This document shows positions 1-64,000 of a DNA stretch of 64,000 nucleotides, piece by piece; position 1 is the stretch's first letter; the number at the start of each line of letters is the position of its first letter. A program made the translations under genes and the position numbers. The notes below the pieces were generated by a model. The model ran no database searches. It was not told where the DNA came from and was given only the letters and a program-made list of their open reading frames with translations. The stretch covers positions 1 to 64,000 of the forward strand of contig JAIBEO010000200.1 in NCBI GenBank assembly GCA_019459185.1, in the 5' to 3' direction. The stretch is from Rhizobium sp. (GTDB lineage: Bacteria > Pseudomonadota > Gammaproteobacteria > Xanthomonadales > Xanthomonadaceae).

Positions 1-333
1 CTCCTCCCGGAAATTCCACCGGCCGGGAACCCCGCGTAATCGGCCGCCCGTATCCAGGCGCCCCCAACCCCCCCGCCCCTGGCGGGTGCCGAACGGCATG
101 CGCGCCTGTACGAGGGCTTCGCCTAAGCCGACGCCCTGCCCACCGAAGGCGCGGCCGACCTGGACGACATCGCCGACCTGCCCTTCGGCCAGGCCATCGC
201 CGACGCGGCGCGCGCCGCCGGCGACGAAGAATTCAGCCCTGACAGCCCGCCCCAGCAAGTCGGCCCCGCCCCCGCCGACCCGCAGGCCGAACTGGCCGAC
301 GCCAGCGCCGAGCTCGAGGCGAAGAAGGCGCGC
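1..333. other. Window edge; possible broken 5' part of the OmpA-type gene
   Basis: No confident gene starts here. In the frame of the downstream OmpA-type gene, codons from 127 to 333 read as a plausible acidic, Ala/Asp-rich stretch (ADALPTEGAADLDDIADL...) that runs straight into Met334. That frame is cut by a TAA at 124-126. The gene may start upstream and be interrupted by a nonsense change or base error, or it may use a non-ATG start. The 86..346 ORF in another frame is Pro/Arg-rich and looks like a shadow. Confidence 0.4.
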
Positions 334-1734
334 ATGGCCGAAGTGATGGCCGCGATGCAGGTCCTGGCCGCCGCCGGCAACGACCCGGAAAAACGCGAAG
401 CCGCCATGGCGCGCGTGAAAGCCTCGCAGCGCGCCGTGCGCGACGCCCGCCTGCAGGCCGATTCCGACCGCCGCGCCGCCAAGCTGGAGAATTTGCCGGA
501 GCAGTGGAAGCAGACCTTCCGCACCGAACGCGACGGTCCCGAAGCCGAGCTGCTGGTGCAGGTGGGCGACATCGACAACCTGGGCTTCGGCTGGCCCGGA
601 GGCTTCGACCCGTTCACCGGCAAATCCACGCCGGTGCATCGTTTTCCCTACCTGCCGGAAGCCGACGACCCGCCGGGCACCGACCGCATCATGGTGGTGA
701 GCGGTTATGCCGGCGGCGACGGCGCGCGCCGCGACGGTTACACCTACGAAACCCAGCGGCCGGGCAACCAGCCGCAGTCGCTCGGCTTCGAGTTCGACGC
801 CAGCGGCATCGAGGTGAAAGTGGTGGCGCTGCAGCTGTTCGTCGACGACTTCCAGTCCAAACGCATGGGCAGCCGCTTCCGCGCCTGGCTCGACGGCACC
901 GAGGTGGGTGACCTGGCGGTCACCCTGAACGCGCTCGACCAGACCGGCCCGATCGGCAAGCTGCTCACCCTGCAGCTGCTGCCCGAGTACCTGGACCTGG
1001 TGCGCGACGGCAAGCTGATGCTGCGCATCGACGACCCCGACAACGACGCCGGCGACGGCTACGCCTTCGACTTCGCGCGCCTCCTCATCAACCCCAAGGG
1101 CTACAAGTACACCGGCACCGTGCGCGGCATCGCCGTGGACACCGAGGCCGGGCGGCCGCTGGCCGGCGTGCTGGTCTCGGCCTCGAACGTGCGCCAGGCG
1201 CAGACCGACGCGCAGGGTAAATTCACGCTCGAAGACGTGCCCGCGGGCCTGGTGGTGACCACCGGCAGCAAGCCTGGCTACACGCCCGACAGCGAGGCCG
1301 AGGATCTCATCGCCGGCGAAACGCTCGACCTGGTGCTGGAACTGGCGCCGCTCAAGACCGACAGCAGTTCCCTGGCCGAGCAGCTCGAGCGCGAGCGAAA
1401 GGTGGACCTGTACGGCATCTACTTCGACACCGCCAAGGCCACGCTGAAGCCGGAATCGGAAGCCACCTTGCAGCAGGTGCTGGGCGTGCTCGAAGCCGAC
1501 CCGCCGCTGCGCCTGGTCATCGCCGGCCACACCGACAGCGAGGGCGGCGACGCCTACAACCAGTCGCTGTCCGAACGCCGCGCGGCGGCGGTGGTGGCCT
1601 GGCTCACCGGCAAGGGCATCGCCGCGGAGCGGCTGGCGTCGGAAGGCCTGGGCGAATCGCGGCCGGTGGCCGACAACGCCAGCGAAGCCGGGCGCGCGCT
1701 CAACCGCCGCGTCGAGGTGCGGCTGGCGGACTGA
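334..1734 (+). CDS. OmpA-family protein with carboxypeptidase regulatory-like domain
   Basis: 466 residues from the first ATG. The N-terminal 50 residues are charged and probably helical. Residues about 130-250 form an unrecognised beta-rich region. Residues about 258-340 resemble a CarboxypepD_reg/Ig-like fold (GTVRGIAVDTEAGRPLAGV, then DAQGKFTLEDVPAG). Residues about 357-464 are a clear OmpA peptidoglycan-binding domain, with YFDTAKATL, IAGHTDSEG and the LSERRAAAV/ALNRRVEV motifs that hold diaminopimelate in this family. It probably links an envelope structure to peptidoglycan. No signal peptide is visible from this ATG, which agrees with the true N-terminus lying upstream of the in-frame stop at 124. 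It converges on prmC. Confidence 0.7.
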   Translation: MAEVMAAMQVLAAAGNDPEKREAAMARVKASQRAVRDARLQADSDRRAAKLENLPEQWKQTFRTERDGPEAELLVQVGDIDNLGFGWPGGFDPFTGKSTPVHRFPYLPEADDPPGTDRIMVVSGYAGGDGARRDGYTYETQRPGNQPQSLGFEFDASGIEVKVVALQLFVDDFQSKRMGSRFRAWLDGTEVGDLAVTLNALDQTGPIGKLLTLQLLPEYLDLVRDGKLMLRIDDPDNDAGDGYAFDFARLLINPKGYKYTGTVRGIAVDTEAGRPLAGVLVSASNVRQAQTDAQGKFTLEDVPAGLVVTTGSKPGYTPDSEAEDLIAGETLDLVLELAPLKTDSSSLAEQLERERKVDLYGIYFDTAKATLKPESEATLQQVLGVLEADPPLRLVIAGHTDSEGGDAYNQSLSERRAAAVVAWLTGKGIAAERLASEGLGESRPVADNASEAGRALNRRVEVRLAD

Positions 1735-2568
1735 TCAGCCCAGGAACTGGCCCAGCGTGACGCGCTCGCGGCGCTCCAGGTCGCGGGCGCTGGCCACGTG
1801 CGCGAAGCCCTGGGCCTGGAACAGCGAACGCACCGCGGCGCCCTGCTCGTGCCCGTGTTCGACCAGCAGCCAGCCGCCGGGCAGCAGGTGGTTGGGCGCA
1901 CCGGCGGCGATGATGCGGATCGCGTCCAGCCCGTCCGGGCCCGAGGCCAGCGCCGAGCGCGGCTCGTAGCGCAGGTCGCCCTGCTGCAGGTGTGGGTCGT
2001 CGTCGGCGATGTAGGGCGGGTTCGAGACGATCATGCGGTAGACGTCGCCGGCCACCGGTTCGAACCAGTCACCCTGCAGCAGGCGCAGCGGCAGGCCGGC
2101 GTCGGCGGCGTTGGCCCGCGCCACGTCCAGCGCCGCGGTGCTGACGTCCACCGCGCTCACGTCCACCAGCGGCCGTTCGCTGGCGATGGCCAGGGCCACG
2201 GCGCCGGTGCCGGTGCCCAGGTCGAGCACCTGGCCCATTTCGTTCACCGGCAGGCGTTCGAGCGCCAGTTCGACCAGCAGTTCGGTTTCCGGGCGCGGAA
2301 TGAGCGTGTCGCGGGTGACTGCCAGCTCCAGCGACCAGAAGCCGCGGTGGCCGGTGATCTGCGCCACCGGCTCGCCGCCTTCGCGCCGGCGCAGCAGCGT
2401 GTCGAAGGCGCGCGCCTCGCCGGGGTCGAGCACGTCGCCCGAATGCGCGTAGAACCAGCTGCGCGGCCGCTGCAGGGCGTGCGCCAGCAGCAGCTCGGCC
2501 TCGAACCTGCCCTCGTCGCCGGGAAGGCGCGCGGCGGCATCGCGGATGGCGTTGGCGAGGGTCGTCAC
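1735..2568 (-). CDS. prmC: Release factor glutamine methyltransferase PrmC (HemK)
   Basis: Methylates the GGQ glutamine of peptide-release factors using SAM. The 277-residue form from GTG (VTTLANAIRDAAARL) matches the family length. The longer ORF would overlap the upstream gene by over 100 bp, while this GTG lies two bases after that gene's TGA. It shows the helical PrmC N-terminal region, the SAM loop VLDLGTGTGAVALAIA and the substrate-binding NPPY motif in IVSNPPYIAD. It is cotranscribed with the upstream membrane protein. Function is assigned with confidence; the start is inferred. Confidence 0.93.
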   Translation of the reverse strand: MTTLANAIRDAAARLPGDEGRFEAELLLAHALQRPRSWFYAHSGDVLDPGEARAFDTLLRRREGGEPVAQITGHRGFWSLELAVTRDTLIPRPETELLVELALERLPVNEMGQVLDLGTGTGAVALAIASERPLVDVSAVDVSTAALDVARANAADAGLPLRLLQGDWFEPVAGDVYRMIVSNPPYIADDDPHLQQGDLRYEPRSALASGPDGLDAIRIIAAGAPNHLLPGGWLLVEHGHEQGAAVRSLFQAQGFAHVASARDLERRERVTLGQFLG

Positions 2569-2570
2569 CG

Positions 2571-3164
2571 TCAGCCGGCCAGCAGTTGCCAGCCCTGCAC
2601 GAAGCAGGCCAGCAGGAACCCGCCGAGGAAAAACAGGTAGGACAGCCGCAGGTAGCGGTACTTGTGGTGCGCCAGGTACCAACCCAGGGCGTAGGTGTCG
2701 CGCGCCATGGTCTCGTACACCGAACCGTCGGACTTGAGCGCGCCGGCGATTTCGGTAAGGAACCTTTCGCGCGGCAGCTCGGCGAAGTGGCCGAAGAACA
2801 TCAGGTTGAACTGCGGCGGGATTTGCCCGTCCCTGAGCTTGAGCGGCCGGTACTTGGGCAGCACCGCCAGCACGGCCAGCAGCAGCGCCAGCATGGTGAA
2901 GGCCGCCAGCGTGAGCGAGGCGTTGCGCAGCATGGGGTCGCTGATGCGCCCCAGCACCAGCGTCAGCGTGATCGACGAGATGGTGATGATGATGTTGGCC
3001 TTGGTGTCGGCCATCGTCGACAGCGACACATGGTGCTGCTGCATCGTGCGCAGCAGGCAGTCGCCGGTGTTGCGTTCGGGAATGGCCGCGAACAGGCGAT
3101 CGATGTCGCTGGCGGCGCCGGGTTCGACAGGGGGCATGGCGCGGTCCTCGGGGGGCCGCGCCAT
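2571..3164 (-). CDS. Membrane protein resembling the Pycsar effector TM domain (PycTM/DUF5706)
   Basis: 197 residues. A soluble N-terminal region is followed by the signature-like stretch ADTKANIIITISSITLTLV, where a membrane helix begins (about 55-75). A second helix lies at about 86-105, a cytosolic segment follows, and a third helix sits near the C-terminus (about 175-193). This matches PycTM/DUF5706 proteins, some of which depolarise the membrane when a cyclic pyrimidine nucleotide is made during phage infection. No nucleotide cyclase lies next to it; its neighbours are prmC, in the same operon, and ahpF. A housekeeping role is therefore as likely as defence. The internal ATG at MPPVEPG is an alternative start. 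Confidence 0.55.
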   Translation of the reverse strand: MARPPEDRAMPPVEPGAASDIDRLFAAIPERNTGDCLLRTMQQHHVSLSTMADTKANIIITISSITLTLVLGRISDPMLRNASLTLAAFTMLALLLAVLAVLPKYRPLKLRDGQIPPQFNLMFFGHFAELPRERFLTEIAGALKSDGSVYETMARDTYALGWYLAHHKYRYLRLSYLFFLGGFLLACFVQGWQLLAG

Positions 3165-3170
3165 GATAGC

Positions 3171-3193
3171 GCGCCGGCCCGGGGGCCGGCGCC
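3171..3193. terminator. GC-rich hairpin after ahpF
   Basis: A near-perfect inverted repeat (gcgccggcc / ggccggcgc around cggg) lies between the ahpF stop and the start of the next minus-strand gene. It has no T-run, so it may be a weak terminator or an RNA-stabilising 3' structure for ahpCF mRNA. Confidence 0.4.
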
Positions 3194-3204
3194 GGGGCCG
3201 TGGC

Positions 3205-4809
3205 TCAGGCCGCCGCGACCGCCGCGACCGCCGCGGTGGCCACCGGGGCCGGCGCGGCGTGGCGGATCAGGTAGTCGAAGGCGGCCAGGCTGGCGGTGGC
3301 GCCGGCGCCCATCGCAATGACGATCTGCTTGTAGGGCACGGTGGTGGCGTCGCCGGCGGCGAACACGCCCGGCACCGAGGTGCGGCCGTGCGCGTCCACC
3401 ACGATCTCGCCGCGCGGGCTCAGTTCCAGCGTGTCGCGCAGCCACTCGGTGTTCGGCAGCAGGCCGATCTGCACGAAGATGCCCTCGAGCCCGAGCTGGC
3501 GCACTTCGCCGCTGGCGCGGTCGCGCAGGGCCAGCCCGGTGACCTTGCGGCCGTCGCCCAGCACTTCGGTGGTCTGGCCGTTGAGCACGATGTCCACGTT
3601 CGGCAGGCTGCGCAGCTTGCGCTGCAGCACCTCGTCGGCGCGCAGCTTCACGTCGAATTCGACCAGGGTGACGTGCGCCACCAAGCCGGCCAGGTCGATC
3701 GCCGCCTCGACGCCGGAGTTGCCGCCGCCGATCACCGCCACGCGCTTGCCCTTGAACAGCGGGCCGTCGCAGTGCGGGCAGTAGGCGACGCCCTTGTTGC
3801 GGTATTCGTCCTCGCCGGGCACGCCCATCTGCCGCCAGCGCGCGCCGGTGGACAGGATGACGCTGCGCGAGAACAGGCTGGCGCCGTTGGCCAGCTTCAC
3901 TTCGACCAGGCCGCCCGGTTCGGCGGCCGGCACCAGGGTCTCGGCGCGCTGCAGGTTCATCACCTCCACATCGTTGGCGCGCACGTTGGCTTCGAGCACC
4001 GAGGCCAGCTTCGGGCCCTCGGTGTGGTCCACGGCGATCAGGTTCTCGATGCCCATCGTGTCGAGCACCTGGCCGCCGAAACGCTCGGCCGCCACGCCGG
4101 TGCGGATGCCCTTGCGCGCGGCGTAGATGGCCGCGGCCGCGCCGGCGGGGCCGCCGCCAACCACCAGCACTTCGTACGGCGCCCTGGCGCGGATCTTGTC
4201 CGCTTCGCGTGCGGCCGAGTTGGTGTCGAGCTTGGCGACGATCTGCGCCAAGTCAACGCGGCCCTGCTCGAACACCTGGCCGTTGAGGAACACCGTCGGC
4301 ACCGCCATCACCTCGCGGCGCTCGACCTCGTCCTGGAACAGCGCGCCGTCGATGGCCACGTGGCGGATGCGCGGGTTCACCACGCTCATCAGGTTCAGGG
4401 CCTGCACCACGTCCGGGCAGTTCTGGCACGAGAGCGAGAAATAGGTTTCGAATTCGAAGTCGCCTTCGAGCGCGGCGACCTGCGCCAGCAGCTCCTGGGA
4501 CTCCTTCGACGGGTGGCCGCCCACCTGCAGCAGGGCCAGCACCAGCGAGGTGAATTCATGGCCCATCGGAAGGCCGGCGAAACGCACCTGCACCGGCGTG
4601 CCCGTGCGCACGATGGCGAACGAGGGCTTGCGGGCGTCGTCGCCGTCCAGACGCAGGCTGATCTTGCCGGAGAGCGCGGCGATGTCGGCCAGCAGGGCCT
4701 GCAGTTCGCGCGACTTGTCGCCGTCGTCGAGCGAGGCGACCAGTTCGATCGGCATCACCAGCTTCTGCAGGTAGGCGCCGAGCTGGGTCTTGAGGGTCTC
4801 GTCAAGCAT
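3205..4809 (-). CDS. ahpF: Alkyl hydroperoxide reductase subunit F
   Basis: NADH-dependent flavoprotein that re-reduces AhpC. The 534 residues start at MLDETLKTQ; the longer ORF runs into the ahpC-ahpF spacer and was rejected. The N-terminal double thioredoxin-like domain carries the transfer disulfide [13 protein letters not shown] GxGxxG-type motif ([12 protein letters not shown]) follows, then the redox-active [12 protein letters not shown] of the thioredoxin-reductase-like part and a second nucleotide-binding motif ([12 protein letters not shown]). The extreme C-terminus is an odd Ala/Val tail after the usual family end. It lies downstream of ahpC on the same strand, separated by a strong hairpin, so it is probably made at a lower level than AhpC. 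Confidence 0.96.
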
Positions 4810-4899
4810 GGCATGGCTCCGGGAAGGGAAAGGGGAAAGGAAACTTGCGGTTGCGGCCCCGCGGGGCGGCAGGCGCAAGGCTCCGGGCGCGCTTGCGAA

Positions 4900-4930
4900 A
4901 ACGCCCGGGCGGGGAAACCGCCCGGGCGTT
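4900..4930 (-). terminator. Hairpin between ahpC and ahpF (partial terminator/attenuator)
   Basis: A perfect 13-bp inverted repeat (aacgcccgggcgg / ccgcccgggcgtt) surrounds a 5-nt loop. On the minus strand it is followed by a short T-stretch (gttttcgc). Its place between ahpC and ahpF suggests partial termination or 3'-end protection that leaves AhpC in excess over AhpF, as the enzyme ratio requires. Confidence 0.65.
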
Positions 4931-4949
4931 GGGAACACCGCGGGGCGGT

Positions 4950-5513
4950 TCAGATCTTGCCGACGAGGTCCAGCGACGGCGCCAGGGTTTTCTCGCCTTC
5001 CTTCCACTTGGCCGGGCAGACCTGGTTCGGGTTGGCGGCGACGAACTGGGCGGCCTTGAGCTTGCGCAGGGTCTCGCTCATGTCGCGGGCGATGGCGTTG
5101 TCATGGACTTCCATGGTCTTGATCACGCCGTTCGGGTTGATCACGAAGGTGCCGCGCAGGGCCAGACCCTCTTCCTCGATGTGCACGCCGAAGGCGCGGG
5201 TCAGGGCGTGGGTCGGGTCGCCGACCAGCGGGAACTTCGCCTTGCCCACGGCCGGCGAGGTCTCGTGCCAGACCTTGTGCGAGAAGTGGGTGTCGGTGGT
5301 GACGATGTAGATCTCGGCGCCGGCGGCCTGGAACTCGGGGTAGTTCGCGGCGGCGTCCTCGACTTCGGTCGGGCAGTTGAAGGTGAAGGCGGCCGGCATG
5401 AAGACGAGCACCGACCACTTGCCCTTCAGGGAGGCATCGGTCACTTCGACGAACTTGCCGTTATGGAAGGCCTGGGCCTTGAACGGCTTGATTTCGGTGT
5501 TGATAAGGGACAT
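4950..5513 (-). CDS. ahpC: Alkyl hydroperoxide reductase subunit C (2-Cys peroxiredoxin)
   Basis: Cytoplasmic peroxiredoxin that reduces H2O2 and organic peroxides. It has the usual 187 residues. The peroxidatic cysteine is Cys47 in FTFNCPTE and the resolving cysteine is Cys166 in NQVCPAKW, the same positions as in the E. coli protein. A GGAG Shine-Dalgarno lies 7 nt before the ATG. Its promoter and an OxyR operator lie in the intergenic region shared with divergent oxyR, so it should be induced by peroxide. Confidence 0.98.
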
Positions 5514-5558
5514 GTGAAGCTCCGGTTGTTGTGGGGAAGGTGAATTGAAGTTGGGATA

Positions 5559-5587
5559 ATGTTAGGTAGAACCTATCGACATGTGAA
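5559..5587 (-). promoter_or_regulatory. Candidate ahpC promoter
   Basis: On the minus strand, TTCACA (5587-5582) and TAACAT (5564-5559) are 17 bp apart and match 5/6 and 4/6 of the sigma-70 boxes. The -35 box directly abuts the OxyR operator at 5588, the geometry expected of an OxyR-activated promoter. The -10 region overlaps a second OxyR-like half site (TTAG-N7-CTAT, 5562-5576). Confidence 0.6.
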
Positions 5588-5624
5588 ATCGTTTTACTCA
5601 ATCGTGCCGATAGCCGGTGCCTAT
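5588..5624. promoter_or_regulatory. Candidate OxyR operator
   Basis: 37 bp with the exact OxyR spacing of four tetranucleotides separated by 7 bp: ATCG-N7-CAAT-N7-ATAG-N7-CTAT. This is 14 of 16 core positions of the classical ATAG-N7-CTAT-N7-ATAG-N7-CTAT element; the inner t/a positions match poorly. It lies between divergent ahpC and oxyR and touches the ahpC -35 box, so it probably serves both activation of ahpC and oxyR autoregulation. Confidence 0.65.
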
Positions 5625-5678
5625 TGAATTCCGCATTGCGTATTGCCTTCGACTATTCCATAGGCTATAGCCATCACC

Positions 5679-6638
5679 ATGAACCTTCGCGACCTGCGTT
5701 ACCTGGTGGCCCTGGCCGACCTGCGCCACTTCGGCCGCGCGGCCGAGGCCTGCCACGTCAGCCAGCCGACGCTGTCCACCCAGATCCGCAAGCTCGAGGA
5801 AGAGCTGGGCGTCTCCCTGGTGGAGCGCGCTCCCCGGCACGTGATGCTCACGCCGGCCGGCCAGGACATCGCCCAACGCGCCCGGCGCGTGCTGGCCGAG
5901 GTGGAGCAGATGCGCGAAACCGCCCGCCGCACCGCCGACCCCGAGGCTGGCAGCGTGCGCCTCGGCCTGTTCCCCACCCTGGGCCCCTACCTGCTGCCGC
6001 ACGTGGTGCCGCGCATCCGCCGGCGCTTCCCGCGGCTGGAGCTGCTGCTGGTCGAGGAGAAGACCGAAACCATCCTGCACATGCTGCGCGACGGCAAGCT
6101 CGACGCCGCCGTGCTGGCGCTGCCGCTGCACGAGGACTGGGCCGACAGCGAGTTCCTGTTCGAGGAGCCCTTCCTGCTCGCCGTGCCCGAAGGCCATTCG
6201 CTCTCGGGCCGGCACGACCTCACCCTGGCCGACCTGGGCGACCAGCACCTGCTGCTGCTCGAGGAGGGCCACTGCCTGCGCGACCAGGCGCTGGAAGTCT
6301 GCGGCCTGGCCGGCGCCGGCGAAAAGGAAGGCTTCCGCGCCACCAGCCTGGAAACCCTGCGCCAGATGGTGGCCGCCGGCGTCGGCGTCACCCTGCTGCC
6401 GGTGCTGGCGGTGAAGCCGCCGGTGCCACCCTCGGCGAACCTGCGCCTGCTGCCTTTCCGCGACCCGCCGCCGAGCCGTCGCCTGGCCCTGGTGTGGCGA
6501 AAGAGCTCGGCCATGGCCGCCTTCCTGCACGAACTGGCCGGCGAGCTGCGCGACCTGCCGCCCGAGCTGCTGGCACTGCCTGAATCGCCAGCGGAGCCGG
6601 CCGCCGCAAAGGCCGCGAAACCTCGCGCCAAGGCTTGA
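5679..6638 (+). CDS. oxyR: Peroxide-sensing LysR-type regulator OxyR
   Basis: 319 residues. The LysR winged HTH lies at residues about 1-60 ([19 protein letters not shown]), followed by the periplasmic-binding-like sensor domain. The two redox cysteines fall at Cys199 and Cys208 ([12 protein letters not shown]), exactly the E. coli OxyR positions that form the activating disulfide. It is transcribed divergently from ahpC across a shared operator, and the Ala/Lys-rich C-terminus is slightly long. Assignment as OxyR rather than a generic LysR protein rests on the cysteines and the context. Confidence 0.96.
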
Positions 6639-6795
6639 TGGCCCCTGGCAGGCAATGGGTCGGCCACATCCGGTTGTCCCCCGGGTGGCAACGCCCTGCG
6701 CATGCGCGTCACCGGCATCGGCTACCGGCCCGAGGCCACCCGCCACCCGCGGCGGTAAGCTGGCGGGGCCCGTGCCCACCGAGGAAGACATCGCC

Positions 6796-7215
6796 ATGGA
6801 ACTGCAAGGCTCCCGCACCGAAGCCCACCTCAAGGCCGCCTTTTCCGCCGAGGCACAGGCCAACCGTCGCTACCTGTATTTCGCGCAGAAGGCCGACGTC
6901 GAGGGCCTGGCCGACATCGCCGCGGTGTTCCGCTCCACCGCCGAGGGCGAAACCGGCCACGCCCTGGGCCACCTCGAATACCTCGAGGCCTGCGGCGACC
7001 CCGCCACCGGCCTGCCCATCGGCGACACCGCCAGCAACCTGCGCTCGGCCATCGCCGGCGAAACACACGAATACGCCGACCTCTACCCGGGCATGGCCAA
7101 GGCCGCGCGCGACGAGGGCTTCGACGAGATCGCCGACTGGTTCGAGACCCTGGCCAAGGCCGAACGCTCGCACGCCAACCGCTTCCAGAAAGCCCTGGAC
7201 GACCTCGCGGCCTGA
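6796..7215 (+). CDS. Rubrerythrin (diiron domain only)
   Basis: Ferritin-like four-helix diiron peroxidase of 139 residues, starting at [12 protein letters not shown]; the longer ORF start was rejected because its first 47 residues look non-coding. The Glu/His ligands of the family are visible: [43 protein letters not shown] and [10 protein letters not shown]. There is no C-terminal rubredoxin CxxC domain, so it needs an external electron donor. It is followed by a DUF3501 gene, a pairing common in proteobacteria, and stands beside the ahp-oxyR block, which supports peroxide detoxification. Confidence 0.85.
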
Positions 7216-7332
7216 GCCGCGCCCGGCCCGCCGGCGATGCGTGACGACACCTTCCCGGCCCGGCGCGACGCACTGCGCGCCCGCCGCCACCTGGCGCTGG
7301 TGCACTCCGACGATTCAACCAGGACCCGCAGG

Positions 7333-7914
7333 ATGGAAAAGCTCACGCGCGCCGACCTGTTCACGCTCGAGGCCTACGCCGAGGCCCGCGAAGCCTTCCG
7401 CGCCCGGGTGATCGCGCACAAGCAGGCGCGGCGCGTGCCCCTGGGCACGAACCTCAACCTGCTGTTCGAAGACCGGCTGACGGTGCAGTACCAGGTGCAG
7501 GAAATGCTGCGCATCGAGCGCATCTTCGAAGCCGGCGCCATCCAGGACGAACTCGACGCCTACAACCCGCTGGTGCCCGACGGCGCCAACCTCAAGGCGA
7601 CGATGCTGATCGAATTCCCGGACCCGGACGAACGCAAGCGCGAACTGGCACGCCTGGGCGGCATCGAGCACCGGGTGTATGCGCAGGTGCAGGGCCAGGA
7701 CCGGGTGCTGGCCATCGCCGACGAAGACCTCGAGCGCAGCGAGGCCGGCAAGTCGGCGGCGGTGCATTTCCTGCGCTTCGAACTCGCGCCGGCGGCGATC
7801 ATGGCGCTGCGCGCCGGCGCCGCGCTGGCCTTCGGCATCGACGACGCGCGCCTACCGCTCGAGCTGTCCGTGCCCGACGCCACCCGGCTGGCCCTGCTCG
7901 CCGATTTCGCCTGA
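7333..7914 (+). CDS. DUF3501 family protein
   Basis: 193 residues starting at [15 protein letters not shown]; the longer ORF start was rejected because the family begins with this segment. Typical features are [30 protein letters not shown] and a C-terminal beta-rich part ([17 protein letters not shown]). Biochemical function is unknown. It commonly neighbours rubrerythrin, as here, so a role in oxidative stress or iron handling is inferred from context only. Confidence 0.75.
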
Positions 7915-7964
7915 GCCCGTCGCCGGGCTTGTTCGCCGCGCCGGCCGCCGGCTAGGCTCGTGCC

Positions 7965-8615
7965 ATGAACCGCTGGACCTGGCTGCTGATCGCCGGCGCC
8001 CTGGCCGCCCTGCTCTGGGCGGCGGGCCGGCACCCGAACGTGGAAGCGCCCCTGGCGTCGGCCGGGCAACCCGCGTTCGACTGCCGCCTGCCCGGCCCGC
8101 TGCCCGCGTCGGAAATCGAGGAGCCGCTGCAGGGTCCGGTGCCCGCGGGCGTGGGTGAATTCCGGCTCGGCGCCTACCGCGTGCGCCCGCTGGCCGGCTT
8201 CAGCCTGCAGGGGCGCGTGCTGGGCCGCGAGGACTATCGCTTCGACCGGGGCGCCGAACTCTCGCCCACCGACCTGGCGCTGGGCTGGGGCCGCATGGCC
8301 GACCCGGCGCACTATTCGCGCCTCGACATCTGGCAGTCGGGCCGGTGGTACCGCTACCGCTGGGGCGGCGACGGCCCGCCGCTGCCGGAGCAGGAAATCG
8401 CCCGCTCCAGCGCCAACATGCACCTGGTGCCGGCCAATGGCGCGGTGGCGTCGGCGCTGTCGCGGGTCGAACCCGACCAGCTCGTGCGCCTGCGCGGCTG
8501 GCTGGTGGAAGTGCAGGGCGAGGACGGCAGCGTGTGGCGCAGCTCGCTCAGCCGCAACGACACCGGCGACGGCGCCTGCGAGCTGATCTACGTCTGCGAG
8601 CTGGCCGCCGAGTGA
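7965..8615 (+). CDS. Conserved hypothetical membrane-anchored protein
   Basis: 216 residues with an N-terminal signal anchor (WTWLLIAGALAALLWAA). The rest is soluble and presumably periplasmic, rich in Trp, Tyr and Arg (GWGRMADPAHYSRLDIW, RWYRYRWGG), with a conserved-looking segment on residue-153-onward topology (ARSSANMHLVPAN). Two cysteines near the C-terminus (CELIYVCEL) could form a disulfide. I do not recognise a named domain. It converges with apt. Confidence 0.6.
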   Translation: MNRWTWLLIAGALAALLWAAGRHPNVEAPLASAGQPAFDCRLPGPLPASEIEEPLQGPVPAGVGEFRLGAYRVRPLAGFSLQGRVLGREDYRFDRGAELSPTDLALGWGRMADPAHYSRLDIWQSGRWYRYRWGGDGPPLPEQEIARSSANMHLVPANGAVASALSRVEPDQLVRLRGWLVEVQGEDGSVWRSSLSRNDTGDGACELIYVCELAAE

Positions 8616-8616
8616 G

Positions 8617-9132
8617 TCAGTAGCGCAGCGTCGCCAGCAGCGGCGATTCGCGCCGCCAGCGCGCGCGCCCGTCGAGCGCGGTGAGTTCCAGCAGCACCGC
8701 GGCGCCGGCCAGGGTGGCGCCCAGGCCTTCCACCAGTTGGGCGGCCGCGGCCAGGGTGCCGCCGGTGGCCAGCACGTCGTCCACGATCAGCACGCGCGCG
8801 CCGCCAGGCACGGCGTCGGACTGCGCCTGCAGGCGGTCGTGGCCGTATTCGAGCGCGTAGCTCACTTCGTGCACCGCCCCCGGCAGCTTGCCCGGCTTGC
8901 GCAGCGGCACGAAGCCGATGCCCAGTTCGCGCGCCACCGCGGCGCCCAGGATGAAGCCGCGCGCCTCGATGCCGGCGGCGGCCTGCAGCCCGGCCCCGCG
9001 CCAGGGCCCGGCCATGGCCGCCACCGCCGAGGCGAAGGCGGCGCCGTTGGCCAGCAGCGGGCTGAAGTCCTTGAAGCGGATGCCGGGTTTTGGGAAGTCG
9101 GGGATGTCGCGGATCAGGCGCGCGAAGTCCAT
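8617..9132 (-). CDS. apt: Adenine phosphoribosyltransferase
   Basis: Salvages adenine to AMP with PRPP. 171 residues from [18 protein letters not shown]; the upstream ATG would add seven unlikely residues. It shows the family N-terminal [13 protein letters not shown], the hood segment [12 protein letters not shown] and the PRPP loop [13 protein letters not shown]. It follows the GST gene by only four bases on the same strand, so the two are probably cotranscribed. Confidence 0.96.
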
Positions 9133-9136
9133 GCAC

Positions 9137-9787
9137 TCAGGCCTCGTCGGCACCGACGCGTTCGGTTTCGGCCAGCGCGGCGGCCACCCACTCGCGCATG
9201 GCCGGGAGCGCGTGGATGGCGTCCACGTAGGCTTGCACCGTGGCGTCCATGGGCACGCCGTAGCCGCGGAAGCGCACGCACACCGGCGCGAACATGGCGT
9301 CGGCGATGCCGAAGTCGCCGAACAGGTAGTCGCCCTGCCCGGTCGCGGCGCCGCGCAGTTCGCGCCACAGCGCCTGCACGCGGTCGATGTCGCGCTGGGC
9401 GGCGGCGTCCCAGTGGCGTTCGCGCGGCACGCGGCGCACGTTCATGGGCAGCTGGCCACGCAGCGCGCCGAAGCCCGAGTGCATTTCCGCCGCCGCGCAG
9501 CGCGCCAGCGCGCGCCGGGCCGGGTCGGCCGGCCAGCCGCGGCCGTCGAGCCAGCGCTCGTTGGCGTATTCGCAGATCGCCAGCGAATCCCACACCGCCA
9601 GCGCGCCGTCGCGCAGCGCCGGCACGCGCCCGGTGGGCGACCACTGCCAGACCTTCTCGTGGAACTCGGGCGTGTCCAGCGGCAGCCGCACTTCGTCGAA
9701 GGGCACGCCGAAATGGCGCAGCAGCAGCCAGGGCCGCAGCGACCAGGAGGAGTAGTTCTTGTTGCCGATGACGAGCGTGATTGCCAT
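9137..9787 (-). CDS. Glutathione S-transferase family protein
   Basis: 216 residues. The N-terminal thioredoxin-like domain ([20 protein letters not shown]) carries the Ser-rich catalytic region typical of bacterial GSTs that begin with this sequence; [12 protein letters not shown] (cis-Pro) and [11 protein letters not shown] bind glutathione. The C-terminal helical domain includes [14 protein letters not shown]. Substrate is unknown. It lies between a membrane sensor gene and apt on the same strand. Confidence 0.88.
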
Positions 9788-9796
9788 GTGTCCTTC

Positions 9797-12031
9797 TCAG
9801 CTGAAGATCTGGTTGCCGCCGTTCTTGGACGCCACCCGCGCGGCGTTGGCGGCACGCGCCACCAGGCCCGGCACGTCGCGCTCGTCCGGGCCGGCCTGGG
9901 CGATGCCGACGCTGATCGACAGCATCGGCGCGATGCGCGGGTCCACCACCATGTGCGAAATGGCCTCGCGCAGGCGGTCGGCGTATTCGCGCGCCTGCAG
10001 CAGCTTCTTGCCCGGGGCCAGCACCATGAAACCCTCGGGGCCGCTGCGGCCGATCAGGTCGCCGTGGCTCATCTCCTCGCGCAGCATGGTGGCTACCGGC
10101 CGCATCGCGGCCACCGCCGCCACTTCGCCGCCGGCTTCGCGCAACGAGGGCAGCTGGTCCACCACCACGTAGAGCAGGCAGAACGGCGATTGCTTCAGGC
10201 GCGCGATGTCCATCATCTGCTGCAGGCGCCCGCGCAGCGGCTCCTCGCGGAACACGCCGGTGCCCGGGTCGGCTTCGGCCTGGCGCTGGGCGCTGACCGT
10301 GCCCGAGGCTTCCTCGCCCGCCACCACGGCCACGGCGGCGAACTCGGCGCACAGCGCCAGTTCGGAATCACTGTAGGTAACGCCGTCGGGGCGTTCCACC
10401 AGCAGCGCGCCCCAGCCCGGCTTCGGGATGGGCAGCGGGATCACGGCCAGCTGCACCTTCTCCAGCGGGCCCTCGGGGCCGTCGAAATCCATGCCCACCT
10501 GCTGCGGCGCCTTGAGCTTGCTGAGGTTGCGCAGCAGCGTGGTGCGGTCGCGCAGCAGGTCGCGGAAGCGCGGTTCGGCCGACTTGGGTTCGACCTGCAG
10601 CAGCTCCTCGCCGTCGGCGTGCTCACCCACGACCGCCGACGAATCCTGCGGCAGCACCGCCTTCAGGCCGTCGAGCAGGCGTCGGTAGGCGATCCAGGAC
10701 ACGTCGTCGTCGTCGGCGTGTTCGAGGCCATGCTGCAGGCTCTTGATGAGCTTCTCGCGCGCGGCGCTGATCTTTTCCTCGGTGCTGGGCTCCGGCGGCG
10801 TCGCGCGGCGCTGGATGGCCCAGCGCTGCAGGCGGGCGCGCACCCAGGGCAAGGCCAGGTACTGCACCATCACCACCGCCAGCAGCAGCTGCCAGGCGTG
10901 CAGCGTCCACCAGTTCGCCGCCAGCACCTGGTGGTCGGCCAGCACGCGCACCAGCACCGCGCCGCCCATGGCCAGCAGGGTGAGCAGCGGCGCCCAGCGC
11001 GTGCTGCGCGAATCGAGCACCAGCATGAACAGGCAGGCCACCAGGGCCACCGGGTAGCTGAACCAGGCGACCCACTGCAGCGTGGTGGCCGTCGCCGCCG
11101 GCAGCGTGAGCGCGAACAGCGCACCGGCCACCAGCACCCAGCCCAGGCCGCGCATCCAGCCCACCAGCTGCGGCGCCGACTTGGCCAGGCCGCTGTAGTG
11201 GCGCGTGGCCAGCACCACCGGGCCGGCGCCGAGCAGGAACAGCGCCTGCGGCACGATCGCGCCCAGGCCCGACAGCAGCGCCACCTCGGGCAGCGAATAC
11301 AGGTGGCCGTTGATGCCCAGGCAGGCCAGCCAGGCGCAGAAGGCCGCGCCGCCCACCGACAGCGCACCGGCGCGGGCGTCCTCGGCGTGGCGCACCAGCG
11401 ACAGCACCGCCACCAGCAGGAACAGCAGGTAGGTCACCCGGAACCAGAAGCGCGCACTGCTGTTCTCGGCGCTTGCCGCCTCGACGTCGCGCAGGCGCAC
11501 GTGCAAGCCGCCCATCACCTGACCTTCCAGCTCCAGGTAGAGCTCGGTGGGACCCGCGGTGCCCTCGGGCAGGGGCAGCTCGAAGGTGGCCGGCCAGGGC
11601 GCGCGCTCGCTGGTGCGGCGGAAGAAGCCGTCGCGTGCCACCACGTCACCGGGCGGATGCAGGCGCAGGCGCAGCTGGTCGAGCGGCACGCGCACCACGC
11701 CCAGGCGCCACTGGCGACCGTCGGCGGGCAGCTCGGTGCGGATGCGGACCCAGAGCACGTGGCCGTCGCGGGCCGTGAACGGGAAGCCCGGCGTCAGCAC
11801 GGGCGTGAAGCCGGGCTGGGCGCGGCCACTGAGGATGTCGTCGAGGGTGGTGAGGACCGGCGTCTCCATCACCGCCAGGTCGAGCACCGGCTCGCTGGCC
11901 GCTTCGGCGGCCGGTGCCTGGGCCCGCGCGGGCGGGCCGGCAAGCAAGAACGCGGCGGCCAGGACGATGGCGCCGATACCCGTGGTCAAGGCCCATGCGG
12001 TTCGCAAGCGCCACTCTCCCCGTTTGTGCAT
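9797..12031 (-). CDS. 7TM (7TMR-DISM-like) sensor protein with a degenerate GGDEF domain
   Basis: 744 residues: a signal peptide (to about 38), an extracellular beta-rich sensor region resembling 7TMR-DISMED2 (about 60-190), about seven membrane helices (about 200-400), a cytoplasmic GAF-like linker (about 430-580) and a C-terminal GGDEF-fold domain. The catalytic GG[D/E]EF signature is replaced by SGPEGF (IGRSGPEGFMVLAP), so diguanylate cyclase activity is unlikely. The fold is kept, for instance LSISVGIAQA. It probably acts as a receptor or protein-interaction module. It is divergent from glnS and precedes the GST gene on the same strand. Confidence 0.8.
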   Translation of the reverse strand: MHKRGEWRLRTAWALTTGIGAIVLAAAFLLAGPPARAQAPAAEAASEPVLDLAVMETPVLTTLDDILSGRAQPGFTPVLTPGFPFTARDGHVLWVRIRTELPADGRQWRLGVVRVPLDQLRLRLHPPGDVVARDGFFRRTSERAPWPATFELPLPEGTAGPTELYLELEGQVMGGLHVRLRDVEAASAENSSARFWFRVTYLLFLLVAVLSLVRHAEDARAGALSVGGAAFCAWLACLGINGHLYSLPEVALLSGLGAIVPQALFLLGAGPVVLATRHYSGLAKSAPQLVGWMRGLGWVLVAGALFALTLPAATATTLQWVAWFSYPVALVACLFMLVLDSRSTRWAPLLTLLAMGGAVLVRVLADHQVLAANWWTLHAWQLLLAVVMVQYLALPWVRARLQRWAIQRRATPPEPSTEEKISAAREKLIKSLQHGLEHADDDDVSWIAYRRLLDGLKAVLPQDSSAVVGEHADGEELLQVEPKSAEPRFRDLLRDRTTLLRNLSKLKAPQQVGMDFDGPEGPLEKVQLAVIPLPIPKPGWGALLVERPDGVTYSDSELALCAEFAAVAVVAGEEASGTVSAQRQAEADPGTGVFREEPLRGRLQQMMDIARLKQSPFCLLYVVVDQLPSLREAGGEVAAVAAMRPVATMLREEMSHGDLIGRSGPEGFMVLAPGKKLLQAREYADRLREAISHMVVDPRIAPMLSISVGIAQAGPDERDVPGLVARAANAARVASKNGGNQIFS

Positions 12032-12142
12032 GCAGCCCCCTGCCCGGCGATTCTAACCCCGGCCGCGGCCGGGAATCAGCCGGGGCCGCGCCGGCGCGCC
12101 GAGCCGGTAAACTAGCGGCCTTCCCACGCCCCATCCGGACGC

Positions 12143-13878
<1,736 letters not shown>

Positions 13879-13882
<4 letters not shown>

Positions 13883-14544
13883 GCGAAGCGGCCTCGCGCC
13901 CCCGCTGGCCCTGGCCGCTGGCCTTGCTGGCGTTCGCCGCCATCGGCGCGCTGTGGTTGGTGCCGGGGTTGTCATTTCCCTGGCGCGGCGGGCTGGTGGC
14001 GCTGGCGGTGCTTGCGGCCACCTTCGCCGAATACCGCAGCCTGCGGCCGTTGGGCCTCGCCTGGCCCTGGCCGCGGCACACGCTGGCCTGGATGCTCGGT
14101 GCCTTCGTCGTGCTTGAGCTGGTGATGGACCTGCTGGTGCAGCCCGGCATCGCCGCCGCCACCGGCGAGCCCACCGACTACTCCGCGTTCGCCGCGCTGC
14201 AGGGCAACACGCCCACCACGCTGCGTTACCTCGCCGGCATGTGGCTCAGCGCCGCGCTGGCCGAGGAGCTGTACTACCGCGGCCAGGTCTTCCTGCTCGC
14301 CGACCGCCTGCCCACGGCCGCGCGCACGCCGGTGGCCGTGCTCGCGGGCGCCGCGCTGTTCGCCGCGCCGCATGCCTACCAGGGGGTTTCGGGGCTGCTG
14401 GTGACCTTCGCCTTCGGCCTGGCCTTCGCCGGCGTGTTCGTGCTCTCGCGTCGCAACCTGTGGGTCACCATCGGCGCGCACGGGCTGGTGGATACGCTTT
14501 TCCTGCTGCTGGCGTACACGGGCGGCCTTTCCTGGTACGCCTGA
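13879..14544 (+). CDS. CPBP family intramembrane metalloprotease (Abi/CAAX-like)
   Basis: 221 residues starting at the ATG that overlaps the glnS stop. Several hydrophobic helices carry the glutamate protease signature [12 protein letters not shown] (EExxxR) and the later PHAYQG and GAHGLVD histidine motifs. Family members cleave prenylated or leaderless peptides; the substrate here is unknown. It is coupled to glnS but need not be related in function. Confidence 0.85.
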
Positions 14545-14555
14545 CGGTGACACCG

Positions 14556-15110
14556 ATGATCTATGCCCAGCTCCACCTCACCCTGCCCGCCTGGATCCAC
14601 GACGAAGTGGACGCCAGCCGCAGCTACCCGGGCACCGAAGAAAAGGTGGCACTGGCGATCCAGCTCTCCCGCCGCAACGTCGACCACCGCAGCGGCGGCC
14701 CCTTCGGCGCGGCCGTGTTCAGCGGCGACCGCCTGGTGGGCGTGGGCGTGAACCGCGTGGTGCCGCACAACTGCTCGGCCGCGCACGCCGAGGTGATGGC
14801 CCTGGCCACCAGCCAGCAGCGGTTGCAGAGCTACCGCCTGAACCAGGCCGGCGAACGCATCACCCTGGCCACCTCGGCCCAGCCGTGTTCGATGTGTTAC
14901 GGCGCGGTGGTGTGGGCCGGCATCGACGAACTGCTCGTCGCCGCCCGCGCCGACGACGTGCAGGACCTGGCCGGCTTCGACGAAGGCCCGCTGCCCGCCG
15001 ACTGGAAGGGCGAACTGGAAAAACGCGGCATCGCCGTGCACACCGACCTGATGCGGGACCACGCGCGCGACGTGCTGCGCGACTACGGGGAGAGCGGCAT
15101 TGTCTACTGA
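14556..15110 (+). CDS. Nucleoside/guanine deaminase family protein
   Basis: Zinc-dependent deaminase of 184 residues. The zinc site and catalytic glutamate are in AAHAEVMAL (HAE), and the second zinc motif in AQPCSMCYGAVVW (PCxxC). RSGGPFGAAV matches guanine/nucleoside deaminases rather than TadA tRNA deaminases. The ATG at 14556 is preferred; an in-frame GTG at 14547 is possible. It overlaps rlmM by 11 bp. Confidence 0.85.
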   Translation: MIYAQLHLTLPAWIHDEVDASRSYPGTEEKVALAIQLSRRNVDHRSGGPFGAAVFSGDRLVGVGVNRVVPHNCSAAHAEVMALATSQQRLQSYRLNQAGERITLATSAQPCSMCYGAVVWAGIDELLVAARADDVQDLAGFDEGPLPADWKGELEKRGIAVHTDLMRDHARDVLRDYGESGIVY

Positions 15111-16146
15111 GGGCCTGCTGGCCTACTGCCGCCCGGGCTTCGAGCCCGAACTCGCCGCCGAGCTGGGCGAACGCGCCGCCGCCGCGGGTTTCCACGGCTA
15201 CGCGCGCGCCGAGCGCAACACCGGCTACGTGCAGTTCCTGGGCGTCGAGGACGGCGCCGCGCTGGCGCGCGCCCTGCCCTGGTCCACGCTCATCTTCGCG
15301 CGCCAGAAGCTGCGCCTGTTCGCCGACCTCCCCGGCCTGGACCCGAAGGACCGCATCGCCCCGATCATGGACGCGCTCGGCGGCCGCGGCCGCCACGGCG
15401 AGGTCTGGGTGGAGCACCCGGATTCCGACGAAGGCAAACAGCTGGCCGGCCTGGCCCGCGCGCTGGGCAATGCCCTGCGCCCGGCGCTGCGCCAGCGTGG
15501 CCTGGTGACCGACAAGGACGACCCGCGCCTGCCGCGCCTGCACGTGCTGCTGCTGGCCGGCAACCACGCCCTGCTGGGCAGCGCCGACCCCAAGGACGCC
15601 TCGCCCTGGCCACTGGGCGTGCCGCGCCTACGCGCGCACGCCGACGCGCCCAGCCGCTCCGCGCTCAAGCTCGAGGAGGCGCTGATGTGCCTGCTCACGC
15701 CCAAGGAGCGCGAGGAATTCCTGCAGCCCGGCATGAACGCCGCCGACCTCGGCGCCGCGCCGGGCGGCTGGAGCTGGGTGCTGGCGCGCCGGCACATCCG
15801 CGTGGCCGCCATCGACAACGGCCCGCTGGCCCAGAGCGCGCTCGACACCGGCGTGATCGAACACATCCGCGCCGACGGCTTCCGCTGGCAGCCGCTCAAG
15901 CCGCTGGACTGGATGGTCTGCGACATGGTCGAGTCACCGGCCAAGGTGGCCGACCGCATGGCCACCTGGTTCCGCGAAGGCTGGTGCAAGCGCGCCATCT
16001 TCAACCTCAAGCTGCCGATGAAGAAGCGCTGGGACGAGACCCGCGACTGCCTGCAGCACTTCGTCGACCACGCCGGCCGGCCGCTCACGCTGCGCGCCAA
16101 GCAGCTCTACCACGACCGCGAGGAAATCACGGTCTATGCGGGCTAG
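15100..16146 (+). CDS. rlmM: 23S rRNA C2498 2'-O-ribose methyltransferase RlmM
   Basis: 348 residues. The N-terminal THUMP-like region is followed by an RrmJ-type SAM domain with AADLGAAPGGWSWVLARR and the K-D-K-E type catalytic residues (DWMVCDMVESP, FNLKLPMKKRWDE). It starts at TTG (15100), supported by a GGGGAG Shine-Dalgarno 8 nt upstream inside the preceding gene. Overlaps on both sides suggest a coupled deaminase-rlmM-EF-hand transcript. Confidence 0.95.
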   Translation: MSTEGLLAYCRPGFEPELAAELGERAAAAGFHGYARAERNTGYVQFLGVEDGAALARALPWSTLIFARQKLRLFADLPGLDPKDRIAPIMDALGGRGRHGEVWVEHPDSDEGKQLAGLARALGNALRPALRQRGLVTDKDDPRLPRLHVLLLAGNHALLGSADPKDASPWPLGVPRLRAHADAPSRSALKLEEALMCLLTPKEREEFLQPGMNAADLGAAPGGWSWVLARRHIRVAAIDNGPLAQSALDTGVIEHIRADGFRWQPLKPLDWMVCDMVESPAKVADRMATWFREGWCKRAIFNLKLPMKKRWDETRDCLQHFVDHAGRPLTLRAKQLYHDREEITVYAG

Positions 16147-16456
16147 CCTGCTCGCGCTGCTGCTGGCCCCGGGCCTAGCGGCGGCGCAAGCCGGCGATTA
16201 TTTCGCGCGCGTCGACCTGGACGGCGACGGCCGCGTGTCGCGGCATGAATTCCTCGAGCGCATGAGCTTCGCGTTCCGGCAGATGGACACGAACGGCAAC
16301 GACGTGCTCGAACCCGGCGAGCAGCACCTGCCCGACGCCGACACCCTCACCCTGGCCCAGCACCACGAGCGCTTCGGCGCGCAGTTCAGCCGCCAGGACG
16401 CCGACGGCGACGGCTACCTCAGCCGCGCCGAGCTGCTCGCCCCGCCCCGTCGATAG
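16136..16456 (+). CDS. Exported EF-hand calcium-binding protein
   Basis: 106 residues. A signal peptide (LLALLLAPGLAAAQA) precedes three EF-hand loops: DLDGDGRVSRHEF, DTNGNDVLEPGE and DADGDGYLSRAEL, each with the acidic 1-3-5-12 pattern. It is probably a periplasmic calcium binder. The ATG lies inside the 3' end of rlmM in another frame. Confidence 0.8.
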   Translation: MRASLLALLLAPGLAAAQAGDYFARVDLDGDGRVSRHEFLERMSFAFRQMDTNGNDVLEPGEQHLPDADTLTLAQHHERFGAQFSRQDADGDGYLSRAELLAPPRR

Positions 16457-16461
16457 GTTTT

Positions 16462-16478
16462 TGTAGGATCGGCTTCAG
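16462..16478. repeat. REP half-sequence at the MAPEG stop codon
   Basis: tgtaggatcggcttcag resembles one arm of the REP element seen in full at 42561-42634. On the minus strand, its TGA is the stop codon of the MAPEG gene. Confidence 0.6.
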
Positions 16479-16870
16479 GCGGCGAGCAGGGGCTGGAGGT
16501 AGCCGATGATGGCGAACACCGCCATGGCCACCATCAGCAGCAGCGTCAGCAGCGTGCCCAGGAAACGGCCCGGGCTGCTGCCCGCACTGCGGCTCAGGCC
16601 CCAGGCGTGCAGCAGGCGCGACACCAGCAGGGTGGCGCCGAAGCCGTGGATGGCCGCGTCGGGATAGCCGTTGAGCTCCATGCCGCCGAGCAGCAGCAGC
16701 GCCAGCGGCAGGTATTCCACCGCGTTGGCATGCGCGCGCACGCGGCGGTTGAGTTCGCCGTGGCCGCCGTCGCCCAGACCCACCTTGAACTTCACCCGGT
16801 AAGCCATGACGCGACCCGCGAGGAACAGGACCAGCAGGGTGCAGAGCGCGGCATAGAACAGGGTGATCAC
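16475..16870 (-). CDS. MAPEG family membrane protein
   Basis: 131 residues with four predicted membrane helices and the MAPEG hallmark RVRAHANAVEYLPLALLLL. The family includes eicosanoid and glutathione-metabolising membrane enzymes; bacterial substrates are mostly unknown. Its stop codon lies in a REP half-sequence. It is nine bases downstream of the PhoX-like gene on the same strand. Confidence 0.88.
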   Translation of the reverse strand: MITLFYAALCTLLVLFLAGRVMAYRVKFKVGLGDGGHGELNRRVRAHANAVEYLPLALLLLGGMELNGYPDAAIHGFGATLLVSRLLHAWGLSRSAGSSPGRFLGTLLTLLLMVAMAVFAIIGYLQPLLAA

Positions 16871-16879
16871 GGGTCGTCC

Positions 16880-18286
16880 TCAGATGAGGCCGGGTTTCCA
16901 GGGGCCAGTGATGGCCACGGTGAAACCCGGCTCGTAGATGTTGGCGAACAGCCATTTTCCGTCGGGCGAGAAGCAGGCGCCAGCCCACTCTTCCTCGCGG
17001 AAATCGCCGTCGAAGCCGCGGAAGCCGTCGAGCACCACGTTGTTGCGGCAGAATTCGAACAGCCCGCCGCCGCCGGTCATGCCGTACAGGCGCTGCACCG
17101 GCTGCTCGGAATCCTCGCAGATCACCAGACCGCCGCGCGGGCTGAGGATGATGTTGTCGGGGTAGTCGAGCACTTCGCGCGAGGATGATTCGAACACCAG
17201 CTCCAGCGTCTCTTCGCCCGGGCGGTAGGACCAGAGCTGGCCGCAGCCGGCGTTGCCGCCGCTGGTGGAAGTGAAGAACACGCGGCCGTCGCCGACGATC
17301 ACGCCTTCGAGCCGCGTGAACAGCGAGGCGCCGTTGGCCACGCCCTGGCGCGACAGCCCGGCCGGGCCACCCTGCGAATCGCGGCCCCTCTCCGGAAACT
17401 CGATGTCCACCCAGCGCACCTTGAACACCTCGCCCATCCGGCGCCCGGTGCGCAGGTCGGGCACGCCCACCGCCTGCAGCATCTGCAGCCGGCCGCCGCG
17501 AATCAGTTCGCCCGGCTTCGCCGGCAGGAATCGGTAGAAACCCGCTTCCGGCTCGTGGTCCTCGGTGAGGTAGACGGTGCCGGTGGCAGGATCCACCGAG
17601 GCCGCCTCGTGCTTCATCTGGCCCAGACCGACCAGCGGCTCCGGCTTCGCCAGGCCGTGGGCGGGCACTTCGAAGACGAAGCCGTGGCTGCGCGCCAGGT
17701 TGCGGAAGGCGTTGTCTTCGAAACGCACGCGTTCGCCGGCGTCGGAGACGATTTCCTCGCACGACAGCCAGGTGCCCCAGGGCGTGGCGCCGCCGGCGCA
17801 GTTCACCAGCGTGCCCGAAAGCGAAGGCCGGGCCTCGACCAGTTCACCGCGGGCGGTATCGAAGCGCAGCGTGACGGTACCGCCGGCGCAGTCGGGGTCG
17901 TAGGTGGCTTCGGCCGGCGCGAAGCTGCCGACCTGCTGGTACTTCACTTCGTGGTTGCGCACCAGGGTGATCACGCTGCCTTCGGCGCCCACCACGCCCA
18001 TGCCGTCGTGTTTGCCCGGGCAGGGCCGGCCGTCGGACAGCGCCTCGCTTTCCCAACCGAAGCTGGTGTAGCTGAAACCCTGCGGCAGCTGCAGCAGCGG
18101 CAACCCGGTGGCCAGGTCCTTCACCGGCGCCAGCGGGCCGTAACCCGGGTGAACCAGGTTCGTGTGGCCGGCCTGCGCCAGCAGCCTGCCCACCGGGCTC
18201 AGTCCCAGCGCGGCGGCACCGAGGCCAAGGCTGCCCTGCAGCAGGCGGCGGCGGGAGATCAACGGCGTGCTTTCGTGGAAACTCAT
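16880..18286 (-). CDS. PhoX-like (DUF839) Tat-exported protein
   Basis: 468 residues from MSFHESTPLISRRRLLQ, a twin-arginine signal (SRRRLLQGSLGLGAAAL); the upstream ATG adds six residues. The body is a beta-propeller-like DUF839 protein related to calcium-dependent alkaline phosphatase PhoX, with GYGPLAPVKD, GGATPWGTWLSCEE and YLTEDHEPEAGFYRFLP. It is probably a periplasmic phosphatase or related enzyme, but activity is not proven by sequence alone. Confidence 0.85.
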   Translation of the reverse strand: MSFHESTPLISRRRLLQGSLGLGAAALGLSPVGRLLAQAGHTNLVHPGYGPLAPVKDLATGLPLLQLPQGFSYTSFGWESEALSDGRPCPGKHDGMGVVGAEGSVITLVRNHEVKYQQVGSFAPAEATYDPDCAGGTVTLRFDTARGELVEARPSLSGTLVNCAGGATPWGTWLSCEEIVSDAGERVRFEDNAFRNLARSHGFVFEVPAHGLAKPEPLVGLGQMKHEAASVDPATGTVYLTEDHEPEAGFYRFLPAKPGELIRGGRLQMLQAVGVPDLRTGRRMGEVFKVRWVDIEFPERGRDSQGGPAGLSRQGVANGASLFTRLEGVIVGDGRVFFTSTSGGNAGCGQLWSYRPGEETLELVFESSSREVLDYPDNIILSPRGGLVICEDSEQPVQRLYGMTGGGGLFEFCRNNVVLDGFRGFDGDFREEEWAGACFSPDGKWLFANIYEPGFTVAITGPWKPGLI

Positions 18287-18335
18287 GATCCAGCGACCCG
18301 GCAATGACGACCCCTGATTACATCAGACGCGTGTC

Positions 18336-18764
18336 TCATTCCCGTGACGGCTCGGCGTCCGGCAGGCTGATGGCGGTGGCGACGATGCGCAGTTCGCGCG
18401 CGGCCGGGGCCCTGGCGCCGTCGTCCTCGACCAGGTGGCGGGCGTGTTCCTCGCTGATCGGCTCCACTTCCAGCACGCCGTAGGCGACGGCCGGGCCGCT
18501 GGCGTCCCTGGGCACGGCGAAACTTTCGCCCTTGGCCATTACCCGGGCGCTGTGGCCGTCCTGCTCCATCACCACCCAGCAGCCCTTCTTCTGGCAGACC
18601 TCGGTGATGCGGCCGCTGAACTTGCCGGGCTTGCCGGCGTATTCGCCCGGGTTTGCGGCGGTGGTGGCGATGGCCACGGCCTCGCCTTCCGGCATGGGCT
18701 CGCCGTAGTTGGCGGCGATGGCCACCGGGCTCAGGAACAGCAGGGTCGGAAGCAGCAGGCGCAT
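18336..18764 (-). CDS. DUF4920 domain exported protein
   Basis: 142 residues with a signal peptide (MRLLLPTLLFLSPVAIA). The core GRITEVCQKKGCWVVM and a Gly-rich middle (PGEYAGKPGKFSG) match DUF4920, an OB-fold-like family of unknown role. It follows an MBL-fold hydrolase on the same strand. Confidence 0.78.
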   Translation of the reverse strand: MRLLLPTLLFLSPVAIAANYGEPMPEGEAVAIATTAANPGEYAGKPGKFSGRITEVCQKKGCWVVMEQDGHSARVMAKGESFAVPRDASGPAVAYGVLEVEPISEEHARHLVEDDGARAPAARELRIVATAISLPDAEPSRE

Positions 18765-18776
18765 CGTCTCGGGTCC

Positions 18777-19667
18777 TCAGGCGGCCAGGGAGCGGGCCGC
18801 CAGCGCGGCGACCTCGTGGGTGGTGGTGAACTTGCCTTTTGCGTCCCTGGCCAGCTGGGCCAGGGCGCAGCCGGGATCGTGGGTGAAGTACAGGTGCACG
18901 TTGCGCGCCAGCTTGTCTTCCAGGAAGGCGCGCTTTTCGTCGATGAGCATTTCCGGGAAACGGTCGTAACCCATGGTGATGGGCACGTGCACCCAGGGCC
19001 GACCGGGGATCAGGTCGGCGCAGAACACCAGGCCGCCGTGCGCTTGGCCGTCGGCAGCCGGTGCGCCGCAGATTTCGGCGAGCATCAGGCCGGGCGTGTG
19101 GCCCTGGCTGAAGTGGAAACGCACGCTGTCGCCCAGCGCCGCGCAATGTTCGCCCGACACCAGTTCCAGCCGGCCGCTGGCTTCGAGCAGGCCGGTGAGT
19201 TCCGGGATGAAACTGGCGCGGTCGCGCGGGTGCGGGTTGAGCGCGCGCTGCCAGTGTTCGGCGCCCACCACGAAAGTGGCATTCGGGAACAGCAGTTCGG
19301 GCGCGTGGCCTTCGCGCCAGGGCGCCAGCAGGCCGCCGGCATGGTCGAAGTGCAGGTGGCTGAGCACCACCACGTCCACGTCTTCGTGCGAGAAGCCGGC
19401 TTCGGCCAGCGAATCGAGCAGCACGTGCCGCTCCTCCACCACGCCGTAGCGCTCGCGCAGCTTCGGCTCGAAGAAGGCGCCGATGCCGGTTTCGAACAGC
19501 ACGGTCTTGCCCTTGAGCGGGCTGGCCAGCAGCGCACGGCAGGCCAGGTCGATGCGGTTGGCGTCGTCGGGCGGCGACCACTGCGCCCACATCGCGCGCG
19601 GGGCGTTGCCGAACATCGCGCCGCCGTCGAGGCGCTGCGAGTTGCCGAGGATGGACCAGAGTTTCAT
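18777..19667 (-). CDS. Metallo-beta-lactamase fold hydrolase
   Basis: 296 residues. The zinc motif HLHFDHAGG, a preceding VVVLS strand, the downstream HTPG motif and a later Asp (FCADLIPG) form the MBL dinuclear site. The N-terminal [18 protein letters not shown] resembles lactonase-like hydrolases that act on small exported or cytosolic esters. Substrate is unknown. It may be cotranscribed with ggt upstream (9-bp gap). Confidence 0.88.
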
Positions 19668-19676
19668 GGCGGACTC

Positions 19677-21373
<1,697 letters not shown>

Positions 21374-21377
<4 letters not shown>

Positions 21378-21634
21378 GCGGCGGATTGTCCTCGGGTGAG
21401 CGCGTGGTACTTGGCGAGCAGCTGCTCGCGCGTCTCCGGGTTGCCGGCATCGAGCTCGATGCACTCCACCGGGCAGACCACCACGCACTGGGGTTCGTCG
21501 AAATGACCCACGCACTCGGTGCACAGGTTCGGGTCGATTTCGTAGATGGTCTCGCCCTGGCTGATCGCGGTGTTCGGACAGGCCGGGGCACAGACGTCGC
21601 AGTTGATGCAGAGCTGGTTGATCAGCAGGGACAT
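21374..21634 (-). CDS. YfhL-type 2[4Fe-4S] ferredoxin
   Basis: 86 residues with two clusters of cysteines: CINCDVCAPACPN and CTECVGHFDEPQCVVVCP. The longer spacing in the second cluster marks the Alvin-type (YfhL/FdxA-like) ferredoxins. It is a low-potential electron carrier of unsettled physiological role. Its stop codon overlaps the ggt start. Confidence 0.92.
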
Positions 21635-21656
21635 GGGGGTCGTCCCGGCCGTGTGC

Positions 21657-21683
21657 GGGAACCCGCCGCTTGGGCGGGTTCCC
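21657..21683. terminator. Hairpin between lipoprotein and ferredoxin genes
   Basis: gggaacccgcc and ggcgggttccc form a perfect 11-bp stem with a 5-nt loop. No T-run follows on the minus strand. It may be a weak terminator or processing site for the lipoprotein transcript. Confidence 0.45.
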
Positions 21684-21695
21684 GGCGGGCCAGGC

Positions 21696-22202
21696 TTACT
21701 TGGCCTCGACGAAGATGTACTTGGCGCCGGCGGCTTCGACGGCGGCCTTCACGCGCTCGTTGTCGGCGGCGTTGCCGATGAACAGCACCTGCGACCCCTT
21801 GAGGGCGGTCGGCTCGGCGCCGGTGAAGGCGGTGACGATCAGGTCGGCCATCTTGGTGCTGTCCGGCGAACCGAAGGCCAGCATGTTGCCCGGCAGCACC
21901 GTGCGCTGCACGACGGCGGCGACGTTCTCCAGCTGGCGGTCGTACATGGTCTTGCCGTCCTGGTCACCCTCGGCCGGGGTGGCGGCGTTCATCGGCAGGT
22001 AGTACGGGAAGACGCGGTCGGTGACGCCGGCCTGGTTCTGGCCGACCACCTGGCCCAGGTATTCCTTCCAGGCCATGTCGTCGGAGCCGGCCGGGGCGAC
22101 CAGGGCGACGGGTTCGTTGGACGTGGCTTCCTCGGCCTTCTTGCAGCCGGAGAGCAGCAGGGCGGAGAGAAGCAGGGCGACGGGAGCGAGAGCGCGGGTC
22201 AT
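21696..22202 (-). CDS. Putative lipoprotein of unknown function
   Basis: 168 residues. The signal peptide ends in a lipobox (LLLSALLLSGC), so it is probably an outer- or inner-membrane lipoprotein. The mature part reads like a small Rossmann-type domain (GSQVLFIGNAADNERVKAAVEAAGAKYIFVE). The start is the ATG at 22202, well inside a longer shadow frame. I do not recognise a family name. Confidence 0.75.
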   Translation of the reverse strand: MTRALAPVALLLSALLLSGCKKAEEATSNEPVALVAPAGSDDMAWKEYLGQVVGQNQAGVTDRVFPYYLPMNAATPAEGDQDGKTMYDRQLENVAAVVQRTVLPGNMLAFGSPDSTKMADLIVTAFTGAEPTALKGSQVLFIGNAADNERVKAAVEAAGAKYIFVEAK

Positions 22203-22228
22203 GGCGGTACCTCTTTTGTGTGTTGGGC

Positions 22229-24480
<2,252 letters not shown>

Positions 24481-25632
24481 ATGGACACGGCGCCGCGCAA
24501 GCGCCGCTGGCCGGTTTACCTCGCGGTGCTGGCCGTGGCGCTGCTGCTGGGCGCCTGGTGGGTGAACCGTGCGCTGGAACCGCAGCGCCTCGCCGCCACC
24601 GTGCTGGCCAGCGTGGGTGAATCGCAGGGGCTCGAGATCACCTTCACCGGTACGCCGGAATACGCGCTGCGCCCCGAACCGCGCCTGCTGCTGGAAGGCG
24701 TGGTGGTGCGCCAGCCCGGCGCCGCCGCGCCGCTGCTCACTGCCGCGCGCGCCGAAGTCTCCCTGCCTTGGGACACCGTGCTGGGCGAAGGCCCGGTGGT
24801 GGTCACCCGCATCGAACTGGCGCAGCCCGCGCTCGACCTGGCCGCGCTCGACGCCTGGCTGGCCACGCGCCCCGACACGGGGCCCGTCGAGCTGCCCACC
24901 CTCACCCGCGGCCTGCACCTCACCGCCGGCACCGTGCAGGGCGACGGCTGGCGGCTGCAGTCGCTGTCGGTGGACCTGCCGGCGCTGACGCCGGGCAAAC
25001 CCGCCAAGGCCGACGTGGCCGGCGAATTCGTGCGGGGCGAAACCAACCTGCTCTTCACCGGCCCGCTGGCGCTGGAAACCGCCGGCCTCGCCTCGCCGCT
25101 GCATTTCGAAGGCGGCGGCAAGCTGCGCAACGGCGAACTCGATGCACGCTGGTCGGCCACGCTGGAGGGCCGTCTGGACCTCACCGGTGCCGCCAGCGTG
25201 CTCGACATCGCCGCCCTCGATTTCAAGGGCGAATCGCCGCTGCCCGAACTCGATGCCAAGGGCCGTCTGGCCTTCGGCGACACGCTGGCGCTGGCGCTCT
25301 CGGGCCAGCTGGCGAACTGGCCAACGGGCTGGCCACCGCTGCCGGAACCCTTCGCCTCCACGCCCATGCCGCTCGATTACGAACTGGCCTACGACGGCGC
25401 CACCGATTTCAGCACGCCGCTCACCCTGCTGGTGTCGCGCGACGGCACGCGCCTCGACTCACGCTTCTCGCTCACCGATCTGCTGGCCTGGCTGGAAAAC
25501 GACGGCGGCAACCCGCTGCCGCCGCTGCAGGGCACGCTGTCCACGCCTTCGCTGGTCGTCGAGGGCTTCACGCTCGAAGGCGTAGAAGTTCGTCTCGGCG
25601 AGCCCGCCGAAGACAACCCTACCGAAGAATGA
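24481..25632 (+). CDS. AsmA-like envelope protein
   Basis: 383 residues. A positively charged start and one N-terminal membrane helix (YLAVLAVALLLGAWWV) precede a long beta-rich periplasmic region (ITFTGTPEYALRPEPRLLLEGVVV, then RIELAQPALDLAALDAWL). This is the pattern of AsmA family proteins, linked to outer-membrane lipid transport. It is short for the family. It abuts ftsY and overlaps mutY by 4 bp, so it is probably coexpressed. Confidence 0.65.
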   Translation: MDTAPRKRRWPVYLAVLAVALLLGAWWVNRALEPQRLAATVLASVGESQGLEITFTGTPEYALRPEPRLLLEGVVVRQPGAAAPLLTAARAEVSLPWDTVLGEGPVVVTRIELAQPALDLAALDAWLATRPDTGPVELPTLTRGLHLTAGTVQGDGWRLQSLSVDLPALTPGKPAKADVAGEFVRGETNLLFTGPLALETAGLASPLHFEGGGKLRNGELDARWSATLEGRLDLTGAASVLDIAALDFKGESPLPELDAKGRLAFGDTLALALSGQLANWPTGWPPLPEPFASTPMPLDYELAYDGATDFSTPLTLLVSRDGTRLDSRFSLTDLLAWLENDGGNPLPPLQGTLSTPSLVVEGFTLEGVEVRLGEPAEDNPTEE

Positions 25633-26669
25633 GCCAGTTCGCGCAACGCCTGCTGCAGTGGTTCGACCGCGACGGCCGCCACGACCTGCCCTGGCAGCAC
25701 CCGCGCACGCCCTACCGGGTGTGGCTGTCGGAAATCATGCTGCAGCAGACCCAGGTGCAGACGGTGATTCCCTACTACGCGCGTTTCCTGGACGCGCTGC
25801 CCACCCTGCCCGACCTGGCCGCCGCCGACACCGACCGCGTGCTGGCGCTGTGGGCGGGCCTGGGCTACTACGCCCGCGCCCGCAACCTGCACAAGGCGGC
25901 GCAGGTTTGCGTGGCCGAGCACGGCGGCGACCTGCCCGCCGATTTCGAGAAACTCGCCGCCCTGCCCGGCATCGGCCGCAGCACCGCCGGCGCCATCCTG
26001 GCGCAGGCGCACGGCCAACGTTTCCCCATCCTCGACGGCAACGTGAAGCGCACGCTCGCGCGTTTCCACGGCATCGGCGGCTGGCCCGGCGGTTCGGCGG
26101 TGGAAAAGGCGATGTGGGAGCTGGCCGAAAACCATCTTCCCGAGACGCGACTGGCCGACTACACCCAGGCCATCATGGATTTCGGCGCCACGCTGTGCAC
26201 CCGTCACGACCCAGCCTGCATGCTCTGCCCGCTGCAGGACGGCTGCGTGGCGCGCCGCGAGGGCCGCGTCGAACAGCTGCCCGAAGCCAAGCCCGGAAAG
26301 CCCCTGCCCGAGCGGCGCACGCTGATGCTGCTGGTGCACGACGCCGGCGACCGCATCCTGCTGGCGCGGCGGCCGGCCAAGGGCGTGTGGTCTGGGCTCT
26401 GGTCGCTGCCCGAGGCCGGCAGCCACGACGAGGCGCGCGATTTCCTGTCGCGGCACGCTCCGGCCGCCTTCGACGCCGGCGAAGCGCTGCCGCTGATCGA
26501 ACACGTGTTCAGCCACTACCGCCTGCACATCGAGCCACTGCGCTGGCGCGTGGCCGACAGCGCCGCGGAAACCGGCGACAATAACGAACTGCGCTGGCAG
26601 CCGCGCGAGCGGCTGCACGAACTGGGCCTGCCGGCCCCCGTCAAGAGACTGCTGGGAAACCTGCCATGA
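25629..26669 (+). CDS. mutY: A/G-specific adenine DNA glycosylase MutY
   Basis: Removes adenine mispaired with 8-oxoguanine. 346 residues. It has the catalytic Glu in [10 protein letters not shown], the helix-hairpin-helix [13 protein letters not shown] with the following catalytic Asp (LDGNVKR), the 4Fe-4S ligands C-x6-C-x2-C-x5-C ([17 protein letters not shown]), and a C-terminal NUDIX-like lesion-recognition domain. It overlaps both neighbours, typical of the mutY-yggX pair. Confidence 0.97.
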
Positions 26670-26938
26670 GCCGTACCGTGTTCTGCTTGAAAACCCAGGC
26701 CGAGGCCGAGGGCCTGCCCTTCGTGCCCTGGCCCGGCGAACTGGGCAAGCGCGTGTTCGCGAACATCGGCCGCGAGGCCTGGCAGCAGTGGCTGGCGCAC
26801 CAGACCATGCTGATCAACGAGAACCGCCTCTCGCCCATGGACCCGAAGCACCGGGCCTTCCTGGAGGCGGAGATGGAAAAGTTCCTGTTCGGCGATGGCG
26901 CCGAAAAGCCCGCCGGCTACGTGCCGCCGGCGGGCTGA
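26666..26938 (+). CDS. yggX: Oxidative-damage protection/iron-trafficking protein YggX
   Basis: 90 residues beginning [18 protein letters not shown], with the conserved Cys7 and [22 protein letters not shown]. Known to protect Fe-S clusters, including that of MutY, which matches the coupled mutY-yggX arrangement. Confidence 0.95.
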
Positions 26939-26944
26939 AGCGCC

Positions 26945-27406
26945 TTAGTCGGCAATGCCGGCGTCGCGCTCGGCCTGGCGCCAGGCTTTCACGTTGACCT
27001 CGCGCAGGTCGTCGATGCGGCAGCGCAGGCCGTTGTCGCCCACCACGTAGCCGTTGCTGGTGTTGAGCGTGTCGTTGAGCACGTCGAAGCCCAGCTTCCA
27101 CTCGTTTTCCAGGCGGTTGCAGGCCGGGGAGTCGCGCACGGTGACCAGCCAGGCCTTGAACGGGGTTTCCCAGACCAGCAGATCGAGCGGGCCGACCACT
27201 TCGTAACCGTGCATCGGTACCAGGAAGCGCACGCGCTCCACCGATTCGCCGGCGTTGGCGCGCAGCAGTTCGAGGCGCTTTTCGGCCTTGGTGGCCGGGG
27301 CGGCGCTGGTGGCGGGATCGGTCGGCGGCTCCGCGGCCAGGGCCGGCAGGGCCAGGCCGAGCGAGAGGGCGAACGCTAGCGAAGTCAGGGCGAGGCGGGT
27401 CTTCAT
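26945..27406 (-). CDS. DUF6491-like exported protein
   Basis: 153 residues from MKTRLALTSLAFALSLGL with a signal peptide cleaved near ALA-AE and an AAGGAGAT Shine-Dalgarno. The mature region has two cysteines (SPACNRLENEW and GLRCRIDDLR) in the pattern of Xanthomonadaceae DUF6491 proteins. Function is unknown. Confidence 0.72.
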   Translation of the reverse strand: MKTRLALTSLAFALSLGLALPALAAEPPTDPATSAAPATKAEKRLELLRANAGESVERVRFLVPMHGYEVVGPLDLLVWETPFKAWLVTVRDSPACNRLENEWKLGFDVLNDTLNTSNGYVVGDNGLRCRIDDLREVNVKAWRQAERDAGIAD

Positions 27407-27525
27407 GGCGGATCTCCTTGGGCGATGGCCGTGCAGGGCCATGCACCCAACCCTACTCCCGCCCGCGTGAAGCGCCCATACGCCGCCCGCGGGGCATTCA
27501 GTACGCATTTACGGCCTCCCCCGGC

Positions 27526-27555
27526 TTGCCTCGGCCCGCCCGCCTCGGCTATGAT
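27526..27555 (+). promoter_or_regulatory. Candidate tRNA-Phe promoter
   Basis: TTGCCT and TATGAT are separated by 18 bp, with a start expected about 37 nt before the mature tRNA. No other gene lies between. Confidence 0.5.
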
Positions 27556-27598
27556 CTCGCGCTCGCCCGGGCCCTGCCCCGCGCGTCGCCAGACTCCT

Positions 27599-27674
27599 GG
27601 CCGAGTAGCTCAGTTGGTAGAGCAGGGGATTGAAAATCCCCGTGTCGGCGGTTCGATTCCGTCCTCGGCCACCA
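27599..27674 (+). tRNA. tRNA-Phe (GAA)
   Basis: 76 nt with encoded CCA. Acceptor GGCCGAG/CTCGGCC pairs, the anticodon loop ttgaaaa gives GAA, and the T-arm is ggcggTTCGATTCcgtc. Its 3' 45 nt also form the left repeat of island 1, so the gene stayed intact on integration. Confidence 0.97.
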
Positions 27675-27675
27675 T
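27630..27675 (+). repeat. Left att repeat of island 1 (inside tRNA-Phe)
   Basis: 46 bp, from the anticodon loop through CCA plus one base, identical to 33257-33302. Confidence 0.95.
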
Positions 27676-27680
27676 ATACG

Positions 27681-27691
27681 TCAAGCACTTA
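27681..27691. promoter_or_regulatory. tcaagcactta motif 6 bp after tRNA CCA
   Basis: The same ten bases, tcaagcactt, stand exactly 6 nt after the CCA end in island 3 (minus strand, 54130-54121), and a looser version (tcaatgattt) in island 2. Position and conservation suggest an attP-arm or integrase/Xis contact site. Confidence 0.35.
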
Positions 27692-28717
27692 CGAAAGCCG
27701 CACTAGTTGCGGCTTTTGTTTGTGTGTCAAAAACGTGCCATCGATGCGGCTGGCCGCGCCCCGTAGGTGATCGGCCGCCAAATGCGCGTACCGAAGCACC
27801 ATCTCGTAGCTCGCCCAACCACCCAACTCCATCAGCTCTTGCAGCGGCGTTCCGTTCTGGACGTGCCAGGACGCCCAGGTGTGCCGCAGGTCGTGCCAAC
27901 GAAAGCCGGGCTCGATGCCCGCTCTTGCCACCGCTTGCTTCCATGCCCTGGTGGAGCATCGGGCGACGGGTTGGCCTTGGTAGGCAAACACGTACTCCGG
28001 ATGCCGCCCCAGACGCCGACGCAGAACGTCGAGCGCGTCCTCGTTCAAGGGAACGCCAATGGCCCTGCCAGCCTTGGCCTCGTCTGGATGGATCCACGCC
28101 ACGCGACGGCTCATGTCCACCTGGTCCCATCGCAGGTAAGACACGTTGCGCTGCCGGAGCCCCGTCGAAAGCGCGACCTGCGCCATGTCCCGGAGGTGGG
28201 GCGGCAACTCCGCGAGAAGTCGCCGCGCCTCATCCGGGGAAAGGAAGCAAATGCGCTTCTTCGGTTCCCGGTAGAGCCGGACCTTGGGAATGTGATCCAC
28301 CCACTCCCAATCGTCCTTTGCCCGTCGCAAGATCGAACGCACCAGGGCGAGGGTTCGATTGGCAGTGGAAGGACTGGATTGCGCCGCCTTCTTCTCGCCA
28401 GTCTTCTCGACCACTTCGCGGGTCACCTGACTGAGCATCAAGTGCCCCAGGAAGGGATGCAGCCAACGCAAGTTGGCCACATCCTTGTCGTGCGAACTCT
28501 TGTGGCTGGTTTCCTTCACCCACCTCACAGCGGCGTCCTGCCAGCTGCGATCGGGCTTCACGCCTAGCCGCTGTTCTTCCCAGTACCGGACCTTGAGCCG
28601 GTCGAGGTATTCCTGGGCGGCGGTTTGGTCTGAAGTCCCAGCAGAGCGGCGTATTCTTTCGCCGTTCGGCGTGGTGAAGGCGACCCACCAGACGTCACCC
28701 CGTTTCGATAGCCCCAT
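27689..28717 (-). CDS. Tyrosine recombinase/integrase of island 1
   Basis: 342 residues. An N-terminal arm-binding-like domain (KRGDVWWVAFTTPNG) and SAM-like core precede a catalytic domain with Arg in TGLRQRNVSYL, the HDLRHTWASW box (H-x-x-R), LGGW, and the nucleophile Tyr in MVLRYAHL. It is homologous to the island 2 integrase (shared EEQRLGVKP/EQQRLGVKP and RWHDLRHTWASWH) but clearly diverged, matching the different tRNA target. It is the last gene of the rep-HTH-int operon, and its start lies inside the HTH ORF. Confidence 0.95.
   Translation of the reverse strand: MGLSKRGDVWWVAFTTPNGERIRRSAGTSDQTAAQEYLDRLKVRYWEEQRLGVKPDRSWQDAAVRWVKETSHKSSHDKDVANLRWLHPFLGHLMLSQVTREVVEKTGEKKAAQSSPSTANRTLALVRSILRRAKDDWEWVDHIPKVRLYREPKKRICFLSPDEARRLLAELPPHLRDMAQVALSTGLRQRNVSYLRWDQVDMSRRVAWIHPDEAKAGRAIGVPLNEDALDVLRRRLGRHPEYVFAYQGQPVARCSTRAWKQAVARAGIEPGFRWHDLRHTWASWHVQNGTPLQELMELGGWASYEMVLRYAHLAADHLRGAASRIDGTFLTHKQKPQLVRLS
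27694..27718. terminator. Element-borne terminator behind tRNA-Phe
   Basis: aaagccgc/gcggcttt with a 7-nt loop, followed by tgtttg on the plus strand. It ends tRNA-Phe transcripts and overlaps the last int codons on the other strand. It belongs to the element; the host terminator is at 33313. Confidence 0.7.
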
Positions 28718-28926
28718 GAAGATTTCTCCTCGTTGGAGCCACTTAACGGCGCTTGCCTACCGGCAGCGTAAAGCTGACCGAGATACGCAGCAAGATCGTC
28801 CTCCAGGAAGACCCAGCGCTTGCCCGGTTTCGCGGCTTTGACGCGGCCCTGGCGGGCGTGCAGGCGCAGGACGGCCGGCGACATGTGCAGCCATGCGGCG
28901 GCTTCGTGCAGGTCGAGCGTACGCAT
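28564..28926 (-). CDS. Small HTH (excisionase-like) protein of island 1
   Basis: The first 60 residues, MRTLDLHEAAAWLHMSPAVL through KRWVFLEDDLAAYL, form a MerR-like/HTH_17 DNA-binding domain typical of excisionases. The open frame continues to 120 residues and overlaps int by 154 bp; that tail is low-complexity and may be translated only incidentally. It begins four bases after the rep stop. The island 2 counterpart has the same length and layout. Confidence 0.8.
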   Translation of the reverse strand: MRTLDLHEAAAWLHMSPAVLRLHARQGRVKAAKPGKRWVFLEDDLAAYLGQLYAAGRQAPLSGSNEEKSSWGYRNGVTSGGSPSPRRTAKEYAALLGLQTKPPPRNTSTGSRSGTGKNSG

Positions 28927-28929
28927 GGC

Positions 28930-30162
28930 TTAGTCCTGGTCATGGGGATCGATCCGCACGTTGTAGCGGCGGGCCTTGGCCCTCGCCTTGCGGTCCAGGT
29001 ACTCGGCCAGCCGTCGCCCTTCAGCCGCCTCGGGGCCGTCGTGGTAGACCGTCAGGGCCTGGAGGAACTCGCCCAGGCCTTGATCGAGCTCCGTGATGCC
29101 CTCGCGGGCCATGAAGGACGTCAGGCCCCAGAGGCCGGCCTTGAAGATGGCGTCATCGCCCGGGGCGCGGGACTTCGTGACCCGCATCAGGGGCGATGCC
29201 TCGGGCGGCACATCGAAGACGCCGGCCAGCGCTTCCCACAGCGGGTGAATCGGCCAGCGGGTGCGGGTGTCGTCTGTGGCCGAGGGAATCGCCAGCCGCA
29301 GCCATTCCGAGGTCAGGTAGCGCCAGAGGAGTCCCAGGAGAGGCACCGCATCCAACGCCGCGCCCTTGAGCTCGTCCGGCAGACCTTCCCGGCGAACCTG
29401 GAACTCCATGCGCCAGACCGTCTGCCCTTCCTGCCAGCCCTGCGCGGCCCACAGCGGCTTGAGGTAGTCCTTGCCTGACTTCAAAAGCTCCCGGGTCTTG
29501 TCGTAGAGCCTCGCGCTGACCTCGTTCCCGGCTCCGAACGTCATGCCGGTCACATAGTCCCGGTCCTCATGGATGTCCCGCTTGCGGCAACGCTTTACCC
29601 AATGGTCACCAGGGAGGGAGGTGACGTCCAAATCCGTCGTGAAGTCCACGAACAGGTCGATGCGGCTCAGCGTCCCGGGGCCAGAAGCCTCGCCAAATTC
29701 GGGGATCAGGGCATCCAGGGAGGCCAAGGCTTCCTCCGCACCTACGGCGGTGAGGTACTCGCTCCGAACTTGGACATGCGCCAACGGCAGAATATTTGCG
29801 CTCGCGTTGGAGAGTTCCAAGCGAAACCAGTTGTCCTCCAGCACAAAAGCGAAGCGGCCCCGGCCTCGGGGCGAGACCGTGAAAAAGTGGTCTCCGTTGT
29901 AGTACCCGGCTTCGGCCTGCTGCCGGTCATCGATGGACTGGGCCAGCTCCTTGAGCTCTTGGAGCATGACCGCCACATGGCGGTCGATTCCCCCGGGATA
30001 GGAGACGTAGACGCTATCCACCCCATGCCGAAGGGGGCGAATGCAGTTAGCGGGTGCTGTGATACTGGGCTTGGCACCCGCCGAAGCCGGCGGCGCGGCA
30101 GCCGGCAAGCCGGCCTGTCCGCCGCCGTCCCCGGCCGTGGGGCTGAACTCGTGGTTTTGCAT
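28930..30162 (-). CDS. Rep_trans-type replication initiation factor of island 1
   Basis: 410 residues. A low-complexity N-terminal 40 residues precede a domain with the Rep_trans pattern LSRIDLFVDFTTD, ARLYDKTRELLKSGKDY and VWRMEFQVRRE, shared by rolling-circle initiators, filamentous-phage replication proteins and MobT/NicK-type relaxases. It probably nicks an origin and binds DNA covalently by Tyr, either for replication of the excised circle or for mobilisation; sequence alone cannot separate these. It is the first gene of the rep-HTH-int operon. Confidence 0.75.
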   Translation of the reverse strand: MQNHEFSPTAGDGGGQAGLPAAAPPASAGAKPSITAPANCIRPLRHGVDSVYVSYPGGIDRHVAVMLQELKELAQSIDDRQQAEAGYYNGDHFFTVSPRGRGRFAFVLEDNWFRLELSNASANILPLAHVQVRSEYLTAVGAEEALASLDALIPEFGEASGPGTLSRIDLFVDFTTDLDVTSLPGDHWVKRCRKRDIHEDRDYVTGMTFGAGNEVSARLYDKTRELLKSGKDYLKPLWAAQGWQEGQTVWRMEFQVRREGLPDELKGAALDAVPLLGLLWRYLTSEWLRLAIPSATDDTRTRWPIHPLWEALAGVFDVPPEASPLMRVTKSRAPGDDAIFKAGLWGLTSFMAREGITELDQGLGEFLQALTVYHDGPEAAEGRRLAEYLDRKARAKARRYNVRIDPHDQD

Positions 30163-30211
30163 GGCATTTCCTGGTCATCGCCCGTGATTGGACGATAGGA
30201 AAGCTATGACC

Positions 30212-31024
30212 TCACTTGCCTTTGGCCGAGAACCCAAATCGCGGATTTTGAATCCCCGCCTGCTTTTGCCAACTCCGAAAGAGCTTAAAGAGGCTGGCCT
30301 TGGCGTCTTCGTTCGCGCCAGTCGTGTCGTATATCTTCAAATGCTCCACAACCAACTCATAGATCTCTTCTCTTGAGCAGGTCTCAAACGCGCCCTGGTC
30401 CCGAAGTAGGTATTCCGCCCACCTGAGCTCGGGATACTCGAGGCGTTTCTTATGCGGCCCTTTGATAGCCCTGAAAACTTGTTCCGCGCTTGAAGAATCG
30501 CCCGACAATTGACCTAGCCTAAGTCCAACCTGAAAAAAAGACATAGTGGAAACCATGCTATCCACCGAGAGGGCAGCAAAAAGCGCGTTGATATCGCCCT
30601 GCTTGGCAGTTTGGATCATGTCGTTGATTGACCTGGAGTAGCACGCAATCGCATCCAAGTTGCCGATCATGGCGAACGCAAGAGGCAAGGTCGCTGGGTG
30701 CTCTGGCACTTCGTCAGGCATTGAGTCAACCGCGTCCAAGAGGAAAGCTATCGGGTCGGTCGCTTCGACCGCATCTTTCAGTATTGGCCCAATGCCTGAC
30801 ACGACCGCAATTTTCGCTAACAACTCGATTAGGGTGTCTTGATAGTAGACAGTCCAGTTAGGGACCGCTGCCAATCTTTGAAAGGCTTTGAGCCATTGCG
30901 ATTCGTCCTGCTGCGAAATCTGCCAAGCCGCTCGCTCTGCCCAAATTTCTTGGAACATGGCGAGGCAGCGCGCGATAGCGCGGCCAGTTATTCTCCCGTA
31001 GAGTTTTTCCTCCCACTTAACCAT
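30212..31024 (-). CDS. Helical orphan cargo protein of island 1
   Basis: 270 residues from MVKWEEKLYGRITG; an in-frame ATG 15 codons upstream exists but overlaps the probable promoter. It is predicted nearly all helical with hydrophobic stretches (IELLAKIAVVSGIGPIL, LPLAFAMIGNLDAIACY) and a polar mid-region (QTAKQGDINALFAALSVD). I recognise no family. The GC content and codon use are unlike the flanking chromosome. It is divergent from the DUF2971 gene, a common arrangement for defence or toxin cargo. Confidence 0.65.
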   Translation of the reverse strand: MVKWEEKLYGRITGRAIARCLAMFQEIWAERAAWQISQQDESQWLKAFQRLAAVPNWTVYYQDTLIELLAKIAVVSGIGPILKDAVEATDPIAFLLDAVDSMPDEVPEHPATLPLAFAMIGNLDAIACYSRSINDMIQTAKQGDINALFAALSVDSMVSTMSFFQVGLRLGQLSGDSSSAEQVFRAIKGPHKKRLEYPELRWAEYLLRDQGAFETCSREEIYELVVEHLKIYDTTGANEDAKASLFKLFRSWQKQAGIQNPRFGFSAKGK

Positions 31025-31139
31025 GCGCCTCCCATACCTTGAACCGATGTCCGATGCGGACCCTCTCAAGCGTTACCCAAGCAACAGCACAATTCATAGC
31101 GGACTAGCGAGCAAAAGACACTAACCCAGGAATACGTCG

Positions 31140-32012
31140 ATGCGAAATGTCGGAACATATTTTGAGATGCCGGCTCCGTTCAATCTTTTTCATTACACCG
31201 GGATCGGCTCATTGATTGGGATGGCGCGATCCAAATCGATCTGGGCGAGCAATGCGTACTATCTAAACGATTCCCGGGAGGTTATTCATGCATGCGACAT
31301 TTTGACGAAGACCATAGAGATTCGCATTGCTGCCGACAGCGCAGACCCAAGTGAAATCGATTTTCTCATTCAGCTCAAGAGCTGGGCGCAATCGTTCAAG
31401 AAGACTCACTACGGAATCTTTATATTCTCACTATCCGAGAAGAGCAGTTTGCTCAGTCAGTGGCGAAGCTATACGCCACATGGGAAAGGGGTGAGCGTCG
31501 GCTTTTCGCCTGAATTGCTGAGCAAATTGGCGCAATCCTCGCGATCGGTTCTTGCGAAATGCATCTATGACGCAAGCGAGCAACGAGATGTTATTGAGGG
31601 GCTTATCGACTTGATCCTTAAGACCTTCCGAAACGAACAATCGTCTATAGATCTTTCGAGAAACCACCCCAGCGAGCGCTATTTCAGTTTCCTAGAGGTC
31701 TATCGCGAGGATTTCTTGAGAGTGCTTTGTCTAATCAAGCACTCTGCATTTTCAGAGGAGGCCGAATGGAGGATCATTTCCCCCTACTTTGCCGGGAATG
31801 AAGCGAAACAAATTAGATTTCGGGAAGGAGCATCGATGCTAGTTCCCTACATTGAGATCCCGCTGCCAGAAATCCGACAGCCGTTCGCAGAGATTGTTCT
31901 TGGTCCATCGCAATACCAGAACTTGTCAATGTCGGCTTTGAGCAAATACTCACAAACCGAGAACCTTACCTCACTGGTCCGGAACTGCGGAATACCTTTT
32001 CGAAAGTGGTGA
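31140..32012 (+). CDS. DUF2971 family protein (island 1 cargo)
   Basis: 290 residues with the DUF2971 pattern: NLFHYTGIGSLIGM near residue 16, SIWASNAYYLNDSREV, FSLSEKSSLLSQWRSY, GKGVSVGFS and the C-terminal AEWRIISPYF. Function is unknown, but such genes are frequent in mobile and defence loci. It is AT-richer than the host, and its DNA is separated by a short promoter region from the divergent orphan. Confidence 0.78.
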   Translation: MRNVGTYFEMPAPFNLFHYTGIGSLIGMARSKSIWASNAYYLNDSREVIHACDILTKTIEIRIAADSADPSEIDFLIQLKSWAQSFKKTHYGIFIFSLSEKSSLLSQWRSYTPHGKGVSVGFSPELLSKLAQSSRSVLAKCIYDASEQRDVIEGLIDLILKTFRNEQSSIDLSRNHPSERYFSFLEVYREDFLRVLCLIKHSAFSEEAEWRIISPYFAGNEAKQIRFREGASMLVPYIEIPLPEIRQPFAEIVLGPSQYQNLSMSALSKYSQTENLTSLVRNCGIPFRKW

Positions 32013-32059
32013 CCGTCAGATACGTTCAGAACGTCAACAGCTTATGAGGGGAATCGAAG

Positions 32060-32440
32060 ATGAGAAACGGCCTACTTCTGTTTGCGATCCTACTTCTTCC
32101 GAATTCCGCAGCTCGCTCCCAAGAGGTCGAACGCGAAGTTTGGATATCGAATGGCTTTCTTACGGGCCAGGAGTACTTGGCGCTAGATCAATCGGCAAGG
32201 ACCACCTTCGCTATGGGTGCGGTAGACGGCATGCTCGTTGCTCCGTTGCTCGGCGCCGCCGACATCGAATGGCTCAATGCTTGCGTAGTCGGCATGACCG
32301 GAAGCCAAGTAGAAGCGATGGTTACGAAGGAAGTTAGGGACCACCCAGCCAGTTGGAATTCCGGCGTTTTGACCGCGATCTTCAGAGCCTTCAACACTGG
32401 CTGTCCGGGCTCACCAGCGAATTCGGTGCGCCAGATCTGA
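32060..32440 (+). CDS. Exported Rap1a/Tai-like small protein (island 1 cargo)
   Basis: 126 residues with a signal peptide (LLLFAILLLPNSAARSQ). The mature part has the Rap1a-like arrangement: FLTGQEYLALD, FAMGAVDGM, a central Cys (WLNACVVG), VEAMVTKEVRDHPASW and a terminal AFNTGC that could pair with it. This fold is known from immunity proteins of type VI effectors, but the match is weak and by eye only. It could protect against a cell-wall effector or be unrelated. Confidence 0.55.
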   Translation: MRNGLLLFAILLLPNSAARSQEVEREVWISNGFLTGQEYLALDQSARTTFAMGAVDGMLVAPLLGAADIEWLNACVVGMTGSQVEAMVTKEVRDHPASWNSGVLTAIFRAFNTGCPGSPANSVRQI

Positions 32441-32490
32441 CGCGGATAGTTCGGCAAGCGAGTCCCTGCCCGTGCTCACCGAGCGATGAC

Positions 32491-33138
32491 ATGACTGATA
32501 ACTACGTGATTGCTACCGCCGCTGCTGGAATCTATAGAGCAGTTCACGCAGCGCGTACTGACATCGGCATAGCAATAGATATGATCGGCCTGGTTGTCGG
32601 CGATGACGCAGAGGAACCTGCAGATTTTGTAGAAGAAGCCGCATGGACGACTGCTGCCATCAGATACGCCAGGGCGTGGAAGGTTCCGTTGCTGCCTGAA
32701 AAGGCGCGAGTACGCTTCTTAGGCTGCCTTACAGAGGCACAGCTTGCGGCACACCAGCATGTCATGACAATTCGAGATGCCATGTACGCCCATCAAGTTG
32801 GGGTCGGGATAGATATGACTGTCACAGCCGTTGTAGGTCCGGACAGTTCTGGAAAATCGTGCCTTTGGGGAATGGGGATTCAAAGTAGTCGAATTAGCTC
32901 GCCGGGCACGAATGCGGCAAAGCAATTCTTGGAAATCCTGCAAGTCGCTCATGAGCAACTGGAACAGTTAGAGCGCGAGTCCCACAGGCTGGCATTGGAG
33001 GATCTGCAGTCTCGCCCCGCAGAAGAATGGATTTTGCGAGGCATTTATCAAAAGAATCTCCAGTTTGACATCCGGGGAGCAACGTACAGGCGCGAGTTCG
33101 ACAAACGAACGCCGCGAGCCAAGCCTCCTCGCTCCTGA
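32491..33138 (+). CDS. Orphan cargo protein with HEPN-like R-D-x4-H motif (island 1)
   Basis: 215 residues from MTDNYVIATAAAGI; the longer ORF start overlaps the previous gene by 88 bp and was rejected. It is mostly helical. TIRDAMYAH (Arg95, His101) fits the R[N/D]x4-5H signature of HEPN RNases, placed after a helix as in that fold. A beta-like segment follows (DMTVTAVVGPD) and a long Glu-rich helix near the C-terminus. Assignment as HEPN is only a hypothesis. It is the last gene before the right att repeat. Confidence 0.55.
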   Translation: MTDNYVIATAAAGIYRAVHAARTDIGIAIDMIGLVVGDDAEEPADFVEEAAWTTAAIRYARAWKVPLLPEKARVRFLGCLTEAQLAAHQHVMTIRDAMYAHQVGVGIDMTVTAVVGPDSSGKSCLWGMGIQSSRISSPGTNAAKQFLEILQVAHEQLEQLERESHRLALEDLQSRPAEEWILRGIYQKNLQFDIRGATYRREFDKRTPRAKPPRS

Positions 33139-33256
33139 GTAGACATTTCAACTGGCCGTCGTGGGCCAAGCCCAGATTCAAACAGGCGCTCTTCAAATGC
33201 TTCAAGAAATCAGGCTAGCGCCGTAAGTGGCTGATTTGATTAGGCTTAAGGCCGCT

Positions 33257-33302
33257 TTGAAAATCCCCGTGTCGGCGGTTCGATTCCGTCCTCGGCCACC
33301 AT
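33257..33302 (+). repeat. Right att repeat of island 1 (tRNA-Phe remnant)
   Basis: 46 bp identical to the tRNA-Phe 3' half at 27630-27675. It has no 5' half, so it is not a tRNA gene. Confidence 0.95.
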
Positions 33303-33312
33303 CATTCCGAAC

Positions 33313-33345
33313 AAGGCCTGCGTGCAAACGCAGGCCTTTGTTTTT
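33313..33345 (+). terminator. Original tRNA-Phe terminator, now beyond island 1
   Basis: aaggcctgcgt/acgcaggcctt around gcaa, followed by tgttttt. It stands just after the right repeat as it would behind tRNA-Phe before insertion. It can also terminate the convergent YgjP-like gene. Confidence 0.75.
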
Positions 33346-33359
33346 GCGCCGCGGAAACC

Positions 33360-33857
33360 TCAGGCCCCGCCCTGCTCCCGCTGCGTCAGCCACAGCCGCA
33401 GGTCGAACTCCAGCTGGTGGTAGTCGGCGGCCATGTGGGTGCACAGCTGGTAGAAGGCCTTGTTGTGCTCGGCCTCCTTCAGGTGCGCCAGTTCGTGCAC
33501 CACGATCATCTCCAGGAATTCGGCCGGGGCGTCGCGGAACACGCTGGCGATGCGGATCTCGCGGCTGGCCTTGAGCCGCCCGCCCTGCACCCGCGACACC
33601 GCCGTGTGCGTGCCCAGCGCGTGTTTCATCACCTGCAGCTTGCCGTCGTAAGCCACCTTGGCCAGCGGCACCGACTGGCGCAGGTGCCGCTCCTTCAGTT
33701 CCTGCACGTACTCGTAGAGCTGGCGGTCGCTGCGCACCGCGTGCGCCTGCGGGTACTTTTCCGCCAGCATCGGGCCCAGGCGGCCCTGCCCCAGCAGTTC
33801 GCGCACCTTGGCCTGCAGGGGTTCGTGGTAGCCGGCGAGGTACTTCAGGGCGGTCAT
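33360..33857 (-). CDS. YgjP-like zinc metallopeptidase domain protein
   Basis: 165 residues with the zincin motif VVHELAHLKEAEHNKAFYQL (HExxH...H), preceded by a beta region (KASREIRIASVFRDAP) as in YgjP/DUF45 proteins. Substrate is unknown. It is a chromosomal gene immediately outside island 1. Confidence 0.85.
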   Translation of the reverse strand: MTALKYLAGYHEPLQAKVRELLGQGRLGPMLAEKYPQAHAVRSDRQLYEYVQELKERHLRQSVPLAKVAYDGKLQVMKHALGTHTAVSRVQGGRLKASREIRIASVFRDAPAEFLEMIVVHELAHLKEAEHNKAFYQLCTHMAADYHQLEFDLRLWLTQREQGGA

Positions 33858-33929
33858 CGGCGGCTGGGAAAGGGCGTCGGGAGCGGTCGAAGGCTATGAT
33901 GTCGCGGAATTCCCCCGTAAGACAGCACG

Positions 33930-34478
33930 ATGGCCAAGCCCAACCCCCTCCAGGAACAGCTGCTCAAGGCAGGCCTGGCCAAGAAGTCCAAGGTGGCCGA
34001 AGTGGCCCGCGAGCAGCAGAAGGCGCGGCTGGGCAAGGCGCCGTCCGACGCGGCGGAAATCCAGCGCGAGGCCGAGCGCGTGCGCCTGGAAAAGGTGGAA
34101 CGCGACCGCGCCCTGGAAGCCGAACGCCGCGCCAAGGCCCGCGCCGGCGAACTCGCCGCGCAGGCCCGCCAGATCATCCTGGACAAAAAGCTGCCGCGCA
34201 CGGGCGAGAGCGAATACCGCTTCCCCGCCGACGGCGCCATCCGCACCGTGCTGGTGGACGACGACCAGCGCAAGCGCCTGGCCGCCGGCACCGTGGTCAT
34301 CGTGCGCTCCGGCGACCGCTACGAACTGCTGCCGCGCGCCGCCGGCGAAAAGGTGCGCGAACGTGACGCCAGCCTGGTGGTGCTCGACCACGGCCAGGCC
34401 AGCGACGCCACCCCCACGAGCTCCGAGGACGACGCGTACTACGCGCAGTTCAAGGTGCCCGACGACCTCATCTGGTGA
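33930..34478 (+). CDS. DUF2058 family protein
   Basis: 182 residues. A highly charged N-terminal coiled region (KPNPLQEQLLKAGLAKKSKV, then many Arg/Glu) is typical of DUF2058/YaiL-like nucleoid-associated or polynucleotide-binding proteins. The C-terminal part YYAQFKVPDDLIW closes the family pattern. It overlaps the next ORF's possible start. Confidence 0.82.
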   Translation: MAKPNPLQEQLLKAGLAKKSKVAEVAREQQKARLGKAPSDAAEIQREAERVRLEKVERDRALEAERRAKARAGELAAQARQIILDKKLPRTGESEYRFPADGAIRTVLVDDDQRKRLAAGTVVIVRSGDRYELLPRAAGEKVRERDASLVVLDHGQASDATPTSSEDDAYYAQFKVPDDLIW

Positions 34479-34489
34479 AAGGAAAGCCC

Positions 34490-34825
34490 ATGGCCATTCC
34501 GGCGGACAAACTCGGCGAACCGCACGCCCAGCTGCGCGACGCCCAGGGCAAGCTGCTCGGCGGCATCGTGTTCAAGGACGGCCAGTGGGTGCTGGGCCTG
34601 GACGGAAAGATCGTGGGCGAATCGCACAGCGCCGCGCACGTGCTGGCCATCCTCAAGCGCGCCGCCGCGCTCGCCCGCGCCGAAGGCCGCGAAGCCACGC
34701 TGGTGTTCTCCGCCACGCTGCGCGCCGCGGCGCACCAGGAAGCCGCCGCGCAGGGTCTGGACTTCGACCAGTTCCAGGAAAGGCTGGCCGCGGAAATGAA
34801 CGCGACGGCAACGCCGGGCGCCTGA
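34490..34825 (+). CDS. Small conserved hypothetical protein
   Basis: 111 residues from MAIPADKLGEPHAQLRD. An N-terminal beta segment (GGIVFKDGQWVLGLDGKIVG) and a helical C-terminus are predicted. No family is recognised. It is downstream of the DUF2058 gene with a 12-nt gap and a GAAAGG Shine-Dalgarno. Confidence 0.6.
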   Translation: MAIPADKLGEPHAQLRDAQGKLLGGIVFKDGQWVLGLDGKIVGESHSAAHVLAILKRAAALARAEGREATLVFSATLRAAAHQEAAAQGLDFDQFQERLAAEMNATATPGA

Positions 34826-34895
34826 TCGCGCCGCGTTCACGGACCAACGCCGGGCGCGGGCGTAGCCTCGGGGCAGGTTTCCCCAGGAGTACGCC

Positions 34896-35426
34896 ATGGT
34901 CCGCACCTTCTTCCTGATTGCCGGGCTGCTGGCCACGTCCGCCGCCTCGGCGCAGGCACTCAAGGCCGTGCCCGAACTGGACTTGCAGCGCTACGCCGGC
35001 ACCTGGCACGAGATCGCCCGCCTGCCCAACCGCTTCGAAGACGCCTGCGCCGGCGACATCACCGCCACCTACACGCCGCTCGAAGACGGCCGCATCCGCG
35101 TGGTCAACGCCTGCCGCAAGGCCGACGGCAGCCGCCAGTCGGTGGAGGGCATGGCCCGCCGCAGCGGCGAACGCGCCGCCGAGCTCGAGGTGCGCTTCGC
35201 GCCGGCCTGGCTGTCCTTCCTGCCCTTCGTCTGGGCCGACTACTGGGTGATCGCCGTGGACCGCGACTACCAGTGGGCCATCGTCGGCGAACCCGACCGC
35301 GACTACCTATGGTTCCTCACCCGCGAACCCACCGTGGACGCCGCCACCTTCGAGTCGCTCAAGGCCCGCGCCCGCTCGATGGGTTACGAGCTCGACGAGC
35401 TCGTGGTGGTGAACCCGCCGCGCTGA
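34896..35426 (+). CDS. Lipocalin (Blc-like)
   Basis: 176 residues. A signal peptide (FFLIAGLLATSAASAQA) precedes the lipocalin signature GTWHEIARLPNRFE and the strand motifs WADYWVIAVDRDYQWAIVGEP. It lacks a lipobox Cys, so it is probably soluble and periplasmic rather than an outer-membrane lipoprotein as in E. coli Blc. It may bind lysophospholipids or fatty acids. Confidence 0.9.
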   Translation: MVRTFFLIAGLLATSAASAQALKAVPELDLQRYAGTWHEIARLPNRFEDACAGDITATYTPLEDGRIRVVNACRKADGSRQSVEGMARRSGERAAELEVRFAPAWLSFLPFVWADYWVIAVDRDYQWAIVGEPDRDYLWFLTREPTVDAATFESLKARARSMGYELDELVVVNPPR

Positions 35427-35499
35427 GCCTCCCCGCACGCGCCGCAAACGTACGGGCTGGTATGCTCCGGGGGTTACCCTGATTGGACCGGAGCCTGCC

Positions 35500-35964
35500 A
35501 TGCGGAAATTGAGCGTCGCCCTCTCCCTGCTGCTGCTTGCCCTGCTCGCCGGCTGCGCCGGCGGCCCGCCCAAGCGGGTCTACCCGCCGCAGGCCAGCCT
35601 GCAGGAACTGCGGGTGCAGGAAGACGGCCGCTGGCTGGCGCGCATCCGCATCCAGAACTTCAGCACCGTGCCCATGCGCTTCTCGCGCTTGCAGGCCACG
35701 CTAACGGTGGGCGGCGCGGAAGCCACCCGCTTCGACTTCGACCCGGGCCTGAGCGTGGGCCCCGGCTCCACCGAAATCATCGAGCAGGCCTTCGCGCCGG
35801 CCGCCGGCCCCAAGGCCGCCGTGGACGCCGCCCTGACCAACCGCCGCAGCGTGCGTTACGCGCTGGAAGGCCGCCTGGCCAGCTCCGACCCCGGCACCGA
35901 CGATCCCTTCGAATTCCAGAGCGCGCTCGACCCCGTCCCGGGGCTCGAGGGCGTGCTGCGCTGA
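35500..35964 (+). CDS. Putative lipoprotein with LEA14/WHy-like domain
   Basis: 154 residues with a lipobox (LLALLAGC). The single beta-sandwich-like domain has RIRIQNFSTVPMRFSRLQATLTVGG, the pattern of LEA_2/WHy proteins. It precedes an acyl-CoA dehydrogenase gene by 19 bp and may be cotranscribed. Confidence 0.72.
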   Translation: MRKLSVALSLLLLALLAGCAGGPPKRVYPPQASLQELRVQEDGRWLARIRIQNFSTVPMRFSRLQATLTVGGAEATRFDFDPGLSVGPGSTEIIEQAFAPAAGPKAAVDAALTNRRSVRYALEGRLASSDPGTDDPFEFQSALDPVPGLEGVLR

Positions 35965-35983
35965 CTTACCGAGGACACCACGC

Positions 35984-37774
35984 ATGAACCGCTACACCGC
36001 CCCCGTGCGCGACATGAAGTTCGCGCTCTACGACGTCATCGGCGCCGACAAGCTGTACGCCAAGCTCGGCATCGAACACGCCCAGCGCGACCTGCTCGAC
36101 GCCGTCATGGAAGAAGCCGCGCGCTTCAACGAAACCGTGCTGGCCCCGCTCAACGCGGTCGGCGACGAACACGGCTGCGGCTTCGACAAGGCCACCGGCG
36201 CGGTCACCACGCCGCCGGGCTACAAGGAGGCCTACGCCCAGTACGTGGAAGGCGGCTGGAGCGCACTCACCGCGCCCGAGGCCCTGGGTGGCCAGGACCT
36301 GCCCGAAAGCTTCGGCGCGGCGCTCAAGGAAATGATCGACGCCGCCTGCCTGAGCTGGGGCAACTACCCGCTGCTTTCGCACGGCGCCACCGAAGCGCTT
36401 AAGCACCACGGCGAGGACTGGCAGAAGGAAGTCTTCCTCAAGCCCATCATCAGCGGCCAGTGGACCGGCACCATGTGCCTGACCGAGCCGCACTGCGGTT
36501 CCGACCTGGGCCTGCTCAAGACGAAGGCCGAACCGCAGGCCGATGGCAGCTATGCCGTCACCGGCACCAAGATCTTCATCACCGGCGGCGACCACGACTT
36601 CACCGACAACATCGTGCACCTGGTGCTGGCGCGCCTGCCGGACGCCCCGGCGGGCACCAAGGGCATCTCGCTGTTCATCGTGCCCAAGCTGCGCACCGCG
36701 CGCGACGGCAGCACGGGCGAACGCAACGCGGTGCGCTGCGGCTCCATCGAACACAAGATGGGCATCCACGGCTCGGCCACCTGCGTGATGAACTTCGACG
36801 GCGCCCAGGGTTACCTGATCGGCCAGCCGAACAAGGGCCTCAATGCGATGTTCACCATGATGAACACCGCGCGCCTGGCCGTGGGCCTGCAGGGCCTGGC
36901 CCTGATCGACCGCAGCTACCAGAACGCGCTGGCCTACTCGCGCGACCGCCTGCAGGGCCGTTCGCTGTCGGGCGCGAAGAACCCGGACAAGCCGGCCGAC
37001 CCGCTCATCGTGCACCCGGACATCCGGCGCATGCTGCTCACCTGCAAGTCGCTGGCCGAGGGCGGGCGCATGCTGGCCCTGCACGCCGCCACGCTGGTGG
37101 ACGTGCTCGAACGTTCGAAGGACGAGGCCGAGCGCAAGGACGCCGACACCCTGCTCGGTTTCCTCACCCCGATCGTCAAGGGCATGCTGACCGAGTGGGG
37201 CAACGAGTGCGCCTACCACGCGCTGCAGTGCTTCGGTGGCCACGGCTACGTGCGTGAATGGGGCATGGAACAGCTCGCGCGCGATGCCCGCATCACCACC
37301 ATCTACGAAGGCACCACCGGCATCCAGGCGCTCGACCTGCTGGGCCGAAAGACCATGCAGCTGCAGGGCGCCGGCCTGCAGATGTTCCTGAAGATGATCC
37401 AGGAATTCTGCACCGAACACGCCAAGGACGCCTCGCTCACCGAGTTCGTGCTGCCGCTGGCCGAAGTGGCCAAGCAGTGGGGCGAGCTGACCATGGAGGT
37501 GGGCAGGAAGGCCATGGCCAACGCCGACGAAGTGGGCGCGGCCTCGGTGGACTACCTGTTCTATTCGGGCTACGTGGCCCTGGCCTTCTGGTGGGCCAAG
37601 GCCGTGGCGGTGGCGGAAGCCGGCGAGCACCCGGCCGGCTTCAAGTCGGCCAAGCGCGAAACCGCCCGCTTCTACTTCGCCCGCATCCTGCCGCGCACCC
37701 AGGCCCATGCGGCCGCGATGCGCAGCGGCGCCGGCAACCTGCTGGGCCTGGACGCGGCGCTGTTCGACAGCTGA
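35984..37774 (+). CDS. Acyl-CoA dehydrogenase (long C-terminal type)
   Basis: 596 residues of the DmdC/FadE-like class with an extended C-terminus. It has TGTMCLTEPHCGSDLG (FAD/substrate), KIFITGG, RLAVGLQGLAL, the CFGGHGYVREWGMEQL segment and the catalytic Glu region TIYEGTTGIQALDLLGRK. It catalyses alpha-beta oxidation of an acyl-CoA; chain length is unknown. It is preceded by a lipoprotein gene and converges with a GGDEF gene. Confidence 0.93.
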   Translation: MNRYTAPVRDMKFALYDVIGADKLYAKLGIEHAQRDLLDAVMEEAARFNETVLAPLNAVGDEHGCGFDKATGAVTTPPGYKEAYAQYVEGGWSALTAPEALGGQDLPESFGAALKEMIDAACLSWGNYPLLSHGATEALKHHGEDWQKEVFLKPIISGQWTGTMCLTEPHCGSDLGLLKTKAEPQADGSYAVTGTKIFITGGDHDFTDNIVHLVLARLPDAPAGTKGISLFIVPKLRTARDGSTGERNAVRCGSIEHKMGIHGSATCVMNFDGAQGYLIGQPNKGLNAMFTMMNTARLAVGLQGLALIDRSYQNALAYSRDRLQGRSLSGAKNPDKPADPLIVHPDIRRMLLTCKSLAEGGRMLALHAATLVDVLERSKDEAERKDADTLLGFLTPIVKGMLTEWGNECAYHALQCFGGHGYVREWGMEQLARDARITTIYEGTTGIQALDLLGRKTMQLQGAGLQMFLKMIQEFCTEHAKDASLTEFVLPLAEVAKQWGELTMEVGRKAMANADEVGAASVDYLFYSGYVALAFWWAKAVAVAEAGEHPAGFKSAKRETARFYFARILPRTQAHAAAMRSGAGNLLGLDAALFDS

Positions 37775-37799
37775 CCGCGCTCCGGCCGCGGAGCAGGCC

Positions 37800-39215
37800 T
37801 CAGGAGGCGAGCCGTCGCGCCCGCTTCTGCGCGTACATGGCCTGGTCCGCGGCTTGCAGCAGCTGCGACAGGGAAGCCGGGGTTCCGGCTGCCGTCGCGG
37901 TGCCGAAACTCGCGGACACCTGGCGGCCCAGGGACGCTACCGGAGCCGCCTGCAGCCGGTTCTGGATGGCCTGGACGATGTCGCCCGCCTTCGCTTCGTC
38001 CGACGCGGGCAGGAAGATGGCGAACTCGTCGCCGCTGAGGCGACCGATGAAGTCCGCGCGACCCAGGCAGGCCTTGCAGCGCTGCACCAGCTCGCGCAGC
38101 GCGATGTCGCCACCGGCGTGGCCGTGGGTGTCGTTGAGTTCCTTGAGGCCGTCGACGTCGAGCATGACGATCGACGCCGGCCGGCCCTGCGCCAGGCCGG
38201 TGGCCAGTTCCATGCCCGCCCGGTCCTCGAAGCAGGTGCGGCTGAGCGCGCCCGTCAGGCCGTCATGGCTGACCTGGTCGCGGAGCCGCTGGTTTGCCGC
38301 GTAAAGCGCCGGCACCGCCAGGCCGAGGTAGGAGTTGGCGGCCAGGCTGATCGCGGCGAACTGCAGTATCAGCGCGTCATCGCCGACGTCGACGGTTGCC
38401 GCCGCGCCCACCGTCAGCAGGCTGAAACCCAGGAGCCCCAACTGGGCACTCGCCAGGTTTTCGGTGTGCACCACCCACAGCTGCAGCACCACCGGCAGCA
38501 CCAGCATCACCAGCAAGGCGCGGCTGTTGGAGAATTCCAGGTAGCCGACCAGGATGGCCAGGGTGGCCGCGAACAGCAGTCCGAGTTTGCCGGCGGCGGA
38601 TTTGCGCAGGCGCCACCGGCCCCACTCGAACGCGGGAAAGCGCCGTACGTCACCGGTGCCGCCCATGCACCGGATCACCAGGGCGAGCACGGGCGCCAGG
38701 GTCACCAGGGCAGCGTAGTCGCCGATCCACCAGGCCGAAGCCAGCTCGAACATGTCAGGGGCTTCGAGCAGGTCGGTCTGGTGCAGCCCCAGCGCGCCCA
38801 ACACCGCGGCCAGCAGTGCGCCCAGCGCGCCGAGCAGGAGGAACTGCGAGACCGCGCGCAGGGTCAGTTCCGTCGGTGCCGACGGGGCCAGGCGCCGCAG
38901 CATCATCGCCGGCAGGGCGTAGGCCCCGGTGTGGATCAGCGCGAACACCAGGCTCGACGATGCCAGTACGCCCAGGCGCAGGTGCTCCTGGTTGGCCGCT
39001 TCGGTCAGGTAGGTACCGAGGACGCAGGCGAGGAAAACCGCCGGCGCCGCCCGCCAGCCCACGCAGTACAGCCCGGCGAAGGTAACCGCCGCCGGCGGGA
39101 ACCACAGGCTGGCATGTGGCGCGTGCTCGAGCGCGGCGGCCAGCAGGAAGCTGCCCAGCCAGAGCAGCAGCAACAACGGGTGCAGCAACCACGACCGCCA
39201 CGAACCCGTTTGCAT
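37800..39215 (-). CDS. MASE1-type membrane diguanylate cyclase (GGDEF)
   Basis: 471 residues. About eight N-terminal membrane helices with SLWFPPAAVTFAGLYCVGWR and AACVLGTYLTE-like features resemble MASE1. The cytoplasmic GGDEF domain carries MLDVDGLKELNDTHGHAGGD and the active-site variant RLSGDEFAIFLP (SGDEF), which remains compatible with cyclase activity. No I-site RxxD is evident just upstream. It should make cyclic di-GMP in response to a membrane signal. Confidence 0.87.
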   Translation of the reverse strand: MQTGSWRSWLLHPLLLLLWLGSFLLAAALEHAPHASLWFPPAAVTFAGLYCVGWRAAPAVFLACVLGTYLTEAANQEHLRLGVLASSSLVFALIHTGAYALPAMMLRRLAPSAPTELTLRAVSQFLLLGALGALLAAVLGALGLHQTDLLEAPDMFELASAWWIGDYAALVTLAPVLALVIRCMGGTGDVRRFPAFEWGRWRLRKSAAGKLGLLFAATLAILVGYLEFSNSRALLVMLVLPVVLQLWVVHTENLASAQLGLLGFSLLTVGAAATVDVGDDALILQFAAISLAANSYLGLAVPALYAANQRLRDQVSHDGLTGALSRTCFEDRAGMELATGLAQGRPASIVMLDVDGLKELNDTHGHAGGDIALRELVQRCKACLGRADFIGRLSGDEFAIFLPASDEAKAGDIVQAIQNRLQAAPVASLGRQVSASFGTATAAGTPASLSQLLQAADQAMYAQKRARRLAS

Positions 39216-39270
39216 CGACGCTCCCCCTGCTCGTCGCCACGACCGCCTGCGCGCATCCTAGCGTGCCGGA

Positions 39271-39297
39271 AAGCAAAAACCCGCCTTTCGGCGGGTT
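39271..39297 (-). terminator. Terminator after tRNA-Pro
   Basis: aacccgcc/ggcgggtt with a 4-nt loop is followed by TTTTTGC on the minus strand. It lies downstream of the minus-strand tRNA-Pro. Confidence 0.75.
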
Positions 39298-39340
39298 CGC
39301 TTTCGACGGCCCGGGGGTGGCGGGCGGCCTTGCCACGAAT

Positions 39341-39417
39341 TGGTCGGGACGGTGAGATTCGAACTCACGACCCCTAGCACCCCATGCTAGTGCGCTACCA
39401 GGCTGCGCTACGCCCCG
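39341..39417 (-). tRNA. tRNA-Pro (GGG)
   Basis: 77 nt with encoded CCA on the minus strand. Anticodon loop atggggt gives GGG. CGGGGCG pairs with the acceptor end. It follows the merR-like gene, the usual Xanthomonadaceae order. Confidence 0.96.
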
Positions 39418-39447
39418 ATTCGTGTCCCGGCCGGAGCCGGGCTGCCG

Positions 39448-39453
39448 ATTATA
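39448..39453 (-). promoter_or_regulatory. Candidate -10 box of tRNA-Pro
   Basis: A consensus TATAAT on the minus strand lies about 31 nt before the mature 5' end. The -35 region is not convincing. Confidence 0.45.
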
Positions 39454-39473
39454 CGCAAGCCGGGAGGCTTGTG

Positions 39474-39490
39474 TGTAGGAGCGGCTTCAG
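39474..39490. repeat. REP half-sequence at the merR stop
   Basis: tgtaggagcggcttcag, one REP arm. Read on the minus strand its TGA is the stop codon of the MerR-family gene. Confidence 0.65.
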
Positions 39491-39843
39491 CGGCGGAGCA
39501 ACTGGAGGACTTCTTCCAGCTCCATGCGCACCTGCTTGACGATCTGCGCGGACATGCTGGTCTCGACCCGGCCGGCCTCGCCTTCCAGGCGCTGGCGCGC
39601 GCCGGAGATGGTGTAGCCCTGTTCGTACAGCAGGCCGCGGATCTGGCGGATCATCAGCACGTCGTGGCGCTGGTAGTAGCGGCGGTTGCCGCGCCGCTTC
39701 ACCGGCTTGAGGCTGGTGAATTCGGTTTCCCAGTAGCGCAGCACGTGCGGCTTGACGTCGCAAAGCTCGCTTACTTCACCGATGGTGAAGTAGCGCTTGG
39801 CCGGGATCGGCGGGAGTTCCCGGTTACTGCCTGGATCCAGCAT
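39487..39843 (-). CDS. MerR-family transcriptional regulator
   Basis: 118 residues. The winged [25 protein letters not shown] and the following helices match MerR proteins, but the short C-terminal coiled coil lacks metal-binding cysteines. It is always next to ihfA in this group; the target is unknown. Its start lies inside the 3' end of ihfA (20-bp overlap) and its stop in a REP arm. Confidence 0.9.
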
Positions 39844-40123
39844 AGGCTTCCACTCGCTCCTTCAGCTTCTGTCCCGGACGGAAGGTCACCACGGTGCGGG
39901 CGGAGATGGGAATCTCCTCTCCGGTCTTGGGGTTCCGGCCCGGACGCTGGTTCTTCTGGCGCAGGTCGAAGTTGCCGAAGCCCGACAGCTTGACCTGCTG
40001 CCCACGCTCCAGCGCCTCCCGCAGCACATCGAAGAAGGAGTCCACGAATTCCTTGGCCTCGCGCTTGTTCAAGCCAACTTCCTCGAACAGGCGCTCGGCC
40101 ATTTCGGCCTTGGTCAGTGCCAT
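39824..40123 (-). CDS. ihfA: Integration host factor subunit alpha
   Basis: 99 residues. IHF/HU fold with [28 protein letters not shown] and the DNA-bending arm [21 protein letters not shown]. It bends DNA at specific sites with IhfB. Downstream of pheT as in other gammaproteobacteria. Confidence 0.97.
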
Positions 40124-40157
40124 AACATCCCCTGTAACCCGCCGTTGCCGGCGGCCA

Positions 40158-42527
40158 TCATGACCGCAACCGCGCGCCGCAGTCCCTGGCCAGCGCCTCG
40201 AGGGCGGTGGCGACGGCCTGGTCGGCGTCGCGGTCAGTTAGGGTGCGTGAAACGTCCTGCAGAATCAAGCCCATAGCCAGACTCTTTGAGCCGCTCTCTA
40301 GGCCCGGCCCGACGTAGCGGTCGAACAGCACAACCTCGCGCAGCAGGCCGCCCAGGGCCGCCTGCAGGCTGGTTTCCAGGGCCGTCCAGGGGGTGGTTTC
40401 CGGGACGACGAGCGCGATATCGCGGCGGACGGACGGGAAACGGGACAATTCGCCGGCCCGGGGCACGTCGCGGGCGGCCAGCGGTGCCAGGTCGAGTTCG
40501 AAACCCACCACCTCGCCGTCCAGGTCCAGCGCCTTGGCCAGGCGCGGATGCAGGTGGCCGACCCAGCCGATGCGCTGGCCGTCGCGCCAGACCGAGGCGC
40601 TGCGGCCGGGGTGGCCCCAGGGGCTGTCGTCCGGGCGGAATTCGGCGCGGGCACCGGCCAGGGCCAGCAGGGCCTCGACCTCGGCCTTGAGGTCGTAGAA
40701 GTCCACGTCGCGGTCGTCCAGCGCCCACTGCTCGGCCGACTGCGGGCCGCAGGCCACCGCGGCGATGCGCGGGGTTTCGCGCGGCGCGCCTTCGGCCAGG
40801 TGGAACACCTTGCCCAGCTCGAACAGGCGCACGCGCGGCTGCTGGCGCGCGCGGTTGCGGCCCAGCGCCGACACCAGGCCCGGCAGCAGCGCGGTGCGCA
40901 TCACGCCAAGTTCGGCGGTGAGCGGATTGGCCAGGGCCACGGCGCTGTCGGACAGCTGCCAGGCCTCGAGCGTGGCGGCATCGAGGAAGGCGTAGTTGAT
41001 GGCTTCGAGGAAATCGCGGCCGGTCAGCTGGCGGCGCAGCACGGCATCGGCCACGCGGGTTTCGCTGGGCGCCACCAGGCGAACCTCGCCGGTGGGCGTG
41101 GTGGTCGGGATGGTTTCGTAGCCGTGGATGCGGGCGATTTCCTCGACCAGGTCCTCTTCGATGGCGATGTCGAAGCGGCGGCTGGGCGGCAACACCGACC
41201 AACCGTCGGCATTGGCGGTGACCTGCATGCCCAGCGCGCGCAGGATGCGTTCGACCCCGGCGTCGGCCACGGCCAGGCCCAGCACGCGCTTGAGGCGGGC
41301 GCGGCGCAGGACCACGGCCTTCGGCTGCGGCAGGAATTCCGGCTGCACGGCCTCGGTGATGGCACCGGCCTGGCCGCCCATGATTTCCAGCACCAGCGCG
41401 GTGGCGCGCTCGAGCGCCAGGCGCGGCAGCTGCGGGTCGACGCCGCGCTCGAAGCGGTGCGAGGCGTCGGTGTGCAGTCCCAGCCGGCGGGAGCGGCCGA
41501 TGATGGCGTCGGGCGCGAAGTGCGCGCTTTCCAGGAACACGCGGGTGGTGGCGTCGGTGACGCGGGTGTCGAAGCCGCCCATCACGCCGGCCAGCGCCAC
41601 CGGGCGGTCGCCGTCGGTGATGGCCAGGAAACCGTCGTCCAGTGCGACCTCGCGCTCGTCGAGCAGCTTGAGGGTTTCGCCGGCGCGGGCGCGGCGCACG
41701 CCGACCGGGCCGGCCAGCGTGGCGGCGTCGAAGGCGTGCATCGGCTGGCCCAGCTCGAGCATCACGTAGTTGGTGATGTCCACCAGCGGGCTGATCGGGC
41801 GCAGGCCGGCGCGCTTGAGGCGCTCGGTCATCCACAGCGGCGAGGCCGCCTTGGCATCCACGCCTTCGATGACGCGGCCGCAGTAACGCGGGCAGTCGGC
41901 GCCGGCGCCCAGCGCCACCTCGAACAAGGCCTGGCTGGTGATGGCAGCTTCGGGGATGGGCATCGGACTGACCTGGGCGCCCATCGCGGCGGCCACGTCG
42001 AAGGCGATGCCGCGCACGCTGAAGCAGTCGGCGCGATTGGGCGTGAGCTTGAGTTCGAAGCTGGCGTCGGGCAGGCCCAGGAACGCGGCGATCGGCTCGC
42101 CGACCGGCGCGTTCGCCGGCAGCTCGAGCAGGCCGGAGGCATCGGCGTCGATGCCCAGCTCCTTCGCGGAACACAGCATGCCCTGCGAATCCACGCCGCG
42201 CAGCTTTGCGGCGCCGATGGCGATGCCGCCCGGCAGCTTCGCGCCGACGGTGGCCAGCGGCGCTTTCAGGCCCGGGCGGGCGTTCGGCGCGCCGCAGACG
42301 ATCTGCACGGTGCCGGCGCCGGTGGCGACCTGGCAGACCTGCAGGCGGTCGGCCTCGGGGTGCCGTTCGCAGGAAAGGATCTCGGCCACGAGCACGCCGT
42401 CCAGGCCCTCGCCCAGCACCTGCAGCTCCTCGACCTCGAGGCCGATGGCGGTGAGGCGCGCGGACAGCTCCTCGCGCGGCGCGGCCGTGGCGACGTGCTC
42501 CCTGAGCCAGCTTTCCGGGAATTTCAT
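40158..42527 (-). CDS. pheT: Phenylalanyl-tRNA synthetase beta subunit
   Basis: 789 residues. N-terminal tRNA-binding EMAP-like domain ([19 protein letters not shown]), B3/B4 editing region, B5 domains, the class II-like core and a C-terminal FDX-ACB anticodon-binding domain ([16 protein letters not shown]). With PheS it forms the alpha2-beta2 enzyme. Separated from pheS by a 114-bp spacer containing a full REP element, unusual inside a two-subunit operon. Confidence 0.97.
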
Positions 42528-42560
42528 GTCTGTCTCTCTTCTGTATTCTGTCTTTTGCCC

Positions 42561-42634
42561 CCTGTAGGAGCGACTTCAGTCGCAACACTTTCTTCGCCTT
42601 CGGCGAAGGTCGCGACTGAAGTCGCTCCTACAGG
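42561..42634. repeat. Full REP/BIME-like element between pheS and pheT
   Basis: A perfect 23-bp inverted repeat, beginning cctgtaggagcgacttcag and ending with its complement, surrounds a 28-nt centre that itself contains ttcgcc/ggcgaa. This is the REP type common in Xanthomonadales and Pseudomonas. In mRNA it would form a long hairpin between the two subunit genes. Confidence 0.85.
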
Positions 42635-42641
42635 AGGGGCT

Positions 42642-44100
<1,459 letters not shown>

Positions 44101-44112
44101 TTCTTATTCTCC

Positions 44113-44316
44113 TCAGAGGTACGGCAGCATGCGGTCCAGACGGCCCGCGTCCTCGGCACGAACGTGGTTCGTCTGCCGGAGGTTGCGCTTCCGCTTGGTC
44201 GCCTTCTTGGTGAGGATGTGGCTACGGTTCGCGTGGCCAGCCTTGTACTTGCCGGAAGCGGTCTTCCGGAAGCGCTTGGCCGCCGCCCGATTGGTCTTGA
44301 TCTTGATCTTGGCCAT
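44113..44316 (-). CDS. rpmI: 50S ribosomal protein L35
   Basis: 67 residues, with [16 protein letters not shown] and a Lys/Arg-rich body ([12 protein letters not shown]) typical of L35. First gene after the infC-rpmI leader region. Confidence 0.97.
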
Positions 44317-44400
44317 GGGAGTCCCTTTGGGATTTATTGGTTACTGGCCTGGGCGGTGGCGGGTGCCACGCTTTCCTTCCTGCCCGTGCCGGCTTGTAAG

Positions 44401-44426
44401 CCATTGATTCCCAAGGGAACCAATGG
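44401..44426 (-). promoter_or_regulatory. Hairpin in the rpmI-rplT leader
   Basis: The 230-nt infC-rpmI spacer contains a strong stem (ccattg, bulge, ttccc / gggaa, bulge, caatgg). It is a candidate part of the leader RNA bound by L20 for autogenous control, inferred from position. Downstream elements were not resolved. Confidence 0.4.
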
Positions 44427-44530
44427 CAGGTCCATGACGACTTCGCCCGATGTTCCGGGCCCGGATGCCGCACCGGGAGCCCGCCGGAAAGCCGGCGAGC
44501 CGCGAATTATGCAACAAAACCAAGGCGTTG

Positions 44531-44538
44531 TGTAGGAG
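44531..44538. repeat. Possible REP fragment near infC stop
   Basis: tgtaggag, the start of a REP arm, lies 9 nt outside the infC stop. Too short to be certain. Confidence 0.3.
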
Positions 44539-44546
44539 ACGCCCGG

Positions 44547-45074
44547 TTATTTCTTCTTGGGCGCGACCATCATGATCATCTGGCGTCCCTCGAGGCGCGG
44601 GCGCTGCTCGATGACCACGTCCTCGCCCAGGTCGGCCTCGATGCGCTTGGCCATCTCGAGACCCAGCTCCTGGTGGGCCATCTCGCGGCCCTTGAAGCGG
44701 ATGTTGACCTTGACCTTGTCGCCCTCCTCCAGGAACCGGCGGAGGTTGCGCAGCTTGATGTTGTAGTCGCCGTCGTCGGTGGTCGGGCGGAACTTGAGTT
44801 CCTTGATCTCGACGATCTTCTGCTTCTTCTTGGCGGCGTTCGCCTTCTTCTGCAGGTCGAACTTGTACTTGCCGTAATCCATGATGCGGCAGACCGGCGG
44901 ATCCGCGGTGGGCTGGATCTCGACCAGGTCGACGCCGGACTCTTCGGCCAGCGCAAGCGCTTCGTCGCGGGACAGGACGCCGACCATCTCGCCGTCCAGG
45001 CCGATCACGCGTACGCGCGGGACCCGGATTTCAAGGTTCTTGCGGTTGCCCTTGTCTGAAGATGAAGTATTGAT
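44547..45074 (-). CDS. infC: Translation initiation factor IF-3
   Basis: 175 residues. [21 protein letters not shown] and the C-terminal [19 protein letters not shown] match IF-3. No ATG or GTG gives a family-length protein; the frame instead has ATC (45074-45072) preceded by AAGGA 8 nt upstream, directly before the conserved start region [22 protein letters not shown] starts at infC are known to allow IF-3 to repress its own translation, so AUC is the likely start. It follows thrS on the same strand. Confidence 0.9.
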
Positions 45075-45111
45075 TCGCGTGTTCCTTGTTTGTGACTGAA
45101 ACCGGCCGCCC

Positions 45112-47019
45112 TCAGGCGACCGGGCCGTTCTCTTCGCGCAGCCTGGCCAGGAAGTCGTCGACCGACAGGGTCCCCAGGTCCTCGCCCGACCGCGTGCGCA
45201 CCGCAATCATCCCATTTTCCTTCTCGCGGTCGCCAACGACCAGCAGGTAGGGGACTTTTTGCAGGGTGTGCTCGCGGATCTTATAGCCGATCTTCTCGTT
45301 CCGCAAATCGGACTGGACCCGGAAGCCTTGATTCACAAGGGTTTTCCGGACCGATTCGGCCCAGTCGGCCTGGGCGTCGGTGATGTTCATGACCACCGCC
45401 TGGACCGGGGCCAGCCAGGCCGGGAAGGCGCCGGCATGGTTCTCGACCAGGATGCCGATGAAGCGCTCCATGGAGCCGACGATGGCGCGGTGCAGCATGA
45501 CCGGGTGCCGCTTGGTCGAGCTTTCGTCCACGTACTCGGCGCCCAGGCGCCCCGGCATCATGAAGTCGACCTGCATGGTGCCCAGCTGCCAGGTGCGGCC
45601 GATGGCGTCCTTGAGGTGGTATTCGATCTTCGGGCCGTAGAAGGCGCCCTCGCCCGGCAGCTCCTCCCAGGCCACGCCGCAGGCCGACAGGGCCGCGCGC
45701 AGGGCGTTTTCGGCCTTGTCCCAGGTGGCGTCGTCGCCCAGGCGGTTGTCCGGGCGCAGGGCGATCTTGATCTGCACGTCGCTGAAGCCGAAGTCGGCGT
45801 ACACGCGCAGGGCCTGGCGGTGGAACGCGGTGACCTCGGACTCGATCTGGTCCTCGGTGCAGAACACGTGGCCGTCGTCCTGGGTGAAGCCGCGCACGCG
45901 CAGGATGCCGTGCAGCGCGCCCGAGGGCTCGTTGCGGTGGCAGGCGCCGAATTCGCCGTAGCGGATCGGCAGGTCGCGGTAGCTGTGCAGGCCCTGGTTG
46001 AACACCTGCACGTGGCCCGGGCAGTTCATCGGCTTGAGCGCGTAGGTGCGCTTCTCCGACTCGGTGAAGAACATGTTTTCCTTGTAGTTGTCCCAGTGGC
46101 CGGACTTCTTCCACAGGGACACGTCGAGGATCTGCGGGCAGCGCACTTCCTGGTAGCCGGAGGCGCGGTAGACGCGGCGCATGTACTGCTCCACCACCTG
46201 CCACAGCTGCCAGCCCTTCGGGTGCCAGAACACCAGGCCCGGCGCTTCTTCCTGGATGTGGAACAGGTCGAGCTGGCGGGCGATCTTGCGGTGGTCGCGC
46301 TTCTCGGCTTCCTCGAGCTGGACCAGGTAGGCCTTGAGGTCCTTGTCGTTGAGCCAGGCGGTGCCGTAGATGCGGCTGAGCATCTGGTTGTTGTGGTCGC
46401 CGCGCCAATAGGCGCCGGCCACCTTCATCAGCTTGAACGCGCGCAGCTTGTCGGTGCCCGGCACGTGCGGGCCGCGGCACAGGTCGGTGAACTCGCCCTG
46501 GGTGTACAGCGACAGGTCTTCGTTGGCCGGGATCGATTCGATGATCTCGGCCTTGTAGTGCTCGCCCAGGCCCTTGAAGAAGGCCACCGCCTCGTCGCGG
46601 CTCTTGACGCTGCGGGTGACCGGCAGCGCTTCCTTGACGATCTTGAGCATCTCGGCCTCGATGGCCGGCAGGTCTTCCGGCGTGAACGGGCGCTCGTAGG
46701 CGAAGTCGTAGTAGAAGCCGTTGTCGATGACCGGGCCGATGGTGACCTGCGCGCCGGGATACAGGCGCTGCACGGCCTGCGCCAGCAGGTGGGCGGTGGA
46801 GTGGCGCAGCACGTCCAGCGCATCCGGGTGCTTGTCGGTGACGATCTCGAGCGAGGCGTCGTTTTCGATGCGGAAGCTGGCGTCCACCAGCTTGCCGTCC
46901 ACCTTGCCGCCGAGCGCGGCCTTGGCCAGGCCGGCGCCGATGGAGGCGGCGACTTCAGCCACGGTGACGGGGTGTTCGAACGGGCGGCGGCTGCCGTCGG
47001 GGAGCGTGATGTTGATCAT
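45112..47019 (-). CDS. thrS: Threonyl-tRNA synthetase
   Basis: 635 residues from [16 protein letters not shown], the TGS domain; the ORF ATG ten codons upstream lies in the leader. An editing domain with [16 protein letters not shown], class II motif 2 ([15 protein letters not shown]) and RGFTQDDGH, motif 3 and the anticodon-binding C-terminus follow. Preceded by a threonine-codon leader peptide and an attenuator, so its transcription should rise when charged tRNA-Thr is scarce. Confidence 0.98.
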
Positions 47020-47050
47020 TTCGGGTCTTGGGCTGGGGATCGCGGGCAAG

Positions 47051-47071
47051 AAAAAAGGGCGCCAGGCGCCC
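47051..47071 (-). terminator. thrS leader terminator (attenuator)
   Basis: On the minus strand, gggcgc-ctg-gcgccc is followed by TTTTTTC, a Rho-independent terminator about 32 nt before the thrS ATG and 28 nt after the leader-peptide stop. Confidence 0.75.
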
Positions 47072-47091
47072 TCGCGGATGCGAAGCCTGGC
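47061..47091 (-). promoter_or_regulatory. thrS leader antiterminator
   Basis: On the minus strand, gccaggc (47091-47085) can pair with gcctggc (47067-47061), which is part of the terminator stem. The two structures are mutually exclusive, the logic of ribosome-mediated attenuation. Confidence 0.6.
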
Positions 47092-47098
47092 AGATCGT

Positions 47099-47122
47099 CT
47101 ACCGGGTGGTGGTAGTGCTCAT
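47099..47122 (-). CDS. Threonine leader peptide of thrS (MSTTTTR)
   Basis: A seven-residue ORF, Met-Ser-Thr-Thr-Thr-Thr-Arg, with four consecutive threonine codons, ending in TAG upstream of the antiterminator. A GAG triplet 8 nt before the ATG may act as the Shine-Dalgarno. It lies in the transcribed leader of thrS, 52 nt after the predicted start site. Four tandem Thr codons in so short an ORF directly before a Thr-tRNA synthetase attenuator are unlikely to be chance. Confidence 0.65.
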
Positions 47123-47180
47123 GTCGCACGCTCGGCGCCGGTTTCCCGGGGCCACCTTGTCTCAGCCCTTGACGGCTCCA

Positions 47181-47209
47181 AAGGTAGGCGGAGGGGGCCT
47201 GAAAGTCAA
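47181..47209 (-). promoter_or_regulatory. Candidate thrS promoter
   Basis: On the minus strand, TTGACT and TACCTT are 17 bp apart. Transcription would begin near 47174 and include the leader peptide and attenuator. Confidence 0.6.
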
Positions 47210-47260
47210 TGAAAACAGGCCTTTCCGGGCTAGACTCGGGGCTCCCAGGGAGACCCGCGC

Positions 47261-48196
47261 ATGGCCCAGAGCATCCACGACTTCCACGACGACCCCCGCA
47301 ACGCCGCCATCCTGGTCTGGATCAACGGTCGGCTGGTGCCCCGGGCCGAGGCCACGGTCTCGGTGTTCGACAGCGGCTTCGTGCTGGGCGATGGCGTCTG
47401 GGAGGGGCTGCGGGTGGTGGACGGGCAGCCGGTGTTCCTGGACGCCCACCTGGACCGGCTGTTCGAGGGTGCCAAGGCCATCGCGCTCGATATCGGCATG
47501 GACCGCCGCGGCTTGGAGCGGGCCATCCGCGAAACCCTGGTCGCCAACGACATGCACGACGGCGTGCACCTGCGCCTGATGGTGACCCGCGGCGTGAAGC
47601 GCACGCCCTACCAGGACCCGCGCGTCACGATCGGCCCCGCCACGGTGGTGATCATCCCCGAGCACAAGAACCCCAAGCCCGAGACGCTCTCCACCGGCCT
47701 GAAGCTGTTCACCGTGCACGTGCGCCGCGGCTTTCCGGACGTGCAGGACCCCAAGCTCAACAGCCACAGCAAGCTCAACTGCATCACCGCCTGCATCCAG
47801 GCCACCGCGGCCGGTGCCGACGAGGCGCTGATGCTCGACCCGCATGGCTTCGTGGCCACCTGCAATTCCACCCACTTCTTCATCGTGCGCAAGGGCGAGG
47901 TCTGGACCTCCTCCGGCGACTACTGCCTGGGCGGCATCACCCGCGCCAACGTGCTGCGGGTGTGCCGGGAGGCCGGCATCCCGGCGCGCGAGAAGAACTT
48001 CAGCCTCACCGAGGTCTATTCCGCCGAGGAAGCCTTCTGCACCGGCACCTTCGCCGGCGTGGTGCCGGTGCGCGAAATCGACGGCCGCACCATCGGCGAC
48101 GGCAGGCCCGGGCCGATGGTGGCGCGGCTGCAGGCGCTGTACCGCGAGCTGGTGCAGCGCGACGTGCTGGTGCGCGCCGGGGAGAAGCTGGCGTGA
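47261..48196 (+). CDS. Class IV aminotransferase (branched-chain/D-amino acid type)
   Basis: 311 residues of the fold-type IV PLP family. The N-terminal FDSGFVLGDGVWEGLRV, the catalytic Lys in LNSHSKLNCITA and TCNSTHFFIV match IlvE/D-amino acid aminotransferase relatives. Substrate cannot be fixed by eye. It is translationally linked to a sulfotransferase-like gene (4-bp overlap), divergent from thrS. Confidence 0.85.
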   Translation: MAQSIHDFHDDPRNAAILVWINGRLVPRAEATVSVFDSGFVLGDGVWEGLRVVDGQPVFLDAHLDRLFEGAKAIALDIGMDRRGLERAIRETLVANDMHDGVHLRLMVTRGVKRTPYQDPRVTIGPATVVIIPEHKNPKPETLSTGLKLFTVHVRRGFPDVQDPKLNSHSKLNCITACIQATAAGADEALMLDPHGFVATCNSTHFFIVRKGEVWTSSGDYCLGGITRANVLRVCREAGIPAREKNFSLTEVYSAEEAFCTGTFAGVVPVREIDGRTIGDGRPGPMVARLQALYRELVQRDVLVRAGEKLA

Positions 48197-48924
48197 ACCC
48201 GCTGCGGATCGCCATGTGGAGCGGCCCGCGCAACATTTCCACGGCGATGATGCGGGCCTGGGAAAACCGCCCGGACTGCGCGGTGAGCGACGAGCCGCTC
48301 TACGCCGCCTACCTGGCCATGACCGGCGCCGACCACCCCGGCCGCGACGAGGTCATCGCCGCCGGCGAGACCGACTGGCGCAAGGTGGCCGACGCCCTGC
48401 TGGGCCCGGTGCCCGGCGGGCGGCCAGTCTGGTACCAGAAGCACATGAGCCACCACCTGCTGCCGGGCATGGACCACGGCTGGATCCATGGTCTGCACAA
48501 CATCTTCCTGGTGCGCGACCCGGCCGAGGTGGTGGCTTCCTACCTGCGCTCGCGCGCCACGGTGGAGCCGGCCGACATCGGGCTGCTGCAGCAGGGCGAG
48601 TTGTTCGACGAACTGGCGGCGGCCTCGGGCCGGCCCCCGACCGTGATCGACGCGGGAGACTTCCTGGCCGCACCGGAAGCCCACCTGCGAGCGCTGTGCG
48701 CCGAGCTGGGCCTGGACTTCACCGACCGCATGCTGCACTGGCCCGCCGGCCCGCGCGACAGCGACGGGGTGTGGGCGCCGCACTGGTACGAGGCGGTCTG
48801 GCGTTCGACGGGGTTCGAGGCGCCGGCGGCGAAGGAGATACGACTGGATGCGCGAGGCCAGGCGGTGGCCGAGGCCTGCCGGCCGGCTTTCGAGCGGCTG
48901 CGCGGCCACCGGATGCGGCCCTGA
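48193..48924 (+). CDS. Sulfotransferase-like protein
   Basis: 243 residues from GTG (48193) that overlaps the aminotransferase stop. It contains a P-loop-like PAPS-binding region (MWSGPRNISTAMMRAW) and later HNIFLVRDPAEVVASYL, the 3'-phosphate-binding pattern of sulfotransferases. The acceptor is unknown. This pair with a class IV aminotransferase recurs in proteobacteria and suggests amino-acid-derived small-molecule chemistry. Confidence 0.8.
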   Translation: MNPLRIAMWSGPRNISTAMMRAWENRPDCAVSDEPLYAAYLAMTGADHPGRDEVIAAGETDWRKVADALLGPVPGGRPVWYQKHMSHHLLPGMDHGWIHGLHNIFLVRDPAEVVASYLRSRATVEPADIGLLQQGELFDELAAASGRPPTVIDAGDFLAAPEAHLRALCAELGLDFTDRMLHWPAGPRDSDGVWAPHWYEAVWRSTGFEAPAAKEIRLDARGQAVAEACRPAFERLRGHRMRP

Positions 48925-48931
48925 AGGCCGG

Positions 48932-48961
48932 AAAAAACAGAAGCCGCCCGGAGGCGGCTTC
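48932..48961 (-). terminator. Original tRNA-Val terminator, now outside island 3
   Basis: On the minus strand, gaagccgcc/ggcggcttc with a 4-nt loop is followed by TGTTTTTT. It would have ended tRNA-Val before the island inserted; it now lies beyond the far repeat. Confidence 0.7.
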
Positions 48962-48997
48962 AAAGGCTGTTCCGATGCTTCCCATCCCCCGATAAAG

Positions 48998-49047
48998 GGA
49001 TGGTGGGCGGTACAGGTTTCGAACCTGTGACCCCTACCATGTCAAGG
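48998..49047 (-). repeat. Left att repeat of island 3 (tRNA-Val remnant)
   Basis: 50 bp identical to 54134-54183, the 3' part of tRNA-Val plus three flanking bases. It lacks the tRNA 5' half. Confidence 0.95.
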
Positions 49048-49131
49048 CTGGGAATCGGGGTTCGCAGCCGTCCGCATCGACTGTAAATAGCTGATTTATA
49101 TGTCGTGCCAGTCCGTATCGGTTCCCCCACG

Positions 49132-49152
49132 TTTTCCGTACTATTTCCGTAC
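49132..49152. repeat. Left arm-type repeats of island 3
   Basis: ttttccgtac and atttccgtac are 11 bp apart, one helical turn. The same pair stands inside the right end at 54069-54089. Likely integrase arm sites. Confidence 0.55.
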
Positions 49153-49184
49153 CGGCGAATTCATCGCCTCTGCGGGGCAATAGC

Positions 49185-50330
49185 ATGGACTTGGGAACCG
49201 TTCGAGACCGGGAAAAACTGAAGCCGCGCCGCGAGCCGTACTGGCACAAGCTCGCATCTCGGCAATTCCTGGGCTTCCGCCCTTCGACCATCGGAAAGGG
49301 TGGCTCCTGGATCGCCCGCTACTACGATTCCGAGACGGGCAAGAAGCCGATCCGCTCACTTGGGGACTTTGGGCACCTGCCTCCTAACGAGCGCTTTTCA
49401 GCTGCTTCCAAAGAAGCCCGCGAATGGTTCGCCCACCTATCGGGGGGCGGCGCCGCCGAACCAATCACGGTCAAGGAGGCTTGCGAGCGCTACGCCCAGG
49501 ATCGACCGGACGCCACTCGCCGGTTCGCGCGCTACGTTTACGGCGACCCCATCTCCAAGGTCATGCTTCACAAGCTGACCGATAAGCAGGTTCGGGAGTG
49601 GCGCAAACGCCTGGAGGCCATGCCGGCCCTTGTGAGCCGCCGCAAGGCCGGAAAGGCCAATACGCGGCCTAGGTCGGCCGCCACAGTCAATCGCGACATG
49701 GTGTGTCTCCGGGCGGCCCTGAACTTTGCTTTGGACCAAGGAGAAGTCCTAACTGCCGTCGCGTGGCGCAAAGCTTTGCAGCCTAGTGAGGCGAAAGGGC
49801 GTCGGAACCTCTATTTGGACCGTGACCAACTGCGAGCACTCTTGGATCAACTGCCGCAAGACGCCAAGACATTCGCGCACGCCCTTTGCCTGCTGCCACT
49901 CCGACCGGGAGCACTTGCCCAACTCCGCGTAAAGGACTACGACCCGAAGACCTCGACAATCACGATAGAGCGAGACAAGGCGGGAAACGGGCGAAAGATC
50001 CTTTTGCCCACAGACACGGCGGCAATGCTGAAGGGCCAATGTCGGGACAAGCTACCGGGAGCGCCGATCTTTGCGAGAGCAGACGGCCAGCCTTGGGACA
50101 AGGACGCATGGAAAGGCCCAATAAAAGCGGCCGTAGTCGCAGCAGAACTGCCGCGAGAAGCAACCGCATACACCATCCGCCACTCAACGATTACCGACCT
50201 CGTATCGGGCGGCCTGGACCTGTTGACCGTGGCCCAAGTCTCCGGAACTTCCGTGGCGATGATTGAACGTCACTATGGGCACTTGCAGCGTGATAAGGCT
50301 GCTGCGGCACTTGCAGGGCTCGCGCTATGA
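49185..50330 (+). CDS. Tyrosine recombinase/integrase of island 3
   Basis: 381 residues. Catalytic-domain residues: Arg in LPLRPGALAQL, the second Arg in YTIRHSTITDL (with Tyr in place of the usual first His), and the nucleophile Tyr in IERHYGHL. The N-terminal SGGGAAEPITVKEACERYAQ region binds core DNA. It belongs to another branch than the island 1 and 2 enzymes. Transcribed inward from the remnant end, and coupled to the next gene by ATGA. Confidence 0.92.
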   Translation: MDLGTVRDREKLKPRREPYWHKLASRQFLGFRPSTIGKGGSWIARYYDSETGKKPIRSLGDFGHLPPNERFSAASKEAREWFAHLSGGGAAEPITVKEACERYAQDRPDATRRFARYVYGDPISKVMLHKLTDKQVREWRKRLEAMPALVSRRKAGKANTRPRSAATVNRDMVCLRAALNFALDQGEVLTAVAWRKALQPSEAKGRRNLYLDRDQLRALLDQLPQDAKTFAHALCLLPLRPGALAQLRVKDYDPKTSTITIERDKAGNGRKILLPTDTAAMLKGQCRDKLPGAPIFARADGQPWDKDAWKGPIKAAVVAAELPREATAYTIRHSTITDLVSGGLDLLTVAQVSGTSVAMIERHYGHLQRDKAAAALAGLAL

Positions 50331-50881
50331 ATACTCTGCTTGACGCCAAATATGGCCCAAACGAATCAAGCGCTATAGACCTCGCATTGGACGATGATTC
50401 CCTAGGCCGCCAGCTGGCCCGGACCTGGATTGAATTCCAGGCAGAGCGAAAAGGCATAACAAAGGAAAGGATCGACCAAGGCCTTATCGACAAGATTCTG
50501 ACCGCATCCACGGGCATTGATTCATCCCGACCCGAAGCGGCGGCACTTGAGAGCGCCATCAGAAAGGCAGCTAGAGGCGAGTTTCGTCGTGCCGGACTAA
50601 TGCTCCGTGTGTACGCCACTGACGGTGCGAATATCATCGTTCGGAATGATTTTGGCTATGTCGCCATCCCCATAATCGAAGGTCGGCAGAAAGGAGGGAA
50701 ACGCGGCGGCGAGGCCACAAAAGAAAGAGCACAGCCAACCCGCGATAAGATCATCAAGGCGGCAAATCGCCTTATCGCCAAGGGAACCGCCCCGCGAAAC
50801 GTGGCCGGAATTCTTGCAGCCCAGTTCGACCGCACGCCCACGTGCATAAGGAAAATCCTGCGTGACGCAGGGATAAAGTAG
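50327..50881 (+). CDS. Orphan protein coupled to the island 3 integrase
   Basis: 184 residues. The N-terminal half is helical and acidic; the C-terminal part (TRDKIIKAANRLIAKGTAPRNVAGILAAQF, then TPTCIRKILRDAG) resembles an HTH. It could be a recombination directionality or regulatory protein. No family name recognised. Confidence 0.6.
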   Translation: MNTLLDAKYGPNESSAIDLALDDDSLGRQLARTWIEFQAERKGITKERIDQGLIDKILTASTGIDSSRPEAAALESAIRKAARGEFRRAGLMLRVYATDGANIIVRNDFGYVAIPIIEGRQKGGKRGGEATKERAQPTRDKIIKAANRLIAKGTAPRNVAGILAAQFDRTPTCIRKILRDAGIK

Positions 50882-50978
50882 CCCACCAAAAAAAGCGAAA
50901 AAGGGCTAAGGCCTGTTTCGTTGCTACCTCCATAGTTCGCGCCGGTCCCAAGCAATTCCCAGGAACGGAGACGCACAC

Positions 50979-51179
50979 ATGGACGTTAAGCAGCCGCCGA
51001 CATTTCGGCCCCTTGTAGAAGCCTGCCAAGAACACGGAATCAGCCGGACTGTTGCATTCGAACTAGCAAGAAGGGGCATTCTCGACACATTCTCTATCGG
51101 CGCGCGCCGATACGTTCGAATGGATTCGCTGAACTCTCTGCCCGACCGATTGGCCAACTCACCTGGGGTGCGGTCGTGA
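50979..51179 (+). CDS. Small HTH (excisionase-like) protein of island 3
   Basis: 66 residues. LVEACQEHGISRTVAFELARRGILDTFSIGARRYVRMDSL matches the MerR-like excisionase fold. It starts after a 97-bp gap that probably holds a promoter, with GGAG upstream. GTGA overlap with the next gene. Confidence 0.7.
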   Translation: MDVKQPPTFRPLVEACQEHGISRTVAFELARRGILDTFSIGARRYVRMDSLNSLPDRLANSPGVRS

Positions 51180-51448
51180 GTCCGCAGCTTCGGGGAAACC
51201 GCTGCCAATGTACCGGCTGCGGCGAACTGTTCAATTCTCTTGGCATGTTTGACCGGCACCGGGTCGGCCCGTACGCCAAGCCGGGCGAATATCGCGGGCA
51301 ACGGCGATGCCTGACCCCTGCGGAGATGACGGCGCGCGGCCATTTGCGGAACACGGCCGGATTCTGGATTCGAATGCCAAGGAAAGCTGGCACTACGCGG
51401 CAAAGAGGCCATTCCGACACCCTGGCCGCTACGGGGGTAGCGCCATGA
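51176..51448 (+). CDS. FDXHR family putative zinc-binding protein
   Basis: 90 residues from GTG. CTGCGELFNS and the signature MFDRHRVGPY (F-D-x-H-R), with downstream Cys (RRCLTPAEM), form the putative zinc site of FDXHR proteins found in phages and mobile elements. ATGA overlap with the primase gene. Confidence 0.75.
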   Translation: MSPQLRGNRCQCTGCGELFNSLGMFDRHRVGPYAKPGEYRGQRRCLTPAEMTARGHLRNTAGFWIRMPRKAGTTRQRGHSDTLAATGVAP

Positions 51449-52641
51449 CCACGACAGACTTCCTCTCGCTATTCGGCGACGGTCAGTTCACGTTCCAAAC
51501 GTTCGATGACTCGTCGGCCAAATCCCCAAAATTGTCTCGCGTTCTACATGGCACCCTGCACAAGCACACGCAGACGCTTAACGCATTGAATGATAGAGGC
51601 GCAGGCGTCTTCTTCATGGTGAACAAGGGCGACGGCAAGGGAAGGAGAGCTAAGAACGTCCAGAAAGTGACCGCGCTATTTCTGGACCTAGACGGCTCCC
51701 CATTAAAGCCCGTGCAAGCAGCTGGTCTTTCGCCACACTGCACGGTGGAATCATCGCCGGGGCGCTGGCACGCTTATTGGCTGGTGGCAGATTGCCCGCT
51801 GGACCGGTTTACGTCATTGCAGCAAGCGCTCGCCGACCGGTTTCAGGGCGACAAAAAGGTGTGCGACCTGCCGCGAGTAATGCGCCTGCCAGGCTTTTAT
51901 CATCGAAAGGCCGCCCGATTCATGTCCCGAATCCTAACCCTGGACGCCAACCGCGCACCGTATAAGGTGGCCGAGCTAGTGCGGGAACTTGAACTAAAGC
52001 CTGCGCCCGCACCGCCACCCCTTGCCAAGCAGCGCAAGCTTCCAGGCTTCATCCCCGAAGGGGAGCGCAACACCACCCTACTGAGCTTGGGCGCAGGCTT
52101 GGTGCGAAAGGGGCACGATTTGCAAGGCGTGAATGTCCGCCTGCAAGTGATTAATTCCGAACGCTGCCGGCCACCGCTAGGCGCTACGGAAGTCGAGCGA
52201 ATCGCCGCCCGGGCCCATAGCTACGGATCTAATGGCTTTGTCCAATTGCCGCACCAGCTACTTGATTCCCTTGAGTGGAAGGCCCTACCGCCACCGGCTC
52301 ACGATATAGTTTTAATGGCATTCCGGCGCTTCGACGGCAGCAACAATGGAAACATTGCACTAACGTGGTCCGACTTCGCCGACAGGCCGGGGTTCAGCGA
52401 CAAGAAAACGTTTTACCGGCACCGTCGCCGCGCGCTGGCGTCCAAAATTCTTATTGCACGGCAAGCTGGCAACGGGAGGAACGGCCGAACGCCCGATTTA
52501 ATCGCCATTGCTGATCACTGGCTACCTGGCCCAGTGTGCAAAAGCCAACCTGGCCCCAGTACGCAAATCTCTGACCTCTACATAGATAAACAGTCTGTTG
52601 GCACCTGTGATTCAAAGATTGCACCGGAAGCCGCGCGATGA
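51445..52641 (+). CDS. RepB-like primase with PriCT domain (island 3 replication protein)
   Basis: 398 residues. Archaeo-eukaryotic primase-like N-terminus: ALFLDLDGSPLKP (acidic metal site) and SSPGRWHAYWLV. A PriCT-like helical region follows (EGERNTTLLSLGAGLVRKG, then EVERIAARAHSYG), and a C-terminal winged-helix-like part. It probably primes or initiates replication of the excised element. Start chosen at MTTTDFLSLF by the ATGA overlap. Confidence 0.8.
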   Translation: MTTTDFLSLFGDGQFTFQTFDDSSAKSPKLSRVLHGTLHKHTQTLNALNDRGAGVFFMVNKGDGKGRRAKNVQKVTALFLDLDGSPLKPVQAAGLSPHCTVESSPGRWHAYWLVADCPLDRFTSLQQALADRFQGDKKVCDLPRVMRLPGFYHRKAARFMSRILTLDANRAPYKVAELVRELELKPAPAPPPLAKQRKLPGFIPEGERNTTLLSLGAGLVRKGHDLQGVNVRLQVINSERCRPPLGATEVERIAARAHSYGSNGFVQLPHQLLDSLEWKALPPPAHDIVLMAFRRFDGSNNGNIALTWSDFADRPGFSDKKTFYRHRRRALASKILIARQAGNGRNGRTPDLIAIADHWLPGPVCKSQPGPSTQISDLYIDKQSVGTCDSKIAPEAAR

Positions 52642-52847
52642 AACCGAAACTTTCCAGTGAAGTGCTAAAGGCCCTGAAAGATGCCAAACGCGGTCCCGGC
52701 TGGAATAACCGCTGCCCCACCGTCCGCCGGTTCGAGATTGGGTGTTATGGGCTTGCTTGCACTCTATACGTTGTCCCAGCGCGAGCCTGGGCGTACAGGT
52801 CGGCTGAGCGTGGGGCGCAAGCATGGCAAGCGAGCGCATGGTCATGA
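52638..52847 (+). CDS. Small ORF of island 3
   Basis: 69 residues, beginning at an ATG that overlaps the primase stop. Basic N-terminus, mid-region with Cys (CYGLACTLYV). No family recognised; the tight coupling supports a real gene. Confidence 0.45.
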   Translation: MKPKLSSEVLKALKDAKRGPGWNNRCPTVRRFEIGCYGLACTLYVVPARAWAYRSAERGAQAWQASAWS

Positions 52848-53407
52848 AAGGCGCTGAAGGCCACTTTAGCCGGGACAAGACGCATATTGCCCGGCTCCAA
52901 CGCGAGCGACGGGCACGTCTGACGCGAATTGACTACATGCCGAACGCCGTTGCGCGGATCGCCATTGCCGCAAAGCGACAGACTGTGAGGCCTGGCAGCG
53001 TCGCGGCGACCCATAGCGCCATCCTGGACGCGATCATTTCCGAGTGGGCCGAGCTGACCGGAATTAGCTATCCGAAGCTGGAGCCGCCCAAGAGTTCGAA
53101 GGATGTGGACCAGTACGCGCGTCCGCGTATGACTTCGGTCCAAATAGCGACCCCGAGCACTCAACCTTTGGGAGATCCCTCCGGAATTTCCCGACACATC
53201 GCGCACAGGCGTGCGCGCGGGATGGAGTCCGGGTCAATGCGTGTTAGCTGCGGGGCCAAGCGCCATCGGGACGGCCTACCTTGCAAAGCCAAGTCGGAGC
53301 CGGGAAAACGTCGCTGCCGCTTCCATGGGGGGCGATCAACAGGACCGAAAACCGCACTCGGCAGGGCCAAGTCTTTGAGAAATCTCGTGCAATTCAGAGC
53401 TGACTAG
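52823..53407 (+). CDS. HGGxSTG domain protein of island 3
   Basis: 194 residues. The C-terminal CGAKRHRDGLPCKAK and RFHGGRSTGPKT define the HGGxSTG motif, probably a small zinc-binding nucleic-acid domain seen in phage and mobile-element genes. The N-terminal region is basic (HIARLQRERRARLTRIDY). Overlaps the small ORF by 25 bp. Confidence 0.7.
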   Translation: MASERMVMKGAEGHFSRDKTHIARLQRERRARLTRIDYMPNAVARIAIAAKRQTVRPGSVAATHSAILDAIISEWAELTGISYPKLEPPKSSKDVDQYARPRMTSVQIATPSTQPLGDPSGISRHIAHRRARGMESGSMRVSCGAKRHRDGLPCKAKSEPGKRRCRFHGGRSTGPKTALGRAKSLRNLVQFRAD

Positions 53408-53988
53408 GGCGACCGGACTTCCACAGGTTTCTCGTCGGAAGCGGTTTCAGCACATAGGGTCGTTATCACAGTCTCCCCTACACTCCCTGGAAGGGCTCGC
53501 TCCCAAGAGACCGGCGCTTGGGAAGTCGAACTGCCAACGACTTCGCCACTACCCATCGAGCCGGCATACAGCGCGAACTCCCCAATGGCATACGTCCTCT
53601 TTTCGCAATTGGCCATCCAGTACGAAACCTGGGAGCGAACAACCTTGCCACTGACAAGTCCGACTGGTTCGAACCGGTCGAACAAAATCCAGTCTTCTGC
53701 GATAGCTCCATTTCTGACCGCTTTGGTCGCATGACGCCTATAGAAGACGCCTTCTTCGACACGGAAAATAATCGACCAATGCACGCCCGAACTGGACTCG
53801 ATGTAAGAGAACAACTTCGTGCAGGAGCGCGCTGACTCGGGGCACCCGACATTCGAATAGTTGATAGTGCCGTCTTGCGACTCGTACTTGAACACTGTGT
53901 TTGGGACCGGAGTTGCATAGGCAGGTATTGACGCGAAGATCGCCCCCAAAAATAGGCCTGCAAATACTCCGCCGCGTCGCTTGCACAT
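53404..53988 (-). CDS. Exported adhesin-E/DUF4124-like protein (island 3 cargo)
   Basis: 194 residues from MCKRRGGVFAGLFLGAIFAS, a signal peptide ending near AYA. NTVFKYESQDGTINYSNVGC resembles DUF4124; the rest (DWILFDRFEPVG, VSYWMANCEKRTYAIGEFALYAGS) resembles surface-adhesin E-like proteins with two conserved Cys. It is the only gene transcribed toward the backbone, so it looks like independent cargo. Confidence 0.65.
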   Translation of the reverse strand: MCKRRGGVFAGLFLGAIFASIPAYATPVPNTVFKYESQDGTINYSNVGCPESARSCTKLFSYIESSSGVHWSIIFRVEEGVFYRRHATKAVRNGAIAEDWILFDRFEPVGLVSGKVVRSQVSYWMANCEKRTYAIGEFALYAGSMGSGEVVGSSTSQAPVSWERALPGSVGETVITTLCAETASDEKPVEVRSP

Positions 53989-54044
53989 ATGGACCCTCCG
54001 CCGAAGGCCGATTCCCAAGCCTAGGCCCTAGTCTAGCCCACAAA

Positions 54045-54072
54045 AAAACCGCCCTGTTTCCAGAGCGGTTTT
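54045..54072 (-). terminator. Element-borne terminator behind tRNA-Val
   Basis: On the minus strand, aaaaccgc/gcggtttt with a 12-nt loop is followed by a T-run (TTTTTTTG). It is inside island 3 and now ends tRNA-Val transcripts; the host terminator is at 48932-48961. Confidence 0.75.
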
Positions 54073-54089
54073 CCGTATTCTTTCCGTAC
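54069..54089. repeat. Right arm-type repeats of island 3
   Basis: ttttccgtat and ctttccgtac, 11 bp apart, match the pair at 49132-49152 in sequence, spacing and orientation. Confidence 0.55.
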
Positions 54090-54120
54090 TGCTGGCTTCC
54101 TTTGCCACCCAAATCGCGCT

Positions 54121-54130
54121 AAGTGCTTGA
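54121..54130 (-). promoter_or_regulatory. tcaagcactt motif of island 3
   Basis: On the minus strand it lies exactly 6 nt after tRNA-Val CCA, the same place and sequence as at 27681 in island 1. Confidence 0.35.
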
Positions 54131-54133
54131 TTT

Positions 54134-54183
54134 GGATGGTGGGCGGTACAGGTTTCGAACCTGTGACCCCTACCATGTCAAGG
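54134..54183 (-). repeat. Right att repeat of island 3 (inside tRNA-Val)
   Basis: 50 bp shared exactly with 48998-49047. It covers the tRNA 3' half and anticodon. Confidence 0.95.
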
Positions 54184-54211
54184 TAGTGCTCTACCGCTGA
54201 GCTAACCGCCC
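54137..54211 (-). tRNA. tRNA-Val (GAC)
   Basis: 75 nt on the minus strand with encoded CCA. Acceptor GGGCGGT/ACCGCCC, anticodon loop ttgacat giving GAC, T-loop ttcgaaa. Its 3' half is the right att site of island 3. Confidence 0.97.
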
Positions 54212-54224
54212 GCAAGGGCCGCGA

Positions 54225-54253
54225 AGTATAACAAGCGGCCGGCGGGAGGACAA
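54225..54253 (-). promoter_or_regulatory. Candidate tRNA-Val promoter
   Basis: On the minus strand, TTGTCC and TATACT are 17 bp apart, just upstream of tRNA-Val and inside the uvrB-tRNA gap. Confidence 0.55.
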
Positions 54254-54261
54254 CGGGCGGC

Positions 54262-56271
54262 TCAGGCCATCAGGCCCTGGGTGCGCAGGCGGTGGATTTC
54301 GTCGCGGACGCGGGCCGCTTCCTCGAACTCCAGGTCGCGGGCGTGCTGGTGCATCTTCGCCTCGAGCTGCTTGAGGCGGGCGGCGAGCTGGGCCGGGTCG
54401 AGCAGCGCGTAGTCGGCGCCCTGGTCGGCCACCTTGCGACCGCGGCCGCGCGCGTCCTCGGGCTCGCTGCGGGCGCCTTCCATCACGTCCATCACCGCGC
54501 GCACCACCGATTTCGGGGTGATGCCGTGGGCCAGGTTGTATTCGACCTGCTTCTGGCGGCGGCGGTCGGTTTCGTCGATCGCGGCCCTCATGGAGTTGGT
54601 CATGCGGTCGGCGTAGAGGATGGCCTTGCCGCGCACGTTGCGGGCGGCACGGCCGATGGTCTGGATCAGCGAGCCGGTGGAGCGCAGGAATCCTTCCTTG
54701 TCGGCGTCGAGGATGGCCACCAGCGACACCTCGGGCATGTCCAGGCCCTCGCGCAGCAGGTTGATGCCCACCAGCACGTCGAACACGCCCAGGCGCAGGT
54801 CGCGGATGATCTCGACGCGCTCGACCGTGTCCACGTCGCTGTGCAGGTAGCGCACCTTGACGTCGTGCTCGGCCAGGTAGTCGGTGAGGTTCTCCGCCAT
54901 CTTCTTGGTGAGCGTGGTGATCAGCACGCGATCGCCCTGCTTCACGCGCAGGTGGATCTCGGACAGCACGTCGTCCACCTGGGTGGCGACCGGGCGGATC
55001 TCGACTTCGGGGTCGATCAGGCCGGTCGGGCGCACCACGAGCTCGACCACCTGGTCGGCGGACTTCTCCAGCTCGTACTTGCCCGGCGTGGCGGAGACGA
55101 AGATGGCGCGCGGCGAGCGGCGCTCCCATTCCTCGAACTTCAGCGGCCGGTTGTCCAGCGCCGAGGGCAGCCGGAAGCCGAATTCCACCAGGGTTTCCTT
55201 GCGCGAGCGGTCGCCCTTGTACATGGCGCCGATCTGCGGAATGGTCACGTGCGACTCGTCCACCACCAGCAGCGCATCCGGCGGCAGGTAGTCGAACAGG
55301 CAGGGCGGCGGTTCGCCCGGCATCTGGCCGGTCAGGTGCCGGCTGTAGTTCTCGATGCCCGAGCAGAAGCCCACCTCGGCCATCATCTCGATGTCGTACA
55401 TGGTGCGCTGCTGCAGGCGCTGGGCCTCGAGCAGCTTGTTGGCCTTGTACAGCACCTCCATGCGCTCGGTGAACTCGGCCTTGATGGTCTCGATGGCCTC
55501 GAGCACGGTGCGGCGGGTGGTGACGTAGTGCGACTTCGGGTACAGCGTGTAGCGCGGCAGCTTGCGGGCGACGTGGCCGGTGAGCGGGTCGAACAGCGAC
55601 AGGCTCTCGATTTCGCCGTCGAAAAGCTCGATGCGCAGGGCCTCGATCTCGGATTCGGCCGGGTGCACGTCCACCACCTCGCCGCGCACGCGGAAGGCGC
55701 CGCGCACCAGTTCGGTCTCGTTGCGGCTGTACTGCATTTCGGTGAGACGGCGGATCAGCTCGCGCTGGTCGATGCGGTCGCCCTTGACCAGGTGCAGCAC
55801 CATCCGGAAGTACTCGTTGGGGTCGCCCAGGCCGTAGATGGCCGAGACGCTGGCCACGACGATGGCGTCGCGGCGTTCGAGCAGGGCCTTCGTCGCCGAC
55901 AGGCGCATCTGCTCGATGTGTTCGTTGATGTTGCTGTCCTTCTCGATGAAGGTGTCCGTGCTCGGGATGTAGGCCTCGGGCTGGTAGTAGTCGTAGTAGC
56001 TGACGAAATACTCGACGGCGTTGTTCGGGAAGAAGGACTTGAATTCGCCGTAGAGCTGGGCGGCCAGGGTCTTGTTCGGCGCCAGCACCAGGGTGGGCTT
56101 CTGCACCGCCTCGACGACGTTGGCGATGGTGTAGGTCTTGCCCGAGCCGGTGACGCCCAGCAGGGTCTGGTGCGCCAGCCCCGCCTCGAACCCGTCCACC
56201 AGGCGGCGGATGGCCTGCGGCTGGTCGCCGGCGGGCTGGTAGGGGGCGACGAGCTGGAAGCGGTCGGACAC
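54262..56271 (-). CDS. uvrB: UvrABC excinuclease subunit B
   Basis: 669 residues from GTG ([21 protein letters not shown]), with GAGG 8-12 nt upstream; the longer ORF start was rejected. Walker [13 protein letters not shown], the beta-hairpin region [19 protein letters not shown], the helicase motifs and the C-terminal UVR domain ([15 protein letters not shown]) are complete. It locates DNA damage for nucleotide excision repair. Confidence 0.98.
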
Positions 56272-56415
56272 GGGGGACGTCCTCGCAGGGGCAAACGAGC
56301 AGTATAGCGGCGCGCCGACGCGCGCCCGGGTGTGCTTCCTACATGGGGATGCGGGGACCTTCCGTTCAAGGTTCCGGGGCCGCCGGGGACACTGGCCACC
56401 GGCTTCCCACGGGCG

Positions 56416-56964
56416 ATGGCCATGTCCAGGCAAGGCAGGGGTTTCACGCTGGTCGAACTGGTGGTGGTGGTGCTGGTGCTGGCCATTTCACTGGCCGTGG
56501 CCCTGCCGGCGTTCGGGGCCATGCGCGAACGCTTCGCCGCCATGAACACCTTCCACGCGCTCACCGTGGCGTTGATGTCGGCGCGCATGGCCGCCATCAC
56601 CCAGGGGCGGCCGGTGACCGTCTGCCCCAGTGCGGACGGACTGAGCTGCCGCCAGGACCTGCGCTGGGACCAGGGTTGGATCGTGTACCGGGACCCGGCG
56701 CGCTCGCCGCAGCCGAAGGATGCGCAGGACATCCTCTGGGTCGAGCAGCGCGCGCCCGGGCCAGTGGCGGTGCGAAGCACGGTGGGTCGCCACCGCGTGC
56801 GCTACCAGCCCAGCGGATTCTCGGGTGGCAACAACCTGAGCTTGCGCGCCTGCAGCCGCCAGGGCGCCCGCCTGCTGGGCGCCGTGGTGGTGAACCTGGG
56901 CGGTCGCGCCCGCGTGGAATGGGCCCGGGAGGCCGAAAATCCGCCCTGCCCCTACACTCCCTGA
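56416..56964 (+). CDS. fimT: FimT/GspH-like minor pseudopilin
   Basis: 182 residues from [20 protein letters not shown]. Prepilin leader ending before Phe (G|FTLVELV) with Glu5, then a GspH/FimT globular domain ([21 protein letters not shown], and a Cys pair CPSADGLSC). It probably belongs to the type IV pilus minor-pilin set whose pilE and pilY1 lie across island 2; the intervening pilVWX genes are not here. Confidence 0.85.
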
Positions 56965-56975
56965 GCCACGAGGGC

Positions 56976-57003
56976 TTGACCGGGGGGCCGTGTCGTTTAA
57001 AAT
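56976..57003 (+). promoter_or_regulatory. Candidate tRNA-Asn promoter
   Basis: TTGACC and TAAAAT, 16 bp apart, about 11 nt before the mature tRNA-Asn. Confidence 0.55.
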
Positions 57004-57013
57004 GCCCGTCCCC

Positions 57014-57090
57014 GCCCGAATAGCTCAGCCGGTTAGAGCACTTGACTGTTAATCAGGGGGTCGTTGGTTCGAGTCCAACTTCGGGCGCCA
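57014..57090 (+). tRNA. tRNA-Asn (GTT)
   Basis: 77 nt with encoded CCA, acceptor GCCCGAA/TTCGGGC, anticodon loop ctgttaa giving GTT. Its 3' half is the left repeat of island 2; the last integrase codons also lie in it on the other strand. Confidence 0.97.
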
Positions 57091-57093
57091 GAT
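57046..57093 (+). repeat. Left att repeat of island 2 (inside tRNA-Asn)
   Basis: 48 bp from the anticodon loop through CCA plus gat, identical to 60874-60921. Confidence 0.95.
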
Positions 57094-58150
57094 TATTCAA
57101 TGATTTAGGGTCGCTTCGGCGGCCCTTCTTCATTTCCGGCGTAGCTAAATCGTAGCTCTCCTCTATCCGTACTTGTTCTGCGTACCGCTTCAGGTCATCC
57201 ATGCCGAGGTGTGCGTAACGTTGGACCATGGCCGGGGTCTGCCACCCGCCGAGCTTCTGGAGCACGTGCATCGGCGTTCCGCTCTGGGCGTGCCAGCTGG
57301 CCCACGTATGCCGGAGATCGTGCCAGCGGAAGTTCTCGATCCCTGCCCGCTTTAGCGCCCTCCTCCAAGCCTTCGTGCTGGTCTTGAACTCGAAAGGCCG
57401 ACCCCGGAACGTAAAGACCCACTCGGGATGCTTCCCGCGCTGTTCTTCGAGGACCCGCATCGCCTCGGCGCTCAGGGGAACGGGAATGGCCCGCTTGCCC
57501 TTTGCCTCCGATGCTTCGACCCACGCAGAGCAACGTTCCAGATCGACCTTCGCCCAACGCAGCCCCTTGACGTTGCCTTGGCGCAATCCCGTTGCCAACG
57601 AGAAGCGCGCCATGGCCCGCAAGTGCTCTGGCAGTTCAGCCAACAACCGCCCGGCTTCCTCGCGCGTCAGATACCGGACGCGACCTTGCGGCTCCTTCAA
57701 CAGACGGAACCGAGGCAACTTGTCGAGCCAGTCCCACTCCAACGCGGCCCGCCTCAAGATTGCACGCAAGACCTGAAGACGCCGATTCGTGGTGGCGTCA
57801 CTGACGCCGCTACGCTGGCTCTCTTGCTTGTACCTGTCCACCACATCACGGGTGATTTCGGTCAGGCACATGCCTTCGAGCCGAGGCTGCCACCAACGAA
57901 GGTGCAGCTTGTCATCGCCAACAGACTTCTTCTTCACCTCCTCGCCTAAGTACCGCAGTACAGCTTCATCCCACGAGCGACGCGGCTTTACGCCGAGTCG
58001 TTGCTGCTCCCACAGTTCAGCCCGTCGTTTGTCGTGGTATTCCTGAGCTTGCCGCTTGTTGGCAGTCCCAGTGCTTTCCGACACGCGATGACCGCTGACC
58101 GTGAGTTTGACCCACCAATACGGTGAGTCCTTGCGCTTGTAGAGTGACAT
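57053..58150 (-). CDS. Tyrosine recombinase/integrase of island 2
   Basis: 365 residues from MSLYKRKDSPYWWVKL; the ORF's upstream ATG was rejected because island 1 int starts at the same homologous point. Catalytic Arg in TGLRQGNVKGL, HDLRHTWASW, LGGW and Tyr in MVQRYAHL are intact. The C-terminus APEVGLEPTTP is read from the antisense strand of tRNA-Asn and ends within the att core, so the protein is the same in integrated and circular forms. Homologous to island 1 int. Confidence 0.93.
   Translation of the reverse strand: MSLYKRKDSPYWWVKLTVSGHRVSESTGTANKRQAQEYHDKRRAELWEQQRLGVKPRRSWDEAVLRYLGEEVKKKSVGDDKLHLRWWQPRLEGMCLTEITRDVVDRYKQESQRSGVSDATTNRRLQVLRAILRRAALEWDWLDKLPRFRLLKEPQGRVRYLTREEAGRLLAELPEHLRAMARFSLATGLRQGNVKGLRWAKVDLERCSAWVEASEAKGKRAIPVPLSAEAMRVLEEQRGKHPEWVFTFRGRPFEFKTSTKAWRRALKRAGIENFRWHDLRHTWASWHAQSGTPMHVLQKLGGWQTPAMVQRYAHLGMDDLKRYAEQVRIEESYDLATPEMKKGRRSDPKSLNNLAPEVGLEPTTP
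57108..57130. terminator. Element-borne terminator behind tRNA-Asn
   Basis: gggtcgc/gcggccc around ttcg, followed by ttctt. It ends tRNA-Asn transcripts from inside the element; the host terminator is at 60928. The U-tract is modest. Confidence 0.6.
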
Positions 58151-58350
58151 TCTGAAATCTCCGAGCTGCCACCCTGCAAGGCTCGCCACTTGTAGTGTGC
58201 CCGAACGTAGGCGATCAGGTCATCTTCGACAAAGACCCAGCGCCGCCCGATCTTGGCGGCCGGGATGCGTCCGTCGGATGCCCGCTCCGCCACCGTGACC
58301 GGGTGCAGCTTCAGGACTTGGGCGGCCTCTTGCAGGGTGAGGGTTCTCAC
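57988..58350 (-). CDS. Small HTH (excisionase-like) protein of island 2
   Basis: 120 residues from GTG (VRTLTLQEAAQVLKLHPVTV), with RWVFVEDDLIAYV as in island 1. The HTH occupies the first 60 residues; the tail overlaps int by 163 bp. GTGA overlap with the rep stop shows coupling. Confidence 0.8.
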   Translation of the reverse strand: MRTLTLQEAAQVLKLHPVTVAERASDGRIPAAKIGRRWVFVEDDLIAYVRAHYKWRALQGGSSEISECHSTSARTHRIGGSNSRSAVIACRKALGLPTSGKLRNTTTNDGLNCGSSNDSA

Positions 58351-59348
58351 TGGTCGCTACCTTCCCGCCGCGGCATTCCGGGCAGCGGAAGGTGGACAAG
58401 CCGTTTCGGCACCCCAGGGCGCATCGCCTGATAGAGAACGGCAAAGGGATCGCCGCCCTCAGCTCTTAGCATCACGTTGAGCGCAGGACCGTACTGGGTG
58501 CGGAGGCAATCAACCATGCGGGCGTATTCGATCTCAGCGGACTTCTTGAGCGTCCGCACCTTGTCTTGGCGCTCAGAGAGGTAGGCAAGGCAGGGATAAG
58601 CGCCCGCGAGGTAGCTGCTCGCCTTCACCAACACATCCGGCGGGATAACACGCGACTTCGCCCGAAACTCGACTTCGACGCGGCACCAAGGGCTGCTGGG
58701 GTCGCCCAGTTGCTTGCCCTTCTCGTAGATGCGGCAGAGTTTCCCGTTCTGGCGTTGCCCGACATAGAGAGTCTTCCCCCTGCCGGAGCCGAGATCGTCC
58801 AGAAGTCGGGCCAGAGGCGCCCGCCCACTCGTGATGAACTGGCCCTCAGCGAACCACTTCCGGGCCTGCTGGACGCTGACGGTGCGCCCACTGAAGTCGT
58901 CGTGAGCGAGGTCGATGCGGGTGATCTTGACGCCGCAGTCCTCGCACCAGACTCGCACGGCGTTCCAGTCCCGAATCCGAGCACAGCCGTGGGCGTTCAG
59001 CTCTAAGTGCACTGTTCCCCGCTGGTGCTCGCCCCCGTAGGCGAGCAACCCAAGTCCCCCAAGGTCAATGCGGACCTCGTACCCCTGCCAGCCACCGGGC
59101 CGGGTGACCCACTGGTCTTGAGGGATCAGGAAAACGGACTCAATGATCGCGGCAAAGCCCCCTGCCCCCGGCAGAAAGGTGCAAGCGAACCAATCGACGT
59201 GCGCGATTCCCGGGTGACTTTCGCCCCGTGTTACTGGACGGGGCTCGCACTCAGCCGGCGCTGCGCCGCCGCCTGAGCTGCCGCGCGGCACCCGCGCGTC
59301 TGCACAGGCAGCGGCTGCCTGTGCGTTGGAGGGTGATTCTGTTTGCAT
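58347..59348 (-). CDS. Rep_trans-type replication initiation factor of island 2
   Basis: 333 residues from MQTESPSNAQ; 23 upstream residues cross an inverted repeat and were rejected. HVDWFACTFLPG, ITRIDLAHDDFSG, GKTLYVGQRQNGKLCRIYEKG and WCRVEVEFRAK are the Rep_trans hallmarks; a PCLAYLSER segment follows. It should initiate rolling-circle-type replication or mobilisation of the circle. First gene of the operon. Confidence 0.82.
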   Translation of the reverse strand: MQTESPSNAQAAAACADARVPRGSSGGGAAPAECEPRPVTRGESHPGIAHVDWFACTFLPGAGGFAAIIESVFLIPQDQWVTRPGGWQGYEVRIDLGGLGLLAYGGEHQRGTVHLELNAHGCARIRDWNAVRVWCEDCGVKITRIDLAHDDFSGRTVSVQQARKWFAEGQFITSGRAPLARLLDDLGSGRGKTLYVGQRQNGKLCRIYEKGKQLGDPSSPWCRVEVEFRAKSRVIPPDVLVKASSYLAGAYPCLAYLSERQDKVRTLKKSAEIEYARMVDCLRTQYGPALNVMLRAEGGDPFAVLYQAMRPGVPKRLVHLPLPGMPRREGSDQ

Positions 59349-59797
59349 ATGCGTGACTCCGGTCGGCACGGAGGAGTCACGGCTACGCGATTGGGCGCCC
59401 AGATGACTCCGCCGCATGTCTGCGGGAAATCACAAGGAGGGGGCAGGCCCGATTAGGAATGTTCTTTGCCTCTGACGCGGACCCTGCCTATTTCTGGTCC
59501 GTGCCTGTCTGGGCTGCGGTAGCTCCACATCGACCTAGGCCGGTGGTCCCGCTATTCAACGGCCTTTGTGGGCCGTCCCGACGCCATCTGCCAACGCGCC
59601 GGAGACTCAATGCGATATAGCTGCTTGTGTGCAGATAAGCTGCCACAGAGGAAATGGAGCCGTCAAGCAGGCGTTACCCACCGACTCCACAGCCTTGCTT
59701 CGCTCCGCTAAGCAACCCGCACGCCGGTTCGGTTCGACGTTAACGCCGAACCGCCGCACGGGCTTCGGGCTGCGGCGTCCGTGGATAACGCCCGAGC
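59349..59797. other. 449-bp spacer of island 2 with several dyads
   Basis: No convincing gene. It holds cgtgactcc/ggagtcacg (59352-59381) just before the rep start, acggcc/ggccgt (59559-59576), and a 22-bp near-perfect palindrome (59731-59752). Candidate rep promoter, operator and double-strand origin. The 59566..59841 ORF has no family features. Confidence 0.5.
59731..59752. repeat. 22-bp palindrome with cgttaacg core
   Basis: ggttcgacgttaacgccgaa and its end form a dyad with only one mismatched pair. It lies between the cargo stop and rep, a likely repressor operator or origin site. Confidence 0.5.
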
Positions 59798-60610
59798 TCA
59801 GCTGCCCGGCGAGGCGATGTCAGTTTTCTTGGGTTGTTTGATCGCACCTTGGAAGTGCCAAACGCGAAAATACGATGAGTGTTCTGGTGCCTCCACCTGA
59901 GAGGCTGCATAGCCAGATCCACCCTCTATGTGCTGGAGCAAATTGTTCGCCGCGCTGTCCGAGGCGCGAAGCAGCATGTTTACCAAACTATCTTTGGCAG
60001 CGTCACTTGCATAAAGCAAATCCGCCCATTCCGGGAAAAAACAGTCATCTAGTACTGGCAACTCACGCGACGCGATTTTGGAAAGGTTTCCTAGGTGCGA
60101 GTCAACGATGAATGCGATCAGGCCTGCACTAGAGCGATTAGGGTCACCCTCCATCTGAACAATGTGCTGCTTGAGCGCCAGAAGGTCGGGGTGACAATCC
60201 ACGTTGCGGAACTCAAGCGCATGGACAGGTGCAAAGCCAAGAATCGGCGAGGGAGAACGCTGCGTCCATTTGCCAAGGACAACAGCAGCGATTGATATCT
60301 CCTGGCCGCCTATTGACCTGGTGTTTGTGTCAATGGAGAAAATTGTGTCATAGGCCAAGAGCGCAGTATTCGGATCAGACGAGATTCGAGCTGAACCATC
60401 TACAGGGATGCGGCTGAGAACTTTGGGGCCCTTAGCTCTTTCATAGCTGCGCTCTAGAGTTGCTTTAACAGGTTGTAGCGAGTTGCCCTTCCCATCGAAG
60501 AATTCAATCGAGCCATCTCCTGAAACGGAGACGGTCTTAACCTCGACAGGTATGCCCATGTCCATGGTGACTATGGAGGTGCGGGGCTTCGATGGCTTTT
60601 GTCGCTTCAT
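59798..60610 (-). CDS. Orphan cargo protein of island 2
   Basis: 270 residues. The middle has two acidic segments after hydrophobic strands, LLAYDTIFSIDTNTRSIGG and GLIAFIVDSHLGNLSKIA, a layout that recalls RNase H-fold or kin but is not diagnostic. N-terminal beta-rich region (SIVTMDMGIPVEVKTVSVS). Lower GC than the host. It has its own upstream region with gtaggcgttag repeats. No family recognised. Confidence 0.6.
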   Translation of the reverse strand: MKRQKPSKPRTSIVTMDMGIPVEVKTVSVSGDGSIEFFDGKGNSLQPVKATLERSYERAKGPKVLSRIPVDGSARISSDPNTALLAYDTIFSIDTNTRSIGGQEISIAAVVLGKWTQRSPSPILGFAPVHALEFRNVDCHPDLLALKQHIVQMEGDPNRSSAGLIAFIVDSHLGNLSKIASRELPVLDDCFFPEWADLLYASDAAKDSLVNMLLRASDSAANNLLQHIEGGSGYAASQVEAPEHSSYFRVWHFQGAIKQPKKTDIASPGS

Positions 60611-60873
60611 GGGGGCTAACGCCTACCAGTAAGGATGGCAGATAACGGCGGGATCAGGACGCATTGAATATGGTGGTGGCAGCGCTTCTCAGGAGATCAA
60701 CTCCTCATGGGAATTGCCTAACGCCTACGCAAGCGCATGCCCCGCTTGGGGCTAGATACCCATCACTCACGTAGCCAGATTGTAGCCGGGACTGGCGGAT
60801 ACTGACTGAATTTGGCTGCCCCAGACGGTGGGCGAGCCTTACAGGATGCGGGTTGTAGGGTTGTCTGGGACAG
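60611..60873. other. Upstream region of island 2 cargo with gtaggcgttag repeats
   Basis: No gene. On the minus strand, gtaggcgttag occurs at 60626-60616 (8 nt before the cargo ATG) and 60728-60718, 102 bp apart. The distal copy continues as gttaggc, the integron attC core consensus. A hairpin (ccccgctt/aagcgggg-like) lies nearby. Confidence 0.4.
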
Positions 60874-60921
60874 CTGTTAATCAGGGGGTCGTTGGTTCGA
60901 GTCCAACTTCGGGCGCCAGAT
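60874..60921 (+). repeat. Right att repeat of island 2 (tRNA-Asn remnant)
   Basis: 48 bp identical to the tRNA-Asn 3' half at 57046-57093. Not a tRNA gene. Confidence 0.95.
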
Positions 60922-60927
60922 GAAATG

Positions 60928-60960
60928 AAAAAGGCTCGCAGCGATGCGAGCCTTTTTCTT
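60928..60960. terminator. Original tRNA-Asn terminator / pilE terminator
   Basis: aaaaaggctcgc/gcgagccttttt with a 6-nt loop and T-rich tail on both strands. It was the tRNA-Asn terminator before insertion and can also end the convergent pilY1-pilE transcript. Confidence 0.8.
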
Positions 60961-60985
60961 TTGGTGGCCGGTGGGTCCCTGCCGC

Positions 60986-61405
60986 TTACCAGCACTCCTC
61001 CGCCGTGGCCGCCGTGCCCGTCTCCGTCTTCGCCCCGATCTGGTTAAGGCCCAGCGTGCCGCACAAGGTGTCGCGGGACGCCTGGATGTTCTGCGGGGTG
61101 GCCGTGAGCGAGAAGGCCGAGGCCGTGGGCGTACCCACCACCGCGAACAGATAGAAGTTCGACAGCTCCTGTTCGCAGGAGGAATCAGGGATGCTGGCAC
61201 CCTCGTAGCTCATGTTGGTGGTGTAGTAGCGCTCCATGAACTGGGCCATCTCGGTCAGGCAGGCCGTCGCCGCCGCACGACGGGTATTCGTCGTGTAGTT
61301 GATATAGGACGGATACGAAATGGCGGCGAGCACGCCAATGATCGCGACAGCGATCATCAGCTCGATGAGGGTGAAGCCGCGCGCCTTGCTGCGATGCTGG
61401 GTCAT
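60986..61405 (-). CDS. pilE: Type IV minor pilin PilE
   Basis: 139 residues. Short basic leader, cleavage G|FTLIELMIAVAIIGVLAA with Glu5, a C-terminal disulfide loop (CLTEMAQFM, DSSCEQ, CGTLG, EECW). Directly downstream of pilY1 as in other Xanthomonadales minor-pilin operons. Confidence 0.9.
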   Translation of the reverse strand: MTQHRSKARGFTLIELMIAVAIIGVLAAISYPSYINYTTNTRRAAATACLTEMAQFMERYYTTNMSYEGASIPDSSCEQELSNFYLFAVVGTPTASAFSLTATPQNIQASRDTLCGTLGLNQIGAKTETGTAATAEECW

Positions 61406-61408
61406 TGA

Positions 61409-64000
61409 TCAATCCTCTCCATACAGTTCACGCCACGACATGCGGCGCGGCGAACCCGGGCCGCCCACCTGCGGCGCCGCGGGCACCTCTTCGCAGGTGC
61501 CGTCCGAACCGCAGACCAGCACCAGGTCGTCGATCTGGCTCGATTCGGTCGGCATGCCCACGCCCAGGTCCACCGAGCCGATCGGCAGGGCGTTCTCGCC
61601 CTCGCCAATCGTGTCATTGGAGCCGGAGCCATTGCCGTCCGTATCGAAGAAGGACGAGGAGGTGCCGCCGCCGTCGGCGCCTTCAGGGCTGGTGCCGGTG
61701 AATACGTCGATGGCGTTCAGGTAGCCGCTGCCGCCCGACTCGCAGCCATTGCCTTCCGAGGGGATGACGCTGGACACGAAGGCAGCCCGACCGTTGATGC
61801 GTGCGCCGCTGACGACGCGCTCGCCGGCGGTCGGCTCGTCCAGATCCACGTACCAACCACGCGAACCCGTGGGCAGCGCCGCGTAGGCCTCGAAGGCACG
61901 TACGCTGCGACCCTGGGCGTTGGTGCCCACGATGGCGATCTGTCGCTCGGTGAGGTCGCTGCGGCCGGCGATGGTGGTGCTGTTGTTGTCGATGATGCCG
62001 TACCAGGTCTGGATGGCGGTCGAGGCCATGTCGCTGATCGAAATCAGGCGGCCGGTACCGAAGGTGACCCAGATCCGCGGGTTCGCGGATTCGCGGGCCA
62101 GCGCCAGGCCACCGGTGATCGGCTGCGGGTTGCCGACGGCATCCGTGGCCGTGAACAGCGGCGAACCACCAAGGCCAACGGCCCAGTCAGTCGCAACAGC
62201 GGAGGTGACGTCGAACTTCCAGACATTGCCTCGCAGGTCGCCGGCGTAGATGTAGTCGGCCTTGCCGTCGGCATTCATGTCCGCGGCGCGCGGCGAGGAC
62301 AGACCGTTGCTGCCGCCAACGCCCGTGTCGATCTTGGCGATCTGACTGCCGTTGGTCACGTCGTAGATGTAGAGCACGGCATGGCCGTTGGTGCTGTCGA
62401 TGCCGTTGGGGACGACGGCGAGGATCTCGTCGTTGTTGCCCTTCACGATCAGCGGCAGGCCCAGCACGTAACCCATGTCGGCATCGCTGGCCGCGGTCTT
62501 GTCCCAAAGCACGTCCGCGTTGGCCATGTTTCCGGGATCGGAAACGTCCAGCGCGAACGCACCCTTGCCGCCGCGCCCCAGGGTACCCACCAGGTAGTTG
62601 ACGCCGGAGACAAGGCGGTAGCTGGAAACGGCCACCGGTCCATCCACGAAGAAACCATGCGTATAGGCCGGGTCGCTGATGGTGGACAGCTTGTTCCAGT
62701 CGAGACCGGCCGGGACATAGGAGAAAGTGACCTCGCCGGTGAGCGCATCGACGGCATGCAGCATGCCGTCATTGGCGCCGACGAAGACATGCTCCGAATC
62801 CCGGATGTAGAACGGCGAGGAGTTGATGATGTCGCCGAGCACGCTCGTGCGATTGCGCAGGACGCCGCCACCGGCCATCTCAAGCGACTGGTCGCCCTTG
62901 ATGTAGTTGGCGTTGTTCGCACCCGTGACGATGGCAGAACCAGTGCTGCGGGCGAGCGCGGTGGCCTGCGCCGTGGTCGGGAACGAGGCACCCGCGGAGC
63001 CGGACCAGGTCAGGACCGGGCGATTGTGGAAATCGTCTCCCGACTGGTTGTTGTCATAGGTGCTGTCGATGCTCGAGGTGACGCGCCAGGCCTCGGTGGC
63101 GGCAATGCCGCCCGCGGCAGTCACGTCGCGCGCCACGAGGTCACCCGTCCACACGCCGGTGCGATAGGTCGCCTGGTACATTCGGGTATCGGACTGGAAG
63201 GTCGTGCTGTTGGTCGCCACGTTCGAGCCGGAGGCCAGGCGGGACTGGATGATACCCAGCACACCGGAGAGCGCCGTGCTGAAACTCTCGGCATTGTTGG
63301 CGGCGATGAACTCGCCGTGGCCATTGACCGCTGCGTGCAGCAAGTCATCGATGCGCTCGGCGTCCTCGGTATTGGTCGGGTCGGGCCAGTTCACGGCCAC
63401 GCCGTTGATGCGCGGGCGGCCATCACGGAGGATTTCGGCCACCGAGCCCTGGTCGACCGTGCCCTTGAGGCCGATGGAAATACCGAAGGTGACCATGTGC
63501 TGCCAGAACGCCGGGTTGTTGGCGCTGGTCGGCATGATGTTGTCCTGGTCCGTACGCAGGTCGGTCTTCCAGTACTTCATGGCCACGTCGGCCAGCGTGT
63601 TGCTGTAGTTCGTGGTGCTGCCGGTGTCCTGGTAAGGGTGCGAGCGCGTGTACCGGACGGTGTCGCTGCCGTCCGCCGGGTTCACGATGGACAGGCCGGA
63701 AACACCATCTTGGTCTCCGATGGTGCGGCTTCCGATGTTGCCGTTCCAGTAGCCGTCCGTGGTCAGGATGGCGAAGTTCTGCCGGCACTCCAGCTGGTCG
63801 GCTGCCGCCGCCGGACCATAGGGACCCGAAGTCGAACTGTCGGAGAAGTATTCGCCGGTGTCAAAGAGTGCGGCGCGCAGCGGGGTGCTGTTCTCGCCAC
63901 GTGCGCCGAACAGCCGGCTGAACCAGGTGGTGCGCGCGGAACCTTCGAAGACGCCGTTGTTGCCGTCGGTGACCGGGATATTGTAGTTGCTGCGGTTCCA
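61409..64000 (-). CDS. pilY1: Type IV pilus tip adhesin PilY1 (5' end outside window)
   Basis: 864 codons are visible and the frame stays open to the window end; the track start at 63685 is internal. The C-terminal PilY1 beta-propeller begins near FVGANDGMLHAVDALTGE. Calcium-binding-like NADGKADYIYAGDLRGNVW and a von Willebrand-like part upstream (CRQNFAILTTDGYWNG) fit PilY1. It promotes pilus assembly and adhesion. Three bases separate it from pilE. Confidence 0.93.
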   Translation of the reverse strand, partial: WNRSNYNIPVTDGNNGVFEGSARTTWFSRLFGARGENSTPLRAALFDTGEYFSDSSTSGPYGPAAAADQLECRQNFAILTTDGYWNGNIGSRTIGDQDGVSGLSIVNPADGSDTVRYTRSHPYQDTGSTTNYSNTLADVAMKYWKTDLRTDQDNIMPTSANNPAFWQHMVTFGISIGLKGTVDQGSVAEILRDGRPRINGVAVNWPDPTNTEDAERIDDLLHAAVNGHGEFIAANNAESFSTALSGVLGIIQSRLASGSNVATNSTTFQSDTRMYQATYRTGVWTGDLVARDVTAAGGIAATEAWRVTSSIDSTYDNNQSGDDFHNRPVLTWSGSAGASFPTTAQATALARSTGSAIVTGANNANYIKGDQSLEMAGGGVLRNRTSVLGDIINSSPFYIRDSEHVFVGANDGMLHAVDALTGEVTFSYVPAGLDWNKLSTISDPAYTHGFFVDGPVAVSSYRLVSGVNYLVGTLGRGGKGAFALDVSDPGNMANADVLWDKTAASDADMGYVLGLPLIVKGNNDEILAVVPNGIDSTNGHAVLYIYDVTNGSQIAKIDTGVGGSNGLSSPRAADMNADGKADYIYAGDLRGNVWKFDVTSAVATDWAVGLGGSPLFTATDAVGNPQPITGGLALARESANPRIWVTFGTGRLISISDMASTAIQTWYGIIDNNSTTIAGRSDLTERQIAIVGTNAQGRSVRAFEAYAALPTGSRGWYVDLDEPTAGERVVSGARINGRAAFVSSVIPSEGNGCESGGSGYLNAIDVFTGTSPEGADGGGTSSSFFDTDGNGSGSNDTIGEGENALPIGSVDLGVGMPTESSQIDDLVLVCGSDGTCEEVPAAPQVGGPGSPRRMSWRELYGED

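Follow-up and report, generated by a model that had tools for sequence, protein, structure and literature searches.

The locus at 30212-33138 of the window (the whole 64-kb stretch of DNA that was analyzed) is likely part of an element from a broad family whose small, tRNA-integrated members share a backbone of P1, Rep, Xis, and Int (table 1). An earlier note had grouped four genes at this locus, encoding a helical orphan, a DUF2971 protein, an exported protein, and a HEPN-like protein, into one candidate undescribed defense module. The helical gene, here called P1, is instead part of the backbone; the four-gene reading is largely refuted by its association with Rep in 59 of 81 related loci, and the other three genes never recur together. 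The proposal that the island has the profile of defense cargo holds in part, as sister elements carry defense systems in the same slot, but the four-gene module does not.

The element is 5.63 kb in size and has a perfect 46-bp direct repeat at both ends, the first copy of which is the 3' part of a tRNA-Phe gene. A same-genus relative (L152) has the exact empty site, with flanks that are 94-96% identical to those in the window and overlap by just those 46 bp. All four open reading frames are present as described, their GC content is low (0.49-0.56 vs about 0.70 in the surroundings), and the small integrase-Rep backbone reported to adjoin them is recovered as integrase, HTH, and Rep-like genes. 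The three cargo genes are co-directional and P1 is divergent from them. Two start codons are probably better placed than in the initial calls: P1 at the ATG at 31024, behind GGGAGG, rather than the TTG at 31069, and the HEPN-like gene at the ATG at 32491, which yields the Arg95/His101 numbering used before. Two further islands are in the window. One is shorter, of a kindred type, and spans 57014-60918; the other spans 49001-54211 at a tRNA-Val gene, whose sequence recurs at 49001.

Table 1. Features of the element, of other islands in the window, and of the family that replaces P1 (coordinates refer to the window unless preceded by the name of a related locus)
Feature	Coordinates	Strand	Evidence or remark
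tRNA-Phe (GAA), integration target	27599..27674	+	ARAGORN
att repeat 1, 46 bp, 3' part of tRNA-Phe	27630..27675	+	perfect direct repeat; empty site in L152
Tyrosine integrase (Int)	27689..28717	-	Pfam Phage_integrase 1.1e-32; 53-76% identical to integrases of six other family members
Excisionase-like HTH protein (HTH_17; Xis), overlaps int	28564..28926	-	Pfam 3.1e-08; PHROG excisionase 2.3e-09
Replication initiator (Rep), probably rolling-circle type	28930..30162	-	tblastn to plasmid initiators
P1 ("helical orphan"), backbone gene, 270 aa, directly upstream of Rep	30212..31024	-	homologue in position in 59/81 Rep loci
DUF2971 protein (P0002), cargo, 290 aa	31140..32012	+	Pfam 3.3e-12; PADLOC PDC-S31 2.4e-06; PHROG 1762 4.3e-21
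Small, probably exported protein (P0003), cargo, hydrophobic N-terminus	32060..32440	+	Pfam Rap1a E 0.044, below cut-off
HEPN-like candidate RNase (P0004), cargo, 215 aa, R95-D-x4-H101	32491..33138	+	six-member family with invariant residues
att repeat 2, 46 bp	33257..33302	+	perfect direct repeat; empty site in L152
Third island: integrase-like ORF of another kind	49185-50330		
Second island: tRNA-Asn	57014-57090		3' part repeated at 60874
Second island: integrase	57053-58189		49% identical to first island's
Second island: different Rep-like gene	58347-59417		
Second island: single cargo ORF, 271 aa	59798-60610		
P1-replacing family (~250 aa)	L060:7894-8703		directly upstream of Rep
P1-replacing family (~250 aa)	L069:7876-8715		directly upstream of Rep
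P1-replacing family (~250 aa)	L078:8048-8842		directly upstream of Rep
P1-replacing family (~250 aa)	L079:8071-8751		directly upstream of Rep
P1-replacing family (~250 aa)	L104:7931-8695		directly upstream of Rep
P1-replacing family (~250 aa)	L107:6285-7136		directly upstream of Rep

Rep matches no Pfam family, and Rep_trans (PF02486) gave no match at E<=1 in five Reps of the family. By tblastn, Rep is similar to the sole annotated gene on a Synechococcus plasmid of 1,790 bp, to the larger gene on a Mesotoga plasmid of 1,724 bp, and to proteins that initiate replication of Bacillus plasmids. Because of these matches to genes of minimal plasmids and to Bacillus plasmid initiators, Rep is very probably a replication initiator, and the tblastn results suggest that it is probably of the rolling-circle type. 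A search with the Rep alignment against 84,980 species genomes yielded 138 relatives, 80 of which were kept and, together with one viral contig, make up the 81 loci. Most of the hosts named in this search belong to the Beta- and Gammaproteobacteria, among them Lysobacteraceae, Nitrosomonas, Methylophaga, and Herbaspirillum. Repeats of a tRNA 3' half delimit 52 elements that range from 4.4 to 11.4 kb in size (median of 6.4 kb), target tRNA-Phe, -Asn, -Lys, -Arg, -Met, -Thr, -Leu, and -His, and in 45 cases have a GC content below that of their flanks. An ORF occupies the Xis slot in 72 of the 81 loci (HTH identity was checked for part of them), and the excisionase-like HTH gene overlaps the start of the integrase gene in the window, as it does in those relatives that were read. 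No description of such elements was found in the open papers that were searched; the family is widespread and apparently unnamed.

The genes for P1, Rep, Xis, and Int are read in one direction and probably form one operon. Both the 46-bp repeat and the empty site suggest that Int and Xis excise the element at that repeat; Rep would then copy or maintain the excised circle, most likely by rolling-circle replication. Actinomycete integrative elements (AICEs) combine an integrase, an excisionase, and a replication initiator, use tRNA sites, and undergo rolling-circle replication in their excised form. The window element resembles AICEs in its integrase, excisionase-like protein, probable initiator, and tRNA site, but it has no TraB-type transfer gene and is from another phylum. 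In Firmicutes, integrative and mobilizable elements that encode Rep_Trans/MobT initiators are small, have a tyrosine integrase, and in several cases reside in tRNA 3' ends; their initiator is of the rolling-circle type and may serve maintenance of the excised form (PMC5704250, PMC7563843). In some, genes for Type II restriction or for toxin-antitoxin systems are present as well (PMC5704250). The window element is similar in its tyrosine integrase and att repeats at a tRNA 3' end, whereas its family differs in proteobacterial hosts, a Rep without a Pfam match, and the extra P1 gene. Rep_Trans/MobT elements are further characterized by a Rep_trans (PF02486) initiator/relaxase, an oriT, and mobilization by a helper.

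The helical protein had been described as an orphan and as cargo, and it is neither. Searches with an iterated P1-family profile identified a homologue immediately upstream of Rep and in the same orientation, with the integrase downstream, in 59 of the 81 loci (58 without the window, which the count includes). The gap between P1 and Rep, measured in 57 loci, is 28-133 bp in 56 and 330 bp in one (median of 82 bp). A first, independent search found P1 relatives in five other genomes of the order, all five with a Rep-like gene and an integrase adjoining, and some of these loci recur among the 80 Rep loci (e.g., L043, L080, L092, and L102). The remaining 22 of the 81 loci lack a recognizable P1: 11 have another family in its position, and the others either break off at a contig end or could not be assigned. 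Members of the replacing family are unrelated to P1, about 250 aa long, and have a W-D-I-S-x-R-W-like start. Some of them have a GRP-rich C-terminus, and two that were tested have no Pfam match.

P1 proteins are divergent, with D170 as the sole invariant residue in 54 sequences. The AlphaFold (AF2) model of P1 is all-helical and confident (pLDDT of 88.8 and pTM of 0.84); it matches no structure in PDB or BFVD (viral), and the P1 sequence has no significant match among PDB sequences. Because of the fixed position beside Rep and the replacement by another family in some elements, we infer that P1 is a Rep accessory, and its presence beside Rep whatever the cargo suggests that it takes part in replication, in the control of copy number, or in regulation. 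Alternatively, the backbone could carry P1 as a gene for defense or superinfection exclusion, as P1 adjoins the cargo boundary, has a novel fold that gives no functional clue, and can be replaced by an unrelated family. Yet its co-direction with Rep at a short, conserved distance and its occurrence beside many unrelated types of cargo make this quite improbable.

The far end of the element would be an exchangeable cargo slot, in which sister elements have retrons, Kiwa, restriction-modification, and other defense genes. The 135 cargo proteins of delimited elements, a few of which are members of the alternative upstream family, were scanned against PADLOC and Pfam. About 11 of the 52 elements carry recognized defense systems in the slot (a raw count; to call the slot enriched is a judgment, not a statistic) and about 40 do not. 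Directly identified are a retron type VI reverse transcriptase in L040 (Lysobacteraceae, same tRNA-Phe site), a II-A nucleoside deoxyribosyltransferase adjoining a reverse transcriptase (retron II-A) in L066, retron III-A in L079, NsnA/PD-T4-2-like systems in L064 and L100, and Type IIG/ISP restriction in L110. By homology to these systems, L055 has a retron III-A and L056 a Type ISP system, and the tally together with reading of the sequences adds Type III-like Mod and Res genes in L045 and L058 (DPPY motifs; Pfam N6_N4_Mtase and ResIII twice each). Kiwa is present among the cargo proteins (PADLOC; KwaA, 1.9e-71; KwaB, 1.8e-115), and gene size and the PADLOC tally point to L097 (195 and 310 aa) as its carrier; L085, a candidate from gene lengths, was rejected on reading its sequences. 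The related element L019 has BglII and MT-A70. Toxin-antitoxin pairs are also found (HicAB in L039 and YafQ/RelB in the A6 set), and several sister elements carry ordinary-looking genes, namely RHS proteins and a cation ATPase. A cargo protein of L085 (L085:6282-7331), which adjoins a membrane protein, contains RSQYVH, a string that by eye matches a further HEPN motif, the Apea-like one.

In the window, the identity of the DUF2971 gene is confirmed by a Pfam match above the curated cut-off (48 bits vs 22). P0002 also matches four PADLOC PDC-S31 models weakly, the best of them over 51 residues, and the longest match covers 140 of 259 profile positions, short of full length. It shares DUF2971 kinship with this PADLOC candidate, but the match is weak and partial. 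No published mechanism for DUF2971 was found in the papers searched. P0003 had been called a Rap1a-like exported protein; its hydrophobic N-terminus suggests that it is probably exported, but the Rap1a match is below threshold (14.7 bits vs a cut-off of 27.7). A search of 199 further genomes from the order found no homologue of it. P0003 was considered as an immunity protein for P0004 and rejected, since it looks exported and falls below the Rap1a cut-off.

HEPN RNases have a motif of R, then N, D, or H, four further residues, and H, within Rx4-6H and with a polar residue after R; the superfamily also has an upstream conserved acidic residue, typically in Ex3[KR], a four-helix fold, and metal-independent RNase activity (PMC3710099). 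The string TIRDAMYAH reported for P0004 is present and fits this pattern (R95-D96-x4-H101). By itself the string is weak, as R[NDH]x4H occurs in 4.7% of shuffles of P0004; it is notable because it is invariant in distant homologues. Across a six-member family, in which the others are 20-25% identical to P0004, residues D24, A55, Y59, L80, H88, R95, A100, and H101 are invariant, and the residue after the R95-equivalent is D, N, or H. D24 is outside an Ex3[KR] context. P0004 is like the AbiU2/HepT-like RNases of the HEPN superfamily in its R-[N/D/H]-x4-H motif and may be like them in an upstream invariant acidic residue and a helical prediction, but it differs in having no HEPN profile match in Pfam, PADLOC, or PDB and a low-confidence model (pLDDT of 57.7, from a two-sequence alignment). 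HepT chains are among the structure matches of the model at non-significant E of 1.7 and above only. Comparison of the family by hhalign with AbiU2 and HepT was not significant, and the positive control, AbiU2 versus HepT, fails too. A HEPN-type active site is plausible from the conserved residues, and the R-D-x4-H motif deserves attention. The family is sparse and divergent; its members come from islands and from a prophage. Neither the cargo and helical proteins nor P0004 relatives gave matches in viral, phage, and plasmid searches, with the exception of one prophage locus (L038), whose P0004 relative is identical to one already found. Following the P0004-like gene in two genomes is a 124-aa gene (L015:9086-9460 and L016:10389-10763) that by eye resembles MbcA/ParS/Xre antitoxins.

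Other related Rep loci among the 81 have no relatives of P0003 or P0004 and only one other DUF2971 gene (L060, 906-1736), and none of seven DUF2971 relatives elsewhere has a P0003- or P0004-like gene beside it. Because no recurrent co-occurrence was found in the 81 related loci, the 199 other genomes, and the seven DUF2971 neighborhoods, the module fails the test of recurrence that accompanied its proposal. Adjacency, low GC, and the HEPN-like motif speak for a module of four genes, as does the fact that DUF2971 relatives form the PADLOC candidate PDC-S31. However, P1 travels with Rep and not with the other three, is transcribed divergently from them, and the three are without joint recurrence, leaving only a very slight chance that all four are one module.

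The DUF2971, exported, and HEPN-like genes are plausible candidate defense genes because the slot holds known anti-phage systems in related elements. Their likeliest function, to which we give just short of an even chance, would be to protect the host and the element from phages or from rival elements. The candidate HEPN-like protein would then be the effector that cuts RNA, and the DUF2971 gene would serve in defense either separately or as a partner. Another reading is that the three genes are a toxin-antitoxin-like maintenance cassette, in which the HEPN-like RNase is checked by a neighbor and stabilizes the element rather than fights phages. Such a cassette would be consistent with the toxin-antitoxin pairs in sister elements and with the finding that single HEPN RNases are often toxins (PMC3710099), but it is unlikely, given that there is no antitoxin-like partner, that P0003 looks exported and would hardly neutralize a cytosolic RNase, and that P0004 relatives occur without DUF2971 and DUF2971 relatives without P0004. 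It is also doubtful that the cargo is unselected passenger DNA, three genes acquired independently and without a role in defense or maintenance. In favor of this reading, the element family has just one other DUF2971 and no further relative of any of the three, and P0003 is without a detectable homologue in the order sample; yet catalytic-type residues are conserved in remote P0004 relatives, and the slot often holds known defense genes in sister elements.

Tentatively, and with somewhat less than even confidence, we suggest that these are an undescribed proteobacterial family of minimal tRNA-integrated replicons (P1 or the alternative family, with Rep, Xis, and Int) specialized in moving single defense systems between bacteria, that P1, a protein with a new fold, partners the replication initiator, and that the present cargo includes a new HEPN-like defense gene. 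P1, with a confidently predicted all-helical fold that has no solved relative and a position that ties it to a replication initiator, should no longer be taken for a defense candidate. The element family as such is the larger finding. Much of the traffic in defense genes is credited to prophages, satellites, and islands, and how these move is unexplained. A compact vehicle of four genes, sharply bounded at tRNA sites and with a single exchangeable slot, would be a simple, searchable handle, and the slot, read across genomes, would list both known and new defense candidates.

Follow-up and report, generated by a model that had tools for sequence, protein, structure and literature searches.

The window, by which we mean the whole stretch of 64,000 nucleotides of DNA that was analysed, carries thrS, the gene for threonyl-tRNA synthetase (ThrRS), on its minus strand, preceded by a short open reading frame (ORF) and a terminator (Table 1). 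The identity of thrS is supported by ThrRS alignments that were full-length in relatives. The short ORF, MSTTTTR, was present at 47122-47099 just as a preliminary description of this DNA had claimed, and its four tandem Thr codons, read directly on the minus strand, occupy 47116-47105. The order of the genes from thrS to pheT is that of E. coli, but the gap between rplT and pheS is only about 45 bases (43697-43741), which leaves no space for a leader of the kind that E. coli has in pheM. We infer that thrS is co-transcribed with infC, rplT, pheS and pheT, and the leader in front of thrS might control the whole cluster through pheT. In many Gammaproteobacteria (L005, L030, L061, L208 and others), though not in the window, a tRNA gene in the same orientation adjoins thrS upstream. 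Elsewhere in the window, a tyrosine-recombinase-like integrase ORF (49185-50330) and, after it, replication ORFs of phage or plasmid character (51307-52641) suggest an integrated element.

Table 1. Features of the thrS locus in the window, in the order in which they are met on the minus strand.
Feature	Positions	Strand	Sequence or remarks	Basis
Putative promoter	47181..47209	-	TTGACT (47209-47204), 17-nt spacer, TACCTT (47186-47181)	read directly
AGGT(G), proposed Shine-Dalgarno half of a split ribosome-binding site	47154..47157	-		complementary to 16S rRNA 3' end
Hairpin H0	47134..47153	-	GGCCCCGG-GAAA-CCGGCGCC, central C.C mismatch; between AGGT and leader AUG	covariation
Leader ORF MSTTTTR	47099..47122	-	ATG AGC ACT ACC ACC ACC CGG TAG	
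Hairpin 1:2, over leader stop codon	47089..47103	-	GGTAGA-CGA-TCTGCC	predicted fold of window RNA
Antiterminator 5' strand (strand 2)	47085..47091	-	GCCAGGC; 7 nt past leader stop codon	complementarity
Intrinsic terminator stem-loop (strands 3 and 4)	47055..47073	-	GAGGGCGCC-TGG-CGCCCTT	terminator scan
Terminator T tract	47051..47056	-	six T; overlaps stem end	read directly
thrS, threonyl-tRNA synthetase, the regulated gene	45112..47019	-	ATG at 47019	ORF
Genes 3' of thrS, same orientation	40158..45206	-		ORF translations
infC ORF	44547-45206	-		
rplT	43741-44100	-		
pheS	42642-43697	-		
pheT	40158-42527	-		

Three Thr in a row were found in 12 of the 1295 short-ORF entries of the 64-kb window (5-30 codons, nested starts counted separately), two of which were the thrS leader. 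To compare relatives, the regions upstream of thrS were gathered from Lysobacteraceae genomes, giving 123 that were non-identical, and leaders were anchored on a conserved GTGYGAC alone, so that neither an ORF nor Thr was required. This context was present in 112 of the 123 regions and was followed directly by ATG in 111. The presence of the leader in 111 of 123 relatives rules out chance. All 111 anchored leaders ran into an in-frame stop within 10 codons; in 76 of them, the largest group, it came after 8 codons. Thr stood at both codons 3 and 4 in 104. Leaders of the family are 5-9 codons long with 1-4 Thr codons, mostly two or three, and the fact that most relatives have just two or three counts against an attenuator. 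Codon 3 was ACT in 110 of 111 leaders. Among the Thr codons of 45 thrS genes from the set, ACT has a share of only 1.7%, so the invariant ACT of the leader is a strong and unexplained choice; neither a reason nor a pairing partner was found for this codon (47116-47114 in the window). The first Thr codon is also usually ACT in many betaproteobacterial leaders.

The pattern GTGYGACATGNNNACTAC was found in 341 of 397 family genomes, compared to two for the reversed control pattern, and in its own genome it occurs as a single copy, at the thrS leader. At 11 of 126 family loci no leader could be recognised by the criteria used, which also counts against an attenuator. A subgroup (L007, L015, L140, L141, L149 and L151) has another leader region (GTAGTTCGAACGAACACGATCACCATGACGCGC.., with MTRTGLLN or MTRNGIHR) together with a terminator; it is a diverged or rebuilt leader.

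All the sequence claims of the preliminary description held, the sigma-70-like promoter being the weakest of them. The sequence is there, but it is weak: the putative -10 element TACCTT matches the consensus at 3 of 6 positions and a consensus scan misses the promoter. In relatives a -10-like peak recurs 27-28 nt before a conserved AGG, and the distance in the window is 29 nt; a sigma-70-like promoter for the thrS leader is plausible from these sequences.

The conserved AGG belongs to a motif of the AGGT/GGGT/AGGA type (AGGTGG at 47157-47152 of the window, minus strand) that was present at all 111 anchored loci, directly 5' of hairpin H0 and mostly 35-37 nt from the AUG. H0 itself is supported by covariation. 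Each of the seven pairs in its 8-nt arms had changed on both sides somewhere in the family, and 93.7% of cells were paired, compared to at most 40.5% in slid controls. The covariation score was 0.479 versus 0.193 in shuffles (0 of 500), and an independent permutation test also backed the covariation. The commonest loops are GAAA and GCAA, and the spacer between H0 and the leader ORF in the window is GAGCGTGCGAC. In four relatives (L098, L129, L150 and L011) H0 is missing, and a few nucleotides separate AGGTG from the AUG that follows it. By analogy with a phage system we infer that AGGUG is the Shine-Dalgarno sequence of the leader and that H0 draws it near the leader AUG. In phage T4 genes 38 and 25, an RNA hairpin between the Shine-Dalgarno sequence and the AUG likewise shortens an over-long spacing, from 22 to 5 nt and from 27 to 11 nt, respectively (PMC3014915). 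The thrS leader differs in that the change, from about 31 nt to 11 nt, is proposed from covariation and hairpin-less variants, and in that the product is a leader peptide. To our knowledge, split ribosome-binding sites with a hairpin have been known only from T4 mRNAs.

Between the leader and thrS, the Rho-independent terminator with six T residues was confirmed (47073-47055 plus 47056-47051). Its whole stem-loop reads GAGGGCGCCTGGCGCCCTT, and 47073-47051 is the sole terminator-like site in 500 bases, where 0.3 were expected. The proposed antiterminator also held: GCCAGGC at 47091-47085 is a perfect 7-nt complement of GCCTGGC at 47067-47061. A terminator was detected 3' of 99 of the 111 family leaders; none was detected for the other 12, which counts against the attenuator. 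The strand just past the leader stop codon pairs with the terminator loop and 5' arm, and the two sides covary (CGAGG/CCTCG, CCCAAG/CTTGGG and CACAAGG/CCTTGTG in relatives, compared to GCCAGGC/GCCTGGC in the window). The mean energy of this duplex was -14.50 kcal/mol in the family versus -12.89 kcal/mol when strands were permuted between species (best permutation -13.25); the shuffled control gave -11.59 kcal/mol. The alignment that the preliminary description had put forward as a check held both Thr codons and covarying hairpins. Lack of conservation of ORF or terminator, which it had named as counter-evidence, was looked for in relatives, and the outcome spoke strongly for attenuation. A 1:2 pause hairpin is typical of such attenuators, though some members do without it; the one in the window had no covariation support in the family, with -6.27 observed versus -6.73 for permuted pairs. 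Conserved 1:2 pairing of the leader codons or of the H0 region with strand 2 was likewise no better than in permuted pairs and was rejected as a feature of the family.

The hairpin and T tract could instead be a constitutive partial terminator or the end of an upstream transcript, with the Thr ORF conserved for a purpose other than sensing, such as re-initiation. Many relatives have tRNA genes a short way upstream of thrS, so termination of read-through is possible there, but the window has a divergent neighbour at 47261 and no minus-strand gene close upstream for a terminator to serve. A plain terminator would not need strand 2 to covary with the terminator loop or to keep its distance from the leader stop codon. 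A non-sensing ORF is at odds with the match between amino acid and gene: Thr codons stand before thrS in Lysobacteraceae, Burkholderiales and Neisseriales alike, with different leader sequences in the different lineages. We consider this explanation very unlikely.

Folding models in which the ribosome was represented by a masked footprint (11, 13 or 15 bases masked downstream) gave a switch in the expected direction. For a ribosome with its A site on codon 3, codon 4 or the stop codon, the median probability of the terminator in the family was 0.17, 0.08 or 0.93, respectively, and the value at the stop codon exceeded that at codon 3 in 87 of 99 loci. The direction was unchanged whether 11, 13 or 15 bases were masked. 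For the window, a ribosome with a 14-nt downstream footprint on each of the four Thr codons left the antiterminator as the minimum-energy fold, while a ribosome on the stop codon left the terminator. With a 13-nt footprint, however, the probability of the terminator was 0.80 on codon 3 versus 0.002 on codon 4; codon 3 of the window is permissive for the terminator in this model, which counts against attenuation. In computation, then, ribosome position chooses between the terminator and antiterminator folds.

These features would fit together as follows. Transcription would start upstream of AGGTGG and yield a short leader mRNA, on which a ribosome would translate MSTTTTR by way of AGGU(G), drawn near the AUG by H0. 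When Thr-tRNA is sufficient, the ribosome would reach the stop codon and cover strand 2, so that strands 3 and 4 could pair, the terminator would form and polymerase would halt before thrS. With too little Thr-tRNA, the ribosome would wait on the Thr codons and leave strand 2 free to pair with the terminator loop and 5' arm, and polymerase would read into thrS. Conservation, covariation and the fold models support the ribosome-mediated attenuation of thrS suggested in the preliminary description, and we consider it highly probable that a ribosome-mediated transcription attenuator acts at this locus, sensing charged tRNA-Thr to control thrS and probably also the genes that follow.

E. coli thrS is the textbook example of translational autoregulation of a gene by its own protein. 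There, ThrRS binds a translational operator upstream of thrS (PMC3858243). In E. coli K-12 we saw a hairpin, GTGATCT-TTCGTGT-GGGTCAC-CACTG, at the known operator position, 42 nt before thrS (PMC3858243). If ThrRS repressed its own synthesis through a tRNA-like leader operator in the window as well, the ORF and terminator would be incidental. An operator of this type is an anticodon-arm-like hairpin with a CGU-type loop 35-45 nt before thrS; it is real in E. coli, and similar hairpins occur in many other Gammaproteobacteria. In a class sample of 87 other Gammaproteobacteria, taken as a rule as one genome per family, a hairpin with an anticodon-like loop was found near thrS at 45 loci (3.8 expected in shuffles) and CACTG followed it at 35; operator-type loci include Larsenimonas, Halomonas, a Solemya symbiont and one unassigned MAG. 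A strict regular expression, used first, missed even plain operators and was replaced by this hairpin search. Since the hairpin search scores terminators too, only matches with the CACTG flank were counted as firm. None of the leader-bearing Lysobacteraceae loci had an operator-like hairpin with a CACTG flank; the search gave 14 operator-like matches among them, mostly terminators. H0 is conserved within the proposed ribosome-binding site, as the E. coli operator is within its own, but the H0 loop is GNRA-like and not anticodon-like, and H0 lies at the AUG of the leader, not of thrS. Control by an E. coli-type operator is, in our view, very improbable at this locus. Both systems act negatively on thrS in bacteria of one class; they differ in that the E. 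coli operator involves protein bound at the thrS ribosome-binding site, with no leader peptide or terminator, and in that its hairpin is absent here (PMC3858243).

Neither a leader nor an operator was found at 11 family loci and at many class loci. Judged from sequence, leader and ThrRS operator appear to be alternatives at thrS. It is a serious but tentative possibility that the operator was replaced by an attenuator in Lysobacteraceae and some betaproteobacterial lineages, with a split ribosome-binding site in Lysobacteraceae. Such a replacement would have shifted sensing from free synthetase to charged tRNA-Thr. In four loci of the Rhodocyclaceae type (L048, L049, L055 and L058), a different, strong and conserved hairpin, GGGCGCACCGCGTGA..CCGCGTGAACCGTGCGCCC, with two CGTGA repeats lies directly before thrS and is perhaps another type of ThrRS operator.

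T-boxes control synthetase genes in Gram-positive bacteria, so control of thrS by a T-box or another described tRNA-sensing RNA element might be considered. The thrS leader is too short for a T-box, and no Rfam family matched the leader in the window (E up to 1) or in the 13 relatives scanned. We regard this as the least likely of the explanations, barely worth entertaining.

Similar but differently built Thr leaders stand before thrS in Burkholderiales and Neisseriales. Leaders of the types MTPRTTT.. and MTPRTLTETTSERR occur in Burkholderia, Cupriavidus, Massilia, Acidovorax, Comamonas and relatives, and ARTTT.. in Bordetella and Achromobacter. Another betaproteobacterial type is MFKRTTTTR.., which like MTPRTTT.. 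is accompanied by a terminator, and the leaders of Vogesella and Aquitalea are MFKRTTTTRTSR and MKHWRTTTTRHSHAS, respectively. With up to 2 mismatches allowed, the Burkholderiales leader pattern GGTTATGACACCGCGAAC occurred in 54 of 250 genomes of this order, a figure that includes chance matches and is therefore not used as a prevalence. The antiterminator duplex of the betaproteobacterial leaders beat 40 of 40 permutations. Equilibrium folding gave no switch in most of these leaders, the long terminator winning wherever the ribosome stands, so the switch there would have to be kinetic. A nascent-RNA measure, in which the transcript is cut at the terminator loop, showed that an upstream strand holds the 5' arm of the terminator more with the ribosome at the second Thr codon than at the stop codon in 31 of 33 cases (medians 0.70 and 0.37, respectively). 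For B. cenocepacia, 82 short 5'UTR transcripts are reported (PMC5688073).

Leader-peptide attenuation itself is already known. The enterobacterial leaders thrL, trpL, hisL, pheL, leuL and ilvL share with the thrS leader a short ORF rich in cognate codons, a terminator before the gene and an antiterminator that competes for the 5' arm of the terminator. The thrS leader differs from them in that it controls a synthetase gene and not biosynthesis, lacks a conserved 1:2 hairpin, is 5-9 codons long and has a hairpin that parts the Shine-Dalgarno-like motif from the AUG. Another parallel is pheM of E. coli, a leader peptide before a synthetase gene in the same cluster (thrS-infC-rpmI-rplT-pheM-pheS), but pheM senses phenylalanine and lies before pheS, whereas the leader in the window is a threonine leader at the head of the cluster.

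Other synthetase genes have been assigned leader peptides, and the remark in the preliminary description that these are known mainly for biosynthetic operons and pheST was too narrow: proposals exist for cysS, for hisS and for synthetase genes of Streptomyces. In Rhodobacterales, uORFC-8-2 before cysS is likewise a predicted ribosome-mediated attenuator with tandem cognate codons and covarying stems; it differs in its amino acid, cysteine, in belonging to alphaproteobacteria and in having its Cys codons at positions 14-15 (PMC8632094). Leader peptides have been proposed for hisS paralogues in bacilli (PMC2965389) and, in Streptomyces lividans, for alaS, leuS, trpS and thrS (PMC8079986). The S. 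lividans thrL, MKRVRPFLETTPGFVPAR, resembles the leader described here as a proposed Thr leader peptide before thrS. It differs, as far as that part of the source goes, in that it belongs to an actinobacterium, is leaderless, has two Thr codons in 18 and is followed by one hairpin without a U tract and by no clear terminator, with no comparative support seen there (PMC8079986). In the open PMC literature we found no earlier description of such a Thr leader for thrS in Proteobacteria; the main comparative study of attenuators in that group, Vitreschak et al. 2004, lies outside it, and priority is uncertain.

Of greater interest among these results are the way in which leader and ThrRS operator alternate and the possibility that the leader has a split ribosome-binding site. 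Through H0, the part that hairpins play in such a site could be tested in a cellular mRNA. If use of a tRNA-charging attenuator is shown for the Xanthomonas family and for parts of the betaproteobacteria, thrS would be a clear case of a gene at which one mode of control has given way to another. The attenuator also allows a prediction of how these bacteria, which include many plant pathogens and soil species, would react to a lack of threonine and to borrelidin or other inhibitors of ThrRS.
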